From Phytoactinopolyspora halotolerans (GTDB taxonomy: Bacteria; Actinomycetota; Actinomycetes; Jiangellales; Jiangellaceae), in the NCBI RefSeq assembly GCF_010550675.1, contig NZ_JAAGOA010000019.1, positions 62,001 to 126,000 on the forward strand: 64,000 nucleotides of DNA. Direction: 5' to 3'. Within the stretch, counting starts at the first letter, position 1, and each line of letters begins with the position of its first letter. The notes beneath the pieces were generated by a model. The model ran no database searches. It was given only the letters and a program-made list of their open reading frames with translations, and was not told the DNA's origin. The translations under genes and the position numbers were made by a program. Positions 1 through 64,000 of the stretch are shown here, one piece after another.

Positions 1-2
1 TC

Positions 3-656
3 CGCGCCGAGGATCTCCGCCTGGACGAGCGCGGATGCGCGTCGTTCACGCTGGTGACGCCGGCCGGGACGGCCCCGGTGCGGCTCGCCTTCGTCGGCGA
101 GCATCAGGTGTCCAACGCGCTGTCCGTCGCCGGGGTCGCGCACACCCTGGGGATGTCGCCCGAGCAGATCGGCGCACAGCTCACCGAGGCGCGGCCGCTG
201 TCGCGGTGGCGGATGGAGGTGACCGAGCGGCCGGACGGCGTCACCGTCGTCAACGACGCGTACAACGCCAATCCCGAATCGGTCCGGGCCGCGCTGAAGA
301 CGCTGGTCTCGATGGCCGGCGGCCGGCGGACCTGGGCCGTGCTCGGCGAGATGCTGGAACTGGGAGACGCCTCGGCCGCCGAACACGACGCTATCGGGCG
401 GCTCGCGGTGCGGCTGAACATCAACCGGCTCGTCGTCGTCGGCGAGGGCGCCCGTCCGATGTACCAGGGCGCCAGCCTGGAGGGCTCCTGGGCCGGGGAG
501 ACGGTCTGGGTTCCGGACCGGGCCGCTGCCGAGGAGCTTCTCGCCAAGGAGCTCGGCACGGACGACGTCGTGCTGGTGAAATCGTCCCGCGACGCCGGGC
601 TGCGGTACCTGGGGGACAGTCTGGTCGCCGCTGATGCGGGGGAGGACACCGAGTGA
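3..656 (+). CDS. murF: UDP-N-acetylmuramoyl-tripeptide--D-alanyl-D-alanine ligase, C-terminal part
   Basis: MurF adds D-Ala-D-Ala to the UDP-MurNAc-tripeptide in the cytoplasm, the last soluble step of stem-peptide assembly. The gene enters the window already open, so only about 217 C-terminal residues are visible and the P-loop is lost. What remains fits the central and C-terminal Mur-ligase domains: a [13 protein letters not shown] segment (the H-x-x-x-N-x-x-A signature), [17 protein letters not shown], and VLGEMLELG followed by a C-terminal Rossmann part with [11 protein letters not shown]. It ends in GAGTGA, overlapping the GTG start of mraY by 4 bp, which indicates translational coupling. 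Identity is sure from motifs and neighbours; only the truncation by the window edge is notable. Confidence 0.95.
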
Positions 657-1714
657 TCTCGATCCTCACGGCCGGCTTCGCCGCCGTGGTCGTCTCGATC
701 CTGGGCACGCCGCTCGCCATCCGCATCCTGGCCAAACGCGGCTACGGGCAGCTGATCCGCGACGACGGCCCGACGACGCACCACACCAAGCGAGGCACGC
801 CCACGATGGGCGGTGCGGTGATCATCATCGCCGTGCTGATCGGGTACATCCTCGCGCATCTGGTGCGGCCGACGGCGCCGAGCGCGTCCGGGCTGCTGGT
901 GCTGTTCCTGCTGGTGGGGCTCGGCCTGGTCGGCTTCCTCGACGACTACATCAAGATCTCCAAGCAGCGCAGCCTGGGGTTGCGCAGCGGCGCGAAGATG
1001 ACCGGGCAGGTCTCCGTCGCCGTCGCGTTCGGCATCATGGCGATCAATTTCGAGAACGACCAGGGGTACACCCCGGCGTCCACGGCCATCTCGTTCCTGC
1101 GGGACAGTTCGTGGGAGCTGCCGGCGGCGGCGTTCGTCATCTGGGCGTTGCTGATGGTCTCCGGCTCGTCGAACGCGGTGAACCTGACCGACGGGCTGGA
1201 CGGGCTGGCGACCGGCGCGTCGGTGATGGTGTTCGGCGCGTACACGCTGATCAGCGTCTGGCAGTTCAACCAGAGCTGTGCGGTGACGCCCGGGCCGGGC
1301 TGCTATGAGATCCGTGACCCGCACGACCTAGCGGTGATCTCGGCGGCACTGATGGGCGCGTGTTTCGGGTTCCTGTGGTGGAACGCGTCGCCGGCCAAGA
1401 TCTTCATGGGCGACACCGGCTCGCTGGCGCTCGGCGGGGCGCTGGCCGGGCTGGCCATCACCAGCCGCACCGAGCTGCTGCTGGTGGTGCTCGGCGGGTT
1501 GTTCGCCGTCATCACGCTGTCGGTGATCCTGCAGGTGGGCTGGTTCAAGCTCTCCGGCGGCAAACGGCTGTTCCGGATGGCGCCGCTACAGCATCATTTC
1601 GAGCTCAAGGGCTGGGCCGAGGTGACGATCGTGATCCGGTTCTGGATCGTGGCCGGGATGTTCGTCATGGCGGGAGTGGGGCTGTTCTACGCGGAGTGGG
1701 TCGCCACCGTATGA
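653..1714 (+). CDS. mraY: Phospho-N-acetylmuramoyl-pentapeptide-transferase
   Basis: MraY is the polytopic membrane enzyme that transfers phospho-MurNAc-pentapeptide from UDP to undecaprenyl phosphate, making lipid I. The 353 aa length is normal. Family motifs are present: GTPTMGG near residue 48, the Asp-Asp-Tyr of FLDDYIK at 97-99, [12 protein letters not shown] at 177-188 and [12 protein letters not shown] at 251-262; these carry the catalytic and Mg-binding aspartates. About ten hydrophobic segments are visible. The GTG start overlaps the murF stop. Unlike most actinobacteria the next gene, murD, does not follow directly: 270 bp containing an inverted-repeat element separate them. Confidence 0.97.
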
Positions 1715-1741
1715 GGGGGTCGGCGCGGGGATGATGAAGGT

Positions 1742-1938
1742 GGAAGGCGTCCTGAGGCTGGTGGGGACCAGCCGAGCGAGGGAGGGAGATCTCCCTCCTT
1801 GCCCAGCGCTCGGCTCGCACCGAGAGTCGCCGTCGATCTCGTACGTCGCGTACGCGAGCCTCGCGATGCCCACCACACCATGGATGGAGATCTCCCTCCC
1901 TCGCTCGGCTGGTCTCGGCTTGAGTACGGAGGCCTTCC
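1742..1938. repeat. Inverted-repeat (MITE-like) element inside the dcw operon
   Basis: A perfect 29 bp inverted repeat lies at 1766-1794 and 1886-1914, with 91 bp between the arms. The similarity continues more loosely outwards, so arms of about 53 bp start with GGAAGGC at 1742 and end with GCCTTCC at 1938. Each arm itself holds the palindrome GGGAGATCTCCC. No coding sequence is convincing inside it. It sits between the mraY stop and the murD start. It may be a non-autonomous mobile element, or a terminator/processing hairpin that lowers read-through; the sequence does not decide between them. Confidence 0.75.
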
Positions 1939-1984
1939 GCCCCATGGTTGGTCGCGTCGACTCCGTGGAAAGGGGGCGACCGAC

Positions 1985-3436
1985 ATGGGCGTGAACAGCC
2001 GGGAATGGTTGGAGCACGCGGACCGGGAGAGCCCGTGGGGCGAACTGTCGGTCGTGGTCGCCGGGATCGGGGTGTCCGGGTTCGCGGCGGCGGATGCGTT
2101 GGTGCAGCTGGGTGCGCAGGTGACCGTCGTCGATGAGGCGGATGGGGAGACACCGCGGGAGAAGGGGACCATTCTCGAGATCCTCGGGGCTACCGTGCGG
2201 CTCGGGGCGGGGGCGACGGCCGAGCTACCGGACGGGGCTGACTTGGTGGTGGTGTCGCCGGGATGGCGGCCGACGGCGCCGCTGCTGGTGGCGGCGGAGC
2301 AGGCCGGCGTGCCGATCTGGGGCGAGGTGGAGCTGGCGTGGCGGCTGCGCGATCCGGCGACGCCGTGGCTGGCACTGACCGGCACCAACGGCAAGACGAC
2401 GACGGTGAAGATGCTGGCCGAGATGTTGCGGGCATCCGGCCTGCGCGTCGGGGCGGCCGGCAATGTGGGCGACCCGATCGTGTCGGCGGTGATGGATCCC
2501 GGAGGGCACGACGTGCTGGCGGTGGAGCTGTCCAGCTTCCAGCTGCATTGGACGAACAGTCTGGCCGTGCGGTCGGCGGCCGTGCTGAACGTGGCGCCGG
2601 ACCACCTGGACTGGCACGGCTCGCTCGCGGCGTACGCGGCCGACAAGGGCCGGATCTACCAGGGCGTGCAGACCGCGTGCGTGTACAACGTGGCGGATGC
2701 GGAGACCGAACGGCTGGTCCGGGAGGCGGACGTGGTCGAGGGCGCGCGGGCGATCGGGTTCACCCTGGGCATACCGGGCGTGGGCATGCTCGGCGTCGTC
2801 GATGATCTGCTGGTCGACCGGGCCTTCATCGCCGAGCGGCAGACATCCGCGGCGGAGCTCGCCTCGGTCGACGACGTGCGCCCGGCGGCGCCGCACAACG
2901 TCGCCAACGCGCTGGCCGCGGCGGCGCTGGCCAGGTCCATAGGCGTGCCGCCGGTGGCGGTCCGGGACGGGCTGCGCGCGTTCACGCCGGACGAGCACCG
3001 GATCTCCACCGTGGCGACCGTCGGCGGGGTGGACTTCGTCGACGACTCGAAGGCGACGAATCCGCACGCGGCAGCCGCGTCGCTGGCCGCCTACACGTCC
3101 GTGGTGTGGATCGCGGGCGGTCTGGCCAAGGGTGCGTCGTTCGACGAGCTCGTCGCTGGAGCGAAAGACCGGCTGCGCGGCGCGGTGCTGATCGGCGCGG
3201 ATCGGAGCCTGATCAGCGAAGCTCTCGCGCGACACGCGCCGGATGTCCCGGTCATCGAGGTGGCGGACACGGACAATATGGCCATGGATCGTGCGGTGGC
3301 GGAAGCGGCCCGGCTGGCCCAGCCGGGAGACACGGTGCTGCTGGCGCCGGCCTGCGCGTCGATGGATATGTTCGCCAACTACGTCAGCCGCGGCGAGGCG
3401 TTCGCGGCTGCGGTGCGCCGCCATGACGGCCGTTGA
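1985..3436 (+). CDS. murD: UDP-N-acetylmuramoyl-L-alanine--D-glutamate ligase
   Basis: MurD adds D-glutamate to UDP-MurNAc-L-Ala in the cytoplasm. The ATG at 1985 is chosen because AAAGGGGG precedes it and the protein then begins just before the N-terminal Rossmann fold (VVVAGIGVSGFAAADAL, residues 23-39). A longer reading frame reaches back into the inverted-repeat element and is not believable as protein. Mur-ligase motifs: GTNGKTTT at 133-140 (P-loop), the ELSSFQL segment, NVAPDHLDWHGS, PHNVANALAAAALA, and DDSKATNPHA with GGLAKG in the C-terminal domain. The length of 483 aa is normal. The end overlaps ftsW by 14 bp. Confidence 0.96.
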   Translation: MGVNSREWLEHADRESPWGELSVVVAGIGVSGFAAADALVQLGAQVTVVDEADGETPREKGTILEILGATVRLGAGATAELPDGADLVVVSPGWRPTAPLLVAAEQAGVPIWGEVELAWRLRDPATPWLALTGTNGKTTTVKMLAEMLRASGLRVGAAGNVGDPIVSAVMDPGGHDVLAVELSSFQLHWTNSLAVRSAAVLNVAPDHLDWHGSLAAYAADKGRIYQGVQTACVYNVADAETERLVREADVVEGARAIGFTLGIPGVGMLGVVDDLLVDRAFIAERQTSAAELASVDDVRPAAPHNVANALAAAALARSIGVPPVAVRDGLRAFTPDEHRISTVATVGGVDFVDDSKATNPHAAAASLAAYTSVVWIAGGLAKGASFDELVAGAKDRLRGAVLIGADRSLISEALARHAPDVPVIEVADTDNMAMDRAVAEAARLAQPGDTVLLAPACASMDMFANYVSRGEAFAAAVRRHDGR

Positions 3437-4658
3437 CGCATCGTCGGTCGGCAGGCGCGGCCCGGGCGGGGCGCGGGACGCGCTCGCGCGGTTTCTGCGC
3501 CGCCCACTCGCGTCGTACTACTTGGTCTTAGGCGCCGCGGGCCTGCTCCTGCTGCTCGGGCTGGTCATGGTCTTCTCGTCCACCACGTACATGTCCACCC
3601 AGCAGTTCGGGCACCCGGCACACTACTTCCTGCGCCAGCTGCTGTGGGTGACGGTGGCGCTGCCGATCGCGTGGGTGATCTCCCGGATGCCGTTGCGCGT
3701 GCTGCGGGCGCTGTCATTGCTGATGGTGATCGGCGCGACTGGGCTGCTGGCGCTGACGTTCGTACCCGGATTCGGCGTGGTGCGCGGCGGCAGCCGGAAC
3801 TGGCTCGACTTCGGCGGTCCGTTCCTGCTGCAGCCGTCCGAGGCCGCGAAGCTGGCGTTGATCATCTGGGTGGCCCACGTCTTCGCCAACAAGGGCAAGC
3901 TGATCCGGCACTGGAAGCAACTGCTGATCCCGGTGGCGCCGGTGGCCGGCTTCGTCATCGCGCTGACCCTGGGGCAGAACGACATGGGCACCGCCGCGAT
4001 CATGGTGCTCATCCTGCTCACCATGTTGTGGGTGATCGGGGTGCCGACCTGGCTGTTCGGCCTGATGATGGGTGTGGTCGGCGTCGTCGGCGTGTACTTC
4101 ATCTTCACCGCGCCGCACCGCATCGAGCGGATGGGCAACTTCCTGGACCCGTTCGCGGACTACACCAACACCGGCTACCAGGCGGCCAACTCGATCTTCG
4201 CGTTCGCCAACGGCGGATGGTGGGGCACCGGGCTCGGAGCCAGCACGCAGAAGTGGGGCACACTCCCGGAACAGCACACCGACTTCATCTTCGCCATCCT
4301 CGGCGAGGAACTCGGGCTGCCGGGCACCCTGATGGTGATCGTGCTCTTTCTGGCTTTGGGCTATGCTGGCCTGCGCATCGCGATGCGGACCACGGACACG
4401 TTCGTCCGGTTGGCCGCGGCCGGTATCACCGGCTGGTTCATGGTGCAGACCGTAGTCAATCTCGGCATGGTGTTGGCGGTGTTCCCTGTGGTCGGTGTCC
4501 CGCTCCCGCTGGTCTCCTACGGTGGAGCGTCGATCGTGGTCACGGTGGCCGCGGTGGGCGTGCTGCTGTCGTTGGCCAAGCATGAGCCCGGAGCCAAGGA
4601 AGCGTTGGCGGCCCGGCGCGAGCAGCGGCTTGAACGCCGGGAGGGTAGGACCACGTGA
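3423..4658 (+). CDS. ftsW: SEDS peptidoglycan glycosyltransferase/division protein FtsW
   Basis: FtsW polymerises lipid II into septal glycan together with a class B PBP. The 411 aa protein starts at the ATG at 3423 inside the murD 3' end; the reading frame is open further upstream but only as a shadow of murD. About ten membrane segments follow a short basic N-terminus. SEDS features are visible: GGSRNWL early, the [15 protein letters not shown] segment, the long extracellular loop with [35 protein letters not shown], and [16 protein letters not shown] near the end. A charged cytoplasmic tail ([14 protein letters not shown]) closes it. The stop overlaps the murG GTG by 4 bp. Confidence 0.95.
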
Positions 4659-5743
4659 GGGTAGTCCTCGCCGGTGGTGGCACCGCCGGGCACATCGAGC
4701 CCGCGCTGGCCACCGCGGACGCGCTGCTGCGCGCAGACCCGGAAACCGACGTCGTGTTGCTCGGCACGGAGCGGGGCCTGGAGACCCGGCTGGTGCCCGA
4801 GCGCGGCTACGAGCTGGCGCTGATCCCGCCGGTCCCGTTGCCGCGGAAGCTCACTCCGGAGCTGATCCGGCTGCCCGCCCGGGTGCGCGGCGCCGTCCGG
4901 CAGACGGCGGCCGTGCTGCGCGAGTGGCAGGCGGACGTCCTGGTCGGTTTCGGCGGATACGTGGCGCTGCCGGCGTATCTCGCGGCCCGGCGGCTGGGAC
5001 TGCCGACCGTCGTGCATGAGGCGAACGCGAAGCCGGGGCTGGCCAACCGGATCGGGGCACGGTTCACCCAGCATGTGGCGCTGGCCAACACCGACGTGCC
5101 GCTGCCGCACGGACAGCACATCGGCATCCCGCTGCGCCGGTCGGTGGCGACGCTGGACCGGGCGGCGACCCGAGCCGAGGGCCGGGCGTTCTTCGGGCTG
5201 GACGACCAGGCGCCGACGCTGCTCGTGTTCGGCGGGAGCCAGGGGGCGCGGCGGCTCAACGGCGCCGTCACCGAGGCCATCGACGCGCTGACCGGCGCCG
5301 GGGCGCAGGTGCTGCACGCCGTCGGCGCCGGCAACATCGACTCCGCGGTGGCCCGCCCCGGCTACGTGCCGGTGCCGTACATCGACCGGATGGATCTGGC
5401 CTACGCGGCCGCCGACCTGGCGTTGTGCCGCTCCGGCGCGATCACGTGTGCCGAGGTCGCGGCGGTGGGGCTGCCCGCGGTGTACGTGCCGCTGCCGCAC
5501 GGCAACGGCGAGCAGCGGCTCAACGCCGAACCCACGGTCTCCGCCGGCGGGGGGCTGCTGGTGGCGGACGCCGAGCTCACCGGAGACTGGCTCACCGCGA
5601 ACGCGCTTCCGCTGCTGACGGACCGGGAGCGGCTGGCCGGCATGGGGGAGGCTGCGGCTAGGCTGGGCCGCCGTGATGCTGACGACCGCCTTGTGCAGAT
5701 GGTCCACCGGGCCGTGGAGACTCAGGATGCCGGAGGCCGGTAA
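4655..5743 (+). CDS. murG: UDP-N-acetylglucosamine--N-acetylmuramyl-pentapeptide pyrophosphoryl-undecaprenol GlcNAc transferase
   Basis: MurG is the membrane-associated GT-B enzyme that adds GlcNAc to lipid I to give lipid II. The GTG start overlaps the ftsW stop. The N-terminal glycine-rich loop ([20 protein letters not shown]), [37 protein letters not shown] and the C-terminal [25 protein letters not shown] are all present, so both Rossmann halves and the UDP-GlcNAc site are intact. Length is 362 aa, as expected. Its TAA stop is directly followed by the murC GTG. Confidence 0.96.
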
Positions 5744-7183
5744 GTGATCGTTGCGCCACCAGAGAGCGCTGTTCCCGCCGAAAAGCTCGGTCCGGTCCAT
5801 TTTGTGGGCATCGGGGGAGCGGGCATGAGCGGGATCGCCCGTATCCTGCTGGCCCGCGGCATCTCCGTGTCCGGGAGCGACGCCAAGGACTCCGGCGTGC
5901 TGACCGGCCTGCGGGCGCTGGGTGCCCGGGTATACGTGGGCCATGACGGTGCCAACGTCGGCGACGCGGACACCGTCGTCGTCTCGACCGCGATCCGGGA
6001 GACCAACCCCGAGGTGGTGGCGGCGCGTCAGCGCGGCCTGCGGGTGCTGCCGCGTGCGTCGGCGCTGGCGTCGGTGATGGTGGGACGGCGGGCCATCGCG
6101 GTCGCCGGCACCCACGGCAAGACCACGACGACGTCGATGATGACCGTGGCGTTGCAGCACTGCGGCGCCGACCCGTCGTTCGCGATCGGCGGAAACCTGA
6201 ACGAGTCCGGGGCGAACGCGCACAACGGGAGCGGCGAGTTCTTCGTCGCCGAAGCCGACGAGAGCGACGCGTCGTTCCTGGCCTACGACCCGGAGGTGGC
6301 GATCGTCACCAACGTGGAGGCCGACCACCTGGACAACTACGGCACCGAAGAGGCATACGTCGCGGCGTTCGACGAGTTCATCAACCGGATCCACGGCTTT
6401 CTTGTGGTCTGTGCCGACGACCCGGGCGCGCGAGCCCTGGGGGAGCGGGCCGTCGCGCGCGGCGTCACGGTGCACACCTACGGCGAATCGCCAGACGCCA
6501 TGGTGCGGCTGTCCGACTTCGACCTGTCCGATTACGGGGCGTCGTTCGAGCTGGTCGCGCGGGGACGCCGGCAGGGCCGGGTGGACCTGCGGGTTCCGGG
6601 CCGGCACAACGCGCTGAACGCGGCCGGCGCCTTCACGGCGGGCATCGGACTCGGGCTGCCCAGCGGTGAGCTGCGGGAGGGCTTGGCCGGGTTCACCGGG
6701 ACGCGGCGGCGGTTCGAACTGAAGGGCATCGCGGGTGGCGTGCGCGTCTACGACTGCTACGCCCACCATCCGACGGAGGTCGCCGCGGACCTGGCGGCGG
6801 CGCGTTCCGTCGTCGGCGACGGCAGGGTGGTGGCGATCTTCCAGCCGCACCTGTTCAGCCGCACCCGGATCTTCGCCGAGGAGTTCGGCAAGGCGCTGGC
6901 CGGGGCGGACGAGGTACTGGTGATGGACGTGTACGCGGCGCGCGAAGACCCGGAGCCCGGAGTGACCGGCGCCCTGGTGGCGTCCGCGGTGGACCTGCCG
7001 CCCACCCAGGTAGCCTTCGAACAGTCCTGGTCCGCCGTGCCGGCGCTGGCGGCATCCTGGGTGCGGCCGGGCGACGTGTTGCTGACCATGGGCGCGGGCG
7101 ACGTCACCATGGTCGGGCCCGAGGTGCTGGAGCTGCTGAGCGAGCGGCGCGCCGGAGAACGTGCGAGCGTGGAGCGGGTGTGA
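5744..7183 (+). CDS. murC: UDP-N-acetylmuramate--L-alanine ligase
   Basis: MurC adds the first amino acid, L-alanine, to UDP-MurNAc. The GTG at 5744 touches the murG stop and is preceded by GGAGGCCGG. Motifs in the 479 aa protein: VGIGGAGMSGIARILL at residues 21-36, P-loop GTHGKTTT at 122-129, EADESDASF, NVEADHLDNYG, PGRHNALNAAGA, and DCYAHHPTEV with FQPHLFSRT in the C-terminal domain. The stop overlaps the ftsQ start by 4 bp. Confidence 0.96.
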   Translation: MIVAPPESAVPAEKLGPVHFVGIGGAGMSGIARILLARGISVSGSDAKDSGVLTGLRALGARVYVGHDGANVGDADTVVVSTAIRETNPEVVAARQRGLRVLPRASALASVMVGRRAIAVAGTHGKTTTTSMMTVALQHCGADPSFAIGGNLNESGANAHNGSGEFFVAEADESDASFLAYDPEVAIVTNVEADHLDNYGTEEAYVAAFDEFINRIHGFLVVCADDPGARALGERAVARGVTVHTYGESPDAMVRLSDFDLSDYGASFELVARGRRQGRVDLRVPGRHNALNAAGAFTAGIGLGLPSGELREGLAGFTGTRRRFELKGIAGGVRVYDCYAHHPTEVAADLAAARSVVGDGRVVAIFQPHLFSRTRIFAEEFGKALAGADEVLVMDVYAAREDPEPGVTGALVASAVDLPPTQVAFEQSWSAVPALAASWVRPGDVLLTMGAGDVTMVGPEVLELLSERRAGERASVERV

Positions 7184-7935
7184 GCACCGCCACGCGGTCT
7201 GCGAGTGCTGAGCGCTTCGCGGCGCGTGCGCGTCGGCGGCGGCTGCGCGGGGTGCTGCGCAGCGTACTGATCCTGCTGGTGATCGGCGCGGTCGTGGCCG
7301 GTGTGTGGCTGGTTCGGTGGTCGTCGGTGCTGTCGGTGCAGAACGTGTCGGTGCAGGGCGTGCCGGACGACGTCGCTGTCGAGGTCGAGGAGACGGCTGA
7401 GGTGCCGGTGGGGGTGCCGTTGATCGACGTGGACACGGCTGCGGTCGCTGAACGGGTGCGGGCGTTGCCCGACGTCGGCGACGTGGAGGTCCGGCGATCG
7501 TGGCCGCAGACCCTGACCATCGACGTCGAACCGCGTGAGGCGCTTGCCGCGATCCGCGACGGTGGGACGTGGTGGAGCGTGGACGCCTCCGGCGTGCTCT
7601 TCGGGCGTGCGGACTCCCGCCCGGATGGTGTGCCGGAGCTGGACGCGCCGACCGAGGACGCGGCCACGCTGGCGCGGGAGACGGGCGTCGCCGTATTGAC
7701 CCAGCTGCCGCGGTCCGTCGAGGAACTGGTCGACAGCGTCGAGGCGCGGTCGGCTGCCGACGTCCGGCTGCACCTGGCCGATGGCTCGACGGTGCGATGG
7801 GGGACTGCGGAGCGGCCCGAGGACAAGGCGCGCGTGCTGCTGGCGTTGATGCAGCAGCGGCAGGAGGACGACGAGTCCGAGCCGCCCGAGATGTACGACG
7901 TCGCGGCGCCCGACCACCCCGCCGTCGTCCCCTGA
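7180..7935 (+). CDS. ftsQ: Cell division protein FtsQ (POTRA domain)
   Basis: FtsQ is a bitopic divisome protein that links FtsZ-side and synthase-side components. The 251 aa protein has a basic cytoplasmic N-terminus, one membrane span at about residues 24-45, a POTRA domain beginning at VLSVQNVSVQGVPDD, and the FtsQ beta domain (ALPDVGDVEVRRSWPQTLTIDVEPREALA, quoted in two overlapping parts of the same region). It overlaps murC by 4 bp. Its last four codons and stop (GCC GTC GTC CCC TGA) are the first bases of a roughly 67 bp tandem duplication, so the C-terminal tail may be recently altered. In most actinobacteria ftsZ follows directly; here 2.7 kb intervene. Confidence 0.92.
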   Translation: MSTATRSASAERFAARARRRRLRGVLRSVLILLVIGAVVAGVWLVRWSSVLSVQNVSVQGVPDDVAVEVEETAEVPVGVPLIDVDTAAVAERVRALPDVGDVEVRRSWPQTLTIDVEPREALAAIRDGGTWWSVDASGVLFGRADSRPDGVPELDAPTEDAATLARETGVAVLTQLPRSVEELVDSVEARSAADVRLHLADGSTVRWGTAERPEDKARVLLALMQQRQEDDESEPPEMYDVAAPDHPAVVP

Positions 7936-8055
7936 CGCCCCGCCCACCCCGCCGTCGTCCCCTATGTCTACCGGCGGCCGCCTTCTCCGCCGTCGTCCCC
8001 TGACGGCCGACCACCTCGCCGTCGTCCCCTATGTCTACCGGCGGCCGCCTTCTCC
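7921..8055. repeat. Two-copy tandem duplication (about 67 bp) over the ftsQ stop
   Basis: Two direct copies begin GCCGTCGTCCCCTGACG at 7921 and 7989 and each ends with CCGGCGGCCGCCTTCTCC (7971-7988 and 8038-8055). Inside each copy the GCCGTCGTCCCCT word occurs twice. The copies differ by a few substitutions and one single-base indel. The first copy starts within the ftsQ reading frame. With only two copies and no spacers this is an ordinary tandem duplication. Confidence 0.85.
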
Positions 8056-8640
8056 TCCTCCGGCGTCCCTTTGGTCCATCGGCGAGCGCACTTGTGCGGT
8101 TCAGGTCGGTGCTCCGCACGCGCTCGGCCCACCAAGGTCTCACACGACCATACGCACGACCGGGTATGCGCCATTGCCCACGGCAGGGAAGACCGCGAGG
8201 CACGGCGGACGTGGTCAATCGTCCAGGCCGTCGGGGCCGTGTGAACAGCTGTGCGGATTTGGGCCGCAGCGTGCCATCGTGCACCGTGTCGTGTGCGTTC
8301 GGGCTGCTGACAGCGGTCAGAGTTACCACGACCGTGCGCACAGTTGTTCACACACGGCTGATAGCGGTCAGGCGTCACACGACGGCTCACACGACCCGGC
8401 ATCGATCGGTCAAATATCACACGGCGAGGTACACAACCATGTCGTGCGACCCGTCGTGTGCATCTGCGCCGGTCGTCGCCCGACCGTGTGGTCTGTCGTG
8501 GGTAAAAGGGCGGGGCGGCGGCCGACTGTGTTGTCTGTCGTGGGAAGAGGGCTTGTGGATGGAGAGGCGACACGGGGAGGGTTATCCACAATCGGACGTT
8601 CGGGCTGGCGGATGAGGAGAGTTCGTGGCGAGATGGAGGC
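8056..8640. other. Repeat-rich noncoding stretch with a DnaA-box-like site
   Basis: No credible gene is seen. The stretch is full of degenerate repeats built on CACACGAC and its complement GTCGTGTG. Clear pairs are GCTGAYAGCGGTCAG at 8306-8320 and 8357-8371, and a 24 bp word ending TCTGTCGTGGG at 8479-8502 and 8521-8544. TTATCCACA, identical to the E. coli DnaA-box consensus, lies at 8582-8590, 50 nt before the start of the AbiEi/DUF559-type gene. The other copy of that gene type in the window has the same word 52 nt upstream, so it is more likely linked to that gene than to an origin. Confidence 0.6.
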
Positions 8641-9612
8641 ATGGTCTCGTCGTACAGCGCCCGTGAGGGCGGAGCGGATGCTGAGCCGAAAACGCCTGAC
8701 GGTGTCGTGACCAAGCTCGCCGCCGCGCAGTATGGGAACGTCACCCGACTGCAGGCGCTCGAGTGCGGGCTCACCAGGCATCAGATCACGGCCCGGCTGG
8801 CCAGTGGGATATGGACTGTTGTGCACCCGAAGGTGTACCGGATCGGTGGCGCGCCGGAGACGCGTGCCGCAACGGCGGTGGCCGGGCGACTCTACGCGGG
8901 CGACGATGCCTGGTTCAGCCACGCGTCGGCCGCTCGGCTGCACGGCATCGACCCGCTCGTGCCGTCGGACCGGACGTGGCTCACCGTACCGGCACATATC
9001 CAGCGTCCTCGCCGGCCCGGTCTGGTAGTGATTCGCTCCCGGCGGATCACCGGATTCACCGATACCGTCCATGACCAGCCCGTCCTGAATGTGGCACGCA
9101 CGATCGTCGACCTAGCGGGAATGCTGTCCGCGCCGCTCTTCATGCGTGTTCTGTATGACGTGTTCGGGCGCGGGTTGGTCGGTGTCGACGAGGTGCTCTC
9201 GGCGGCCGAGAACTTCGGCGGCAGAGCCGGCCTGGCCATGTTGCACCATGCGGTGGAAGAGTTCGATCCAGCCTTCGAATCCGGCCTCGAGCATGAGGCG
9301 GACGATCTCTTCCGTGGCGCCGGGTTCTCGTTCGAGCGACAGTTTGAAATCCGGGACGAGGGCATCCTGATCGCCCGGCTCGACTTCGCGGACGAGGAGA
9401 ACAAGATCGGCATCGAGATCGACGGGGCCAGGTTTCATTCATCCCAGCAGGCGCGTTCGTACGACCGTCAGCGGGATCGGTCGCTAGCCCGTCGAGGATG
9501 GAGGATCGAGCGGTTCACCACCGACGACGTCCGCAGGCACCCGAAGACGACCGTGCGCCACATCCACGGGATATACGACGAGGTACTCCGCTCACGTACA
9601 CCGGCAGCATGA
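8641..9612 (+). CDS. AbiEi-like N-terminal domain plus DUF559 nuclease-fold protein
   Basis: The 323 aa protein has an N-terminal winged-helix-like segment resembling AbiEi-type antitoxin domains (QYGNVTRLQALECGLTRHQI then GIWTVVHPKVYRIGG), a middle part with SHASAARLHGI and ARTIVDLAG, and a C-terminal Vsr-like DUF559 segment: ARLDFADEENKIGIEIDG, DRQRDRSLARRGWRIERFT. The Asp and the Glu-x-Asp match a PD-(D/E)XK layout. Biological role is not established; defence or DNA repair are guesses. Start: ATG 8641 has GGAGG very close; GTG 8707 is an alternative that still includes the winged helix. A paralog lies at 45758. The gene breaks the normal ftsQ-ftsZ adjacency. Confidence 0.75.
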   Translation: MVSSYSAREGGADAEPKTPDGVVTKLAAAQYGNVTRLQALECGLTRHQITARLASGIWTVVHPKVYRIGGAPETRAATAVAGRLYAGDDAWFSHASAARLHGIDPLVPSDRTWLTVPAHIQRPRRPGLVVIRSRRITGFTDTVHDQPVLNVARTIVDLAGMLSAPLFMRVLYDVFGRGLVGVDEVLSAAENFGGRAGLAMLHHAVEEFDPAFESGLEHEADDLFRGAGFSFERQFEIRDEGILIARLDFADEENKIGIEIDGARFHSSQQARSYDRQRDRSLARRGWRIERFTTDDVRRHPKTTVRHIHGIYDEVLRSRTPAA

Positions 9613-9764
9613 CATCGTTGGCGGACCTCGGATGGTGGAGGCCTGACTTTCCAACGGCTCGGCACTCGGGCATGCCGTTCCGGGTTTGGCATTCGGGGTC
9701 CGACCTTCCGGGCGGGACCTCTGCGAGGGCCATGGACTGCTCCGAGACGTCGCGCAGCTGGGGA

Positions 9765-9819
9765 CTTGCGTTGGGGGACATGTCAACTAAGCTGTCGTAG
9801 AAGATAGTTGAACGTTCAA
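9765..9819 (+). promoter_or_regulatory. Candidate promoter and palindromic operator for the DoxX gene
   Basis: CTTGCG at 9765-9770, 17 bp, then TAAGCT at 9788-9793 fit a weak sigma-70-type promoter. A perfect 12 bp palindrome TTGAACGTTCAA follows at 9808-9819, just past the expected transcription start and before the ribosome site GGAG at 9824. A MarR-type or similar dimeric repressor would fit, but the regulator is unknown. Confidence 0.4.
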
Positions 9820-9834
9820 GTACGGAGTGATTCT

Positions 9835-10287
9835 GTGTTCCGCTCGCCTATTGTCCGAGATGTCGCACTGCTGCTCGCCCGCGTGGGGGTGGGCGCCGTG
9901 TTCGTCGCGCACGGGTGGCAGAAGCTCTCCGACGTCGGCGTCGACAACGTCGCCGCCGGATTCGAGCAGATGGACGTCCCGCTCGCGACCGCGTCGGCGT
10001 GGTTCGCGGCGCTGGTCGAGCTGGTCGGGGGAGCGGCGCTCATGCTCGGACTGGTGACGCCGCTGGCCGGGCTGTTGCTGGTGGTCGACATGGTCGGGGC
10101 CTACATCTTCGCGCATGCGGGCAACGGCATGTTCATCGATCAGGGCGGGGCGGAGCTGGTGCTGGCGCTCGGGGCCGCGAGCCTGATCTTCGCCGGACTC
10201 GGTGGTGGCCGGCTCAGTCTCGATCACGTCATCGCGCCACGGCTCGGACTCACGAAGCGAGCCACGGCGGGCGCGTCATCCCGGTAG
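9835..10287 (+). CDS. DoxX family membrane protein
   Basis: A 150 aa protein with four hydrophobic segments and the DoxX signature: ARVGVGAVFVAHGWQKL near the N-terminus, WFAALVELVGGAALMLGL in the second span, and GGAELVLALGAASLIF near the end. The family is linked to redox or quinone/sulfur chemistry in membranes but most members have no proven function. GTG 9835 is chosen because GGAG lies 7 nt upstream; the in-frame TTG at 9808 would place the operator palindrome inside the gene. It lies alone between the DUF559-type gene and ftsZ, with its own terminator. Confidence 0.85.
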   Translation: MFRSPIVRDVALLLARVGVGAVFVAHGWQKLSDVGVDNVAAGFEQMDVPLATASAWFAALVELVGGAALMLGLVTPLAGLLLVVDMVGAYIFAHAGNGMFIDQGGAELVLALGAASLIFAGLGGGRLSLDHVIAPRLGLTKRATAGASSR

Positions 10288-10295
10288 GCCGGTGA

Positions 10296-10328
10296 GGCGG
10301 ACCGGCGCCGCCGGAGTGTCGGTCCGCC
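10296..10328 (+). terminator. Hairpin after the DoxX gene
   Basis: GGCGGACCG at 10296-10304 pairs perfectly with CGGTCCGCC at 10320-10328 around a 15-nt loop. It begins 9 bp after the doxX stop. There is no U-tract, as is common for actinobacterial hairpin terminators. Confidence 0.55.
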
Positions 10329-10542
10329 AGGGCTGCCCGGGTGCGGGCGGTAGGTCCAGCGGCGGCTGCCGATCGGCTGCGTGCGTGGGCTCGCGAGGGG
10401 CGGCGAGGGGCCGACCGACGGGCGCCACGTGGCGTGGCTCGGGTGATGCTGTGAGTTCCGTAAGATGTCGATCATGGACTTCTTCGGCGTGTCGGTGCGC
10501 CGTGCGGCGTTGGTCCGCTTAGCGTCGTTTAAAGCGCTCAGG

Positions 10543-10571
10543 TTGACATAACTATAAACCTCAACTTGAGG
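10543..10571 (+). promoter_or_regulatory. AT-rich ftsZ upstream control region
   Basis: Within a GC-rich 325 bp gap, this short AT-rich block contains TTGACA (10543-10548), TATAAA (10553-10558) and the near-palindrome CCTCAACTTGAGG (10559-10571), about 40-70 bp before the ftsZ GTG. TTGACA and TATAAA are too close to be one promoter, so they may belong to overlapping promoters or TATAAA alone is a -10. A separate ftsZ promoter is expected because the gene is cut off from ftsQ. Between the DoxX hairpin and this block I see nothing else. Confidence 0.45.
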
Positions 10572-10612
10572 GTGAGGGTTTAGAACGGGACTCGATTGAG
10601 AGGCGACTGGAC

Positions 10613-11890
10613 GTGACTGCTCCGCAGAACTATCTCGCGGTGATCAAGGTCGTCGGTATTGGTGGCGGCGGTGTCAACGCGGTCAACCGCATGATTGAGG
10701 TCGGCCTCAAGGGTGTCGAGTTCATCGCTATCAACACCGACGCTCAGGCCCTGCTGATGAGCGACGCCGACGTCAAGCTCGATGTCGGCCGGGAGTTGAC
10801 CCGCGGCCTGGGCGCGGGCGCCAATCCCGATGTGGGAAGCAAGGCCGCCGAGGATCACGCCGAGGAGATCGAAGAGGTCCTCAAGGGCGCCGATATGGTG
10901 TTCGTCACTGCCGGCGAGGGGGGTGGAACCGGTACCGGCGGCGCGCCCGTCGTCGCCCGGATCGCACGGTCGCTCGGTGCGCTGACCATAGGAGTCGTGA
11001 CCCGGCCGTTCATGTTCGAGGGCCGGCGCAGGGCGCTGCAGGCCGAGGCGGGCATCGAAGCCCTGCGTGAAGAAGTCGACACCCTCATCGTGATCCCGAA
11101 CGACCGCCTGCTGTCCATCAGTGACCGCCAGGTCAGCGTGCTGGACGCGTTCAAGAGCGCCGATCAGGTGCTGCTCTCCGGTGTGCAGGGCATCACGGAC
11201 CTGATCACCACGCCGGGGCTGATCAACCTGGACTTCGCCGACGTGAAGTCGGTGATGAGCAACGCGGGATCCGCCCTGATGGGCATCGGGTCCGCGCGCG
11301 GTGAGGACCGTGCGGTCGCCGCCGCCGAGATGGCGATCTCGTCGCCACTGCTCGAGGCGTCGATAGACGGCGCGCATGGCGTGTTGCTCTCCGTCTCCGG
11401 AGGTTCCGACCTCGGGCTGTTCGAGATCAACGAAGCGGCGAACCTGGTGTCGCAGGCGGCCCATGACGAGGCGAACATCATCTTCGGCGCGGTGATCGAC
11501 GACGCGCTCGGCGACGAGGTCAGGGTGACCGTGATCGCCGCCGGCTTCGAAGGCGGGTTCCCGCCCCGGCGTGAACTCGGCACGGTCCGCCGGGCGGACG
11601 GGCAGGGCGACGGCTCGGGTGGCGCGTCGCACGCGCCGCCGCCCCCGGAGGAGGAGCAGGCAGGCCGTGAGGCCCGAACAGACCGGGCGGCTCCGGCCTC
11701 GTCCGGTACCGATCACTCCTCGGGAAGCGCCGGCGTCGGCAGCGCCTCGTCGGCTTCGCCGGGCGCCGGTGCGGACCGGGAGAACAACCGGCCTCGCGCT
11801 ACCGAGCAGCCGGAGCCATCGCGGCAGCGTGAGCAGCGCCGGATCGTGCCGCCCGACGACGATCTGGACGTGCCCGACTTCCTCAAGTGA
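10613..11890 (+). CDS. ftsZ: Cell division GTPase FtsZ
   Basis: FtsZ is the tubulin-like GTPase that forms the Z-ring. The 425 aa protein shows [15 protein letters not shown] at residues 13-27, the tubulin signature GGGTGTGG at 103-110, and NxDFADVK in the T7 loop ([12 protein letters not shown]), so nucleotide binding and hydrolysis are intact. After about residue 320 comes a long low-complexity linker rich in Ser, Gly, Pro and Arg, then the conserved C-terminal peptide [11 protein letters not shown] used in actinobacteria to bind SepF/FtsW. GTG 10613 has GAGAGG nine bases upstream. Confidence 0.98.
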
Positions 11891-12058
11891 GCGTGCCGAA
11901 CCCTCCCTGCTGAGCCGGGCCGAGGGCGTCGTCGTTCTGTGGATCCCGGGATCGTGCTGAGCGGTGGAACCCCGGTCGGCCGAGCCGTGCCGGAGTTCGA
12001 CGCCATCCTGGCGGGTCCCCCGATCGTGCCGATGGCCGGCCGGGGAGAGGATAGGGCT

Positions 12059-12823
12059 GTGCTTGCTCACTTGAGTTCTCATGGCCGCGCCTCGTTCGCC
12101 TTCACCGACCGCGCCGGTGGGGTGAGCCGGCCGCCGTTCGACGAGCTCAATCTGGCCCGGCACGTCGGAGACGATGCGCACGCGGTGGAATCCAACCGGT
12201 CGCGGCTGGCCGAGAGCATCGGGCTGCCCGCTGACCGTGTCGTGTACATGAACCAGGTGCACGGCGCCGACGTAGCGGTTGTGGACGGTGCGCGGCCATG
12301 GCGCCCGGAGGAGGCTCCGCCGGTGGACGCGATGGTCACCACACAGCCCGGAGTGGCGCTGGCGGTGATGGTGGCCGACTGTGTCCCGGTGCTGCTCGCC
12401 GACGCTGAGCGGGGCGTCGTCGGCGTCGCGCATGCCGGTAGGCCGGGCCTGGCGGCGGGCGTGGTGCCCGCCGTCGTCGCGGCGATGCGGGAGTTGGGCG
12501 CGGACAGGCTCGATGCGCTGATCGGCCCTTCTGTGTGCGGTGCCTGTTACGAGGTGCCGGAGACGATGCGAGACGAGGTCGCCGCCGCCGTTCCGGCCGC
12601 GTGGGCGACGACGCGCCAGGGCACCCCCGCCGTCGACGTCCCGGCGGGCGTGCTGGCCCAGCTGCGGGCGCTGGACGTGCGTGCCCAGCGGGTGTCGGTG
12701 CGTGATGCGGCCGCCGACCCGGGGGACGGCTGGCGGTGCACGCTGGAGGATCCGGCGTTCTTCTCCTACCGTCGAGACCGGACGACGGGCCGCTTCGCGG
12801 GCCTGGTGTGGACGCACGAGTGA
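12059..12823 (+). CDS. pgeF: Laccase-domain protein PgeF (peptidoglycan editing factor/YfiH family)
   Basis: Family members are cytoplasmic zinc/copper-binding proteins; E. coli PgeF hydrolyses wrongly built UDP-MurNAc-L-Ser, keeping stem peptides correct. GTG 12059 is chosen because GGAGAGG lies 8 nt upstream and gives the usual 254 aa; GTG 11939 in the same frame would add 40 unconserved residues. Metal-ligand motifs: NQVHGADV, MVADCVPVLL, VAHAG and GPSVCGACYEV. The normally near-invariant HAGWRG reads HAGRPG here. Position between ftsZ and sepF is typical, but yggS, which usually follows, is missing. Confidence 0.9.
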   Translation: MLAHLSSHGRASFAFTDRAGGVSRPPFDELNLARHVGDDAHAVESNRSRLAESIGLPADRVVYMNQVHGADVAVVDGARPWRPEEAPPVDAMVTTQPGVALAVMVADCVPVLLADAERGVVGVAHAGRPGLAAGVVPAVVAAMRELGADRLDALIGPSVCGACYEVPETMRDEVAAAVPAAWATTRQGTPAVDVPAGVLAQLRALDVRAQRVSVRDAAADPGDGWRCTLEDPAFFSYRRDRTTGRFAGLVWTHE

Positions 12824-13009
12824 GGGCGTTGAGTCACTGTGGCCCCAATTATCACACCAGCCACATTTGCACCAGATGGTGTCCCATATCTCTGGCGACA
12901 CACCGTGCGTGTCGTGCCCGGTAATGCTCGTTCGAGGCGTTTGGCCAAGCTAGTGTCAGTGGTACGAAAGGTAGTGACCGGCCACCACTAGTGCGGAGGG
13001 TCTTGGAGC

Positions 13010-13558
13010 ATGGCCAGCGCAATGCGCAAGGTTGCGGTCTACCTCGGCCTCGTGGAGGATCGGGACCGCTACGACGATGAGTATGACGACGAGTACGACG
13101 AACCGTACGAAGGTGACTACGAGGACGAACTCGTGGACGCGCACGAGCCACCGGAGCCGGAGCGGTTGCCGGAACGGCGTGAGCGTGACCGAGAACACCC
13201 CCGTGAGCACACGGCCACGGTGTCGTCGTTGGCCGACCGACGGCCGGCAGCGGGGCAACGCCGCGCGACCGCAACTCGGGAGGCGCGCATCACCACACTT
13301 CACCCGCGCACGTACAACGAGGCACGGGTGCTGGGTGAGCACTTCCGCGACGGCATACCTGTGATCATGAACCTGTCGGAGATGGACGACGTCGACGCCA
13401 AGCGACTGGTCGACTTCGCAGCCGGACTGATCTTCGGACTGCGAGGCAGCATCGACCGGATCACGGCCAAGGTCTTCCTGCTGACACCCGCGGACGTGCA
13501 GGTCACAGCCGAGGATAAGGCGCGCATCGCCGATGGCGCGTTCTTCAACCAGAGCTGA
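13010..13558 (+). CDS. sepF: Cell division protein SepF
   Basis: SepF anchors FtsZ to the membrane in Gram-positive bacteria and takes the place of FtsA. The 182 aa protein begins with an amphipathic helix ([18 protein letters not shown]) that would bind membrane, followed by a very acidic Asp/Glu/Tyr-rich linker at about 19-50, an Arg-rich stretch, and the SepF core from [19 protein letters not shown] with [20 protein letters not shown] and [12 protein letters not shown] 13010 has GGAGGG 9 nt before it; ATG 13022 is a weaker alternative. A gap of 186 bp precedes it. Confidence 0.95.
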
Positions 13559-13655
13559 ACTGTTTTGTTCATCACATCAGATATGAGTCCATCGCGATCA
13601 ATGGATCGGTGCCCGTTGCGGCAGTCGACCCAGGTGTCAGGTAGGTTCGGTAGCT

Positions 13656-13943
13656 GTGTCGGTCATTACGCAGCCCCTGTTGATAGCCCTGTGGCTTTTC
13701 TTCATCGCCCTGCTTGTACGTCTGGTGGTCGACTGGATCCAGGTCTTCGCACGCGAATGGCAGCCCAAAGGGCCGCTGTTGGTCGTGTTGGAGGCCGTAT
13801 ACACCGTGACCGATCCGCCGCTGCGAGCGATCAGGCGGGTCATCCCGCCGCTCCGTATCGGGTCGATCGCGCTTGATTTAGCGTTCATCGTGCTGATCAT
13901 TCTGGTTCGAATTGCCATCACGATTGTGGCATCACTGGGGTGA
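13656..13943 (+). CDS. YggT family membrane protein
   Basis: A 95 aa protein with two long hydrophobic segments (residues 5-26 and about 70-94) joined by a loop containing EAVYTVTDPPLRAIRRVIPP, the YggT hallmark. The family sits next to sepF and divIVA in actinobacteria and Firmicutes and is thought to help membrane or division processes, without a proven activity. GTG start; 45 bp separate it from divIVA, so they are probably cotranscribed. Confidence 0.92.
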   Translation: MSVITQPLLIALWLFFIALLVRLVVDWIQVFAREWQPKGPLLVVLEAVYTVTDPPLRAIRRVIPPLRIGSIALDLAFIVLIILVRIAITIVASLG

Positions 13944-13988
13944 CGCGGTACGGTGACTGTCGACGCTGCACACATTCGAGGTGACGCT

Positions 13989-14906
13989 ATGCCACTGACG
14001 CCTGAGGCCGTCCAGAACAAGGAGTTCACGACCGTCCGCCTGCGCGAGGGTTACGACATGCAGGAGGTCGACGAGTTCCTGGACGAAGTTGAGGCCGAAC
14101 TCGCGCGGTTACAGCGCGAGAACGATGAGCTTCGCGACAAGCTGGCTGCGGTGACTCGCGGGGCTGGGGCCGTGGGTACGGCCGAGCCAGCCCAGCCGCC
14201 GCGGCAGCCCGAAGCTCCCAAAGCACCACCCTCCTCCGCACCTACGCCGGCCCCTGCGGCCGCGCAGGGGCCGGGAGCGGCCGGTGGAGGTGGGCAGCCC
14301 AGTGATGCTGCCGCCAAGGTGCTCGCGCTGGCGCAGAAGACCGCGGACGAGTTGGTCGCCGACGCCAAGACCGAGGCCGACCGGCTGATGAGCGAGGCAC
14401 GCAGCCGTTCCGAAAAGCTCGACGCCGAGACCAAGGCCAAGGCTGCGAAGCTGGAGCAGGATGCGCGCCAGCGCGCCGAGTCGATCGACCAGGAGATCCA
14501 GAAGCGCCGGGCGCAGGTGTTCGGCAAGCTGGAGACCGAGCGGGCCGACCTCGAGCGCCAGCTGGAAGGGTTGCGCGCGTTCGAGCGTGAGTACCGAAGC
14601 CGGCTCAAGTCGTACCTGGAAAGCGAGCTGCGCAAGCTCGAAATGGGTGCGTCGAGCGACACCGAGCGGGCCGAGGCCGAGATCGCCGCGCACATGCAGC
14701 AACAGCAGCAGACGCAGCAGCAGCCTCAGCACCAGCAGCCGCAACGTCCCGGGCCCTCGAACAACACGGGGCAGGGCCAGGGCGGTGGCCAGGGCCAAGG
14801 ACAGGCCCAGGGTCAGCAGCAGGGCCCGAGTGGGAACGAGAACGCCTCCTCCACGGGCGGTTCGTTGCGCTCGGTCGCCAGCTTGCTCGACGACGACCAA
14901 GGCTGA
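13989..14906 (+). CDS. DivIVA/Wag31-type polar growth protein
   Basis: DivIVA binds negatively curved membrane at poles and septum and organises polar growth in actinobacteria. ATG 13989 is chosen because GAGGTGAC lies just upstream and the family motif starts at once (PLTPEAVQNKEFTTVRLREG, residues 2-21). A coiled coil at 21-52 is followed by a Pro/Ala linker, a second long coiled coil (about 105-230, rich in AETKAKAAKLEQDARQRAES-type heptads) and a C-terminal tail very rich in Gln and Gly. The tail ends in LRSVASLLDDDQG. Total 305 aa. Confidence 0.95.
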   Translation: MPLTPEAVQNKEFTTVRLREGYDMQEVDEFLDEVEAELARLQRENDELRDKLAAVTRGAGAVGTAEPAQPPRQPEAPKAPPSSAPTPAPAAAQGPGAAGGGGQPSDAAAKVLALAQKTADELVADAKTEADRLMSEARSRSEKLDAETKAKAAKLEQDARQRAESIDQEIQKRRAQVFGKLETERADLERQLEGLRAFEREYRSRLKSYLESELRKLEMGASSDTERAEAEIAAHMQQQQQTQQQPQHQQPQRPGPSNNTGQGQGGGQGQGQAQGQQQGPSGNENASSTGGSLRSVASLLDDDQG

Positions 14907-14936
14907 GCTCAGGCCCTACGGGGTCAGGCGTGACAG

Positions 14937-14972
14937 ACGCGGGTCGAACGGCGAAAGCCGCTCGGCCCGCGT
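14937..14972 (+). terminator. Hairpin terminator after divIVA
   Basis: ACGCGGG at 14937-14943 pairs with CCCGCGT at 14966-14972, and an inner CGGC-GAAA-GCCG tetraloop hairpin caps the stem. GTTT follows. It lies about 30 bp after the divIVA stop. Confidence 0.65.
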
Positions 14973-15170
14973 TTGGCGCGCCGTGCCTCATGCGCCGGTG
15001 CCGGGTGCGCCGGTGCCGGATGCGCGGGGTGTCCGATGCGCCCGTGCGGGGTGCGTGTCTTCGCCTTCGTAGAAGCGAATGATGTAAGTGCAGGTGTAGT
15101 GGCACGGTTCATGCTTCGTGGCGGTATTCGGATTTCACCATGGATCAAATAGCGTTCACGGAGTGTGATG

Positions 15171-15998
15171 ATGAAGAGGTTCAGTGCTGCAGCGGCTTCG
15201 CTGGTGGTGGCGGGAGCACTGGCGGCATGCGGCGGTTCCGGCGACGACGCGGAGGAGTCCGGGTCGTCGGCCGGGCCGGAGGCGGCGAGCACCGACAACG
15301 CCGGCCAGGACGGCTCTGATGCGCGAGCCGATGCGGACGCGGATGCGGACGCTGACGGCGCCGCCGCCGACGACGAGGCCGATGCCGACGCTGATACGGG
15401 CGACTCAGCGGAGCGGTCGGGCCACGGGCGTGTGCAGGAGGTGGTGGCCGAGCGACGGCCGCTCGCCTACGACGTTCCGGGACACTGGACCGTCGAATCG
15501 CCGGGCGTGATCACCGGCTTCGAGGAGGAGGATCCGGACGCTCCGTTCGGCTATCGCCCGACCGTGGGGATGAGCAGCGTCGCCTCCTACGGAGAGCGCG
15601 GCGGCGACTGCACACTCGCGCCCGCCAAGGCCGGTACCAACGGGATGGGCGAGGCCGGCTTCGACACCGAGGCCGCCGCGCAAGGAGTCGCCGTGATGTG
15701 GGCCGAGGCGGCGTACGGGGACGGCGACGACAAGCCGGAGTGTCAGCTCAGCGGCCCCGAGCCGTTCGAGGCCAACGGCCTGTCCGGGCACTACGTCGAG
15801 GCCGAGGTCACGCCCGTCCCGCACGAGTGCCACCCCGAGGATGCCCTGGTGCGCGTGGCCAGCTTCGACTCCCCGGACGGCGACGACGTGTACAACCTCA
15901 TCATCTACGCCGACGCCTCCGGAGCGCTGGCCCCGGAGGCGTCGGATCTGGACCTATCTTCTCGTCGATACGTCCGTCGTAGCCACGAGCAGCCATGA
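15171..15998 (+). CDS. Putative secreted lipoprotein of unknown function
   Basis: The product has a lipoprotein signal peptide: basic MKR, hydrophobic Ala/Val stretch and the lipobox LAAC with the Cys at about residue 20. A long acidic linker follows, made of Asp-Ala repeats (DADADADAD at about 55-63). The folded part (about 95-275) has four or five Cys residues and motifs GDCTLAPAKAGT, QLSGPEPFEANG and YNLIIYADASG; I do not recognise the family. ATG 15171 is preferred because ACGGAG ends 7 nt upstream; GTG 15165 and ATG 15168 are in the same frame. The stop codon is inside a palindromic repeat arm. Confidence 0.75.
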   Translation: MKRFSAAAASLVVAGALAACGGSGDDAEESGSSAGPEAASTDNAGQDGSDARADADADADADGAAADDEADADADTGDSAERSGHGRVQEVVAERRPLAYDVPGHWTVESPGVITGFEEEDPDAPFGYRPTVGMSSVASYGERGGDCTLAPAKAGTNGMGEAGFDTEAAAQGVAVMWAEAAYGDGDDKPECQLSGPEPFEANGLSGHYVEAEVTPVPHECHPEDALVRVASFDSPDGDDVYNLIIYADASGALAPEASDLDLSSRRYVRRSHEQP

Positions 15999-16045
15999 TC
16001 ATGAACAGTTTCCGTTCACATAGCACGGAAACTGTTCATGATCAT
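15995..16045. repeat. Family B palindromic repeat, copy 1
   Basis: Perfect 20 bp arms, ATGATCATGAACAGTTTCCG at 15995-16014 and its complement at 16026-16045, with the 11-nt loop TTCACATAGCA. The lipoprotein stop TGA (15996-15998) is part of the left arm, and the ileS stop on the other strand lies 6 bp beyond the right arm. It could terminate both convergent genes. Confidence 0.9.
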
Positions 16046-16050
16046 GAGAG

Positions 16051-19000
16051 TTATGAGACCTGGCGGAGGCGGAAGGTGAGGCCGAGGTCGGCGTCCGCGT
16101 GGTCCGGCTGGCCGGCCAGGCTCTCCAGGTCGCTGGAGACCCGCACGGCGAGGACCTCGTCGGCGAGCAGGGCCTCGTGTTCCCGCAGCGCCTCGGCGAG
16201 CTGCGTCGCCTCGGGCGTGGTCGACCAGGCGAGCTCGATGCGATCGGCGACGTCGAATCCGCTCGTCTTGCGGGCCTCCTGCACCAGCCTGATCGCCTCT
16301 CGCACCAGGCCGGCACGGACCAGCTCATCGGTGAGCGTCAGGTCCAGGGCGACGGTCTCGCCCTCGCGCGCCACCGCCCAGCCTTCCCGCGGTGTCTCGG
16401 TGATGACCACATCGTCCGGGGTGAGCTCGACGTCGCCCACCTCGGGCACGGCGACCGTCGCCGTCCCGGACGCCCGCAGCGACGCCGCCAGCGCCGCAGC
16501 GTCGGCGCCGGCGACCGCCTGAGCCACCTTCGGCGTGTCCTTGGCGAACCGCTTGCCCAGCGAGCGGAAGTTGGCCTTGGCGGTGACGTCGAGCAACGCC
16601 TCGGCGGCGGCGTCGGTCGCATCGCCCGCGCCGGCCGCTTCACCGGCCTCGGCCAGCGACAGCACCTGCTGTACGTTGAGCTCCTCGGCGATCTCGGCCC
16701 GCAGCTCGGACCGGAGGGACTCCCAGCCCCACGCGCCGACCAACGCCCGCGCCAGCGGCTGCCGGGTGCGCACCTTCGACTCCGCCCGCGCCGCGCGGCC
16801 CAGCTCCACCAGGCGCCGCGTCAGCGCCACCTCGTCGGCGAGCCGATCGTCGACGAGCGCGGCGTCGGCGGCGGGCCAGCTCGCCATGTGCACCGACTCG
16901 GGCGCGGAGGAGTCGACCGGCACCACCAGGTCCCGCCACACCCGTTCGGTGATGAACGGCACCATCGGCGCCAGCAGCCGGGTCAGCGTCTCGACGCACT
17001 CGTGCAGCGTCGCCAGCGCGGCCGGGTCGCCGTCCCAGAACCGTCGCCGGGAGCGTCGCACGTACCAGTTGGACAGGTCGTCGATGAACGTGTGCAGCAG
17101 CGTGCCGGCGCGCTGGGTGTCGAAGTTCTCCAGCGCGGCGTCGACGTCCCCGACGAGCCGGTTCAGCTCGCTCAGCGCCCACCGGTCCAGTACGTGCCGC
17201 TCGGCCGGCGCCGGCGCCCCGGCGGCCGGCGTCCAGCCCGAGGTGCGGCCGTACAGGGACAGGAACGAGGCCGTGTTCCAGTACGTCAGCAGCACCTTGC
17301 GGATGATCTCGCCGAGCACGTTCGGCCCGATGCCGCGCGACTGCCATGGCGAACCGTTCGCCGCCATGAACCAGCGCACCGCGTCGGCGCCGTGCTCGTC
17401 CATCAGCGGGATCGGCTCCAGGATGTTGCCGAGGTGCTTGGACATCTTGCGACCGTCCTCGGCCAGGATGTGGCCGAGGCAGAGCACGTTCTCATACGAC
17501 GAGCGGTCGAACACCGCGGTACCCACCGCCATCAGCGTGTAGAACCAGCCACGCGTCTGGTCGATCGCCTCGCAGATGAACTGCGCCGGGTACGCCTTGC
17601 CGAACGCCTCCTCGCTGCCGGGCGCGTACGGGTACCCCCACTGCGCGAACGGCATCGATCCGGAGTCGTACCAGGCGTCGATGACGTACGGCACTCGCCG
17701 GAAGGTGCCGGGAACGTCCGGCAGGGTGAACGTCACGTCGTCGACGAACGGCCGGTGCGGATCCAGCTCTGAGAGGTCCCGCCCGGCCAACTCGGACAGC
17801 TCCGCAAGCGAGCCCACGCAGACCAGCCGGGACGGGTCCTCGTCGTTGCGCCAGATCGGCAGCGGCGTACCCCAGAACCGGTTGCGGGAGAGCGACCAGT
17901 CGATGTTGCCGCGCAACCATTCGCCGTAGCGGCCCCACTTGATGGTCTCCGGGTACCAGTTGGTCTTCTCGTTCTCCCGCAGCAGCGCGTCGTTGAACTG
18001 GGTGGTGCGGATGTACCAGGACGGCTGGGCGTAGTACATCAGCGGCGTGTGGCAGCGCCAGCAGTGCGGGTACTCGTGCTCGTACTGCGTGTGCCGGTAC
18101 ATCCGGCCGCGCTCTTCCAGGTCGCGGCTGAGCTTGGCGTCGGCGTGCTTGAAGAACTCGCCGCCGACGAGCGGCAGATCGGCCCGGAACGTGCCGTCGG
18201 GCTCGATCGGGTTGACCACGGGCAGCCCGTACCGCTTGCAGACGCGCAGGTCGTCGGCGCCGAACGCGGGAGCCTGGTGGACCAGTCCGGTGCCGTCCTC
18301 GGTGGTGACGTAGTCGTCGACGACGACGATGTTCGGCGCGGTGCCGGCCGCGTCGTCCGGCGCCAGCTCGACCAGTTCGAAGGGACGCTGATAGCTCCAG
18401 TGTTCCATCTCGCTGCCCTGGAATCGCTGGGTGACCGTCCAGCCCTCGCCGAGCACCGTGGAGAACAACGGCTCGGCGACGACGAGCGTCTCCGACCCGT
18501 CGGTGGCGGCGACGTAGGTGACCTCGGGGTGCACGGCGACGGCGGTGTTGGACACCAGCGTCCACGGCGTCGTCGTCCAGATCAGCAGCGACGCGGGCGA
18601 CTCGGCGTCGCTCAGCGGCCCGGAGGTGAGGGGAAGGCGGACGTACACCGACGGGTCCGCGACGGTCTCATATCCCTGGGCGAGTTCGTGCGAGGACAGC
18701 CCGGTGCCGCAGCGCGGGCAGTACGGGGCGACGCGATGGTCCTCCACCAGCAGCCCGGCGTCGAAGATCTGCTTCAGCGACCACCACACGCTCTGCACGT
18801 AGGACGGATCCATGGTCCAGTAGGCCTGGGACATGTCCACCCAGTAGCCCATCCGTTCGGTCATCTCCTCGAATGCGTCGACGTGACGCTGGACCGACGC
18901 GCGGCACCGGTCGTTGAACTCCGCGACGCCGTATGCCTCGATGTCGCCCTTCGACTTCAGCCCGAGTTCCTTCTCCACGGCGATCTCGACCGGCAGCCCG

Positions 19001-19272
19001 TGGCAGTCCCACCCGGCCTTGCGGGCGACGTGGTAGCCCTTCATGGTCCGGTAACGGGGGAAGACGTCCTTGAAGACGCGGGCCTCGATGTGGTGCGTGC
19101 CGGGGGTGCCGTTCGCCGTCGGCGGACCCTCGTAGAAGGTCCACGGCGGCTTGCCCTCGCTGGCCTTGACGACTCGGGCGAAGACGTCGTTATCTCGCCA
19201 GAAGGCGAGGACCTCGTGTTCCATGGCCGGCAGGTCGACCTGCGCCGGTACCGCTCGATATGTGTCGCTCAT
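16051..19272 (-). CDS. ileS: Isoleucyl-tRNA synthetase, type 2
   Basis: Charges tRNA-Ile with isoleucine and edits valine. The 1073 aa protein starts at the ATG at 19272 (MSDTYRAVPAQVDLPAMEHE); an in-frame extension to 19350 is only T-box leader sequence. The Rossmann active site includes YEGPPTANGTPGTHHIEARV at about residues 47-66, where the HIGH position reads GTHH (58-61). The second signature is KMSKHLGN at about 609. The editing domain has WTTTPWTLVSNTAVAVHP, and the class IA anticodon-binding region follows. KMSKH and the C-terminal extension place it in the type 2 (eukaryote-like) group, which is often less sensitive to mupirocin. Expression is probably controlled by the T-box upstream. 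Confidence 0.96.
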   Translation of the reverse strand: MSDTYRAVPAQVDLPAMEHEVLAFWRDNDVFARVVKASEGKPPWTFYEGPPTANGTPGTHHIEARVFKDVFPRYRTMKGYHVARKAGWDCHGLPVEIAVEKELGLKSKGDIEAYGVAEFNDRCRASVQRHVDAFEEMTERMGYWVDMSQAYWTMDPSYVQSVWWSLKQIFDAGLLVEDHRVAPYCPRCGTGLSSHELAQGYETVADPSVYVRLPLTSGPLSDAESPASLLIWTTTPWTLVSNTAVAVHPEVTYVAATDGSETLVVAEPLFSTVLGEGWTVTQRFQGSEMEHWSYQRPFELVELAPDDAAGTAPNIVVVDDYVTTEDGTGLVHQAPAFGADDLRVCKRYGLPVVNPIEPDGTFRADLPLVGGEFFKHADAKLSRDLEERGRMYRHTQYEHEYPHCWRCHTPLMYYAQPSWYIRTTQFNDALLRENEKTNWYPETIKWGRYGEWLRGNIDWSLSRNRFWGTPLPIWRNDEDPSRLVCVGSLAELSELAGRDLSELDPHRPFVDDVTFTLPDVPGTFRRVPYVIDAWYDSGSMPFAQWGYPYAPGSEEAFGKAYPAQFICEAIDQTRGWFYTLMAVGTAVFDRSSYENVLCLGHILAEDGRKMSKHLGNILEPIPLMDEHGADAVRWFMAANGSPWQSRGIGPNVLGEIIRKVLLTYWNTASFLSLYGRTSGWTPAAGAPAPAERHVLDRWALSELNRLVGDVDAALENFDTQRAGTLLHTFIDDLSNWYVRRSRRRFWDGDPAALATLHECVETLTRLLAPMVPFITERVWRDLVVPVDSSAPESVHMASWPAADAALVDDRLADEVALTRRLVELGRAARAESKVRTRQPLARALVGAWGWESLRSELRAEIAEELNVQQVLSLAEAGEAAGAGDATDAAAEALLDVTAKANFRSLGKRFAKDTPKVAQAVAGADAAALAASLRASGTATVAVPEVGDVELTPDDVVITETPREGWAVAREGETVALDLTLTDELVRAGLVREAIRLVQEARKTSGFDVADRIELAWSTTPEATQLAEALREHEALLADEVLAVRVSSDLESLAGQPDHADADLGLTFRLRQVS

Positions 19273-19299
19273 CGTCTGGTGCGTCCTCCGTCGTCGTTG

Positions 19300-19460
19300 T
19301 CGACAGAGGGACGAGGCACGACCCCGCGGTACCACCCTCCTTGGCCGCACCGACGGGCGCGACCCTCTTCATTGCGTGCGGCCGGTTCTACTGGGTGCCG
19401 TCAATGTGCGGCGACACCGTTCTTCCGGCGGCTCGGGGGTGATGTTCACGCCACGCTCGC
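19300..19460 (-). promoter_or_regulatory. T-box riboswitch in the ileS leader
   Basis: On the minus strand the invariant T-box sequence TGGTACCGCGG is present at 19334-19324, inside the usual context AAGGAGGG upstream and TCGTCCCT downstream (antiterminator/antisequestrator arms). A candidate isoleucine specifier ATC, in GAACATCACC, lies about 107 nt upstream at 19443-19441. The GGAGG ribosome site of ileS is at 19289-19285. No U-tract terminator is seen between the T-box and the ATG, so control is probably at translation, as is known for actinobacterial ileS T-boxes. Uncharged tRNA-Ile should turn the gene on. Confidence 0.88.
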
Positions 19461-19935
19461 ACTACCGGGCTCGCACCATCCCCGGCTCGCTCCTAGCCGT
19501 CGACGCGGGCTACTGGTCCCCTTCAACGCCTGCTCGCAGCGACCAGTGTACTTCTGCGCGCACGGTGGATCACGCCCATTTCCCTCCGGCCGGCAGATCT
19601 CCTCCGCCGCCGGGCGCATGCTCGGTGCCGGGCTGGGTACTGCTGCCCCGAAACGCTCGGGGGCAGTCCCTGGCCACCGGTCGCCGTCTGGAGCCACAGC
19701 TTGAGGAACCCCGGCATCCGCGGCGGGTGTGAACCGGTGGACCGTTGCCTGCGGCCGGCCTGGTCAGCAGGTGTATGACCGCTGGTTGGCCATATGGTCA
19801 ATACGGGTGCCACGGTGGCATTTCGGTGATGCGCAAGATCGTCCGAAACGGATACCGGGTTGCCCGGGTTTGCTGAGACGAGTGTCGCGCGACTTCGTCG
19901 ACGTTCGAGCGCGCGGCACGTGGGAAGCTTGAGGT
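19461..19935. other. Noncoding region between divergent ileS and the DUF167 gene
   Basis: Beyond the T-box there is no believable coding sequence. Reading frames here have poor codon use and no homology I recognise. The ileS promoter (minus strand) and the DUF167 promoter should both be here, but I see no clear -35/-10 pair. Confidence 0.5.
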
Positions 19936-20205
19936 GTGCGCGTGACGGTACGAGTGAAACCGGGGTCGAAATCTCCACGAGTAGGGGGTCGTTACGGCGA
20001 CGCTCTGGTGATCGCTGTGCGAGAACGAGCCGTCGACGGCAAAGCGACCCGGGCCGCCGTCGCCGCATTGGCCGATGCCCTCGGATGCACCCGACGTGAT
20101 GTACGTCTCGTCGCTGGTGAGACCAGCCGGACGAAGATCATGGACGTGCCGGAGAGCGCCGCCGCCGCATTGGCTGGCTTGTTCGCCCGGGATGAGGCAA
20201 ACTAG
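19936..20205 (+). CDS. DUF167 (YggU-like) small protein
   Basis: An 89 aa alpha/beta protein with the DUF167 pattern: RVKPGSKSPRVGG at the N-terminus, ALVIAVRERAVDGKATRAAV in the middle and VRLVAGETSRTKIMDV near the end. The function of the family is unknown. GTG 19936 is used; no strong ribosome site is visible, so it may be leaderless. It reads away from ileS. Confidence 0.88.
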   Translation: MRVTVRVKPGSKSPRVGGRYGDALVIAVRERAVDGKATRAAVAALADALGCTRRDVRLVAGETSRTKIMDVPESAAAALAGLFARDEAN

Positions 20206-20348
20206 CTGGTTAAATGGTGTGATTCGGTGGCAGGCGGGACCATGAGACCAATTTCGTTCCGTCCATACTATTGATCGATCGGGCCGCCGGAGAAGCCTCG
20301 GAAGCGTTCCTTCCAGGCTGTGGAAACGCTGAGAAAGAAGGTCGCTCG

Positions 20349-20377
20349 TTGAACGTCGGCGTAGGAAGATCTATCCT
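20349..20377 (+). promoter_or_regulatory. Promoter of the DksA/TraR-type gene
   Basis: TTGAAC (20349-20354), a 17 bp spacer and TATCCT (20372-20377) make a good vegetative-type promoter. The expected start at about 20384 gives a 55 nt leader before the ATG at 20439. Confidence 0.55.
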
Positions 20378-20438
20378 CAGCTGACCCGGACGAATAAGAG
20401 TGGGCGGGCAACGCAGCAGAACAGGGGGTGCGGAGGTT

Positions 20439-20888
20439 ATGACCGAACGCACAGACAGCACAGATGTGACGGCGAACATGCCGGACGAACAGGCAGCGGC
20501 ACTTGTCGTGGGTGCTGACGAGGACCCCTGGACGACAGAGGAACTCGAGGAGGTCCGAGAGACTCTGCGCGGTGAGTCGATGAGACTGCGCGAGGAGATC
20601 GCGGACTCCGAGCACGAGATCGCGGACCTGCTGCGCCGGAGCACCACGGATGGCGGCGAGGACCAGGTGGACGCCGGTTCCAAGACGTTCGAGCGGGAGC
20701 ATGAGCTGTCGCTCGCGGCGAGCCACCGGGAGATGCTCAACCAGACCGAGCGGGCGCTGTCGCGCATCAATGACGGCACGTACGGCGTGTGTGAGAGTTG
20801 CGGTAACCCCATCGGGAAGGCTCGGCTCCTGGCGTTCCCGCGTGCGACACTGTGTGTAGCATGCAAACAACGGCAGGAGCGTCGCTGA
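20439..20888 (+). CDS. TraR/DksA-family zinc-finger protein
   Basis: DksA-like proteins enter the secondary channel of RNA polymerase through a coiled coil; in actinobacteria some modulate rRNA and stress transcription. The 149 aa protein has an acidic N-terminus, a predicted helical hairpin (about 30-115; TEELEEVRETLRGESMRLRE, then EREHELSLAASHREML), and a four-Cys zinc finger CESCGNPIG...CVACK at about 120-142. ATG 20439 follows AGGGGGTGCGGAGG. It is followed by a strong terminator and then lspA, an order common in actinobacteria. Confidence 0.9.
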   Translation: MTERTDSTDVTANMPDEQAAALVVGADEDPWTTEELEEVRETLRGESMRLREEIADSEHEIADLLRRSTTDGGEDQVDAGSKTFEREHELSLAASHREMLNQTERALSRINDGTYGVCESCGNPIGKARLLAFPRATLCVACKQRQERR

Positions 20889-20928
20889 ATCGCGACCACA
20901 CGATCAGCGCGTCACGACGGCAGATGAG

Positions 20929-20955
20929 AACGGTGGGTGCCTGGCACCCACCGTT
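20929..20955 (+). terminator. Hairpin terminator after the DksA/TraR-type gene
   Basis: AACGGTGGGTGCC at 20929-20941 and its perfect complement at 20943-20955 form an almost continuous palindrome. It lies 40 bp after the upstream stop and 36 bp before lspA, so lspA probably has its own promoter or depends on read-through. Confidence 0.7.
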
Positions 20956-20991
20956 GTGTGATGCGCGGCGGACCACGAGACGGGAGAGACG

Positions 20992-21765
20992 GTGAGTGTG
21001 ACCGTTGACCCGAGCGAGAGCAGCGGCACAGCGGACGGCGCGTTGAGCGCGACGCGAGCGGGCGGCGATGCGCGTCGCCGGACGACGCTGTTGCTCACGG
21101 TCGCCGCGGTGATCCTGACACTGGACCAGATCACCAAGGTCTGGGCGGTCGAGGCGCTGAAGGACGGCCGCGTCATCGAGGTGATCGGTGACATCCTCCA
21201 GTTCCGGTTGATCCGGAATCCGGGCGCCGCATTCAGCATGTTCACGGATATGACCGTGGTGCTGACGGTGATCGCGGCGGCGGTGGTCGCGGTGATCATC
21301 TGGGTCAGCCGGAAGGTGACCAGCGTGGCCTGGGCGGTCGCCCTGGGCGGTATGCTCGGTGGAGCTCTGGGAACGCTGAGCGACCGCGTGTTCCGCGAGC
21401 CGGGTCCGATGCGTGGCCATGTGGTCGATTTCATCGAGCTGCCGAACTGGCCGGTTTTCAACATCGCCGACTCGTCGATCACCTGCTCGGCGGTGCTGAT
21501 CGCGCTGCTGAGCTTCCGTGGCGTGGCCGTGTCGTCGCACGGAGCGGCCGAGGGCGACGACGAGGGCGCGCCGGACGTCGTCGGCGGTCCGGAAACAGAT
21601 GACGGCCCGGACGCGAGCGCGGACGACGGTCCGGAGGCGAACGCCGACGACGGATCGGACGCGAACGCCGACGACGGATCGAACACGAACGCCGACGACG
21701 GTCCGGACACCAGCGCTGAGGCCGGTCCGGACACCGACAACGAGACCGGGACAGGACAACGGTGA
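20992..21765 (+). CDS. lspA: Signal peptidase II (lipoprotein signal peptidase) with an acidic repeat tail
   Basis: LspA is the membrane aspartyl protease that removes signal peptides from diacylglyceryl prolipoproteins. Four membrane spans lie between about residues 35 and 185. Motifs: [31 protein letters not shown] and FNIADSSI; the two Asp residues of the last two form the catalytic dyad. The usual GN of G-GN--DR is GT here. Residues about 200-255 are an acidic tail of six 8-residue repeats (consensus ADDGSDAN), not part of the enzyme fold. The 257 aa length is therefore longer than the usual 160-200. The stop overlaps rluD by 4 bp. Confidence 0.92.
21598..21741 (+). repeat. Six 24-nt tandem repeats encoding the LspA acidic tail
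   Basis: Six in-frame units of 24 nt begin at 21598, 21622, 21646, 21670, 21694 and 21718, each close to GACGACGGTCCGGACGCGAA plus four bases. Units 3 and 4 are nearly identical, which suggests recent slippage. Confidence 0.8.
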
Positions 21766-22685
21766 GCGACCGGCGCGTGCTGCCCGTGCCGGACGGACTG
21801 GAGGGGGAGCGGCTCGACGCGGCCATCGCCCGTCTGCTCGGCTTCTCTCGTAGCAAGGCCGCCGATCTCGTGGAGAGCGGTCTGGTCCTGGTCGACGGCG
21901 TCGCGGAACCCAAATCGGCGCGGGTGCGTGCGGGAGGCTGGCTCGAGATCGAGATGCCGGCACCGGCGGCACCGGTCGAGGTGGTCCCTGAAGAGGTGGC
22001 GGGGATGCGGGTCGTCCACGACGATGACGACGTCGTGGTGGTGGACAAGCCCGTGGGCGTGGCGGCACACCCGAGCCCGGGATGGACCGGGCCGACCGTC
22101 GTCGGCGGACTCGCGGGCGCCGGGTTCCGGGTCTCCACCAGCGGCGCGGCCGAGCGGCAGGGCGTCGTCCACCGGCTCGATGTCGGCACCAGCGGGCTGA
22201 TGGTGGTGGCCAAGTCCGAGCCCGCGTACACCTCGCTGAAGCGGCAGTTCCGCGAGCGTACGGTCGACAAGGTGTACCACGCGCTGGTGCAAGGACATCC
22301 AGACCCGTCGCGCGGCACCGTGGACGCGCCGATCGGCCGGCATCCGCACCACGATTACAAGTGGGCGGTGACCGCCGACGGCAAGCCGAGTGTCACGCAC
22401 TACGAGACGCTGGAGGCGTTTCCCGCGGCCAGCCTGCTGGAGATCCATCTGGAGACCGGGCGCACGCACCAGATCCGGGTGCACATGAGTGCGCTGCGCC
22501 ATCCGTGCGTCGGCGACTTGACCTACGGCGCGGACCCGACGCTGGCGACGCGGCTCGGCCTGACGCGGCAGTGGCTGCACGCGACGCGCCTCGGGTTCGA
22601 GCATCCCGGCACCGGGGAGTGGGTCGAGTTCGAGACACCGTATCCGGAAGACCTGCAGTCCGCGCTGGACCACCTCGCCTCCTGA
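21762..22685 (+). CDS. RluA/RluD-family 23S rRNA pseudouridine synthase
   Basis: Isomerises uridines in large-subunit rRNA. The 307 aa protein has an N-terminal S4 domain ([20 protein letters not shown] at 18-37) and the catalytic domain with [12 protein letters not shown], the signature [18 protein letters not shown] containing the catalytic Asp, and [12 protein letters not shown]. It is coupled to lspA by a 4 bp overlap, the usual actinobacterial pair. A long palindrome (family A) begins 20 bp after its stop. Confidence 0.94.
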
Positions 22686-22705
22686 AGCTCACCCACCCCC
22701 CGGCC

Positions 22706-22798
22706 CTAAATGATCATGTGAAGTGGGTTTTCTCCAGCACTACCATGCCTGCAGACCTGTTGGTGCACGAGAAAACCCACTTCACATGATCATTTAGG
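22706..22798. repeat. Family A palindromic repeat, copy 1
   Basis: Perfect 30 bp arms at 22706-22735 (starting CCTAAATGATCATGTGAAGT) and 22769-22798, with a 33-nt loop. It lies between the convergent rluD and PAP2-DAGK genes. A second copy, with its loop in the opposite orientation, lies on the other side of the PAP2-DAGK gene at 24223. Confidence 0.92.
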
Positions 22799-22817
22799 CC
22801 GTGCGAGATGGTGGGGT

Positions 22818-24209
22818 TCATGTGCTTTCGACGTCGTATGGGCGGTAGACGATGAGAGGTCCCACGAGCTTCCGGAACTCGCAGCGGTCGTATGAGCCGA
22901 CGGTTTCGCCGTCGCAGGCGATCTCGAACGATCCGGATTCCGCGATCACGGTGAGCGACGTCGCCGTCGTCGCCCGGTGCACGCGGCTGTGCGGTGCGGT
23001 CCCGGCGAGGATGGCCGCGGTGGCCCGGGTCCGGGAGAACGGGCCGACCTTGAGGTACTGGACGTCCAGCTCGCCGTCGTCGAGCCGCGGTCGCCAAGCC
23101 GGGAAGGTGCCGCGCGGCAGGTAGCGGCCGTTGCCGACGAAGAGCATCCAGACCTCGGTGGGGACGCCGTTCAAGTGCAGCCGTACCGGCCGGTGGCTGC
23201 GCAGGACCTGTCCGGTGGCGATGGCCATCGCCAGCCATTTGCCGAACCGACCCTCCAACTGCTGGCGCCGCTGCACCATCTCGGGGTAGCCGCCGATGCT
23301 CGCGGTGTTGAGGAACGTCACGCCGTTGGCCCGGGCGACGTCGACGGCGACGGCCTCGCCGGACTCCACGGCCCGGCGAGCATCGTCCAGCGTGTCGATC
23401 CCGACGTCTCGCGCGAAGTGGTTGAGCGTTCCGGTGGGGAACACGGCTAGCGGGAGACCTCGGTCGCGGGCGAAAGCGGCGACGGAGGCCACCGTCCCGT
23501 CCCCGCCGGCTGCGCCGACGGCCCTGGTGTCGGTCCGGGCGACCGTACTCGACAGTTGCTCGGTGAGATCCGAATCGGGATCGAGTTCGACGATGGTGGC
23601 GGCCGGTAGGAGTCTTCGAACCTGGCCCACGGGGTCTGAGTTCATGCCGGACGCCGGGTTGACCGCGATCACCAATCCGTGGCCCTCGGGCAGCGCGGGA
23701 GCGTCGACGCGGTGCCGGATCCGGGCGGGCGCCTGCGGGCGGACCGGCCACCACCGCTGGCTGGCGACCGCGATGCCGGCGCCGAGCGCGGCGCCGGCGA
23801 GGACGTCGCTCGGGTGGTGCACTCCGACGTGGACACGCGAGTAGGCGACCGCGGCGGCGAGCGGACCGATGACGATGGCGAGCCGTGGCCGCTCCAGAGC
23901 GACGCCGGTGGCGAACGCCGCCGCCGATGCGGCGTGCCCGCTCGGGAAGGAAGCCGTCCATGGCTGGTGGGTCAGCTGCCGGACGACGGCGGTGCGTTCG
24001 AGCACCGGTCGCTCGCGCTGGAACAGCGGCTTGAGTGCGACGTTGACGGCGGCGCTGCTGACCGCGAGGGCGCCCAATCCGCGGAAGACGGCGCGCCGCG
24101 TCGGCTTGGACATGAACGCGCCTGCGGCGGCGATCCCCAGCCAGAGCCGCCCTTTGTTGGCCGACTGGCTCAGCCGCCGCAACCCCGAGTCGATATCCAC
24201 CGCCACCAC
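22818..24209 (-). CDS. PAP2 phosphatase-diacylglycerol kinase fusion protein
   Basis: The 463 aa protein joins two lipid-metabolism domains. The N-terminal half (about 20-185) is a PAP2 phosphatase with KPLFQRERP, PSGHAASAAAFA and SRVHVGVHHPSDVLAG, the three phosphatase motifs with catalytic His residues. The C-terminal half (about 215-460) is a DAGK/LCB5-type kinase: VIAVNPASGMNSD, AAGGDGTVASVAA (nucleotide loop) and FPTGTLNHFARD. Together they could interconvert a lipid alcohol and its phosphate; the substrate is unknown. The GTG at 24209 is the first start after the flanking repeat, with AGGCGG before it; the frame is open further into the repeat. The gene is bracketed by the two family A repeats and separates rluD from dnaE. 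Confidence 0.9.
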   Translation of the reverse strand: MVAVDIDSGLRRLSQSANKGRLWLGIAAAGAFMSKPTRRAVFRGLGALAVSSAAVNVALKPLFQRERPVLERTAVVRQLTHQPWTASFPSGHAASAAAFATGVALERPRLAIVIGPLAAAVAYSRVHVGVHHPSDVLAGAALGAGIAVASQRWWPVRPQAPARIRHRVDAPALPEGHGLVIAVNPASGMNSDPVGQVRRLLPAATIVELDPDSDLTEQLSSTVARTDTRAVGAAGGDGTVASVAAFARDRGLPLAVFPTGTLNHFARDVGIDTLDDARRAVESGEAVAVDVARANGVTFLNTASIGGYPEMVQRRQQLEGRFGKWLAMAIATGQVLRSHRPVRLHLNGVPTEVWMLFVGNGRYLPRGTFPAWRPRLDDGELDVQYLKVGPFSRTRATAAILAGTAPHSRVHRATTATSLTVIAESGSFEIACDGETVGSYDRCEFRKLVGPLIVYRPYDVEST

Positions 24210-24222
24210 GCTAACCGCCTGC

Positions 24223-24315
24223 CCTAAATGATCATGTGAAGTGGGTTTCTCGTGCACCCCCATGTCTGCAGGCATGGTACGGCACGAGAAGACCCACTTC
24301 ACATGATCATTTAGG
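24223..24315. repeat. Family A palindromic repeat, copy 2
   Basis: Arms of 33 and 34 bp (24223-24255 and 24282-24315) pair with one bulged base; the loop is 26 nt. Arms match copy 1, and the loop matches the reverse complement of the copy 1 loop in 15 of 17 central bases (TCTGCAGGCATGG shared). It lies just upstream of the PAP2-DAGK start. Confidence 0.9.
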
Positions 24316-24499
24316 ACCGGAAGATGGGTGGGGGGAGATGGATCGGGGGTCGCTCGGCGGGGCGCCGACATGTTGTCAGGGGCGGCACATAGAGTGAGGT
24401 CTGTTCCCTCATCGGGCCGGGCTGACGTGGTCGTTCTGGTTGCGCTGGGGGACCGGGTGAGTTCACCTGCGACGCTGCTCTAGGAGGTCTGGTTTAGTC

Positions 24500-27400
24500 G
24501 TGTCGAGTGCTGGATCCGACGGGAGCTTCGTCCACCTTCACGTGCACACCGAGTACTCGATGCTCGACGGCGCCGCGCGCCTGGACGATCTGTTCAGCGA
24601 GGCCGCCCAGCAGGGTATGCCTGCCGTCGCCACCACCGACCACGGCAACGTGTTCGGCGCCTACGAGTTCTACAGCAAGGCGAAGAAGCACGGCGTCAAG
24701 CCCATCGTCGGCATGGAGGGCTACCTGACGCCGAAGACCAGCCGGTTCGACAAGACACGTGTGCGGTGGGGCGACGGCGGCGGCGACGACGTCTCCGGTA
24801 GTGGTGCGTACACGCACATGACGCTGCTCGCGGAGAACAACACCGGGATGCACAATCTGTTCCGGCTCGCGTCGCTGGCATCCATCGAAGGCTTCTACTT
24901 CAAGCCCCGGATGGACCGGGAGCTGCTGGAGCGTTACGCCACCGGACTGATCGCCACCACGGGCTGTCCCAGCGGTGAGGTGCAGACGCTGCTGCGGCTC
25001 GGCAAGTACGACGACGCTCGGGCGTCCGCGGCGGAGTTCCGCGACATCTTCGGCAAGGAGAACTTCTACGTCGAGCTCATGGACCATGGGCTGTCCATCG
25101 AGAACCGGGTCCGCGAGGATCTGCTCCGTCTGGCCAAGGATCTCTCCCTGCCGCTGCTGGCTACCAACGACCTGCACTACACGCACAAGGCAGACAGCAA
25201 GGCGCACGAGGTGCTGCTGTGCGTGCAGTCCGGCTCGACGCTGGCCGATCCGAAGCGGTTCAAGTTCGACGCCGACCAGTTCTATCTCAAGACCCCGCAG
25301 GAGATGCGGGAGCTGTGGTCCGAGCTGCCGGACGCCTGCGACAACACCCTCGAGATCGCCGAGCGCTGCGAGATCAGCTTCGTCGAGCAGGCCGGCCGGT
25401 TCATGCCGCATTTCCCGGTGCCCGAGGGCGAGGACGAGACCTCCTGGTTCGTCAAGGAGGTGGAGCGCGGCCTGCATCGTCGCTACCCGGAAGGTATTCC
25501 GGACGACGTGCGCAAGCAGGCCGAGTACGAGACCGAGGTGGTGACCGGCAAGGGATACGCCGGCTACTACCTGATCGTCGCCGACTTCATCAACTGGTCG
25601 AAGCGCAACGGGGTCCGGGTGGGGCCGGGCCGTGGATCAGGCGCCGGCTCGATGACCGCGTACGCGATGGGCATCACCGACCTCGATCCGCTCAAGCACG
25701 GGCTGTTCTTCGAGCGGTTCCTCAACCCAGAACGCGCCTCCATGCCCGACTTCGACGTCGACTTCGACGAGCGTGGCCGCGGCGACACCATCCGCTACGT
25801 CACCGAGAAGTACGGCAGCGAGTACGTGGCGCAGATCGTCACCTACGGCACCATCAAGGCCAAGCAGGCGGTCAAGGACGCCTCCCGGGTGCTGGGGTTC
25901 CCGTTCTCGATGGGGGAGCGGATCACCAAGGCGATGCCGCCGGCGGTCATGGGCAAGGACATCCCGCTGTCCGGGATCTTCGACCCGGAGCATCCGCGTT
26001 ACAACGAGGCCGGCGAGTTCCGCCAGCTCTACGAGTCCGACGCCGACGTCCGCAACGTCGTGGACACGGCGAAGGGCCTGGAGAACCTGAAGCGCCAGTG
26101 GGGCGTGCACGCCGCCGGGGTGATCATGTCCTCGGAGCGGCTGCTGGACACCATCCCCATCATGAAGCGCGAGCAGGACGGCGCGATCATCACGCAGTTC
26201 GACTACCCGACCTGCGAGACGCTCGGCCTGGTCAAGATGGACTTCCTGGGGCTGCGGAACCTCACCATCCTCGACGATGCGCTGAAGAACATCGTGCGCA
26301 ACGGCAAGGACCCGATCGACCTCGACGAGCTGGAGCTCGACGACCCGGCAGCCTACGAGCTGCTGGCGCGCGGTGACACGTTGGGTGTGTTCCAGCTCGA
26401 CGGCGGCCCGATGCGGGCGCTGCTGCGGATGATGCGGCCCGACACCTTCGAGGACATCTCCGCCGTCATCGCCCTGTACCGGCCGGGGCCGATGGGTGCG
26501 AACTCACATATCAACTATGCGCTGCGCAAGACCGGCCAGCAGGAGATCACCCCGATCCATCCGGAGCTGGCCGAGCCGCTCGAAGACATCCTGGGCACGA
26601 CCTACGGCCTGATCGTCTATCAGGAGCAGGTCATGGCGATCGCGCAGAAGCTGGCCGGGTACACGCTCGGTAAAGCGGATCTGCTCCGGCGCGCCATGGG
26701 CAAGAAGAAGCGCGAGGTCCTCGACGCCGAGTTCGTCGGCTTCTCCGAGGGGATGAAGGCGAACGGGTTCTCCGAGGCGGCCATCAAGACGCTGTGGGAC
26801 ATCCTGGTCCCGTTCTCCGACTACGCGTTCAACAAGGCGCACAGTGCCGCGTACGGCGTCATCGCGTACTGGACGGCCTTCCTCAAGGCGAACTATCCGG
26901 CCGAGTACATGGCCGCGCTGCTGACGTCGGTCCGCGGTGACAAGGACAAGACCGCGCTGTACCTGTCCGAATGCCGGCGGATGGGGATCAAGGTGTTCCC
27001 GCCGGATGTGAACGAGTCCGAGGGTGACTTCACCCCGGTCGGCACCGATATCAGGTTCGGCCTGGCCGCCATCCGCAACGTCGGCGGCAACGTCGTCGAC
27101 GGGATCGTGTCCGCCCGCAAGAGCGAGGGCCGGTACGAGAGCTTCGCCGACTTCATGAACAAGGTTCCGGTCCCCGTGTGCAACAAGCGGGTGGTGGAAT
27201 CCCTGGTCAAGGCCGGCGCGTTCGACTCCATGGGATACGCACGACGGGCGCTCGCGGCCATCGTCGACGACACCGTCGACGCGGTCATCACCGTCAAACG
27301 CAACGAGGCGATCGGTCAGTTCGACCTGTTCGGCGGCGCCGGCAGCGAGGAGAGCGCGGGCCTGGAGATCAGCGTGCCCGAGCTGGCCGAGTGGGACAAG

Positions 27401-28027
27401 AAGATCAAGCTCGGCTATGAGCGCGAGATGCTCGGCCTGTATGTCTCCGACCACCCGCTGCTGGGGCTGGAGCACGTCCTGACCGCCTCGGTGGACCGGC
27501 CGATCTCGGCGTTGACCGACGAGAACGAGGTGCCGAGCGGGACCAGCCTCACCATCGGCGGGTTGATCACGGGGATCCAGCGCAAGGTCACCAAGCGCGG
27601 CGATACCTGGGCGATCGCCACCGTCGAGGATCTGGAAGGCGCCATCGAGTGCCTGTTCTTCCCGGCCACCTACCAGCTGTACGCGACACAGCTGGTGGAG
27701 GACGAGATCGTGCTGGTGAAGGGGAGACTCGACTGGCGGGACGAGTCGCCGCAGTTCATGGCCAGCGAGCTGACCATGCCGGACATCTCCGAAGCGCCCA
27801 CCGGCCCGCTCGTGGTCACGATGCCGGTCGCCCGGTGCACGCCGCCGGTCGTGGAGCGGCTGAAGGACGTGCTGGTGACCCATCCCGGTGCGACCGAGGT
27901 GCACCTGAAGCTCACAGGCTCGGAGAAGGTCACGGTCATGCGGCTCGCCGACGGGCTGCGCGTGACGCCGTCGTCGGCCCTGATGGGAGACCTCAAGGCG
28001 CTGCTCGGCCCGACGTGTGTGGTCTGA
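24500..28027 (+). CDS. dnaE: DNA polymerase III alpha subunit
   Basis: Replicative C-family polymerase (DnaE1 type), 1175 aa. Residues 12-20 (HLHVHTEYS) start the PHP domain, which in actinobacterial DnaE1 is the active proofreading 3'-5' exonuclease; metal ligands TTDHGN and TTGCPSGE are retained. The palm has GPGRGSGAGSM and PDFDVDF with catalytic Asp417, Asp419 and Asp421. The fingers and the helix-hairpin-helix region follow (YAFNKAHSAAYG). An OB fold (GLITGIQRKVTKRG) is near the C-terminus. GTG 24500 lies 12 nt after AGGAGG. Acts with the beta clamp at the fork. Confidence 0.97.
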   Translation: MSSAGSDGSFVHLHVHTEYSMLDGAARLDDLFSEAAQQGMPAVATTDHGNVFGAYEFYSKAKKHGVKPIVGMEGYLTPKTSRFDKTRVRWGDGGGDDVSGSGAYTHMTLLAENNTGMHNLFRLASLASIEGFYFKPRMDRELLERYATGLIATTGCPSGEVQTLLRLGKYDDARASAAEFRDIFGKENFYVELMDHGLSIENRVREDLLRLAKDLSLPLLATNDLHYTHKADSKAHEVLLCVQSGSTLADPKRFKFDADQFYLKTPQEMRELWSELPDACDNTLEIAERCEISFVEQAGRFMPHFPVPEGEDETSWFVKEVERGLHRRYPEGIPDDVRKQAEYETEVVTGKGYAGYYLIVADFINWSKRNGVRVGPGRGSGAGSMTAYAMGITDLDPLKHGLFFERFLNPERASMPDFDVDFDERGRGDTIRYVTEKYGSEYVAQIVTYGTIKAKQAVKDASRVLGFPFSMGERITKAMPPAVMGKDIPLSGIFDPEHPRYNEAGEFRQLYESDADVRNVVDTAKGLENLKRQWGVHAAGVIMSSERLLDTIPIMKREQDGAIITQFDYPTCETLGLVKMDFLGLRNLTILDDALKNIVRNGKDPIDLDELELDDPAAYELLARGDTLGVFQLDGGPMRALLRMMRPDTFEDISAVIALYRPGPMGANSHINYALRKTGQQEITPIHPELAEPLEDILGTTYGLIVYQEQVMAIAQKLAGYTLGKADLLRRAMGKKKREVLDAEFVGFSEGMKANGFSEAAIKTLWDILVPFSDYAFNKAHSAAYGVIAYWTAFLKANYPAEYMAALLTSVRGDKDKTALYLSECRRMGIKVFPPDVNESEGDFTPVGTDIRFGLAAIRNVGGNVVDGIVSARKSEGRYESFADFMNKVPVPVCNKRVVESLVKAGAFDSMGYARRALAAIVDDTVDAVITVKRNEAIGQFDLFGGAGSEESAGLEISVPELAEWDKKIKLGYEREMLGLYVSDHPLLGLEHVLTASVDRPISALTDENEVPSGTSLTIGGLITGIQRKVTKRGDTWAIATVEDLEGAIECLFFPATYQLYATQLVEDEIVLVKGRLDWRDESPQFMASELTMPDISEAPTGPLVVTMPVARCTPPVVERLKDVLVTHPGATEVHLKLTGSEKVTVMRLADGLRVTPSSALMGDLKALLGPTCVV

Positions 28028-28035
28028 TAGTGCAG

Positions 28036-28080
28036 ATGAGCGAAGAGGAACTAACCATCGATCCGTGGCCGGCGTCGTGA
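28036..28080 (+). CDS. Possible 14-residue peptide coupled to the DUF2567 gene
   Basis: ATG 28036 (or GTG 28030) opens a frame for MSEEELTIDPWPAS that ends in GTGA, overlapping the GTG start of the next gene by 4 bp. The overlap is the same coupling pattern used by the dcw genes here, so it may be a translated leader that delivers ribosomes to the membrane-protein gene. There is no further evidence; it could be chance. Confidence 0.25.
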   Translation: MSEEELTIDPWPAS

Positions 28081-28676
28081 GCGGGGATCCATCCTGGTCC
28101 GGTGCTCCGGCCGATGCACACGCCGAGCTGACGGCCGCTCCGTCCGCTACGGCCAGGACGCGCGGCCGTCGCCCGGCGCCGAGCCCGGCGCGGGTGAGCA
28201 TCGAGATCGGCGTCACCTGCCTTGTCCTCGGCGTGACCATGGGCGCCGTGTGGTATCTGCTCGCGCCGGATCTGATCGGGCAGGTGGTGGAGGGCGGAAA
28301 CGTCGTGGCCCCGATCGAGCAGGCGCGTCAGCTGTTCGATCAGATTGCGATCTTCTTCGGCCTGGGCGTCCTGATCGGCCTAGTCCTGGGCTCGTTCTTC
28401 GGTGTGCGGCACCGGCGGCGGCCGGTGACCGTGCTGGTGGCGTTGGCCGTGGGCGGACTGGGCGGATCCCTGCTGGCGTTGGCGGCCGGGAGCGTGCTCG
28501 GCCCGTCGGCGGCAAGCGGACCGCCGGGCACCGAGGTGGCCATTCCGCTGAGATTGGAAGCGCCCGCGGCCCTGTTCGCCTGGCCGGTGGTGGCGGTCGT
28601 GGTGGTGACCATCATGTCGTTGTTCCGCGATGATCGGACGCCGTGGGTGTGGAACGGCGGTTCGGCCCGGCAGTAG
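28077..28676 (+). CDS. DUF2567 membrane protein
   Basis: A 199 aa protein with a Pro/Ala/Thr-rich N-terminus and four membrane spans: about 45-65 (EIGVTCLVLGVTMGAVWYLL), 97-117, 124-146 and 168-188. Size, span pattern and the P-LRLEAPAALFAWPV segment before the last span match DUF2567 proteins of actinobacteria. No function is known. GTG 28077 is the start that avoids the dnaE 3' end; the frame is open upstream. It follows dnaE by 50 bp. Confidence 0.8.
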   Translation: MSGDPSWSGAPADAHAELTAAPSATARTRGRRPAPSPARVSIEIGVTCLVLGVTMGAVWYLLAPDLIGQVVEGGNVVAPIEQARQLFDQIAIFFGLGVLIGLVLGSFFGVRHRRRPVTVLVALAVGGLGGSLLALAAGSVLGPSAASGPPGTEVAIPLRLEAPAALFAWPVVAVVVVTIMSLFRDDRTPWVWNGGSARQ

Positions 28677-28685
28677 GGAGTACAA

Positions 28686-29612
28686 GTGGCGGACGGGGTC
28701 GAGGTCGTCGACGCGTTGTTCTCACAGTTCGTTCTGGGAAACGCGTCGCTGGAGCGGCTGTGGACGGGAGCGCGCTGGGCGGAGGGGCCGGTCTACTTCG
28801 CCGACGCACGTCAGCTGCTGTTCAGCGACATCCCGAACGATCGCATGCTGCGCTGGGTCGACGTCGGCGGCCCGGGAGACGGCGGCGTCACCACCGTCTA
28901 CCGGCAGCCGTCGGAGTACGCCAACGGGCACACCCGTGACCGGGAAGGGCGGCTGGTCAGCTGCCAGCACGGCACCCGGTCGGTGACCCGGACCGAGCTG
29001 GACGGCAGCATCACGGTGCTGGCGGAGCGGATCGGGGGACGACGGCTGAACTCGCCCAACGACGTGGTGGTCAAGTCCGATGGCAGCGTGTGGTTCACCG
29101 ACCCGCCGTACGGCATCCTCAGCGATTACGAGGGGCACAAGGCGCCGTCCGAGCTCGACGGCTGCTGCGTCTACCGGCTGGATCCGGCGACCGGCGCGCT
29201 GGACGTGGTGGTGGACGACATGGTCAAGCCGAACGGGTTGGCGTTCTCGGTGGACGAGTCGGTGCTGTATGTGACGGACAGCGGACGCTCGCACGATCCG
29301 CAGGGGCCCCGGCACATCCGGGCGTATGACGTGCGCGACGGGCGCGAGCTGGCCGCCGGACGGGTCGTCGCCGAGGTCGCCCCCGGCAATCCGGACGGGC
29401 TCGCCGTCGACGACGAGGACTATCTGTGGTGTAGCGCCGGAGACGGCGTGCATTGCCTCGCCCCCGACGGCACCCTGCTGGGCAAGATCCTGGTGCCGGA
29501 GACCGTGTCGAACTGTACGTTCGGCGGCGCGAAGCGCAACCGGCTGTTCATCACCGCGACCACGTCGCTCTATGCGATCTACCTGAACCGCGCCGGCGCC
29601 CAACGGCCATAA
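28686..29612 (+). CDS. SMP-30/gluconolactonase-family beta-propeller protein
   Basis: SMP-30 proteins are calcium-dependent six-bladed propeller lactonases that hydrolyse sugar lactones. The 308 aa protein has GARWAEGPVYF (metal-ligand Glu in blade 1), LNSPNDVVVKSDGSVWFTDP (Asn-Asp ligands), KPNGLAFSVDESVLYVTDS and GNPDGLAVDDEDYLW (Asp ligand), so the active site looks intact. GTG 28686 follows GGGAG. It lies 9 bp after the DUF2567 gene and may be cotranscribed, but no pathway partner is adjacent. Confidence 0.9.
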   Translation: MADGVEVVDALFSQFVLGNASLERLWTGARWAEGPVYFADARQLLFSDIPNDRMLRWVDVGGPGDGGVTTVYRQPSEYANGHTRDREGRLVSCQHGTRSVTRTELDGSITVLAERIGGRRLNSPNDVVVKSDGSVWFTDPPYGILSDYEGHKAPSELDGCCVYRLDPATGALDVVVDDMVKPNGLAFSVDESVLYVTDSGRSHDPQGPRHIRAYDVRDGRELAAGRVVAEVAPGNPDGLAVDDEDYLWCSAGDGVHCLAPDGTLLGKILVPETVSNCTFGGAKRNRLFITATTSLYAIYLNRAGAQRP

Positions 29613-29759
29613 TCACCAACCGTCGGCCGCGCCATGCAGGGGAGTCGCGCAACCCGGAGACGGTCCGCGCCGCCGGGCGTGGCACGTTGAACGCCTCCAC
29701 AAAGCGACACAAAACGGACGCAAATGCCGTCCTTGAGCGTGCCATCCACAGGCACCCGG

Positions 29760-30737
29760 CTAACTCGGTGGCCCGGGCGCGCCGTGATCATCAGATGGGT
29801 CAGGGGTGGTGGTGCTTCGAGTCAGGCGGTGCTCGAGGGATGCGACTTGGCGCTGCAGGCTACGGATCGCCTCGAGCAGCTGGTCCTCACGGTCCGGCGG
29901 TGAGCTGAACCGAGGTGCTGTGGAGTCCGGTCGAAGGGTGACCTCGGTTGGACCGGAGCGTTCTGGCGGGGCTCCACCGGGTTGCTCGTCGTCCTGGTCT
30001 TTCTGCCGGTCCAGGGCCTCCACCGTCACCGCGATGAACAGGTTGAGTACGACGAACGTCGCCACCACCACGAAGCCGAGGAAGAACAGCCACGCGGCCG
30101 GTTCCTGGCGCCCGATCGGTTCGACGATGTCACCGAGGCCGCCGTCGCCGATCATGATCCGGAACATCGACGTGGCCGATTGGCCCAGATTGCCGAAGTG
30201 CTCGGGCGCGAGATCGCCGAACATGTTCGTGGACATGACGATGCCGACATAGTAGAGAATGCCGAGCAGCGCGGCGATGGACGAGATGCCGGGGATGGCG
30301 GCGATCAGCGCCCCGATCACCCGGCGCATCGACCGCACGGTCGACAGCAGGCGAAGCACGCGCAAGACGCGCAGCACCCGGAGGACGGCCGCGTTGCCGG
30401 ACGCGGGCACGAGCGCGACGAGGACGACGAGCAGGTCGAACCATCCCCAGGCGGAGCGGAAGAAGGCCGTCCGATGGGCATAGATGCGCAGCACGATCTC
30501 GACCACGAAGATCCCGACGATGCCGCGGTTGACGGGCGTGAGGATGAAGCCCCAGCGATCGGTGACGGACTCGTAGGTCTCGACGCCCAAGAGCACGGCG
30601 TTGACGATGATCAGAGAGATGATCGCCCGCTGAAAGGCGGCGGATTCGGCCACGACGACGGCACGGTCGCGGAGCGTGCGCTGCGGAGACGGGCGGCTCG
30701 GTGGGCGGTCGAGTACATCGGTCGCCCGATCGGTCAT
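29760..30737 (-). CDS. Voltage-gated-type ion channel (six-span, BacNav-like)
   Basis: A 325 aa single-domain channel subunit. S1 starts near residue 36 (AIISLIIVNAVLLGVETY); S4 carries a clear run of regularly spaced arginines at about 120-142 (LRVLRVLRVLRLLSTVRSMR), the voltage sensor. S5, a pore helix (MFRIMIGDGG) and S6 (FLGFVVVATFVVLNLFIAVT) follow. The C-terminal tail contains a short coiled coil (EDQLLEAIRSLQRQVASLEH) that would form a tetramer. The selectivity filter aligns as IGDGGLG against TLESWAS of NaChBac, so the filter Glu is Asp and the Trp is lost; ion preference cannot be stated. It is transcribed divergently from the epimerase gene. Confidence 0.9.
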   Translation of the reverse strand: MTDRATDVLDRPPSRPSPQRTLRDRAVVVAESAAFQRAIISLIIVNAVLLGVETYESVTDRWGFILTPVNRGIVGIFVVEIVLRIYAHRTAFFRSAWGWFDLLVVLVALVPASGNAAVLRVLRVLRVLRLLSTVRSMRRVIGALIAAIPGISSIAALLGILYYVGIVMSTNMFGDLAPEHFGNLGQSATSMFRIMIGDGGLGDIVEPIGRQEPAAWLFFLGFVVVATFVVLNLFIAVTVEALDRQKDQDDEQPGGAPPERSGPTEVTLRPDSTAPRFSSPPDREDQLLEAIRSLQRQVASLEHRLTRSTTTPDPSDDHGAPGPPS

Positions 30738-31028
30738 GGACGTTTCCTCACGTGCGGCGGCGGTCAGCGCCTACAAGCGGACATCAGCGCGCATATTGTT
30801 GCATGTCGCACAATCTTCACGTGCCGCCTCCCGATTGCCGGCACACGCTGGGCGGCGGCTCTGTCCTGGGCAGACTTCGGATCGCGGCCGTGTCCTGACC
30901 CGTCGTCGACGCGAGCCTCGCCTCGTCCGTAGAGCCTCACGTCCGTCGCCTGCGACATCGTGCGCCTTCCCATACCTGCTGACGTGGGCGTATCATCGCC
31001 GCACATCGGCATTGTCTCGGGGGGCACA

Positions 31029-32057
31029 ATGCGCATACTGGTCACTGGTGGGACCGGATTCGTTGGTTCGCATGCTGTGGCGGCTCTCGTCGAACAGGGG
31101 TATGACGTCAGGCTGCTGGTTCGATCACCGGACCGCATCGCGCCGGCGCTCGAACCTCTCGGAGTGAACGGCGCGGTCGGTCATGTGGTGGGAGACGTCA
31201 CCGATCGCGCGTCGGTGGAGCGCGCCGTCGCCGGCTGTGACGCCGTCGTGAACGCGGCGAACGTCTATGACTTGGACGCCCGGGCGTATCGGGCGACCAA
31301 AGACGTCAAGGTACGCGGGACCGAGGTGGTGCTGCGAGCGGCGGCCGAGCGGGGCTGTGACCCGATCGTCCACGTGTCGAGCACGCTGACGGTGCTCAGC
31401 TGGCACGCGACCGTGGGGCCGGACGCGCCGTTGTCGAGTGCGCGCGGCGTCTACACGCGTTCGAAGGTGGCCGGTGACCGGATCGCGCGGGATCTGCAGG
31501 CATCCGGGCTGCCGGTGGTGCTCGTCCAGCCCGGCGGTGTGCTCGGGCCGTCGGATCCGCACCTGAGTGATCAGATGCGCCGCCTTCGCGACGTTCTGCG
31601 GGGTCTGTACCCGCTGTATCCTCGCGGTGGTTATCACGTCTGCGACGTGCGAGACGTGGCGCGCGTCCTCTCGGCCGTCGTCGTACCCGGCCGTGGGCCG
31701 CGCCGGTACGCCGTGCCCGGACACCATGTGGATGGCCGGCGCATGTTCGACATGCTGCGGACCGTGACCGGGCGTCGGTTGCCGCACGTCCTGTTGCCGG
31801 CGGCGGCGCTGCTGGCGCCGACCTGGCTGGCGTCCTCCGTGCAGCGGATACTGCCGTTTCACGTGCCGGCCGAGTACGAGGGCGTGCTGGTCACGTGGTA
31901 CGACACGCGGATCGATGACTCGCGTGCCCGGGAGGAATTCGGTATCGAGCCCAGGCTGCTAGGTGAGACCTTCCTCGATGCCGTCAGCTGGCTGCGGGAC
32001 GCGGGACACATCACCGCGCGGCAGGCCGGGCGGATCTCGACCGGCGAGCCGATCTGA
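31029..32057 (+). CDS. NAD-dependent epimerase/dehydratase family protein
   Basis: Extended short-chain dehydrogenase fold, 342 aa. The N-terminus MRILVTGGTGFVGSH has the GxxGxxG dinucleotide motif; VGDVTDRASVERAVAGCD is the adenine-binding Asp region; VHVSSTLTV and YTRSKVAGD give the catalytic Ser/Thr and YxxxK. ATG 31029 is chosen because the Rossmann strand begins there and GGGGG precedes it; the frame extends upstream to 30960 without conservation. A possible promoter is TTCCCA 30967-30972, 18 bp, TATCAT 30991-30996. Substrate unknown; the C-terminal WYDTRIDDSRAREEFGI pattern is seen in flavanol/steroid-type reductases as well as sugar epimerases. Nothing else stands out in the 290 bp gap to the channel gene. 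Confidence 0.85.
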   Translation: MRILVTGGTGFVGSHAVAALVEQGYDVRLLVRSPDRIAPALEPLGVNGAVGHVVGDVTDRASVERAVAGCDAVVNAANVYDLDARAYRATKDVKVRGTEVVLRAAAERGCDPIVHVSSTLTVLSWHATVGPDAPLSSARGVYTRSKVAGDRIARDLQASGLPVVLVQPGGVLGPSDPHLSDQMRRLRDVLRGLYPLYPRGGYHVCDVRDVARVLSAVVVPGRGPRRYAVPGHHVDGRRMFDMLRTVTGRRLPHVLLPAAALLAPTWLASSVQRILPFHVPAEYEGVLVTWYDTRIDDSRAREEFGIEPRLLGETFLDAVSWLRDAGHITARQAGRISTGEPI

Positions 32058-32171
32058 CGACGATGCGTCGTTCACCTGGGACGATCACGGGTCAAGCAGG
32101 ACGAAGCCGACTCTGTCGGCGCTGTCAGGTAGAACAGATGTACTACCGGAGACAAGCAGAAGGAGTAACGC

Positions 32172-32510
32172 ATGAACGACTCCATCGTTACTGATATCGA
32201 GGCAGAGCTGGCGGACTTGTCCCGCGCCTTGACCGAGCCGGGTGAGCGGGAATGTCTGCGCTGTTACGTCCTTCGGATGCTTCATGAGTTCGGGTGCGAC
32301 GGAACTCTGCGCTGGGCGAAGTATTGGAGGGATCTGCGGGCACCGCGTGCTCAGGCGCTGGCGAGGAAGCTGGCATACCGTGGCGGTCACTGCGACTGCG
32401 AGGTCATTTTCAACGTGTATCCGCGGTACCCGCAGACGACGAAGCTCCAGCCGTGTGCCGGCGTATCGCGCCGGGGGTGTACGAAGCCCTGCGCGCTGGG
32501 CCCGCCCTGA
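32172..32510 (+). CDS. DUF2695 domain protein
   Basis: 112 aa. The DUF2695 core is clear: CLRCYVLRMLHEFGCDGTLRW, RDLRAPRAQALARKLAYRGG and HCDCEVIFNVYP. Its cysteines (CLRC, CDC, and CAG/CTKPC near the end) suggest metal binding, but no function is known. ATG 32172 has AAGGAG 8 nt upstream. The last 124 bp overlap, on the other strand, the end of a decayed regulator gene. Confidence 0.85.
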   Translation: MNDSIVTDIEAELADLSRALTEPGERECLRCYVLRMLHEFGCDGTLRWAKYWRDLRAPRAQALARKLAYRGGHCDCEVIFNVYPRYPQTTKLQPCAGVSRRGCTKPCALGPP

Positions 32511-32932
32511 CGTCGTGCTCTGCGGTGTGTCCGCCTGCCGTCGGGCAGATGAGGCACCGCACAGCTCCGGCGTGAAACGAAGACACGGTCGCATGCCGAG
32601 GCTGTGCAGATGCCGAGCCGATCGCACATCGGATTGCCGAGGACGACGGCGAGTGCGGTAGCCATCGACGCGGCCCAGCTGCGGGCCCAGCTGGCGTCCA
32701 TCGCGTGGAAGTGCAGGTGCCATGGCTCGCCGTCGTGCCGGGCTAGGACCGGGGCCGCGTGTGTCTCGCGCAGCAGCGTGTTGGTCCGTTCGCAGGCTTC
32801 GTCGAGCCGTCCGGCATCGACGTCGGCGAAGACGCGGTAGAGGCGCATCGCGTACTCGCGCAGCTGCTCGACGTCCGGTTCCGCAACGACGGGGCGCGGT
32901 CCGTTCCGGCGCGGCCGCAACAGCTCCGACAC
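32387..32932 (-). pseudogene. Decayed ABATE/CGNR zinc-finger regulator
   Basis: The frame contains the second half of an ABATE domain (PDVEQLREYAMRLYRVFADV, then HDGEPWHLHFHA) and the first zinc ligands of a CGNR finger (LGICTASACDRVFV). Then the expected D-SRN is missing and SRRSC is followed by an unrelated arginine-rich tail. At the other end the frame stays open past the GTG at 32932 with family-like residues (GRRTAEEV) up to about 33012 without any start codon before a stop. Both ends therefore look damaged, and the 3' end overlaps the DUF2695 gene. Intact relatives are DNA-binding transcription regulators of about 190 aa. Confidence 0.6.
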
Positions 32933-33058
32933 CTCCTCGGCGGTGCGCCGTCCGCTGTATTCGCGGCCTGACGCGTGGGCCCGGGGTGAGGACCGGTCAT
33001 CCTCTCGCCACTATGGTCGTCACTACCTAACAGAGTATCGACAGTAACGGAGAACGCG

Positions 33059-33916
33059 ATGGACAGCGTGGTGACGCCGACTGTGTCGGCCGATGTGGCG
33101 CACGCGTGGATGCGGCGATGGGACGTCCAACAGGAGCACTACATCGCCGATCGCGAAGAGCGGTTCGCCGTCATCGCCGATGTGGTTCAGGCCGCGGTGC
33201 GCGATGTCGACGAGCCGGTCATCGTCGATCTCGGATGTGGACCAGGGTCGCTTTCCGCCCGGCTGCGCGAGCGGCTTCCGGCGGCGCGGATCATCGGCAT
33301 CGACGCTGATCCACTACTCCTCGGGCTCGGCCGGGCGCACTATGGCGATGCCATCGAGTGGGTCGATGCCGATCTGGCCGAAGGGTCGTGGCGGTCGAGC
33401 GTGCCGGCCACCATCCACGCCGCTGTGTCGACGACGGCGCTGCACTGGCTACCGACGGAGTCGCTGGCCGAGTTGTACCGGGATCTGGCATCCCTTACGG
33501 TGCCCGGCGGCGTGTACGCCAACGGCGACCATCTCGGCTTGGATGACAAGCGGCTGCAGTCGCTGGCGACGGTGGTCCGCGATCGCCGAGCCGAACGCGT
33601 CGGCGTTCTGGACAACGAGGACTGGCATGCGTGGTGGGACGCGATCGGCGCTGACCCCGCGATGGCCGGCCTCGTCCGGCAGCGTGCCGAGCGGTTGGCG
33701 GCCCGAAATGGTGCGCCTGCCAGCGGCGATCGCGCGACCACGAGTGCTGACGATCCGACGGCGAGCACAGACGAGGACGCCAAGGACAGTCAGACTCACG
33801 ACGGTAACGGCCTGACCGTAGCGGACCACATCGCCATGCTCACCGCTGCCGGATACGCGACTGCTGCCCCGATCTGGCAGGTCGGAGACGACCACGTCCT
33901 CGTCGCGCTGCGGTGA
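33059..33916 (+). CDS. Class I SAM-dependent methyltransferase
   Basis: 285 aa with motif I VDLGCGPGS at about residues 56-64, an acidic end of strand 2 (IGIDADPLLLGLGR), motif II/III WVDADLAEGSW and STTALHWL, and motif post-III VPGGVYANGDH. The trans-aconitate-methyltransferase/Tam-like layout is likely. A Thr/Asp-rich disordered insert (about 225-250) splits the C-terminal part. Substrate unknown. GGAG lies before ATG 33059. Confidence 0.85.
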   Translation: MDSVVTPTVSADVAHAWMRRWDVQQEHYIADREERFAVIADVVQAAVRDVDEPVIVDLGCGPGSLSARLRERLPAARIIGIDADPLLLGLGRAHYGDAIEWVDADLAEGSWRSSVPATIHAAVSTTALHWLPTESLAELYRDLASLTVPGGVYANGDHLGLDDKRLQSLATVVRDRRAERVGVLDNEDWHAWWDAIGADPAMAGLVRQRAERLAARNGAPASGDRATTSADDPTASTDEDAKDSQTHDGNGLTVADHIAMLTAAGYATAAPIWQVGDDHVLVALR

Positions 33917-33938
33917 CTCGCGAGAGGCCACGATGATT

Positions 33939-33978
33939 GCCGGGGATCGCTGTTGTGAACGCCCCAGCGATCCCCGGC
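33939..33978. terminator. Bidirectional hairpin terminator
   Basis: GCCGGGGATCGCTG at 33939-33952 pairs perfectly with 33965-33978 around a 12-nt loop. It lies between the convergent methyltransferase and YbaK-type genes and can serve both. Confidence 0.8.
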
Positions 33979-33987
33979 ACAATTCCC

Positions 33988-34485
33988 TCAGGCCGGCCGG
34001 CCGATCGGGGCGGTTATGGCGTCGGTGAGCTTGACCAGGTCGTCGGGCGCGAGTTCGATGTCCAGGCCGCGCCGTCCGCCGGAGATGTAGACCGTGTCGA
34101 AGCTGAGGGCGCTGTCGTCGAGCACCGTCCGTGACCGTTTGCGCTGGCCGAGCGGACTGATTCCGCCGACGACGTAACCGGTCACGCGCTCGGCGGTGGC
34201 CACGTCTGCCATGCCTGCGCGTTTGCCACCGACCGCCGCGGCGAGCGCTTTGAGGTCGAGCGTGCCGGAGACCGGCACGATGCCGACGGTCAGCTCACCA
34301 TCGACGTCGGCCATGAGTGTCTTGAACACGCGCTCCGGTGCGACACCGAGGACCTCGGCCGCCTCCAGGCCGTAAGACTCGGCGTCCGGGTTGTGCTCGT
34401 ACGGGTGCACCGTGTAGGGGACCCCGGCCTGATCGAGCATGACGGTCGCGGGTGTGCCCTTGCCGGATCGCTTCTTCTTGCTCAC
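33988..34485 (-). CDS. ybaK: Cys-tRNA(Pro)/Cys-tRNA(Cys) deacylase, YbaK family
   Basis: Trans-editing enzyme that hydrolyses Cys-tRNA(Pro) formed by prolyl-tRNA synthetase. The 165 aa product starts GTG 34485 (MSKKKRSGKGTPATVMLDQA), chosen because GGAGAA lies about 9 nt upstream and the length matches the family; ATG 34503 is an alternative. YbaK motifs: HPYEHNPDAESYGLEAAEVLG, FKTLMADVDG (conserved Lys), VPVSGTLDLKALAAAVGGKR, and TGYVVGGISPLGQRKRS with the catalytic Gly-Xaa-Ser/Pro region. It stands alone, convergent to the methyltransferase. Confidence 0.9.
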   Translation of the reverse strand: MSKKKRSGKGTPATVMLDQAGVPYTVHPYEHNPDAESYGLEAAEVLGVAPERVFKTLMADVDGELTVGIVPVSGTLDLKALAAAVGGKRAGMADVATAERVTGYVVGGISPLGQRKRSRTVLDDSALSFDTVYISGGRRGLDIELAPDDLVKLTDAITAPIGRPA

Positions 34486-34652
34486 GCCGACATTCTCCAC
34501 CATCACTGCCACGTGCCCGGCGGACCGCGGAAGCGTGCCGCGTGCGACGACGCGTGCGTTCAGGCATCTCCTCGGCAGCGGACCGGCCCGAAGGGTCACC
34601 GTAGAGCTTCCCGGATCGCCGTGGAGCTTTCGGCTCACCGTAGAGTGTCGAC

Positions 34653-35285
34653 GTGTTGGTGAAATGGTTCAGCTGTGAGGTGCACGATTCCGTCGGCTTC
34701 GACCTCGGGCAGCGGGCCTGGGGCGGTATGCACGCAGGACGGATCGGTCTCCTCGGCCAGATCGGCGGGTGGAGCCGGACGCGCGAGAACCGGGCACATA
34801 TCCTCGCCTGCTGGACAGACCAGCAGCGATATGACGAGTTCATGGCCGGCGCGCACGATGAGCTCGCCGCCGCCCAGCGCGGCACTTACGGTGACGTCCA
34901 GACGGATCTGTTCTACCACGTTCTCGACATCGCCAGCCCGTTGCCGACTCAGCTCACCGCGGCCGGTGCGGTCAGGTTGGCACACTGTTTCGTGCGCGCC
35001 GAGCGGACCGAGCATTTCGTCGACGTGCAGCAGCGGGTGTGGAACCCGGGGATGGAAAGCGTCCCCGGCATGCTGGGTGGCGGCTTCTCCCGGAGCTCGC
35101 CCACCGAATTCCTGGTGCTGACGTTGTGGCACACTCTCGCCGACCACCAGAGGTACGTGGAGCGGGTCTTTCCCGATCTCCGCGTGCGGTCCGGCGCGGC
35201 CGACGATCTTGCGTCGATCACGGGCGACGTGATCGAGGTCGTGCCGGACTGGACATTTCGAACCGCTGAACCATTGAACCGCTGA
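34653..35285 (+). CDS. DUF4937-containing protein
   Basis: 210 aa. The first half (MLVKWFSCEVHDSVGFDLGQ, GLLGQIGGWSR, AHILACWTDQQRYDEFMAGA) is the DUF4937 pattern, a ferredoxin-like dimeric-barrel fold. The second half (HCFVRAERTEHFVDVQQRVW, EFLVLTLWHTLADHQRYVE) reads as a second, related barrel domain. Together they suggest a two-domain monooxygenase-like or stress-related barrel protein; no activity is known. Start GTG 34653. Confidence 0.75.
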   Translation: MLVKWFSCEVHDSVGFDLGQRAWGGMHAGRIGLLGQIGGWSRTRENRAHILACWTDQQRYDEFMAGAHDELAAAQRGTYGDVQTDLFYHVLDIASPLPTQLTAAGAVRLAHCFVRAERTEHFVDVQQRVWNPGMESVPGMLGGGFSRSSPTEFLVLTLWHTLADHQRYVERVFPDLRVRSGAADDLASITGDVIEVVPDWTFRTAEPLNR

Positions 35286-35334
35286 ACTGCCGGGACGCCG
35301 GCACGCCGCCGCAAACCGAGCCGGGTGGGTAGTG

Positions 35335-35371
35335 CCCACATGTCACCTTGTAGGTAAAGGTGTGCTGTGGG
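35335..35371. promoter_or_regulatory. Inverted repeat upstream of the toxin-antitoxin remnant
   Basis: CCCACATGTCACCTT (35335-35349) and AAGGTGTGCTGTGGG (35357-35371) are 15 bp arms with three central mismatches and a 7-nt spacer, ending 32 bp before the ATG. Its place fits an autoregulatory antitoxin operator. Confidence 0.45.
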
Positions 35372-35403
35372 TAACGTGCGCTTTCACGCGATGTGGTGAC
35401 GGT

Positions 35404-35939
35404 ATGACGATGACGGAGATGCTGCTGGAGATCGACTCGCGCAGCGCGTGTCACTGGGGCGACTTGCCCGCCACAACCGTTACCTCGCACACGAGGAACC
35501 CGGAGGAATCATCGTGCTGCAACCCGCCGAGGCCATGACCAAAGCTCAGGCTGACCTGCTGATGAGCGGAGAGACCGTGGACGGCGTAGATCGGTTCCTT
35601 GCCGATCCGGATGGCACTGGCGTGCGTCGGGGTCGCCCTCGCCGACAGCGAGTCATGTCCCTGGAACCCCTCTACTCATCGGCAGCGGCCACAACGCTTG
35701 ACGGGGAGGAGAGCGATCCGGCGCGTTCTCAGCCATGGAACGCCATCTGTGACGCGATCGATCTCATCTGCGACAGGCCGGACAGCGCGGAGGCGCGACG
35801 CACGGCGCTGCGGACACGAGACGGCAACACCGTGTGGCAGGTGGCCGTCCGGGGCGGCGGCGATTGGGTCGTGCTGGGGTTCCCGCGGCCACCGGATGCC
35901 TTGATCGCCTACATAGACACAGCCGACTTCCGTAGTTGA
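35404..35939 (+). pseudogene. Frameshifted antitoxin-toxin locus (AbrB-like antitoxin, RelE-like toxin)
   Basis: ATG 35404 starts MTMTEMLLEIDSRS in one frame. The continuation SLGRLARHNRYLAHEEPGGI, typical of this antitoxin type after LEIDSRGRV, is in the next frame from 35448. One missing base near 35440-35446 explains this. The second frame then runs through the antitoxin body (MTKAQADLLM, RRGRPRR) straight into a toxin-like segment beginning MSLEPLYSSAAATTL (ATG 35655) with AICDAIDLICDRPDSAEAR and TVWQVAVRGGGDWVVLGFP, a RelE/ParE-like pattern. Antitoxin and toxin are normally separate. The antitoxin is probably inactive; whether the toxin part is still made from ATG 35655 is unknown. Confidence 0.6.
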
Positions 35940-35986
35940 TGGTTGACCGGCCGGCGTGGGCGTTCGGGCCGGCCGGTCAACCATCA
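35937..35986. terminator. Bidirectional hairpin with embedded stop codon
   Basis: Perfect 19 bp arms, TGATGGTTGACCGGCCGGC at 35937-35955 and its complement at 35968-35986, 12-nt loop. Its first three bases are the stop codon of the toxin-like frame; the convergent alpha-mannosidase stop is 8 bp beyond. Confidence 0.85.
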
Positions 35987-35993
35987 GACGCCG

Positions 35994-38900
35994 TTACTCT
36001 GCCCTTGCCCGGGCCAAGCGAAGGGTGAGGATCTGGAACGGACGTAGGTGCAGTTCCGTCGTGACACGATCGGCGTCGGCGTCGGCGTCGTCTTCGGCCT
36101 GCGCCGCAGGCTCGAGATCCAGTTCGCCGCCGTTGTCCGGCCGTTCGAGCAGGTCGGTGGTGGTGGCCGTGACGGCCGGGAAGCCGGCGGTGAGTCGTGC
36201 CACGGCGCGTCCGCCCGCCGACTCGTACAGCCGCACAACGACGTCGCCGGACCCGTCGTCGGCGAGCTTGACCGCCTCCACCACGACGTCGTCGTTGTCG
36301 ACGCTGATCAGCGGGTGGACGTCCCGCGCGCCCGTGATCACCCGTTCGGGCAGGTTGATCCGGTATCCCTCGCGGACCGCGTCCGAGATCTCCGCGCCTG
36401 GCACCAGGCTGTAGCCGAGCGTGTGCTGGCCCTGGTCGGTGTCCGGGTCCGGGAACCGCGGCGCGCGCAGCAGCGACAGCCGCACGGTCGTCGTCGTCCC
36501 GCCGTCGTCGCGCACGTCGCGTGTGACGTCGTGCCCGTACGTCGAGTCGTTGACCACGGCGGCGCCCCAGCCCGGTTCAGCCACATGCAGATAGCGGTGC
36601 GCGCAGATCTCGAACTTGGCCGCCTCCCAGGAGGTGTTCGTATGGGTGGGCCGCTTGACGTGTCCGAACTGGATCTCCGACGACGAGACGTCGGCCCGCA
36701 CGTCGAGCGGGAAGGCGGCCTTGAGCAGGGTCTCGGTCTCATGCCAGTCCACGTCGATGCTGAAGTCGACGGTCCGGCTGCCGGGGCGGAGCGTGATCTT
36801 CTGGACCAGTGTCGATCGGCCGAAGCTGCGTGTGATGCGGACGGTCGCCGCCTCGTCGTCGCCCTCCAGGGACACGTCGTCGACGGCGGTCAGATCGGTG
36901 ACGGTGTTGCGGTAGTACGACTCGATGTCCCACGCGTCGTACTGGATCGGCAGATCCGGGTGGAGCTGGAGCAGGTTCGCCGCGTGCCCCGCGGCGATCG
37001 CCTCTCGCTGCGTCTCGTGTTCGACGACGGACGTCACCAGGCCGCGACTGTCGACGACGACGCGGAGCAGCCCGTTGTCCAGGACGAAGCCGCCGCCTGC
37101 CGACTCGGCGCTGACCCCGCCGTCACTGTCGGCGGCGACCCGCGCGCCGCCGGCCGGGACGCCGGAACGGGCATGCGGTGCCGCGTTGAACACGATCTGC
37201 CGGTCGCCGTCGCCGGCCAGTGCCTGCTGGGCGTCGGCGATGATGCTCGTCAGCTCGTCGGCGACCGCGGCGTAGGTGGTCGCGGCCTCCTTGTGCACCC
37301 AGGCGATGGAGGATCCAGGCAGGATGTCGTGGAACTGGTGCAGCAGCACCGTCTTCCAGAGCCGGTCCAGCTGCTCGTGCGGATACGCGAAGCCGGTGCG
37401 CACGGCCGCGGTCGCCGCCCACAGTTCGGCTTCGCGCAGCAGGTGCTCGCTACGCCGGTTGCCCTGCTTGGTCTTCGCCTGCGAGGTGTAGGTGCCGCGG
37501 TGGTACTCCAGATAGAGCTCACCCAGCCAGACCGGTGCGTTCGCGTACTCGGCCTCCGCCTTGGCGAAGAACTGCGCCGGCGGTTCGATGGTCACCTGCG
37601 GCGACCCTTCGAGGTCGCGCAGCCGGGCGGCGCGGGCCAGCATCTCCCGCGTCGCACCGCCGCCGCCGTCGCCGTATCCGAACGGGACCAGCGAGCGCCG
37701 TGCCGCGCCCTTGTCCCGGAAGTTGCGCACGAGGTGCGCCATCTCCGCGCCGGAGAACTCGCTGTTGTAGGTGTCCACCGGCGGGAAGTGGGTGAAGACC
37801 CGTGTCCCGTCGATCCCCTCCCACCAGAATGAGTGGTGCGGGAACGTGTTCGACTGTGACCAGGAGATCTTCTGGGTCAGGAACCACCGCGACCGGGACA
37901 GCCGGACCAGCTGGGGGAGCGCGGCGGAGTAGCCGAACGAATCCGGCAGCCACACCTCCTCGGTCTCGATCCCGAACTCCTCGGCGAAGAACCGCTTGCC
38001 GTAGACGAACTGCCGCGCCATCGCCTCCGATCCGGGCATGTTCGTGTCGGCCTCGACCCACATCCCGCCGACCGGGATGAACTGGCCGTCGGCGATCTTC
38101 TCCTTCACCCGGTCGAAGACCTCGCCGCGGTGTTCCTTGATCCACGCCAGCTGCTGCGCCTGGGACATCGCGAACACGTACTCCGGGTGATCCTGCATCA
38201 GGTTCACCGTGTTCGACGCGGTCCGGGCGACCTTGCGCACGGTCTCGCGCAGCGGCCACAGCCACGCCGAGTCGATGTGTGCGTGCCCGACCGCGGACAC
38301 TTGGTGCGCCGACGCCGCCGCCGGTGCGGCCAGCGCCGGAGCGAGCACCTCGCGCGCGGCGGACGCGGTACCGTTGACGTCCTGCAGATCGATCGCATCC
38401 AGCGCGCGGCTGATGGCGTGCAGGATCTCCCAGCGACGGGGCTGGTCCACGGGCAGCTCGTGCATCAGCTGCGACAGCACCTCGAGGTCCTGCACGAGCT
38501 CCCAGACGGTCGCGTCGAAGACGGCGAGATCCGCCTGCGCGAGCCGGTACAGCGGCTCGTCGCCGGCGGTGGACTTGTCGCCCAGCATCGTCACCGGTCC
38601 ACGGATGACGGGGTTGGCGGCGGCCTCGACGTAGAAGTCGACCGGCTCGCCGCCGCGCACCGCGTCACCGATGCGCATCCAACGGCTGCGCGGGTGCAGA
38701 CCCTTCACCGCCGCACCGTCGCGCGTGTAGATCAGGCCCTCCGCGGTGAAACCGGGTCCGCCTGAGTTGAAGCCGAGGTCGATGACGGCCTCGACGGCAC
38801 GACCGGACCAGTCCTGCGGAACCTCTCCGGTGAAGTGGAACCACGTGGTGCCCCAGGCCGGCCCCCACGGATCGCCCACCGCCGCCGGCGTGTAGTCGGC

Positions 38901-39050
38901 GGTCAGTCCGACAGACGGCGCCACCGGCTCGCCCGGCGCATGCCAAGCCTGCACCGACAGCGGGACGACCTGCGGATACATCGCGGGGCGGATCCGCTCC
39001 CGCAGCACTCGATCCAGCCGGTCCTCGATCAGCTTGCGGTCGTCATGCAT
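35994..39050 (-). CDS. GH38 alpha-mannosidase
   Basis: Hydrolyses terminal alpha-mannosides; 1018 aa. After an N-terminal beta domain (TTWFHFTGEVPQDW, EGLIYTRDG), the GH38 catalytic domain starts at SAVGHAHIDSAWLWPLRET (about 258; zinc ligands His and Asp). FVPVGGMWVEADTNMPGSEA-type sequence follows (residues about 335-352; the Asp of EADTN is the presumed nucleophile), then VWLPDSFGYSAALPQ and HHSFWWEGIDGTRVFTHFPP. Helical and C-terminal beta-sandwich domains complete it. No signal peptide, so it acts in the cytoplasm on imported oligosaccharide. ATG 39050. A LacI remnant and a palindrome lie upstream. Confidence 0.95.
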   Translation of the reverse strand: MHDDRKLIEDRLDRVLRERIRPAMYPQVVPLSVQAWHAPGEPVAPSVGLTADYTPAAVGDPWGPAWGTTWFHFTGEVPQDWSGRAVEAVIDLGFNSGGPGFTAEGLIYTRDGAAVKGLHPRSRWMRIGDAVRGGEPVDFYVEAAANPVIRGPVTMLGDKSTAGDEPLYRLAQADLAVFDATVWELVQDLEVLSQLMHELPVDQPRRWEILHAISRALDAIDLQDVNGTASAAREVLAPALAAPAAASAHQVSAVGHAHIDSAWLWPLRETVRKVARTASNTVNLMQDHPEYVFAMSQAQQLAWIKEHRGEVFDRVKEKIADGQFIPVGGMWVEADTNMPGSEAMARQFVYGKRFFAEEFGIETEEVWLPDSFGYSAALPQLVRLSRSRWFLTQKISWSQSNTFPHHSFWWEGIDGTRVFTHFPPVDTYNSEFSGAEMAHLVRNFRDKGAARRSLVPFGYGDGGGGATREMLARAARLRDLEGSPQVTIEPPAQFFAKAEAEYANAPVWLGELYLEYHRGTYTSQAKTKQGNRRSEHLLREAELWAATAAVRTGFAYPHEQLDRLWKTVLLHQFHDILPGSSIAWVHKEAATTYAAVADELTSIIADAQQALAGDGDRQIVFNAAPHARSGVPAGGARVAADSDGGVSAESAGGGFVLDNGLLRVVVDSRGLVTSVVEHETQREAIAAGHAANLLQLHPDLPIQYDAWDIESYYRNTVTDLTAVDDVSLEGDDEAATVRITRSFGRSTLVQKITLRPGSRTVDFSIDVDWHETETLLKAAFPLDVRADVSSSEIQFGHVKRPTHTNTSWEAAKFEICAHRYLHVAEPGWGAAVVNDSTYGHDVTRDVRDDGGTTTTVRLSLLRAPRFPDPDTDQGQHTLGYSLVPGAEISDAVREGYRINLPERVITGARDVHPLISVDNDDVVVEAVKLADDGSGDVVVRLYESAGGRAVARLTAGFPAVTATTTDLLERPDNGGELDLEPAAQAEDDADADADRVTTELHLRPFQILTLRLARARAE

Positions 39051-39107
39051 ACGTTCCCAGGTCCTTCCATGGTCCAGCGGCCTATCGCGTGGGGGTGGTC
39101 GGAGTCC

Positions 39108-39123
39108 GACTCGGATACGAGTC
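39108..39123. promoter_or_regulatory. Palindrome upstream of the alpha-mannosidase gene
   Basis: GACTCG-GATA-CGAGTC, a perfect 6+6 palindrome, lies 58 bp upstream of the alpha-mannosidase start and 2 bp from the end of a LacI-type remnant. It could be an operator for a sugar regulator. Confidence 0.35.
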
Positions 39124-39125
39124 TG

Positions 39126-39330
39126 TCATCTCTGCGTCACGGTGGTGACGGGACGTAGGTGTGCACGCGAAGCGTCGCGGGTGCGGATGTCGACCGGCAG
39201 CACCTCGTGCCGGGGCGCGCCGTACGGGTGCTCGCCCGCGATCCGGTCGGCGATCATCGTCATTGCGGTGGTGCCATCAATGGCGGTGGCGAGCACCAGC
39301 CCGGTTGGAGCACAGAACCCGGCATCCGCC
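39126..39330 (-). pseudogene. C-terminal remnant of a LacI-type regulator
   Basis: Reading on the minus strand gives PTGLVLATAIDGTTAMTMIA, DRIAGEHPYGAPRHEVLPVD and IRTRDAS before a TGA at 39128-39126. This matches the last 60 residues of LacI/GalR proteins (helix, LL-x-RI-x-G, then a LPVEL-x-x-RxS strand). Nothing upstream in this frame supplies the DNA-binding or most of the sugar-binding domain; the sequence runs into the divergent esterase gene. Its position beside a glycosidase operon is where an active LacI regulator would be expected. Confidence 0.45.
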
Positions 39331-39419
39331 GGATCGTGGATGCACGTGGGCCGGCGCCGACGACGGCCGGTTAAGCTGCGTGTCGTCTCACGACGTCGCG
39401 CGAACGAAGGAGTCCGACC

Positions 39420-40397
39420 GTGCCCCTGTTCGACAAACCTCTCTCTGAGCTGCGTGAGTACCGGCCCGAGCGGGACGAGCAGCCCGACTTCGACGCGTTC
39501 TGGCAGCGGACGCTCGCCGAGGCCCGCGAACACCCGTTGGACGCCGAGTTCACCCCGTACGACGCCGCGCTGAGCCTGTTGGACGTGTTCGACGTGCGGT
39601 ACTCGGGCTGGGGCGGGCACCGGATCGCCGGCTGGTTCCTGGTGCCGGCCGGTACGACGGAGCCGTTGCCGACCGTCGTCCATTACATCGGCTACAACGG
39701 CGGCCGGGGCTTCCCGCACGACTGGCTGGCCACTGCCGCCGCCGGTTACGCGACGTTCGTCATGGACACCCGCGGCCAGGGGTCGGCCGGCACCCCCGGT
39801 GACACGCCGGATCCGGTGGGCGGCGCGAACGCGCAGACGCCCGGGTTCATGACCCGCGGCGTGCTCGATCCGGATGACTACTACTACCGCCGGGTGTACA
39901 CGGACGCGGTGCGTGCCGTCGAGGCGGCGGCCGGACATCCGCTGGTGGACGAGGAGCGGATCGTCGTCGCCGGTGGTAGCCAGGGCGGCGGGATCACTCA
40001 GGCGGTGGCGGCGCTGGTGCCGGGGCTGGCAGGCGCCATGATCGATGTGCCGTTCCTCACCGGTTTCCGCCGCGCCACCGAGATCGTGGACACGATGCCG
40101 TACGGAGAGATCGTCAAGTACCTCGCCATCCACCGCGACCACGAAGAGCAGGTCTTCCGCACGCTGTCCTATTTCGACGGCACGAACCTGGCCCCGCGAG
40201 GCACTGCGCCCGCACTGTACAGCGTCGCGATGATGGACATGACGTGCCCGCCGTCGACCGTGTTCGCGTCGTACAACCACTACGCCGGCCCGAAGGAGAT
40301 CCGGGTCTGGACCTATAACAAGCACGAGGGCGGCCAGACCTTCCAGACCCGCGAGCAGCTGCGCTGGCTGCGCGACCTGTTCAAGAACGAGGGATGA
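39420..40397 (+). CDS. CE7 acetyl xylan esterase/cephalosporin-C deacetylase-like
   Basis: Alpha/beta hydrolase that removes acetyl groups from short sugars; 325 aa, the normal CE7 length. Family signatures are RGQG (in [10 protein letters not shown]), GGSQGGG with the nucleophile Ser, and the terminal HE of NKHEGG with the catalytic His. No signal peptide, so it is cytoplasmic, like other CE7 hexameric enzymes. GTG 39420 follows GAAGGAG. It starts the plus-strand sugar operon; its stop overlaps the next ATG by 4 bp. Confidence 0.93.
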
Positions 40398-41071
40398 GCC
40401 AGATGAGCGCGGTGCATGAGTCGCAGCGAGTGGCGCCGAGCGCGCAACTGCGGGACACCGGGGTGATGGCCATCCTTCGGGCGAGCGCGGCCGACCGGTT
40501 CTCCGACATCGCCCGCACCTTGGTGGACGCCGGCGTGACCTGCCTGGAGATCACCCTGACCTCGCCGGGCGCGCTGGGCGCCATCGCCGCGGTCCGGGCC
40601 GAGCTGCCGGACACGGTCGACGTCGGGGCCGGGACGGTGACCACGGCCGACGACGTGCGGGCCGTGGTGGACGCCGGGGCCGGGTTCGTGGTGTCGCCGT
40701 CGGCGGAGCTGGACGTGGTGCGCGCGGCAGCCGAGGCGGGTATCCCGTCGTATCCGGGTGCGTTCAGCCCCACCGAGATCCTGGCGGCGTGGCGCGCGGG
40801 CGCAAGTGCGGTGAAGGTCTTCCCGGCCGCGACGCTCGGCACGTCGTACTTCACGTACCTCGCCGGGCCGTTTCCGGACATCCCGCTGATGCCGACCGGG
40901 GGAGTGGGGCTGGACACCATCGGCGACTGGATCCGGGCCGGAGCGATCGGTGTCGGCCTGGGCAGCCCACTGCAGGGTGATGCCGCGACCGGTGGTGATC
41001 TGGAGCAGCTGGCCGGCCGGGCGCGTCGCGCGCTGGAGGAGGTACGAGCCGCCCGGGCCGCGACCGCCTGA
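40394..41071 (+). CDS. KDPG/KHG aldolase (first copy)
   Basis: Class I aldolase that splits 2-keto-3-deoxy-6-phosphogluconate (or 4-hydroxy-2-oxoglutarate) to pyruvate and an aldehyde. The 225 aa TIM barrel has LEITLTSP with Glu52, [29 protein letters not shown] and the Schiff-base Lys141 in SAVKVFPA, then [10 protein letters not shown] for phosphate binding. ATG 40394 is coupled to the esterase stop; ATG 40403 is possible. Related to the second aldolase 93 bp downstream, but clearly divergent from it. Confidence 0.92.
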
Positions 41072-41115
41072 GCGCCCGGCCGTCCGCGAGATGGAGGCGG
41101 GCCGGATGTTAGTGT

Positions 41116-41152
41116 GTTCAGGTAGTGGTAACGACATTTGAGCTATCTGAAC
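41116..41152. promoter_or_regulatory. Candidate operator before the second aldolase
   Basis: GTTCAGGTAG (41116-41125) and CTATCTGAAC (41143-41152) are 10 bp inverted arms with one mismatch and a 17 bp spacer, ending 11 bp before the ATG at 41164. The spacing would suit a regulator dimer binding around a promoter. Confidence 0.4.
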
Positions 41153-41163
41153 GGACCTGACTG

Positions 41164-41814
41164 ATGGATGTTCTTTCGGCCCTGAGCGCTCGACGTCTCG
41201 TCCCGGTCGTCGTCCTTGACGACGCGGCCTACGCCGACCAGCTGGCCGGTGCCCTCGTCGAGGGTGGCCTCCCGGTAGCCGAGGTCACGTTCCGGACGTC
41301 GGCCGCCGAGGAGGCCATCCGCGCGATGGCGGACCGCGGCGACATGCTGATCGGCGCGGGCACGGTGCTCACGCCGGAGCAGGTCGACAAGGCGGTGGCC
41401 GCCGGCGCGTCGTACGTGGTCTCGCCGGGGCTGAGCCGCGCGGTGGTCGAGCGCTGCCACGAGCACGGCGTGCTGGCCCTGCCCGGTGCCGTCACCGCCA
41501 CCGAGATCCAGGCCGCGCTCGAGCTCGGCATCACCACGGTGAAGTTCTTCCCGGCCGGAACGTCCGGAGGTGCGGCGGCGGTCAAGGCGCTCGCCGCGCC
41601 CTTCGGCGACGTGCAGTTCGTGCCCACCGGCGGCGTGAACGCGAAGAACCTTGCGGAGTACCTGGCCATCCCGGCCGTCGCGGCGGTCGGCGGATCGTGG
41701 ATGGTTCCGCGTGACCGCATCAAGGACGGCGACTTCGGCGCCATCGCCGAACTGACCGCCGACGCCGTCGCACTCGCCACCACCCCCTCCCCGTCCCCTT
41801 CCCCCTCCCCGTGA
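41164..41814 (+). CDS. KDPG/KHG aldolase (second copy)
   Basis: A 216 aa class I aldolase of the Eda family. VAEVTFRT carries Glu40, IGAGTVLTPEQVDKAV and SPGLSRAVVE are conserved, and TTVKFFPAG carries the Schiff-base Lys127; FVPTGGVN binds phosphate. VTFRT is the more common Eda form, so this copy is the better candidate for the Entner-Doudoroff-type KDPG enzyme. The C-terminus ends in a Pro-Ser repeat from a C-rich tract that leads directly into a palindromic repeat, which provides the stop codon. Confidence 0.93.
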   Translation: MDVLSALSARRLVPVVVLDDAAYADQLAGALVEGGLPVAEVTFRTSAAEEAIRAMADRGDMLIGAGTVLTPEQVDKAVAAGASYVVSPGLSRAVVERCHEHGVLALPGAVTATEIQAALELGITTVKFFPAGTSGGAAAVKALAAPFGDVQFVPTGGVNAKNLAEYLAIPAVAAVGGSWMVPRDRIKDGDFGAIAELTADAVALATTPSPSPSPSP

Positions 41815-41860
41815 TCATGAACACTAACCGTGCTATGCGAACGGTTAGTGTTCATGATCA
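41812..41860. repeat. Family B palindromic repeat, copy 2
   Basis: Perfect 19 bp arms, TGATCATGAACACTAACCG at 41812-41830 and its complement at 41842-41860. The loop TGCTATGCGAA is the reverse complement of the loop form in copies 3 and 4, so this copy is inverted. The aldolase stop is the first triplet of the left arm. The next gene starts 35 bp later. Confidence 0.92.
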
Positions 41861-41895
41861 TGGGTGTCCGACCTCGACATGAAGGAGTCGACTCC

Positions 41896-42999
41896 ATGAC
41901 AGACCTCGCGATCCGGCCCGCCGACGAGTGCCGCTACGACGCCGTGTCCCTCGGCGAGGTGATGCTGCGCATGGATCCCGGCGAGGGCCGAATCCGCACC
42001 ACCAGGAACTTCCGGGTCTGGGAGGGTGGCGGCGAGTACAACGTCACCCGCGGCCTGCGCCGGGCGTTCGGGCTGCGGGGTGCCGTGGTGACCGCGCTCG
42101 CCGACAACGAGGTCGGGCGCCTGGTCGAGGACTGCATCCTCACCGGCGGCCTGGACACCCAGTTCATCCAGTGGGTGCCGTACGACGGGATCGGGCGCGG
42201 CGTGCGCAACGGGCTGAACTTCACCGAGCGCGGTTTCGGCGTGCGCGGCGCCGTCGGCGTGTCGGACCGCGGCCACACCGCGGCAGCGGCGATGAAACCC
42301 GGCGACGTCGACTGGGACCACATCTTCGGCGAGCTCGGCGCGCGCTGGCTGCACACCGGCGGCATATTCGCCGCGCTCAGCGAGACCACGGCCGAGACGG
42401 TGATCGAGGCCGTCACCGCGGCGAAACGGCACGGCACCGTCGTCTCCTACGACCTGAACTACCGGCCGAGCCTCTGGAAGGCGATCGGCGGGCAGGACAA
42501 GGCGCGCGAGGTCAACCGCGAGATCGCCAAGCACATCGACGTGATGATCGGCAACGAGGAGGACTTCACCGCCTGCCTCGGGTTCGAGGTCGAGGGCGTC
42601 GACGAGAACCTCTCCGAGCTGGAGGCCGCCAACTTCGCGGCGATGATCGAGAAGGCCGCGGCCGAGTACCCGAACTTCAAGGTCATCGGCACCACGCTGC
42701 GCACGGTGCGTTCGGCCAGCATCAACGACTGGGGCGCGCTGGCCTGGTCCCGGGAGACCGGCGTGGTCCAGGCGACGCACCGGGAGCGGCTGGAGATCCT
42801 GGACCGGGTGGGCGGCGGCGACTCGTTCGCGTCCGGCCTGATCTACGGCCTGCTGGACGGGCAACCGCTGCAGACGGCCGTCGAATACGGCGCCGCGCAC
42901 GGCGCGCTGGCGATGACCACACCGGGCGACACCACGATGGTGACCAAGGCGGAGGTGCTCAAGCTCGCCGGTGGTGGCAGCGCGCGCGTCGACCGATGA
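41896..42999 (+). CDS. PfkB-family sugar kinase, probable 2-keto-3-deoxygluconate kinase
   Basis: Phosphorylates a C6 keto sugar acid to feed the KDPG aldolase. The 367 aa ribokinase-fold protein begins YDAVSLGEVMLRMDPGEGR, has the PfkB sugar-binding WEGGGEYNVTRGL, SYDLNYRPSLWK, and a catalytic LDRVGGGDSFASGLIYGL (GGGD in place of GAGD; the Asp base is kept). ATG 41896 has AAGGAG 8 nt upstream; the frame is open back through the repeat but that part is not protein-like. Substrate is inferred from its neighbours. Confidence 0.88.
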   Translation: MTDLAIRPADECRYDAVSLGEVMLRMDPGEGRIRTTRNFRVWEGGGEYNVTRGLRRAFGLRGAVVTALADNEVGRLVEDCILTGGLDTQFIQWVPYDGIGRGVRNGLNFTERGFGVRGAVGVSDRGHTAAAAMKPGDVDWDHIFGELGARWLHTGGIFAALSETTAETVIEAVTAAKRHGTVVSYDLNYRPSLWKAIGGQDKAREVNREIAKHIDVMIGNEEDFTACLGFEVEGVDENLSELEAANFAAMIEKAAAEYPNFKVIGTTLRTVRSASINDWGALAWSRETGVVQATHRERLEILDRVGGGDSFASGLIYGLLDGQPLQTAVEYGAAHGALAMTTPGDTTMVTKAEVLKLAGGGSARVDR

Positions 43000-43014
43000 T
43001 GCGAAGATGATGCG

Positions 43015-43965
43015 ATGACCACAACCGGACACCTGGTGACCCTCGGCGAGACCATGGCCGTGTTCTCCGCCGCGCAGGCCGGGCCGCTGTCGAACAACAA
43101 GGAGATGCGGCTGTCCCACGCCGGCGCCGAGTCGAACGTGGCGATCGGCGCGAGCCGGCTAGGTGCCCGGGTGACCTGGATCAGCCGGCTCGGCGAGGAC
43201 GGTTTCGGCGAGCTGATCCAACGTGAACTCCGGGCCGAGCGCGTCGAGGTAGCCGTCCGGGTGGACCCGACGCGACCGACCGGGTTGATGGTCAAGGAGC
43301 GGCCGAACGCCCTGCGCACGAACGTCCGTTACTACCGATCCGGCAGCGCCGCGTCGGCGATGACCGCGTTCGACGTCGACCGGGACACCATCGCGGCCGC
43401 GGACGTGCTGCATGTCACCGGCGTCACGCCCGCGCTCGGGCCGGGACCGTCGTCGGCGGTGTTGCAGGCGGTCGACATGGCTCGGGAGAACGACACACTC
43501 GTCTCGCTCGATCTGAACTATCGCTCCAGCTTGTGGAGCCGCGAGGACGCCGGTGCCGCACTCGACCATCTGGTGCGCCGGGCCGACGTGGTGTTCGCCG
43601 GGCCGGAAGAGGCGTCACTGGTGGTGCCCGACGGCCCGGTGCAGGACCTGGCCGAGGCGCTGGCCGCGATGGGGCCGGCGCAGGTGGTGCTGAAGCTCGG
43701 TGCCGAGGGCGCGTATTCGGTGATCGACGGCGAGGTCCGCAAGACTCCGGCGGTCGCGGTGCCGGTGGTAGACACGGTCGGGGCCGGGGACGCGTTCGTC
43801 GCCGGTTTTCTGGCCGAGTGGATGGCCGGCGCCACCGCCGACGAGCGGCTGCGGACGGCCGTCACCGCCGGCGCGTTCGCGTGCACCACCCTCGGCGACT
43901 GGGAGGGCCTGCCGACCCGCGCCGACCTCGAGTCGCTGAGCGCCTCCGACGCCGTCCACCGCTGA
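43015..43965 (+). CDS. PfkB-family carbohydrate kinase (second kinase)
   Basis: A 316 aa ribokinase-fold kinase: LVTLGETMAVFSA at the N-terminus, SHAGAESNVAIGASRLGARV for sugar binding, SLDLNYRSSLWSR, and the ATP-site motif DTVGAGDAFVAGFLAE with the catalytic Asp. It starts 15 bp after the first kinase. The two kinases are distant, so they probably act on different sugar acids or sugars; KDG kinase is a reasonable guess for either. Confidence 0.88.
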   Translation: MTTTGHLVTLGETMAVFSAAQAGPLSNNKEMRLSHAGAESNVAIGASRLGARVTWISRLGEDGFGELIQRELRAERVEVAVRVDPTRPTGLMVKERPNALRTNVRYYRSGSAASAMTAFDVDRDTIAAADVLHVTGVTPALGPGPSSAVLQAVDMARENDTLVSLDLNYRSSLWSREDAGAALDHLVRRADVVFAGPEEASLVVPDGPVQDLAEALAAMGPAQVVLKLGAEGAYSVIDGEVRKTPAVAVPVVDTVGAGDAFVAGFLAEWMAGATADERLRTAVTAGAFACTTLGDWEGLPTRADLESLSASDAVHR

Positions 43966-43999
43966 CACCACCCCGACGCCCGCCCGGCCCCGGCCGCCT

Positions 44000-44058
44000 C
44001 CCCATGATCATGAACACTTTCCGTTCGCATAGCACGGAAAGTGTTCATGATCACGGGG
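44000..44058. repeat. Family B palindromic repeat, copy 3
   Basis: Arms TGATCATGAACACTTTCCG at 44005-44023 and the complement at 44035-44053, loop TTCGCATAGCA. CCCC/GGGG flanks at 44000-44003 and 44055-44058 extend the stem past one mismatch. The stop of the minus-strand discoidin gene (44053-44051) is the outer triplet of the right arm. Confidence 0.92.
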
Positions 44059-44947
44059 AGCTGTAGACCTCGAGCTCGATGATGCGTGAGTACGCGTGGT
44101 CGTTGGCGTCGTGGGCGACGATGCGAACGGCTTCGGCGAGCTGGGGCTCGAAGGTCGACGTCGCGACGCCGTCGACGTTGCCGCGGACCTCGTCGACCAT
44201 GTGCCACGTACCGTCCACCAGGAGCTCCACGTCCCAGTCGCGCAACCCGTAGGCTGACGCCGGGTAGCGTTCGGAGTCGAGTGTGTACAACTTCACCTCG
44301 CCGACGTCGGCCGGCTCGCCCAGCGTCACCTGGTAGGTGTCCGGGAAGCGCCTGGACGTGCCGTCATTCCAGCCGGTCTCTCGGCTGGGCCACAGGTCGG
44401 AGTCGGTCACGCCGTCCACCGCCCCGCACGTGCCGGGAAAGGTCCCGTGGGTCGACGAAGCCGTGGAGCTCTCGCCGAGCGCGAGGTTGTCGCCGGGTCC
44501 CTTAGGCGGCAGCGGCAACACCCGAACCGGAACGGTGAGCCGGGATCGGCCCGCGGCGAGGTTGATGCTGTACCTGCCAGGCTCGGTGTCACGTGGTGTG
44601 GTCACGTTGACCTCGGCGGTGACGGTCACATCGGGGTCGTCGGCCGGCAACCACGATGAGAACACGTGCCGGTCGAGCTCGACCGGTGTCGTGGCATCCA
44701 GCGTCGTGTCCGCGTAGAGATCGTCGTCGCCGGTGTTCGTCATACCGACATCGAGCGAACCGGGCAGGCACGGCAGCCCGACGATCTCCAGCCGGCTGGG
44801 CGTGGCCGAGATCTCGACCGGCTGGTGCGCGCTCCGACCCGCCTCGGACCCTGGTTGTGCGGGAGCGCCGGTCGCCGCGCCCGCAACCAGTACGCCCAGT
44901 GCAACGAGGGAGAGGGCGACCACAGGTGTGCGACGAGGGGTGTGCAT
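44051..44947 (-). CDS. Secreted F5/8 type C (discoidin) domain protein
   Basis: 298 aa with a Sec signal peptide (MHTPRRTPVVALSLVALGVL, then Ala-rich cleavage region). An Ig-like beta domain (about 45-150, ending SINLAAGRSRLTVPVRVLPL) is followed by a discoidin/galactose-binding domain: NLALGESSTASSTHGTF, GAVDGVTDSDLW, TYQVTLGEPADVGEVKLYTL and AVRIVAHDANDHAYSRIIEL. It probably binds a surface or environmental glycan; no catalytic domain is attached. The stop codon is in the palindromic repeat. Confidence 0.85.
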   Translation of the reverse strand: MHTPRRTPVVALSLVALGVLVAGAATGAPAQPGSEAGRSAHQPVEISATPSRLEIVGLPCLPGSLDVGMTNTGDDDLYADTTLDATTPVELDRHVFSSWLPADDPDVTVTAEVNVTTPRDTEPGRYSINLAAGRSRLTVPVRVLPLPPKGPGDNLALGESSTASSTHGTFPGTCGAVDGVTDSDLWPSRETGWNDGTSRRFPDTYQVTLGEPADVGEVKLYTLDSERYPASAYGLRDWDVELLVDGTWHMVDEVRGNVDGVATSTFEPQLAEAVRIVAHDANDHAYSRIIELEVYSSP

Positions 44948-45038
44948 ACGTCAACCTCCGAGGAGTATGTGCAGGGGCAGTTGGGCGGGCGGTGTTGGGG
45001 GTGGGGAGGTGTTGGCGGGCTGAGGAATCGTCGAGGTC

Positions 45039-45524
45039 TCAGGTCGTGTGGATGGTGGGGTCGCCGTCCTCGACGACGAGCCGTGCACGCGTGCTGACCG
45101 TCCCGTCTGGCTCGGTGACCTTGTCCGCCACCCGATAGTCCGCGGTCCATTGCTGCGGCGTGACCTCGCAACGAACGTAGCCGCGTTGGAAGTTGTGATA
45201 CTTGATGTGCGGGTTCTCGGCGAGGAGTATGCGTCCGGTCTCGTCGTGGTCCATGCCGTCCCGGCCGGAGGAGATGGACGTGCCGACGAACTCCGTGCCC
45301 ACGTTCGGCGAAGCATCGTCGTCGTAGTCGGGCCGCAGCTCAGAGGCCACGCTGCGGTGCAGGTCGCCTGCGATGCTCACGAGGTTGCGTACGCCTCGTT
45401 CACGCGCAGCGTCCAGAATCCGCTCCCGCGAGGCCGTGTAGCCGTCCCAGGTGTCCATCGGGACCACGGTCTCTGAGCCCTCGCGGACGTCGAGTTGCGC
45501 GATGGCGGTCTGGTGGGCCAGCAC
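45039..45524 (-). pseudogene. 3' fragment of a PhoD-like alkaline phosphatase gene
   Basis: The frame encodes only the last 160 residues or so of a PhoD-type phosphatase/phosphodiesterase: DTWDGYTASRERILDAARER, NLVSIAGDLHRSVASEL (metal-ligand Asp and His), GTEFVGTSISSGRDG, HIKYHNFQRGYVRCEV and WTADYRVADKV. Family members have about 500 residues and a Tat signal. Upstream the frame stays open to about 45590 without a good start, then ends in a stop just before a palindromic repeat (45626-45684). The 5' two thirds are gone, so it is very likely not functional. Confidence 0.75.
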
Positions 45525-45625
45525 CCTGACGGAGAGATGCGGTGAGCGTGGCGACGAGTCATGGGCATAGGCAACCAGTCACGACCAACATCAACAGGGC
45601 GAAAGAATGAAGAGTCGGAAAACGT

Positions 45626-45684
45626 CCCCATGATCATGAGCACTTTCCGTTCGCATAGCACGGAAAGTGTTCATGATCATGGGG
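45626..45684. repeat. Family B palindromic repeat, copy 4
   Basis: Arms ATGATCATGAGCACTTTCCG at 45630-45649 and 45661-45680 pair with one mismatch; loop TTCGCATAGCA. CCCC/GGGG flanks at 45626-45629 and 45681-45684 extend the stem to 24 bp. No stop codon is embedded here; it lies at the broken end of the PhoD fragment. Confidence 0.92.
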
Positions 45685-45696
45685 CAGGGCGGGGAG

Positions 45697-45705
45697 TTAT
45701 CCACA
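45697..45705 (+). promoter_or_regulatory. TTATCCACA site upstream of the second AbiEi/DUF559-type gene
   Basis: Identical to the site at 8582-8590 and at nearly the same distance (52 nt against 50 nt) from the start of a paralogous gene. It equals the E. coli DnaA-box consensus. Confidence 0.45.
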
Positions 45706-45757
45706 TTCGCGGCCGGGTGGTTCCCCCGGAGGGTCGGGATCGATCAGGATCGCGTAC

Positions 45758-46750
45758 GTGGACGATCACCAACTGCCCGCCGCGCTTGTCGATGTGATCG
45801 CGCGCCAAATGGGCCTCGTCTCGCGGCGGCAGCTCGTCGATCACGGCGTCGGGGAGGAGCTGGCACGGGCCCGGGTGCGCGCGGGCCGATGGCAGCGGAT
45901 CCATCGCGGTGTGTACGCCGTGTTCAGCGGTCCGCTGACTCGCGCCGCGCAGATTTGGGCGGCGCTGCTTCGGGCCGGCGACGGTGCGGTGGCCAGCCAT
46001 CAGACCGCCGCCGAACTCGACGGGCTGCTGTCCGACGTCGACGACCGGATCCACGTGACGGTCGAGGCCACCCGCCGCGTGCGGGGCAAGATCGACGGCG
46101 TGGTGGTGCACTACGCGCATCGACTGCCCGATACCCGCCACCCTTCGAAGGATCCGCCGCGCACGCGGATCGACGACACCGTCCTCGACCTCGTCGACGT
46201 GTCGCACAGCCCGCGAGCCGTCGCCGGTTACGTCACGCAGGCGTGTCAGAACCGGCTGACGACGCCGCTGCACCTGGCCGATGCCCTGGGCCGGCGGAAG
46301 AAGATCAAATGGCGGCCGATGCTCGAGGCGATGCTGCTGGATGTGGCCGAGGGAGCGCAGTCCCCGCTGGAGCTGAAGTACCTGTGGTCGGTGGAGCGGG
46401 CGCACGGCCTGCCCCGGGGCAGCCGGCAATGCCGCAGGTCGTTCACCCGGGTGATCTGGATCGACGTCCTGTACGAGGAGTTCGGCGTGGTCGTTGAGCT
46501 GGACGGTCGGGTGGGCCATGACGGAGACGGCCAGTTTCGCGACCGCCGTCGCGACAACCGCTCCACCACGCACGGGTTGTGGACGCTGCGCTACGGCCAT
46601 GCCGAGACGTTCGGCACTCCGTGCGACGTCGCAGCGGAGGTCGTGGACCTCTTGCGCCGGCAGGGCTGGCGAGGGACGCCCACGCCGTGTTCCCCCGACT
46701 GCCCGCTCCCCACCCCGTCCCCGTCCCGGTCCCGGTCCCGGTCCCGATGA
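45758..46750 (+). CDS. AbiEi-like N-terminal domain plus DUF559 nuclease-fold protein (paralog)
   Basis: 330 aa, same architecture as the gene at 8641 but low identity. Winged-helix-like N-terminus (ARQMGLVSRRQLVDHGVGEE, GRWQRIHRGVYAVFSG), middle SHQTAAELDGL and DTVLDLVDVSH, and a C-terminal DUF559/Vsr-like domain VIWIDVLYEEFGVVVELDGR with RDRRRDNRSTTHGLWTLRYG. The Asp and Glu-x-Asp of a PD-(D/E)XK site are kept. Role unknown. The end is a Ser-Arg repeat read from a C-rich tract and stops inside the palindromic repeat, so the natural C-terminus was probably changed by the repeat. Confidence 0.75.
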   Translation: MDDHQLPAALVDVIARQMGLVSRRQLVDHGVGEELARARVRAGRWQRIHRGVYAVFSGPLTRAAQIWAALLRAGDGAVASHQTAAELDGLLSDVDDRIHVTVEATRRVRGKIDGVVVHYAHRLPDTRHPSKDPPRTRIDDTVLDLVDVSHSPRAVAGYVTQACQNRLTTPLHLADALGRRKKIKWRPMLEAMLLDVAEGAQSPLELKYLWSVERAHGLPRGSRQCRRSFTRVIWIDVLYEEFGVVVELDGRVGHDGDGQFRDRRRDNRSTTHGLWTLRYGHAETFGTPCDVAAEVVDLLRRQGWRGTPTPCSPDCPLPTPSPSRSRSRSR

Positions 46751-46797
46751 TCATGAACACTACCCGTGCTATGTGAACGGTTAGTGTTCATGATCAT
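46747..46797. repeat. Family B palindromic repeat, copy 5
   Basis: Arms at 46747-46766 (ATGATCATGAACACTACCCG) and 46778-46797 with one mismatch; loop TGCTATGTGAA, the inverted orientation as in copy 2. It includes the stop codon of the upstream gene (46748-46750). Downstream is a strongly G-rich run (46798-46835). Confidence 0.92.
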
Positions 46798-46848
46798 GGG
46801 AAGGGGCGGGGCCGGGAAGGGGCCGGGGGGAGGTGGCGTGAGGCGGGG

Positions 46849-47784
46849 TTAGCCTTTCAGGCCGGTGAGGGCGATGCCGCGCACGAAGTACTTCTGCGCG
46901 ACGAAGAACACCAGCACGATCGGGAGGATGTTCAGCACACCCATCCCCATCAGCAGATGCACCTCGGACGCCTCGTCGGTCTTGTAGAACTGCATGCCGA
47001 CCGCCATCGTGAGCTTCTCCGGCGATGTCAACAGGATGAACGGCGCGAAGAAGTCGTTCCACGTGCCCAGGAACGCGAAGACGGCGACGGTCGCGATCGC
47101 CGGCTTGCACAGCGGCACCAGGATCAGCCACAACGTCCGCCAGGAGCCGGCGCCGTCCAGCTTCGCCGCCTCGTCGAGCTCCCGCGGCAGCGTCATCATG
47201 AACTGCCGGAGCAGGAAGATGCCGAACGCGCCGCCACTGAACGCGGCCTCGCCCAGGAACGGCGGCACGACGAACGGCAGCAGCGTGTCCAGCCAGCCCC
47301 AGTCCCGGAACATCACGAACAGCGGAACGATCGTGATGTGGATCGGCAGCATCATCGTCGCCAGCAGCACGATGAACAGCACCCGCCGGCCCGGGAACTC
47401 GAACCGTGCGAACCCGTACGCGATCAGGATGCTGACGAAGGTGCCGACCACCACCTGCGTCCCGGTGATGATGACGGAGTTCAGCAACCAGTCCCAGATC
47501 AGCGAGTTCTCGAACAGCTCCGCATAGTTCACCCACGCCACCGGGTCCGGGACGATCTGCTGGGCGAAGATGTTCTCCCGCAGGGTCAGCGACGTCATGA
47601 CCATCCAGAAGAACGGGTACGCATACAGCAGGCTCAGCCCGACGAGCAGCACCCAGACGACGAGCCGCCCCAGCCGCCTGCGTGGCCGGCCGGATCCTCG
47701 CTCCGCGGTGGCGGCATCGTGCCGGGCCGATCGGCGACGCGCGCCGGAGCGTCGGCGGGAACGCTGGTTGGTGAGAAGTGCCAT
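46849..47784 (-). CDS. ABC sugar transporter permease, MalG type
   Basis: Inner-membrane subunit of a carbohydrate uptake ABC transporter, 311 aa, six spans after an Arg-rich cytoplasmic N-terminus. The EAA loop that contacts the ATPase is ELDEAAKLDGAGSWRTLWLI. NSVIITGTQVVVGTFVSILI and LPIHITIVPLFVMFRDWGWL are typical MalG segments. ATG 47784 is used. It is the last gene of the minus-strand operon with the second permease, the binding protein and sialidase; no ATPase gene is present, so a shared MsmK-type ATPase elsewhere is expected. Confidence 0.93.
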   Translation of the reverse strand: MALLTNQRSRRRSGARRRSARHDAATAERGSGRPRRRLGRLVVWVLLVGLSLLYAYPFFWMVMTSLTLRENIFAQQIVPDPVAWVNYAELFENSLIWDWLLNSVIITGTQVVVGTFVSILIAYGFARFEFPGRRVLFIVLLATMMLPIHITIVPLFVMFRDWGWLDTLLPFVVPPFLGEAAFSGGAFGIFLLRQFMMTLPRELDEAAKLDGAGSWRTLWLILVPLCKPAIATVAVFAFLGTWNDFFAPFILLTSPEKLTMAVGMQFYKTDEASEVHLLMGMGVLNILPIVLVFFVAQKYFVRGIALTGLKG

Positions 47785-47822
47785 TGGCGGTTGCCTTTCG
47801 CGGGGTAGTGGTTCCCGGACCG

Positions 47823-48773
47823 CTACCGGGTGACTTCGCCCTGGTAGAACACCCAGCGACGGGCCAGCCCGAACTGGATGAGCGTGAAGACGAGCATGAG
47901 CAGGAACAGCACCCACGCCATCGCGGACGCATAACCGAGCTGGAAGTACCGGAAGGCGTTGTTGTAGATGTGCAGCAGCACGAAGGTGGTGGCGTCGTTC
48001 GGTCCGCCGTTGGTCACGATCAGCGCGACGGTGAAGGTCTGGAAGCTGTTGATGATCCCCAGGATCAGCGTGAGGAAGATCGCCGGCGTGATCATCGGGA
48101 ACGTGACATGCCGGGTCCGCTGCACGCTGTTGGCGCCGTCGATCTCCGCCGCGTCGTACAGGTCCTGCGGGACCGACTGCAGCGCCGCGAGGTAGATGAT
48201 CATGTTCTGCCCGATGCCCCAGAAGCTCATCAGGATCAGCCCTGGCATCGCCCACGTCTCGGACGCGAACCAGTTCGGACCCCGGATGCCGAACAGTCCC
48301 AGCAGGTCGTTGAACGCGCCGTCCGGGCCCAGGATGTGAATCCACAACACGGCGGTGGCCACGCCGATCGTCACCGACGGCAGGTAGAACGCCACCCGGA
48401 AGATCGGCATGAACCGTACCCGCTGGTTGAGCAGGAGCGCGAGGAAGAACGCCAGGATCATCCCGCCGGGCACGCTGATGATCGTGTAGTAGGCCGTGTT
48501 CCACACGCTCTTCATGAACAGCGGATCGTCGGTGAACATCGACGTGTAGTTGTCCACGCCGACGAAGTTCTTCGCCCCGATGCCCTTCCAGTCCGTGAAG
48601 CTCAGATAGAACGAGTACGCGAACGGGTAGGCGGTGAAGATGAGCAGACCCGCGATCCACGGCGAGATGTAGAGCAGGCCGGTCCACCTGCGCAGTCGTG
48701 TCTTGACCGGTGCCCGCCGTGGGCCGCCGGTGCCGGTGCCACTGCCGCTACCGGTATCCACCGCCAGAGCCAT
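47823..48773 (-). CDS. ABC sugar transporter permease, MalF type
   Basis: 316 aa partner permease with six spans. Typical N-terminal span YISPWIAGLLIFTAYPFAYS and EAA loop DLYDAAEIDGANSVQRTRHV followed by FPMITPAIFLTLILGIINSF. ATG 48773 starts a Gly/Thr-rich cytoplasmic tail. It lies 38 bp before the second permease and 94 bp after the binding protein. Substrate is inferred as a sialic acid or related sugar from the sialidase and lyase genes around it. Confidence 0.93.
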   Translation of the reverse strand: MALAVDTGSGSGTGTGGPRRAPVKTRLRRWTGLLYISPWIAGLLIFTAYPFAYSFYLSFTDWKGIGAKNFVGVDNYTSMFTDDPLFMKSVWNTAYYTIISVPGGMILAFFLALLLNQRVRFMPIFRVAFYLPSVTIGVATAVLWIHILGPDGAFNDLLGLFGIRGPNWFASETWAMPGLILMSFWGIGQNMIIYLAALQSVPQDLYDAAEIDGANSVQRTRHVTFPMITPAIFLTLILGIINSFQTFTVALIVTNGGPNDATTFVLLHIYNNAFRYFQLGYASAMAWVLFLLMLVFTLIQFGLARRWVFYQGEVTR

Positions 48774-48867
48774 GATTGCCTTCCGTTCGGGTCTGTCCAG
48801 ATGCGTGCCGTCGCGGGCCGCCGACGAGCCGACGTGCGTCGACGTGCCGACGTGCGACGACGACGAG

Positions 48868-50193
48868 CTAGCGGCTTTGCAGGATCTTGTTGCCGCCGTC
48901 CACCATCGCGGTGATGGTGTCCTCGGGGCTGAGGTCTCCGTTCAGGCCTCGTTCGAACTGCTTGCGCACTTCCTGCATCCAGTTGAGGAATTGCGTGAAG
49001 TAGAGCGGGCCCGTCGATTGCTCGAGGTTGTCGAGCACAACCTGCATGTTCTCCGGCGGCGCGGACAGGTACGAGTCGCTCTCCTGGATCGACTGGAGCG
49101 TCGGCGTGGAGCCGCGATCCTCAGCGATCTGCCGCTGAACGCTCTCTCCGGAGAGGTGCAGCACCAGCTTGACCGCCTGCTCGTGGACGCCGCGTTCCTC
49201 GGCGAGACTGGTGACGACGTTGCCCTGGTCGTTCCAGAGCCCGTTGATCCGGCCGCTCGGTGCCTTCGGCGTCGGCATCAGGTCCCACTCGAACCGGTCG
49301 CCGATGTCGAGCAGATGCTCGCCGACCTGCCCGGAGTTGTGCAGCCGCATGCCGTAGTCGCCGGTGGCGAACGGGTTGGTCACGCCGCTGCGCTCCATCG
49401 CCTCGCTGGTGGACGGCGGCGGGGCCACTTGGTGGCGCTGCGTGAGCTCGATGGCCCAGGTGATCGCCTCCGCCCACCCCGGATCGGCGAACATCGTCTC
49501 GGTCAGATCCTCGCTGACCCAGTGCTGGTCGCTGTTGGCCAGGCCGAGTGCTCCCCAGGCGTTCATCATGTCCGAGACCGTCGTCAACCCGTAGATGTCC
49601 GGCGGCTCGGTGATCTGTTTGGCGGCCTCCAGGACGTCGTCCCAGGTCCAGCTGGCGTCCGGAGGCGGGACGTCCTTCTGCTCGAACAGGGTCTTGTTGT
49701 AGAACCAGACCGACTGTGTCAGCTGGAACGGCACGGCGTAGCGTTTGCCGTCCTGCTTGAAGATCTCGGGCACGTCCGGGCGCCAGACCGACTCGTCGAC
49801 GTTGAGTTTCTGCAGCGTGGCGGACATGTCGGCGATCAGTCCGGCCTCGATGTACTCCGCCGCCAGCACGCCTTCGAACAGGATGACGTCGGCGACCGTG
49901 CCACCGGAGAACTGGACCTGCAGCTTGTCGAAGTAGTCGCCGCCGATGGGCTCCAGCTTGACGCTGATGTCCGGGTTCTGCTCCTCGAACTCGGCGAGTG
50001 CGGCCTCCATGGTTTCGCCGCGGATGCCGGACGTCCAGTCGGTGGCGAATCGGATCTGCACCTTGCCGTCCGCCTGCGCCCCGCTCTCGCTGTCGTCGCC
50101 GCAACCGGCGACGGCGAGACCTGCGGCGGCGCCCGCGGTGGTGGCCAGGAACGAGCGACGGCTCATCCGTCGCGGTGTCCATAGATTGCTCAC
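48868..50193 (-). CDS. Tat-exported lipoprotein sugar-binding protein of the ABC transporter
   Basis: Extracellular solute-binding protein, family 1; 441 aa. The signal carries a twin-arginine motif SRRSFLATTAG and lipobox AVAGC (Cys31). The mature part shows the usual two-lobe pattern: FATDWTSGIRGETMEAALAE, NPDISVKLEPIGGDYFDKL, AVPFQLTQSVWFYNKTLFEQ, DASWTWDDVLEAAKQIT, GNVVTSLAEE. GTG 50193 is preferred because GAGGAG lies 8 nt upstream; GTG 50202 is only 1 nt from that site. Operon order sialidase-binding protein-permease-permease. Confidence 0.93.
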   Translation of the reverse strand: MSNLWTPRRMSRRSFLATTAGAAAGLAVAGCGDDSESGAQADGKVQIRFATDWTSGIRGETMEAALAEFEEQNPDISVKLEPIGGDYFDKLQVQFSGGTVADVILFEGVLAAEYIEAGLIADMSATLQKLNVDESVWRPDVPEIFKQDGKRYAVPFQLTQSVWFYNKTLFEQKDVPPPDASWTWDDVLEAAKQITEPPDIYGLTTVSDMMNAWGALGLANSDQHWVSEDLTETMFADPGWAEAITWAIELTQRHQVAPPPSTSEAMERSGVTNPFATGDYGMRLHNSGQVGEHLLDIGDRFEWDLMPTPKAPSGRINGLWNDQGNVVTSLAEERGVHEQAVKLVLHLSGESVQRQIAEDRGSTPTLQSIQESDSYLSAPPENMQVVLDNLEQSTGPLYFTQFLNWMQEVRKQFERGLNGDLSPEDTITAMVDGGNKILQSR

Positions 50194-50295
50194 TTGTGTC
50201 ACTCCTCGTCATCGTTGACAGGAAAGAAGGAGGGTGGGTTCGGCGCTGTCCTCAGGGACGCGGGAGCCGCACACCGGCCTGCCCCACCCGGTGTG

Positions 50296-52200
50296 TCAGC
50301 TGCGCACGCGGTCGAGCGGCAGGTGCAGGGCGAGACCGTGGCGCCCGACGGCGTCGCCGGCCGCCAGCCGGGCGATTTCGTCATCGGAGAGGGCACGGGT
50401 GTAGATGCGCACGTCGTCGATCGAGCCGCGGAACCGGTTGGCGCCGTCCACCCGCTGGCCGACGTGGATCCCGTGCGCGCCGAACTCCCTGCCGATGGTG
50501 ACCGACCCGTGCTCGGAGACGTCGCGCGCCGCGGCTTCGGCACCGTCCACGCACAGCGACAGCCGGCCACCGTCCCGCCGTAGCGCGACGTGGTGCCAGG
50601 ACCCGTCGTTGCGGGCGCCGGCGGCCGTGACCGAAGCACCCCAGTCGAGGTCGGAGCCGAGCAGCGCCCGCAGCCGGTTGTTCCCCGGCTCGGCGCGCAG
50701 CCACACCTGCGGAGTGGTGTTGCTGCCCATCCGGTAGGCCCAGATCAGCGCGTGGTTGCCGGACGGTGCCGTGTACCGGAACCAGATCGACCAGGTGAAG
50801 TCGTGGTTGTCCAGGTCGAGAGTGTCGGCGAACGGGATCTCGATCCGGTCGTCGGTTCCGTCCAGCTCCAGCGCCCGGCCGTGCCGGCCGTCGTCGCCGA
50901 CGACGGCGCCGCCGCGCACGTACGCCGTGTGCCCGAATCGCGACGCGTCCTCGGTGGTGGGCCCGGGCTCCGGCGGCTCCGGGATACCGGGCGGTTCGCC
51001 GTTGGGGGAGCGGAGGTACTCGTCGTCGAACCTGATCCAGCGGATCGACTCGTAGGCCCATCCCTCGCCCGCCTCATACAGCAGCCCGGTGAGCCGGTCG
51101 TCGATGCGGACCAGGTCCGAGTATCCGGCCGGGCCCCACCAGATGACCTTGCCCTCCTCCCAGGTCTGCCAGGTGTCGCCGTGGTCGTCGGACGCGCGGA
51201 TGGACATCACCTCGCGGGCGGCCGGGTGGGCGGGGGCGGAGAAGAGGAGCCGGCCGTCGAGGCTGAGCAGCGCGCCCTGCACCATCGGCATCGCGAGTTC
51301 GTGCTCGGTGGTGAACGGCGCGTCGAAGGTCTCGCCGCCGTCGCTGCTGAACGCCACGGCCCGGTTGCCGGGCTCCGGCGTCGAGCCGCCTTCGCGGGCG
51401 AGGTCGATGATGCGGCCGTCGGGGAGTTCGGCGATGGTGTTCTCACCGGGCCGCAGCGTGGTGTCCGGGTGTTCGGCGATGGCGCCGCGCTGCCAGGTGA
51501 GCCCGCCGTCGTCGCTGTAGGTGAGGACGACGCCGCCCGGCTGGCCGGGTCCGGTGCTGTAGTAGGACGGAACCACCAGCCGCCCGGCGTGTGCGCCGTG
51601 CTCGAGCTGGATGCCGTGGACCGGGCCGGTGCCGTACCACCATTCCCACTCGGGTTTGCTGACCTGGTCGGTGATCTGGACCGGGTCGGTCCATGTCACC
51701 CCGTCGTCCTCGCTGTGCTGCAGGTAGGGCAGCCGGATGTTCTCGTTGTCGCCCGGGTTGTAGGTGCTGAGCAGGGAGATCCGTCCGCTGGCGCGATCGA
51801 CGACAGGTGCGGGGTTGCCCCGGGTGTCACCGTTGCCGTCGATCAGGACCTGGAGCGGTCCCCAGGTCTGGCCGCCATCCGTCGAGCGGCGCATCACGAG
51901 GTCGATGTCACCGGCGTCGCCGCAGTTGTTCACGCGGCCCTCGGCGAAGGCCAGCAGGGTGCCGGCGTTGGTCCGGACGACGGCGGGAATGCGGAAACAC
52001 GAGTAGCCGTGGGTCTGCTCCTCGAAGAGCTTCTGTTCCTCGCTGAATCCGGGGGAGACCGACGTGGTCCGCAGCGCCGACGCCACGCGGGACGTGTCCG
52101 ACCCGGCGCGGATCAGGTCGCTGCCGAATGTGCACGCGCCGGCGGTGGTGGCGAGAAACGAGCGCCGCGAGATCCGGGGTGTGACGTGTGGGCGTGGCAT
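50296..52200 (-). CDS. Tat-exported sialidase (GH33) with C-terminal LamG-like domain
   Basis: 634 aa. A Tat signal (SRRSFLATTAGA, residues 11-22) sends it outside the cell. The sialidase propeller has the arginine motif FRIP at 69-72 and five Asp-box-like blades (STDGGQTW, SEDDGVTW, YSDDGGLTW, SSDGGETF, SDDHGDTW), plus AFAEGR with the Asp/Glu region. It should release terminal sialic acid from host or environmental glycans. Residues about 430-630 form a concanavalin-like LamG domain (LELDGTDDRIEIPFADTLDL, GSWHHVALRRDGG, FRGSIDDVRIYTRALSDDEI) for glycan binding. First gene of the operon; transcription seems controlled by the adjacent GntR. Confidence 0.92.
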   Translation of the reverse strand: MPRPHVTPRISRRSFLATTAGACTFGSDLIRAGSDTSRVASALRTTSVSPGFSEEQKLFEEQTHGYSCFRIPAVVRTNAGTLLAFAEGRVNNCGDAGDIDLVMRRSTDGGQTWGPLQVLIDGNGDTRGNPAPVVDRASGRISLLSTYNPGDNENIRLPYLQHSEDDGVTWTDPVQITDQVSKPEWEWWYGTGPVHGIQLEHGAHAGRLVVPSYYSTGPGQPGGVVLTYSDDGGLTWQRGAIAEHPDTTLRPGENTIAELPDGRIIDLAREGGSTPEPGNRAVAFSSDGGETFDAPFTTEHELAMPMVQGALLSLDGRLLFSAPAHPAAREVMSIRASDDHGDTWQTWEEGKVIWWGPAGYSDLVRIDDRLTGLLYEAGEGWAYESIRWIRFDDEYLRSPNGEPPGIPEPPEPGPTTEDASRFGHTAYVRGGAVVGDDGRHGRALELDGTDDRIEIPFADTLDLDNHDFTWSIWFRYTAPSGNHALIWAYRMGSNTTPQVWLRAEPGNNRLRALLGSDLDWGASVTAAGARNDGSWHHVALRRDGGRLSLCVDGAEAAARDVSEHGSVTIGREFGAHGIHVGQRVDGANRFRGSIDDVRIYTRALSDDEIARLAAGDAVGRHGLALHLPLDRVRS

Positions 52201-52356
52201 GGTCAGACTCCTCTCCGGCCGCTGTCACGTGTGGACGTGGACCGGTCGAGCGCGGTCCTGTCCGCCGCCACAGCGCCTTGTGGCCATCCCCGTACCTGAT
52301 GTGATTGCTGGATGAGGTCCAGTGCGACTTCGAGAAGCTTCTGACGTCTGGGCGAC

Positions 52357-52385
52357 AAGCTAACTGATATCTTATAGGTCGACAA
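52357..52385 (-). promoter_or_regulatory. Sialidase-operon promoter with GntR-type operator
   Basis: On the minus strand TTGTCG (52385-52380), 17 bp, TAGCTT (52362-52357). The spacer contains TAAGATATCAGT, the same word found in the promoter of the divergent GntR gene; 19 of 20 bases match between 52357-52376 and 52624-52643 in inverted orientation. A leader of about 150 nt follows. The remaining 230 bp between the two promoters show nothing else. Confidence 0.65.
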
Positions 52386-52614
52386 GACTTGACTTTCCTG
52401 TCACGACGGGGACAATGCCCGCGTGTAGGCCCTGGCGTCACCGGGTGGAGGCTATGACGGTGCGGTGGCGCCGTCGTCAGTCTGGCGATCGACGCAGTTC
52501 ATAGCCGTTTGTTGCATGGCATTGCGGACTTCTCTCGGGCGCGTGGCGTGGAAGTGCACGGCGGCGGGCCGTCACGTCCGGCGTTGCGGGACGTGCTGTG
52601 ACGAGAGAGCGGTA

Positions 52615-52650
52615 TTGCCTTCTTGTAAGATATCAGTTAGCTTGAGGCCG
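52615..52650 (+). promoter_or_regulatory. Leaderless GntR promoter with its operator
   Basis: TTGCCT (52615-52620), 17 bp, TAGCTT (52638-52643), then 6 nt to the GTG at 52650, so transcription probably begins at the start codon. The operator word TAAGATATCAGTTAGCTT lies between -35 and the end of -10. Confidence 0.65.
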
Positions 52651-53324
52651 TGGAGGAGTCCAAGTTTCTGGCAGCTCAGCAGCGGTTGCGTGAGTACATC
52701 GACCAGAACGGGTTGCGGCCCGGCGACGGGCTGCCGTCCGAGGGTGCGCTCGCGGCTGAACTCGGCATCAGCCGCATCTCTCTGCGGGAGGCGACACGCA
52801 GCCTGCAGACCCTCGGCGTGATCGAGGCCAAGCGTGGCAAGGGCCTGTATGTCAGCGAGTTCTCCTTCCAGCCGATCCTCGACCAGCTGCCCTACGGGAT
52901 GGCGGTGCACGGGGCGTCGCTGCACGAGGTGCTGGTGGTCCGCGAGACGCTGGAGGAGGGGCTCATCGAGTCGGTGGCGAAGCGGATGGGTGCCGACGTC
53001 GTGGACGACCTGGACCGGCTGGTCGACCGGATGGAGGAGGCGGAGCAGACCGGCGGACCGCTCAGCGATATCGACAAGGAGTTCCATCTGCGGCTGTTCG
53101 AGCCGCTCGGCAACCAGCTCGTCACGCACCTGATCGAGATCTTCTGGGTGCTCTCCGATCGGCTTCGGGGCGAGGAACTCGGGGTGCCGCTGCACGTCGC
53201 GGACGTCCATCGCAACATCGTCCGGGCGCTGCGCAACGGCGAACGCCTGGTCCCCGCGATGAGCGCGCATTTCACTGACATCCGCAACCGGATGGAGAAA
53301 CACGAGCGATCCGTGCGGTCCTGA
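52650..53324 (+). CDS. GntR/FCD-family transcription regulator (sialic acid locus)
   Basis: 224 aa. N-terminal winged helix-turn-helix (RLREYIDQNGLRPGDGLPSE, LAAELGISRISLREATRSLQ, then GVIEAKRGKGLYV) and C-terminal FCD all-helical effector domain with metal-site residues (RETLEEGLIESVA, DKEFHLRLFEPLGN, DVHRNIVRALRNGE). FadR-subfamily members repress sugar-acid operons and are released by a ligand such as a sialic acid intermediate. It is divergent from the sialidase operon and 130 bp before the lyase gene, and identical operator words lie at both promoters, so it probably controls itself and the operon. A close paralog is at 55088. Confidence 0.92.
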   Translation: MEESKFLAAQQRLREYIDQNGLRPGDGLPSEGALAAELGISRISLREATRSLQTLGVIEAKRGKGLYVSEFSFQPILDQLPYGMAVHGASLHEVLVVRETLEEGLIESVAKRMGADVVDDLDRLVDRMEEAEQTGGPLSDIDKEFHLRLFEPLGNQLVTHLIEIFWVLSDRLRGEELGVPLHVADVHRNIVRALRNGERLVPAMSAHFTDIRNRMEKHERSVRS

Positions 53325-53453
53325 CGCGGAAGACGGCCGACGCGGACGTGGCCTGACGCGCACGCGTTCTGACGCGGAGAACTCCTGACGCGGAAGACGA
53401 GGCGATCCAAGACGTACGCGGCGCCCAGCCGGGGCGCCCGCGGGAGAACAGCC

Positions 53454-54413
53454 GTGCCGACGACGGCACACGGTACGCAGGAGGTGGCCGGTTTGGACCG
53501 GACCGACGAGTCAGCTCGCACCCGAACACCGGGCCCGCGTGGGGTTTTCTGTCCGATCATCACACCGCTCGACGCCGACGAACGACTCGACGAGGCTGCG
53601 CTGCGCGGGCACGTCGAACGTCTGGTCGGCGGCGTGGACGGGATCATGGTGCTGGGAACCGGTGGTGAGCTGCCGATTCTCCGGGACGACGTGGCGAGCG
53701 GTGCGATCGAGGTGGTCGCCGATCAGTTGGCGGGCCGGCTGCCGCTCGCCTGCGGCATCGGGGACGCCGGGACGGCGCGCGCGGTGGACCGGGCGGCACG
53801 GGCCAAGGAGGCGGGTGCGGATTACGCCGCGGTCTGCGGCCCGTATTATTACCGTGCTGACTCGCAGGCCGTGACCAGGCATTTCGCCATGATCGCGGAC
53901 GCATCCAGCCTGCCTGTGGTGCTGTATAACATCCCGAAGTGCACGCACACTCCGCTCGACCGTGACGCCGTGCTGGCACTGGCCGACCACCCGAACATCG
54001 TCGGGATCAAGGACTCCACCGGCGACCGGGACTTCTTCGACTGGCTGCTGGCCGCGCGGGAACGGACCGGCTGGACCGTGCTTCAAGGGACCGCCGAGAA
54101 ACGTGCCAGCGAGTACTGGCGATCCGGCATGGACGGCTACGTGTCTGGGTTGGAGAACGTGGCGCCCGGAACCATGCGGGCGCTGGCGCAGGCGGTAGCG
54201 GCCGGCGACGACGGACAGGCGGCCGCGTTGCAGGAACGGATCGACGCTCTCGTTGACCTCGGCGGGCGGCACTTCTGGCTGTCGGTGATCAAAGGTGCCG
54301 TCGCCGAACAGGGCCTTGGCGGCGGCACGGTTGCGGCGCCTCTGCCGTCGCTGGACGAGGCTGCCCGCGCCGACGTCCGGGAGACGCTTGACCGGATCGG
54401 GCTACTCGCCTGA
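53454..54413 (+). CDS. N-acetylneuraminate lyase/DapA-family aldolase
   Basis: Class I aldolase of the DHDPS/NAL superfamily, 319 aa; in this context it most likely splits N-acetylneuraminate to ManNAc and pyruvate. FCPIITPLDADERLDEAALR starts the barrel; GTGGE at 68-72 replaces the usual GTTGE/GSTGE; Tyr158 in VVLYNIPK and the Schiff-base Lys186 in IVGIKDSTGD are present. GTG 53454 follows GGGAGAA. The 130 bp before it contain five short copies of a CTGACGCGGA word (53330-53400). Other DapA-type substrates such as ketodeoxy sugar acids cannot be excluded. Confidence 0.85.
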   Translation: MPTTAHGTQEVAGLDRTDESARTRTPGPRGVFCPIITPLDADERLDEAALRGHVERLVGGVDGIMVLGTGGELPILRDDVASGAIEVVADQLAGRLPLACGIGDAGTARAVDRAARAKEAGADYAAVCGPYYYRADSQAVTRHFAMIADASSLPVVLYNIPKCTHTPLDRDAVLALADHPNIVGIKDSTGDRDFFDWLLAARERTGWTVLQGTAEKRASEYWRSGMDGYVSGLENVAPGTMRALAQAVAAGDDGQAAALQERIDALVDLGGRHFWLSVIKGAVAEQGLGGGTVAAPLPSLDEAARADVRETLDRIGLLA

Positions 54414-54421
54414 GCAGTGAG

Positions 54422-54973
54422 TCAGGACAGGCTGCGCGCCCGCGACGACGGCAGTCCCGCCCGGTCCGGCACCACGTTGCGCAGCCCGCGCAGCCACTCA
54501 TCCGGCGGGTCGGGCCACCAGCGGCCGGACGACAGGGTGGACAGCGCGCCGCTCACCGCCGTCGTCGTGGCCGCGGTTGGAACGACGCGCGCGGGGGATA
54601 CGCCGGCGAGGACACCGAACCACCAGTGTTTGCGGGTGTCCGCCAGCGAATCCGGGTCGAGGACGATGTAGTAGTCGGGGAGGGACACGTCTTGACGACG
54701 CAACGCCGCCAGCGCGGCTTCGACGGCCACCTCCAGCGTGCCCGGTTCACCCTTGCCGTCGAAGAAGCCGGTCCACGCCGCGGCCACGTCGGCGAGCGGG
54801 TCGGCGTCGTGGACGACGTACGCGGCGTGGCTCTGCGCCGCGCGCCGGTGCGGAGACTCGTCGCTATCGCCCGACGTGATGCCGCGGACATTGGCAAGGC
54901 TGTCGAGCCGGTTGACCATGGCGGACGAGTCCGCACCTACCAGGACCGCCACCGTGCTATTCGGCCGGGACAT
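54422..54973 (-). CDS. Conserved hypothetical protein
   Basis: 183 aa, no signal peptide or membrane span. I do not recognise a named family. Visible features: a Rossmann-like start STVAVLVGADSSAMVNRLDS, an Asp-rich AAYVVHDADPLADVAAAWTG, LPDYYIVLDPDSLADTRKHW and a basic region near PARVVP, then SSGRWWPDPPDEWLRGL. It is convergent to the lyase gene with only 8 bp between the stops. Codon use is like its neighbours, so it is probably a real gene. Confidence 0.7.
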   Translation of the reverse strand: MSRPNSTVAVLVGADSSAMVNRLDSLANVRGITSGDSDESPHRRAAQSHAAYVVHDADPLADVAAAWTGFFDGKGEPGTLEVAVEAALAALRRQDVSLPDYYIVLDPDSLADTRKHWWFGVLAGVSPARVVPTAATTTAVSGALSTLSSGRWWPDPPDEWLRGLRNVVPDRAGLPSSRARSLS

Positions 54974-55052
54974 GATCTCGAGTCTAGGTCCGCAGCTGTG
55001 ACGAGCCGGGGCACGGGCGCATGCGTTCTTCGGACATCGGCGTGAACAGGAG

Positions 55053-55088
55053 CTGGACTGTTGTCAGAGATCAGATACCTTAGGCGCG
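55053..55088 (+). promoter_or_regulatory. Leaderless promoter/operator of the second GntR gene
   Basis: CTGGAC (55053-55058), 17 bp, TACCTT (55076-55081), then 6 nt to GTG 55088: the same spacing as the GntR promoter at 52615. AGAGATCAGATACCTT aligns with AGATATCAGTTAGCTT of the other promoter at 13 of 16 positions. Confidence 0.55.
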
Positions 55089-55765
55089 TGCGTCATGGAG
55101 AGATGTTCCGGGAATCGCAGGCACGGCTGCGGGCTTACATCGAGGACCACGGTCTGGCTGCGGGGGACGCGTTGCCGCCGGAGGGCAAGCTGGCTGAGGA
55201 GTTGGGAATCAGCCGGCTCTCGTTACGTGAGGCGACGCGTAGCCTGCAGACCCTCGGTGTGATCGAGGCTCGTCCGGGGCGAGGCCTGTTCGTCAGCGAC
55301 TTTTCCTTCCGGCCCATCTTGGAGCAGTTGCCCTATGGGCTGGCGGTGGGCGGAGCCGCATTGTCCGAGGTTCTGGTCGTGCGGCAAGCGCTGGAGGAGG
55401 GGCTGATCGAGGTGGCGGCGAAGCACCTCGGCCCGGATGACTGGGACGAGCTCGACGCCTTGGTGGATGAGATGGCGCGCTGTGAGGCCGACGGTGAGCC
55501 GGTGGCGCCGGTCGATCGGGCCTTCCATCGCCGCCTCTACGAGCCGCTCGGCAACCGACTGGTGTCGTCGATGATCGACCTGTTCTGGGAGTTGCTGCAC
55601 CGGCTCAGTGACTCGGTCCCGGAGATCCCGGATCGTCGTCATCCAGCCGACGTGCACCGCAGGATTGTCACCGCGCTTCGGGCCGGTGACGGGCTGACGG
55701 ACGCGATGCGCGGCCATTTCGTCCACATCCACGAGCGCCTCGCCGCGATCGACGCACCGAAGTGA
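55088..55765 (+). CDS. GntR/FCD-family transcription regulator (paralog)
   Basis: 225 aa, strongly similar to the regulator at 52650 throughout: LRAYIEDHGLAAGDALPPEG, LAEELGISRLSLREATRSLQ, GVIEARPGRGLFVSDFSFRP, and an FCD domain with QALEEGLIEVAAKHL, FHRRLYEPLGNRLVSS and DVHRRIVTALRAGDG. GTG 55088 gives the same N-terminal length as the paralog and the same -10 to start spacing; the TTG at 55061 would put the operator inside the gene. It has no obvious target operon beside it, so it may regulate the sialic acid genes as well or a distant locus. Confidence 0.9.
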   Translation: MRHGEMFRESQARLRAYIEDHGLAAGDALPPEGKLAEELGISRLSLREATRSLQTLGVIEARPGRGLFVSDFSFRPILEQLPYGLAVGGAALSEVLVVRQALEEGLIEVAAKHLGPDDWDELDALVDEMARCEADGEPVAPVDRAFHRRLYEPLGNRLVSSMIDLFWELLHRLSDSVPEIPDRRHPADVHRRIVTALRAGDGLTDAMRGHFVHIHERLAAIDAPK

Positions 55766-55923
55766 CCCGCACCGCCCACATGCCGCCGCGTGCGAGCGGT
55801 ATCTTCCGCTACCGTGCTTGAACGGTTCGGGACCCATCCGCCCTTAACAACGGTGCGCCAAGGACGCGAACAGAGTGAATGAAAACCGTCGGGTGGCTGA
55901 TAACGTACCTGGTCATGAAGTGT

Positions 55924-55955
55924 GCTCCCCGCGCACGGTTGGAGTAGCGGGGAGC
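55924..55955. terminator. Hairpin between convergent GntR and VOC genes
   Basis: GCTCCCCGC (55924-55932) and GCGGGGAGC (55947-55955) form a perfect 9 bp stem with a 14-nt loop, 28 bp after the VOC stop on the minus strand. Confidence 0.6.
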
Positions 55956-55982
55956 CTGCGGTACCTCGTCTTCACTGATCGG

Positions 55983-56408
55983 TCAGTTGCCGTCCCATTG
56001 TGCTTCGACATCAAGAACCCAGGTGATGCCGTAGCGGTCGGTGAGCATCCCGTACAGCGGTGCCCACTGCGCCGCAGCCAGCGGGACGACGATCGTGGCG
56101 TCCTCGCTGAGTTTGTTCCAGTAGCCGGTGATCTCCTCGGCGTCGGCTCCGCGCACGGAGACGAAGAACGGGATCGTCCCGGGATGCCAGTCGGTGTGGG
56201 AGGGCACGTCATAGGCCATGACCCGGAAACCCGCATCGGAGGCTACTTGGCCCCACATGATCTGGTCTGCTTCTTCGGAGACGGTGACGTTCCCCGCGTC
56301 GGCGTAGGTGATGGCGGTCAGGTTTCCGCCGAAAACGGACTGGTAGAACTCCAGGGCTTGGCGCGCCTGACCACGAAGGTTCAGGTGAGGAGTGACGTGG
56401 ACGGACAT
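55983..56408 (-). CDS. VOC-superfamily (PhnB-like) protein
   Basis: 141 aa glyoxalase/bleomycin-resistance fold of the PhnB type: VHVTPHLNLRGQARQALEFY, FGGNLTAITYAD, PFFVSVRGADAEEITGYWNK and WAPLYGMLTDRYGITWVLDV. Such proteins are seldom assigned a substrate. ATG 56408 follows AAGGGAG by 8 nt; the frame extends to 56492 without conservation. It is divergent from a WYL regulator 116 bp away, the common pairing for this type. Confidence 0.88.
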   Translation of the reverse strand: MSVHVTPHLNLRGQARQALEFYQSVFGGNLTAITYADAGNVTVSEEADQIMWGQVASDAGFRVMAYDVPSHTDWHPGTIPFFVSVRGADAEEITGYWNKLSEDATIVVPLAAAQWAPLYGMLTDRYGITWVLDVEAQWDGN

Positions 56409-56524
56409 GTGCTGGACTCCCTTGCGTGGATGGATGAAACGCGACGCTTCTTCTGAGGTCGCGTCTGCAAGACTTCCAGCAGTAGCGGTCATATTCGGTC
56501 CTCTACTCCCACTAATCTGGTGCC

Positions 56525-57502
56525 ATGTCCAGGCCGACTTCTCGCCTGCTGTATTTGCTCTCCCTGCTGCAGATGCGCCGTGACTGGCCGGGCTCCGTCC
56601 TGGCTGAACGTCTCGATGTCACCCCCAGGACGGTCCGCCGCGACGTCGAGCGCCTGCGGGAAATGGGATACCGGATCACCGCTATGAAAGGTCCGGACGG
56701 TGGGTATCGCCTCGACGCGGGCGCCGAGCTCCCGCCGATGCTGTTCGACGACGAACAGGCTGTGGCGTTGGTGGTTGCGCTGCGGGCCGCCTCAGCCAGC
56801 GGAATCGGCATCGACGAACCCGCCGCTCGGGCATTGGCCTCCATCCGGCACGTACTGCCGACGCGGTTGCGACACCGGGTCGACACCATCGACGTCAGCA
56901 CGATCCCCGCCACTGGATCATCACCCCCGCCTGCCGTCGATCCAGAAGTCCTTGTGGCGGTCAGCGCCGCCACGCACCGCCGCGAAGTCCTACGCTTCGC
57001 CTACGCTTCCGATACCGCCGACCGTCCTGCCCGTCGCGTGGAACCACACCACGTGGTGACCGCATCGGGACGGTGGTACCTGCTCGCCTGGGATCTGAAT
57101 GAGGACGACTGGCGGATCTACCGCCTCGATCGCATGGCACCTCGCACACCCACCGGCCCACAGTTCGCTCCCCGTGACGTTCCCGGGAGTAACCCCGGAA
57201 CGTATGTCGCCGCGCGATTCAAGGGCTCGGGTCACGCCGATCAGTGGCCGTGCGTCGGCGAAGCCACTCTTGCCCTGCCCCCTGAGCAGGTGATTCCTTT
57301 CGCCGGCGACGGCGTCGTGACCGCCGTCGGACACGACAAGTGCCGCCTCAGAGCAGGGTCATGGTCGTGGACGGCGCTTGCCACGTGGTTCGGCCGGTTC
57401 GACGCCGAGATCACTGACGTCGCCCCTGAAGAGCTCGCCCACGCCTTCACTACTCTCGCGGACCGCTTCCGTCGAGCGCGAGCCTTGCACCGCGCAGAGT
57501 GA
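56525..57502 (+). CDS. YafY-type HTH/WYL-domain regulator
   Basis: 325 aa. N-terminal HTH (SRLLYLLSLLQMRRDWPGSV, LAERLDVTPRTVRRDVERLR), linker DGGYRLDAG, and a WYL domain with RREVLRFAYASD, RVEPHHVVTASGRWYLLAWD and DDWRIYRLDRM, then a WCX-like C-terminus. Such proteins often sense a ligand and control the divergent gene, here the VOC protein. The stop codon TGA (57500-57502) lies in a degenerate palindromic repeat. Confidence 0.9.
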   Translation: MSRPTSRLLYLLSLLQMRRDWPGSVLAERLDVTPRTVRRDVERLREMGYRITAMKGPDGGYRLDAGAELPPMLFDDEQAVALVVALRAASASGIGIDEPAARALASIRHVLPTRLRHRVDTIDVSTIPATGSSPPPAVDPEVLVAVSAATHRREVLRFAYASDTADRPARRVEPHHVVTASGRWYLLAWDLNEDDWRIYRLDRMAPRTPTGPQFAPRDVPGSNPGTYVAARFKGSGHADQWPCVGEATLALPPEQVIPFAGDGVVTAVGHDKCRLRAGSWSWTALATWFGRFDAEITDVAPEELAHAFTTLADRFRRARALHRAE

Positions 57503-57551
57503 TCATGAACGCTCACTGAGGTGCGAGCCCGACTGATCGTTCATGAAGATC
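57500..57551. repeat. Degenerate family B-like repeat
   Basis: TGATCATGAACG (57500-57511) faces CGATCTTCATGAACG on the other strand (57551-57537). CATGAACG pairs perfectly (57504-57511 with 57538-57545), with a small insertion before the outer GATC. The loop sequence is not conserved. Both flanking stop codons (57500-57502 plus strand, 57515-57513 minus strand) are inside it. Confidence 0.6.
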
Positions 57552-58514
57552 GGGCGAAGCCGAGGCATTACGGGTCTCAGGCCGGCGGCCGAGGTGCTTC
57601 TCGAACCAGTGCTGGGCGTGCGGCGTGGGTCCGTACTGGTCGATCGCTGCGTAGCCGGCGCTGCGGTACAGGGCGATGGCCTCGTCGAGGACGCCGTGTG
57701 TCGCAAGCCGGAGCACACGCAGATCCATGCCGGCGGCGTGGACCTCGATCTCGTGGAGCAGCCGCCGTCCCAGGCCGATGCCGCGGGCGCCGGGATGGAC
57801 CCACATGTGCCGGATCTCGCCGACGTCCGGCTCGATCACCCGGACGGCGACGCAGCCGCGCGCCTCGCCGTCCTCGGTGGCGACGAGCAGAGCTCCGGCG
57901 TCACCGCTGAGCTCACGGGCGCTGACCAGGTCGGCGTCGTCGAAACCCTCCGGGAATCGTTGCCGAAGCTCGTCGGCGAACGCGGACAGGCAGCGACGCG
58001 CGGCTTCCGACGACGGATCGACAGCGCCGACCTCGATCGCGGAGAGCCGGAGCAGATGACGGGCTCGGTCCGTCGCGCTCACCAGCTGCTCCTGCTGCGC
58101 GGCCGGTAACCCGGACAGTAGCCGGTTCGCCAGCCCGGTCGCGCGTTCGTTCAGGTCATCCAGCTCGCGCCGGCCGTCGTCGGTGAGCGTGGCCACGCGC
58201 ACCCGGCCGTCGTCGGGACTGGGCCCCACCGCGACCAGCCCTTGCCGTTCCAGCGAGCGGATGAGCCGGCTGAGGAATCCCGAGTCGAGGCCGAGACGCA
58301 CGCGCAGGTCGCGGAGGTCCACACCCTGACCGATCTCGAACAGGACGCGGGCCTCGCTCAGCGGGCGGTTCTGCCCGAGGTAGCGATCCGACAGGATGCC
58401 GACCCGCTGCGTGTAGTAGCGATTGAATTCACGCAGGCGTTCGGCACGATCACGTTGCTCATGGTGTGCACGTTGTGCCCGCTGCGGGTGGACGTCGTCG
58501 CCAGAGCTGGTCAT
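57513..58514 (-). CDS. MarR-type regulator fused to a GNAT acetyltransferase
   Basis: 333 aa. Residues about 25-160 are a MarR winged helix (EFNRYYTQRVGILSDRYLGQ, ARVLFEIGQG, RVRLGLDSGFLSRLIRSLER, then VAVGPSPDDGRVRVATLTDD). Residues about 170-310 are a GNAT domain with ARGCVAVRVIEPDVGEIRHM and the acetyl-CoA loop HPGARGIGLGRRLLHEIE, then LYRSAGYAAIDQYG. This fusion occurs in many actinobacteria; the acetyl target is unknown. A perfect palindrome lies 7 bp upstream of ATG 58514, consistent with autoregulation. It is divergent from the aminotransferase gene. Confidence 0.92.
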   Translation of the reverse strand: MTSSGDDVHPQRAQRAHHEQRDRAERLREFNRYYTQRVGILSDRYLGQNRPLSEARVLFEIGQGVDLRDLRVRLGLDSGFLSRLIRSLERQGLVAVGPSPDDGRVRVATLTDDGRRELDDLNERATGLANRLLSGLPAAQQEQLVSATDRARHLLRLSAIEVGAVDPSSEAARRCLSAFADELRQRFPEGFDDADLVSARELSGDAGALLVATEDGEARGCVAVRVIEPDVGEIRHMWVHPGARGIGLGRRLLHEIEVHAAGMDLRVLRLATHGVLDEAIALYRSAGYAAIDQYGPTPHAQHWFEKHLGRRPETRNASASPDLHERSVGLAPQ

Positions 58515-58521
58515 GCCGACA

Positions 58522-58543
58522 TTATCTGACTATAGTCAGATAA
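58522..58543. promoter_or_regulatory. Perfect 22 bp palindrome, probable MarR operator
   Basis: The half TTATCTGACTA at 58522-58532 is followed directly by its exact complement to 58543. On the minus strand it overlaps a GATAAT -10 that ends 6 nt before the ATG, so the MarR-GNAT message is likely leaderless and repressed by its product. Confidence 0.75.
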
Positions 58544-58733
58544 ATTCCAGAGGTTGCCCGCATCGGCGCCGCCACAGACACACCGACGTGCGCCGACGTC
58601 GCGAATCACCATGCGCGGGGCAATCGGAGCCTTTGTACCCACGGGTGCACGACCTGCGACGTGGCTACGGATCCGCCTCAGCAGCGTCGTTCAGCGTGCG
58701 CCCACAAGGGGGCGCCGGGGTAGGAGGTATGTC

Positions 58734-59936
58734 ATGGTCGATTGGGCTGCGCACGCGGCCGCACGGACGAGCCGGCTGAAACCGTCGGCGATCCGGGAGA
58801 TCCTCAAGCTCACGCAGCGCGGGGACGTCATCTCGTTCGCCGGTGGCTTGCCGTCGCCGGATCTCTTCCCGACGACGACGATCGGCGCCGCCACCGAGCG
58901 GGTGCTACGCCGCCACGGGGCGACCGCGTTGCAGTACAGCACCACGGAAGGCCATCCGCCGCTGCGCGAATGGGTGGCGGCGCGCTACGCGAACGTCGCG
59001 GCCGACGACGTGCAGATCGTCTCCGGGTCGCAGCAGGGCCTGGACCTGGTGGCCAAGTGTTATCTCGATCCGGGGGACGCCGTCGTCGTCGCGGCGCCCA
59101 CCTACACCGGCGCGTTGCGGGCTTTCGATCCCTACCAGGTCCGGTACCGCACGGTCGAGACCGACGACGACGGCATGGTCCCCGAGGCGCTGGAGGCCGC
59201 ACTCGCCGCCGGCGCGAAACTGCTCTACGTCATACCGAACTTCGACAACCCGACCGGAACCCACCTGAGCCTCGAGCGGCGCCATGCCGTCGTGGAGCTG
59301 GCAGGCAGGTACGGGGTGCCGATCCTGGAGGACGATCCCTACGGCGAGCTGCGGTTCGAAGGTGCCGAGCTGCCGCACCTGCGCGACCTTGCACCGGAGC
59401 GGGTGATCCACGCCGGTACGTTCTCCAAGACGCTGGTCCCAGGGTTCCGGCTGGCATGGCTGATCGCGTCCCCGGAAGCGCTGGAGCCGATCCGACGCGC
59501 GAAGCAGGCGGCTGACCTGCACACGTCCACGTTCGTGCAGGCGATCGCGGTGGAGATCACCGCCGACGGCTTCCTCGACGAACACCTCGTCAAGATCCGC
59601 GACCACTACCGCAGCCAGCGTGGATACCTGCTGGACGCACTCGACCGGGAACTGGGCGGCGGCGACGGCTTCCACTGGACCCGGCCGAGCGGCGGAATGT
59701 TCGTCTGGATGACCGTCCCGTCCGCCGCCGACGGCACGCCGGCGGACACCACTGCGCTGGCGCACGACGCGGTGGCCGCCGGCGTCGCGTACGTGCCGGG
59801 GGAGTCGTTCTACCCTGACGGCGGTGGTCTGGACGGGCTGCGGCTGAGCTACTCGGTGGCGACCCCTGAGCAGATCAACACCGGCATCGCGAGGCTCGGC
59901 GAACTGCTCCGTCGAGCGACATTGAGAGATGTTTAG
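58734..59936 (+). CDS. PLP-dependent class I/II aminotransferase (LysN/2-aminoadipate type)
   Basis: 400 aa fold-type I aminotransferase. ISFAGGLPSPDLFP and LQYSTTEGHPPLREWVAARY at the N-terminus are typical of the MocR/LysN-like group; IVSGSQQGLDLVAK binds the phosphate, PNFDNPTGTHLSLERR carries the conserved Asn-Pro, ILEDDPYGELRF the Asp and Tyr, and AGTFSKTLVPGFRLAW the PLP Lys232. ATG 58734 is 6 nt after AGGAGG; the open frame upstream to 58554 is discarded. It may be controlled by the divergent MarR-GNAT protein. Confidence 0.9.
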   Translation: MVDWAAHAAARTSRLKPSAIREILKLTQRGDVISFAGGLPSPDLFPTTTIGAATERVLRRHGATALQYSTTEGHPPLREWVAARYANVAADDVQIVSGSQQGLDLVAKCYLDPGDAVVVAAPTYTGALRAFDPYQVRYRTVETDDDGMVPEALEAALAAGAKLLYVIPNFDNPTGTHLSLERRHAVVELAGRYGVPILEDDPYGELRFEGAELPHLRDLAPERVIHAGTFSKTLVPGFRLAWLIASPEALEPIRRAKQAADLHTSTFVQAIAVEITADGFLDEHLVKIRDHYRSQRGYLLDALDRELGGGDGFHWTRPSGGMFVWMTVPSAADGTPADTTALAHDAVAAGVAYVPGESFYPDGGGLDGLRLSYSVATPEQINTGIARLGELLRRATLRDV

Positions 59937-59937
59937 T

Positions 59938-59946
59938 TGTGGATAA
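59938..59946 (-). promoter_or_regulatory. Third TTATCCACA site
   Basis: TGTGGATAA on the plus strand, 1 bp after the aminotransferase stop and 127 bp before the Uma2 ATG. It is the reverse complement of the sites at 8582 and 45697. Functional meaning is unknown. Confidence 0.35.
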
Positions 59947-60073
59947 CTCTGTCAGTAGCTGTTGGCTGTGTCATGCTTGTCAGTGATCTTACTTCTGCGT
60001 GAGAGATGGGGTGTCACTGTGGCAAACGGTATGATCGTGAGTGCAGCAGGACAGAGACGGATGGAGGTGTGTG

Positions 60074-60598
60074 ATGACCATCCTCGAGCTGCCGGAAGCC
60101 ATGCACTGGACGCCGAGTGCGCTCGAGCGGCTACCGGCGGACTTCCGCTATGAAGTGCGGGAAGGCAATCTCGTTGTGATGGCCGCAGCCATGCGTCCGT
60201 GGCATGCGGACGCTCAGATCCGTCTCGTCAACCTTCTTCGGCAACAGGGTCGGCATGCTTACATCGAGCAGGGTGTGGAGCTCGGCCCAGGGGAACTTCG
60301 CACGTGCGATGTGGGCGTGTACCACAAGGCGCCTGGGGGAGATGCGGCGTATCGGCCGGCGTCGGATTTCGCGCTGCTGGTCGAAGTTGTCTCGACAAGT
60401 TCAGTGCGAGAGGACCGGGGAATCAAGCCTGCCCTGTACGCGACCGCCGGCGTGCCCGAGTTTTGGCGTGTCGAGGAGAGCGACGACGGGCGGGCGATCG
60501 TCCACCGGCATCAACTCACACATGCCGTCGATGGTTCGCCGACCTATGTTGAGACGGATGTGACCGCGCTGGACACGCTGGAGGAGAGCGCCTCGTAG
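60074..60598 (+). CDS. Uma2-family (DUF820) PD-(D/E)XK protein
   Basis: 174 aa. Uma2 proteins have a restriction-endonuclease-like fold; their biological role is mostly unknown. Motifs: LPADFRYEVREGNLVVMAAA near the N-terminus, LRTCDVGVY (catalytic Asp region), FALLVEVVSTSSVREDRG (Glu-x-Val) and IKPALYATAGVPEFWRVEE. ATG 60074 follows GGAGG by 6 nt; an ATG at 60041 is less likely. It stands alone between a plus-strand aminotransferase and a minus-strand transporter. Confidence 0.88.
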   Translation: MTILELPEAMHWTPSALERLPADFRYEVREGNLVVMAAAMRPWHADAQIRLVNLLRQQGRHAYIEQGVELGPGELRTCDVGVYHKAPGGDAAYRPASDFALLVEVVSTSSVREDRGIKPALYATAGVPEFWRVEESDDGRAIVHRHQLTHAVDGSPTYVETDVTALDTLEESAS

Positions 60599-60688
60599 GG
60601 CCGCCCGGGTTCAGCGTGCCCCGGCAATGCCGGTGACGGCCGGCCGGCGGGTCATCGCCAGCGGCGCGCCGTAACCAGCAGTCCGGAA

Positions 60689-62941
60689 TCAGCGGCGTTC
60701 GGTAGCGACGGCTGAGTGCGGAGTGACGGCCCCGACCACGGCCGGAGCCGGCTCGGCGGCGGGTTCCTCCCGCAGGCCGACGCGGCGGTGCAGCCGGCGC
60801 AACGGCTCCGGCGCCCACCAGTTGGCCCGCCCGGCCAGCCGCATGAACGCAGGCACCAGGACCCCGCGGATCAGCGTCGCGTCGACGAGGATGACCAGCG
60901 CGATACCGATGCCGAGTTGCTGCAGGAAGACGATGCCGCTGGTGGCGTAGATGGAGAACGAGACGGCCAGGATCACCGCGGCGGCCGTTACCAGCGGCGC
61001 CGAGCGGGCGATGCCACGCGGGACAGAACCGGCGGCGTCGCCGGTGCGGTCATAGTCCTCCTTGATCCGGGAGAGCAGGAAGACCTCGTAGTCCATCGAC
61101 AGCCCGTAGGCGATGCAGAACATCAGCAGCGGGATGCTGGGCTCGACCGCGCCGGACGGCGTGAAGCCGAGTAGGTCCGCCAGGCCGCCTTCTTGAAAGC
61201 CCCAGACCAGCACGCCGAACATCACCGACAGGCTGAGCAGATTCAGCACCGACGCCTTGATCGGCGCCACCACCGACCCGGTCATCAGGAACAGCACCAC
61301 GAACGTGACGGCGACGATCAGTCCGGCGAGCAGCGGCAGCCGGTCGACCACCCCGTCGTTGTAGTCGGCGAGCTCGGCCGGGTAGCCGCCGACCAGCACG
61401 TCGAACGGCGCGGGCGTCGCCCTGACCTCGTCCACCAACCCGGCGGGATCCTCGGCGAGCCGTTCACCGGTGGGGATGACGGTCAGCCAGGTGCCCGTGC
61501 CGTCGTCGCCGGTGAAGCGCTCGTGGAACGGTCGGCTGGGAAGGGCGTCGCCGCGGATGTAGGAACCGGCGGCCGAATCGACCCGCTCCACCCCCGGCAA
61601 CTCGGAGAGCGCGGCCGCGTACCCGGCGAGCCGTCCTGATCCGGCGTCGGGGGCGACGACGTAGACCGCGTCCGCGTCCTCGGTGGTGAAGTCGTCGCGA
61701 ATCGTGTCGTACATCTCGCGCACAGCCAGGCCGTCGGGCAGCACCCGCTCGTCCGGCGAGCCGAAGTTGATGCCGAGCGCGGGCGCCCCCAGGCCCAGCA
61801 GCGCGACGAGCGCCAGCCCGCCGGCCAGGATCGGGCGGCGCATCACCGCGGCCGGCAGCCGGAACCAGAATCGCTGCTCGTCGTCGGTGGCTGCGGCGGG
61901 GTCCGTGGCGTCTGGCGAGCCGCGTCGTACGACGCGCCGCCCGACCAGCACCAGAGCCGCCGGCAGCAGCACCGTCGCGCCGAACACGGCGGTCAGCACG
62001 ACGGCGATACCGGCATAGGCGAACGAGGACAGGAACGGGTACGGGAAGACGAAGAGCACGGCCAGCGACGCGGCGACGGTCAGGCCGCTGAACATCACGG
62101 TTCGACCGGCGCTGGCGACGGCGGCACGCACCGCGTCGGCGACGTCCACCCGCCGGGTCAGCTCCTCGCGGAACCGGTAGACCATGAACAGGCCATAGTC
62201 CACGCCCAGGCCGATCCCCATCACCAGGGCGATGTTCGAGGCGAATGTGGAGATCTCGGTGACGCGCGTGAACGCCCACAGCAACGCCAGGGTCCCGACC
62301 ACGGTGAAGATGCCGAGGCCGAGCGTGACGAGCGCGGGCGCGGCCCGGCGATAGACCGCCCACAGGAGCACACCCACAAGCGGGACGATGACGATCTCCG
62401 CCCGGATGAAGTCCGCCGCCGCCTCCTCGGCGGTGACGCGGAAGATCTCGTCGCTGCCGCCCAGCTGGACATCGACGGCGGTGAGCTCGGAGTCGGCCGA
62501 TTCGAGTTCGTCCTCCAGGCCGGGCAGGACGGTGCCGCGTACGTGATCGGCGTCACCGGGAGCCCACCCGAGGATCAGGCCGTGCCGGGCGTCGTCGCTG
62601 CGCAGTGTGTCCGGGGCGCCGGGGGTCCAGTACGACCACGCGTCGCCGATATCGGGATGCTCGGCGAGTAGCGCGGTGAGCTCGGAGCCCGCGCCGGCGA
62701 CGTCGGCGTCGTCGACGGTACCCTCCGGGGCGGTGACCAGCACGGCGACGTTCGGCGTGCTGGTACCGAACTGCTCGCCGAGCAGCTCTCGGGCGGCGAC
62801 GGACTCAGAGTCCGGCGCTTCGAACCGGTTGAGGGAGAGGGCATCGAGCACCCCGGCGGCAAGGGCGCCGGCGAGGACGAACAGTACGAGCCCGGCGCCG
62901 AGTATGCGGCGGGGCGCGCGAGTGATGAGGCGGCCGATCAT
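60689..62941 (-). CDS. MMPL-family RND transporter
   Basis: 750 aa membrane protein with two repeats of one span plus a large outer loop plus five to six spans, the MMPL layout. First repeat: LGAGLVLFVLAGALAAGVLD and ASNIALVMGIGLGVDYGLFM (the GxGVDY Asp-Tyr of proton relay). Second repeat: IPLLMFCIAYGLSMDYEVFL with SRIKEDYDRTGDAAGSV. Substrates range from lipids to drugs. ATG 62941. It is divergent from a TetR gene with tandem operators between them, the usual drug/lipid efflux arrangement. Confidence 0.93.
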   Translation of the reverse strand: MIGRLITRAPRRILGAGLVLFVLAGALAAGVLDALSLNRFEAPDSESVAARELLGEQFGTSTPNVAVLVTAPEGTVDDADVAGAGSELTALLAEHPDIGDAWSYWTPGAPDTLRSDDARHGLILGWAPGDADHVRGTVLPGLEDELESADSELTAVDVQLGGSDEIFRVTAEEAAADFIRAEIVIVPLVGVLLWAVYRRAAPALVTLGLGIFTVVGTLALLWAFTRVTEISTFASNIALVMGIGLGVDYGLFMVYRFREELTRRVDVADAVRAAVASAGRTVMFSGLTVAASLAVLFVFPYPFLSSFAYAGIAVVLTAVFGATVLLPAALVLVGRRVVRRGSPDATDPAAATDDEQRFWFRLPAAVMRRPILAGGLALVALLGLGAPALGINFGSPDERVLPDGLAVREMYDTIRDDFTTEDADAVYVVAPDAGSGRLAGYAAALSELPGVERVDSAAGSYIRGDALPSRPFHERFTGDDGTGTWLTVIPTGERLAEDPAGLVDEVRATPAPFDVLVGGYPAELADYNDGVVDRLPLLAGLIVAVTFVVLFLMTGSVVAPIKASVLNLLSLSVMFGVLVWGFQEGGLADLLGFTPSGAVEPSIPLLMFCIAYGLSMDYEVFLLSRIKEDYDRTGDAAGSVPRGIARSAPLVTAAAVILAVSFSIYATSGIVFLQQLGIGIALVILVDATLIRGVLVPAFMRLAGRANWWAPEPLRRLHRRVGLREEPAAEPAPAVVGAVTPHSAVATERR

Positions 62942-62987
62942 GAGCGGTGCTCTCCGGGGTGAGACGGGTAGGTAGGGGTAATATCGA

Positions 62988-63048
62988 GAGAAATGCGAGA
63001 GGTGGCTCGCATTTCTCGACGATGATGAGAATACGAGTAGTCGCTCGT
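62988..63048. promoter_or_regulatory. Tandem TetR-type operators
   Basis: Two palindromes share the pattern RCGAG-N6-CTCGY: GCGAG-AGGTGG-CTCGC at 62995-63010, extended to 12 bp arms (62988-62999 and 63006-63017), and ACGAG-TAGTCG-CTCGT at 63033-63048. Their centres are 38 bp apart. They lie 47-107 bp upstream of the MMPL start, in the gap to the TetR gene. Confidence 0.75.
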
Positions 63049-63162
63049 GTTTGTCTACTGCACCGCCCGGGCAGTGCCTGACGAGCGTGGTCGGGGTTCT
63101 CGCGCCGCAGGAGGCGGTGGCGGGCAGGCGGTGAGCGTGGCCGTCGGTGTAAGGATGGTGAC

Positions 63163-63822
63163 GTGACAGAATCCAGGGAGGTCACAACGGACCACGCCGC
63201 GGCGCCGGGGCACGGTCGAGTCGGCCCCAAGCGGCAGGAGCGTGGCCAGCGGCGGATGGCCCAGATCGTCTCGGCGGCTGCCGAAGTCTTCGCCGAAAGC
63301 AGCTATGAGGCCGCGACGACGAACGCGATCGCCAAGCGCGCCGGGATCTCGCCCGGCTCGCTCTACCAGTTCTTCGCGAACAAGGACGAGATCGCTCGCG
63401 CGCTGGCCGAACGCTACGTCGCCGAACTCGGCGTGGCGCAGGCGAAGGCGCTGGACCTGGAGAAACTGCGGACCGCGTCGCTGGAGGAGACGCTCGCGGC
63501 GGTGATCGCGCCCCTGATCGAGTTCAACCTGGCCAACCGCGGCTTCAAGGCGCTCTTCGCCCGGCCGGACATGCCACCCTCGCTGACCGAGGCGGTGGCG
63601 CCGTTGCACGCCACACTGACCGAACGCGTCAAAGCCCTGCTGGCAATGCGCTTTCCGCAGCTTGCGGGCGACGCCCTCGACCGTACCGTCACGGTGGCGA
63701 TCCAGATCGTGCGGGCGATGATGCCGTTGATCGTCGCCGCCGAGGAAGGCCCGGAGCGCGACGCGCTCGTCGCCGAGCTGCACCGCGCGCTGCATGCGTA
63801 CCTCTCCGATGTCGTGCGGTGA
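63163..63822 (+). CDS. TetR-family transcription regulator
   Basis: 219 aa. TetR HTH at about 30-80: QIVSAAAEVFAESSYEAATT, AIAKRAGISPGSLYQFFANK. The C-terminal helical ligand-binding domain is a TetR_C pattern (EFNLANRGFKALFARPDMPP, TVTVAIQIVRAMMPLIVAAE). GTG 63163 has no clear ribosome site, so a leaderless message is possible. It should repress the divergent MMPL transporter through the tandem palindromes. Confidence 0.92.
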   Translation: MTESREVTTDHAAAPGHGRVGPKRQERGQRRMAQIVSAAAEVFAESSYEAATTNAIAKRAGISPGSLYQFFANKDEIARALAERYVAELGVAQAKALDLEKLRTASLEETLAAVIAPLIEFNLANRGFKALFARPDMPPSLTEAVAPLHATLTERVKALLAMRFPQLAGDALDRTVTVAIQIVRAMMPLIVAAEEGPERDALVAELHRALHAYLSDVVR

Positions 63823-63863
63823 TCCATGGCTCGACGCCGGCCGGAATCCTGTGGGGCCGACGG

Positions 63864-64000
63864 TCAGGCCAGATCGATCCGGTGCTGTTCGACCGGATAG
63901 CCGGCCTTGGCGAAGGTGGAAGCCATCGGTGTGTTGGTGACATCGGTGCCGGCGACGATCCGGTCTGCGCCCTCGGCCACGAGTAGGTGCGTGGCCTCGA
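63864..64000 (-). CDS. GNAT-type acetyltransferase, C-terminal end only
   Basis: The window ends inside this minus-strand gene. The visible 44 residues read THLLVAEGADRIVAGTDVTN, then TPMASTFAKAGYPVEQHRID and LA before a TGA. NTPM-FAKAGYP followed by a short final strand is the usual end of GNAT acetyltransferases. It is convergent to the TetR gene with 41 bp between. Substrate cannot be judged. Confidence 0.6.
   Translation of the reverse strand, partial: EATHLLVAEGADRIVAGTDVTNTPMASTFAKAGYPVEQHRIDLA

Follow-up and report, generated by a model that had tools for sequence, protein, structure and literature searches.

The attC sites of integrons combine palindromic arms of variable sequence with recognition via the folded strand, and their conserved bases lie in the outer boxes. 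The REP/REPIN/BIME elements linked to RAYT transposases are small extragenic palindromes that occur in many copies downstream of genes and occasionally within them, as described in the accessible part of PMC3733652; that part contains none of the terms actinobacteria, actinomycet and mycobacter, though it refers to REP-like sequences lacking a tag in M. tuberculosis and further species. According to the available sections of a review on MITEs (PMC2229807), the NEMIS/Correia, ERIC, YPAL and RPE repeats are 100–200 bp long, form long hairpins in transcripts and include intergenic as well as in-frame intragenic copies, and most of them have fixed terminal inverted repeats, TA ends and target duplications. 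The repeat described here is located between mraY and murD in the dcw cluster, at the start of a window of 64,000 nucleotides from Phytoactinopolyspora halotolerans (contig NZ_JAAGOA010000019.1, positions 62,001 to 126,000, forward strand). It resembles the REP-type elements in all the features named above, but has neither a GTAG/CGTC tag nor a Y1 transposase, and its conserved part is an internal loop on variable stems. Size, hairpin structure and intragenic copies also connect it to the NEMIS group, whereas its ends vary. Compared with attC as described, it has variable palindromic arms in common but carries its conserved bases in the interior loop. Our literature search returned no description of this repeat family, and the portion of the Jiangella gansuensis genome paper available to us (PMC5292007) contains no mention of such a repeat. 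This family-wide dispersed palindromic repeat is a new family with a new layout, yet a known kind of thing.

The gap between mraY (653–1714) and murD (1985–3436; window coordinates throughout) amounts to 270 bp and contains, as an earlier note on this DNA had claimed, a perfect inner inverted repeat of exactly 29 bp (1766–1794/1886–1914). The repeat extends to 33 bp with one mismatch and ranks second among the perfect inverted repeats of the window at spacings of up to 400, the longest being a 30-bp repeat belonging to the palindromes named family B. The full imperfect arms of 63 nt (1739–1801/1879–1941) are 79% complementary, and the 203-nt element has a predicted folding energy as RNA of −135.8 kcal/mol vs. 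−89.2 ± 5.0 kcal/mol for 200 shuffled versions (z −9.3). The region is composed of the following features:

653..1714, plus strand: mraY, the upstream gene (open reading frame; Pfam Glycos_transf_4 and MraY_sig1).
1739..1765, no strand: outer imperfect left arm (part of the inverted repeat 1739–1801/1879–1941; paired in the predicted fold).
1766..1798, no strand: P1 arm, left on the plus strand, with the perfect 29-bp arm at 1766–1794 (inverted-repeat search).
1799..1806, minus strand: conserved short side of the internal loop, CTGGGCAA (YTGGGCRA or CGGGCGA in the family; alignment of 22 copies and listing of 129 copies).
1807..1865, minus strand: P2 hairpin with CGC...GCG closing pairs (on the minus strand), which covary in 22 copies, and GGCTCGC/GCGAGCC at 1812–1818/1854–1860.
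1866..1881, minus strand: conserved long side of the internal loop, ATGGTGTGGTGGGCAT (invariant or nearly so in 22 copies).
1882..1914, no strand: P1 arm, right on the plus strand, with the perfect 29-bp arm at 1886–1914 (inverted-repeat search).
1915..1941, no strand: outer imperfect right arm (inverted repeat; predicted fold).
1967..1976, plus strand: GGAAAGGGGG, likely ribosome-binding site of murD, judged from the sequence.
1985..3436, plus strand: murD, the downstream gene (open reading frame; start set by a codon-usage caller; Pfam MurD-like_N, Mur_ligase_M and Mur_ligase_C).

A DNA search of the genome of origin gave several partial matches, and these share one layout with the matches found in sister genomes. 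In the minus-strand direction of the window, a variable stem P1 is followed by the loop sequence ATGGTGTGGYGGGCAT, a variable hairpin P2, the sequence YTGGGCRA and the second arm of P1, the conserved internal loop being asymmetric with sides of 16 nt and 8 nt. The window copy shows exactly this arrangement, with the 5′ loop ATGGTGTGGYGGGCAT and YTGGGCRA placed across P2 within a long stem, and is scored by the family model at 1781–1899 on the minus strand with 63.5 bits (E 7e-12, the copy being part of the model's own seed). The position between genes would also fit an ordinary terminator-like hairpin of local origin that is not a repeat; we give this explanation practically no chance, as it is refuted by the conserved loop common to dozens of copies. 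When the loop pattern alone was searched with 0–1 mismatch and no requirement for a stem, it was found at nine places in the genome, seven of which have a stem score of at least 15; the other two (L039 and L040) have kept the loop and show no stem. Among random anchors in the fetched loci, a comparable stem occurred in 11 of 4000.

Within the alignment of 22 copies, the loop columns are near-invariant and the 18-bp stem is variable. Standard pairs make up 95% of the cells of P1 and the three closing pairs of P2, which is an upper figure because the 22 seed copies had been selected for their stems (four of 26 regex matches, L039, L040, L042 and L043, were dropped) and because the model used to detect the later copies favours pairing. 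Double changes occur in 18 of the 21 pairs, and the covariation score of the 22 copies is 0.656, compared to 0.203 ± 0.020 for shuffled and 0.094–0.158 for slid versions. The closing pairs of P2 covary, the middle one being A-U in 16 copies and G-C in six. This strong covariation, including that of the P2 closing pairs, together with the conserved internal loop, is what would be expected of a conserved structured RNA, i.e. a cis-acting 3′-UTR element or a terminator/attenuator whose fold is under selection and which is duplicated passively without being mobile. We regard this explanation as somewhat unlikely. Against it stands the scarcity of G-U pairs, which represent just 2.2% of the stem cells (56 of 2533), and among the isolated stem mismatches (29 G.T, 15 A.C and 35 others) G.T does not clearly exceed A.C when position 3 is excluded (25 vs. 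15, p 0.15). Rfam covariance models gave no match at E ≤ 1 over 11 loci.

The stems of the family are about 20–36 bp long and variable in sequence. Stem statistics were compiled from 116 copies after removing arms shorter than 18 bp and identical arm pairs, and in these the left-arm columns 8–9 and 12–16 contain less than 0.5 bit each. Sequence conservation fades with distance from the core: mean pairwise identity among 33 copies of one sister species (G004; G000 denotes the genome of the window and G001–G004 four sister species of the same genus) falls from 0.93 for the loop to 0.85 for the inner arm and 0.62 for the outer arm. The 129 listed copies fall into the type of the window copy, a subtype with GGTGCGGACGGGCATC and CGGGCGA, and a subtype with AGGGTNGGCNCGGGCATC and a longer P2, and the loop sequence differs again in the genomes of the Jiangella-like genus g3. 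In the copies L119, L107, L181 and L345, the long P2 encloses an additional hairpin whose loop, around ATCCGAGCGCCAGCGAGGAAC, recurs, and these copies look as if the loops were modules on interchangeable stems.

The ends of the copies vary as well and yet stay complementary, the interior alone being conserved. A DDE-type MITE is characterised by conserved terminal inverted repeats, and none were found here because the arms differ between copies. A MITE belonging to a classical DDE insertion sequence, whose terminal inverted repeats would be fixed, is therefore improbable, even though the size, the signs of mobility and the in-frame intragenic copies of the repeat would fit, as judged from the available sections of the MITE review (PMC2229807). 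The idea that the repeat is a REP mobilised by a RAYT (TnpA_REP) transposase is still more improbable. The accessible part of PMC3733652 describes REPs as extragenic palindromes that follow coding regions where the neighbouring genes are convergent or unidirectional and that are in some cases intragenic, as is seen here, and also mentions REPs lodged inside longer palindromes. However, the IS200/IS605-like Y1 transposase (Y1_Tnp, PF01797) was detected in none of 11 genomes, while the control genomes were positive, and no tetranucleotide is conserved outside the stem: the flank columns reach at most 0.65 bit relative entropy, compared to up to 2.3 bits in the loop. An unpaired GTAG/CGTC tag at the palindrome end is not conserved among the 116 copies, GTAG or CTAC occurring within the six flanking nucleotides in no more than 3 of them on either side, and the CGTCC that ends the left arm in 25 of the 116 copies is base-paired. 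The RAYT route thus failed on both defining features tested, the Y1 transposase and the unpaired tag.

The earlier note had also proposed that the element is distinct from two other palindrome families of the window, A and B, and this was borne out: the window holds no second copy (the next match is weak with 26 bits), and families A and B have no loop or arm sequence in common with the mraY-murD repeat. They resemble it in their palindromic form, their variable inner stems and their location at gene ends within this genus. Families A and B (15994–16046, 41812–41860, 44005–44053, 45630–45680, 46747–46797; 22705–22798, 24223–24315) are palindromes that carry ATGATCAT near their ends, and ATGATCAT-ended palindromes with other inner stems are present at the mraY-murD junction of G002 and at locus L307 of G003. 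Families A and B and these palindromes with the same end may form a second superfamily with variable stems. The window additionally contains a perfect 19-bp hairpin, TGATGGTTGACCGGCCGGC, with a 12-nt loop at 35937–35986.

Searching the genome for further copies, a check suggested by the earlier note, was successful. All model counts given here are lower bounds. Covariance model R1 matched at least 17, 3, 18, 1 and 79 places in G000 to G004, respectively, and model R2, which was built from 82 copies, at least 34, 7, 23, 3 and 84. Copy number therefore ranges from 3 to 84 inside one genus, which does not favour a non-mobile structured RNA. At least 18 of 22 genomes of the family (Jiangellaceae) contain R2 matches, as scored on 150 candidates per genome, far more than were scored in the samples of the class and phylum. 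In a class sample, R1 matched at least 8 of 296 genomes, namely the five genomes of the genus, two from a second genus in the family and a single one from another family; with stricter filters in a phylum sample of 396 genomes, the R2 matches listed were confined to the genome of the window. The exact loop pattern occurred in 12 of 393 genomes of a class sample, seven of them from the family with up to 41 places and five others with one place each, and we took these five single matches outside the family as chance. The one R1 match in another family (G006, L206:2522–2595) consists of one copy-like hairpin whose loop matches ATGGTGTGGTGGGCA exactly (E 1.3e-5); it was not recovered by model R2 and may reflect transfer, a relic or chance. 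A 1.7-kb query containing a third core subtype matched about 30 places in G000 and 24 in G002, with matches to flanking genes counted in.

Gene contexts come from a codon-usage gene caller for which the window served as training set, not from annotation, and 122 of the 129 copies were placed, seven with arms below 12 bp being left out. Of these, 52 lie between convergent genes, 56 between tandem genes, 2 between divergent genes and 12 inside called ORFs, the hydantoinase-like gene described below being the only such placement checked. The 110 intergenic copies are not distributed as predicted by intergenic length (p = 2e-15) or by gap number (p = 1e-13). Copies in convergent gaps lie closer to the gene running opposite to the core strand in 39 cases and closer to the other gene in 12, with one tie (p 2e-4); for tandem gaps, the core runs against the direction of the genes in 40 cases and along with it in 16 (p 0.002). 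The median distance from the relevant stop codon is 14–24 nt. Copies settle mainly in the first tens of bases past stop codons and in a preferred orientation, a placement that a structured RNA acting in the 3′-UTR would also show. The window copy follows the majority, with its core on the minus strand and the mraY stop codon 51 nt away.

At the mraY-murD junction, the distance from the mraY stop codon to the GxGxSG motif of MurD is 342 nt in the window, compared to 26–229 nt in 62 of 80 relatives, the remaining 18 having no readable MurD motif and being left out of the range. It is 62 nt in G001 and G003 and 83 nt in Jiangella muralis, and the statement of the earlier note that the two genes are normally only a few bases apart holds on these distances. 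In G001 and G003, i.e. two of the five species, mraY and murD overlap or abut without any spacer. The junction of G002, the species closest to G000 at the compared loci, is occupied by a palindrome of another family with ATGATCAT ends, and that of G004 by a copy of another subtype plus partial copies. The comparison of relatives suggested earlier thus shows neither the same element at the same place in all of them nor a lack of other copies, and the proposal of an inserted repeat element is well supported by the many other copies and by the junctions of G001 and G003 without the element.

Similar differences are observed at other sites. The L095 site is empty in G002, and the L099 site contains other palindromes in G002 and G003 and none in G004. 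The G002 locus L305, which is orthologous to the L099 site, has its gap occupied by a palindrome with the arms GGGAGCAGGATCTGGAGGC and GCCTCCAGATCCTGTTCCC. The rpsM-rpsK gap (genes assigned via Pfam) contains a copy in two genera, represented by G000 (L098:2545–2637) and G167 (L201:2519–2619), and none in G002 (L129). A fused hydantoinase/oxoprolinase-like gene carries an in-frame copy in one inter-domain linker in five species (L340, L341, L345, L346 and L348), which is oriented one way in G003, G167 and G094 and the other way in G000 and G001; the linker contains no element in G002, G023 and G244 and what looks like an element remnant in G004. Sister-species sites that are empty or hold other palindromes and copies in both orientations within a coding gene speak against a structured RNA that is only passively duplicated, whereas long-lived shared sites would agree with it. 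Such sites common to different species or genera (L094/L113, L098/L201, L151/L200, L119/L176 and L199/L203) indicate that part of the distribution reflects old inheritance rather than recent movement and that copies also persist. Neither target-site duplications nor exact boundaries are readable at the empty sites, since divergence between the sister species is too high in their intergenic DNA.

Taking these observations together, we consider it probable that the mraY-murD element represents a palindromic repeat that is mobile but non-autonomous, is specific to the bacterial family and forms a long P1/loop/P2 hairpin. Copies would have spread within this family, with gain, loss or replacement at corresponding sites of different species. 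The insertion between mraY and murD would have separated two genes that overlapped and were translationally coupled, leaving two cistrons with 270 bp between them, and murD now has its own likely ribosome-binding site (GGAAAGGGGG), needed because it no longer overlaps with mraY. Movement might be brought about by a host enzyme recognising the folded hairpin or its conserved loop. A more specific version, which we find rather doubtful, is that the conserved internal loop and not the ends represents the mobile signal: an enzyme of the bacterial family other than RAYT would read the loop in folded single strands and place the unit at gene ends, and copying of one arm onto the other would rebuild the stem, which would render the stems interchangeable and always near-perfect.

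The repeat most likely works like REP or NEMIS repeats and is transcribed as a long intercistronic hairpin. The earlier note had suggested that the element may divide the operon into two transcripts or create a processing site. A scan of positions 1600–2100 revealed no Rho-independent terminator, i.e. no GC stem with a T-tract behind it, and no sigma-70-like promoter; the missing T-tract also counts against a structured RNA of the terminator type. Copies within the dcw and rpsM-rpsK operons imply read-through and argue against an absolute terminator, making full termination by the element unlikely. In the mRNA, the hairpin would rather be read through and act as a site for a double-strand-specific RNase or as a barrier stabilising 3′ ends. 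A role of the long double-stranded stem as RNase III substrate is plausible by analogy, since RNase III processing of the hairpin was proposed for NEMIS repeats in the available sections of PMC2229807, and RNase III sites exist in Streptomyces mRNA according to the accessible part of PMC4681348.

The pairing of the stems may be kept either by selection for the fold or by template switching, in which one arm is copied onto the other. According to the part of PMC8794818 available to us, template switching is known to generate perfect hairpins and to maintain them, and the lean of the mismatches towards G.T over A.C slightly favours selection on the RNA fold. Double changes comprised 119 transitions and 148 transversions among 80 nearest-neighbour pairs and 29 transitions and 9 transversions among pairs with at most two differences, and fourfold sites between G000 and G002 showed 100 transitions and 360 transversions. 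Because these spectra are mixed, they do not decide between upkeep of the stems at the DNA or the RNA level, and we did not use them as proof for either.

In three of the five species of the genus, the essential and normally overlapping mraY-murD pair is split by different hairpins. The layout of a constant interior loop on variable, near-perfectly paired stems sets the family apart from tagged REPs and from MITEs. Because its sites are found empty, filled or refilled in sister species, two questions become testable with this family: how palindromic repeats spread without RAYT, and whether template switching or selection is responsible for perfect stems.
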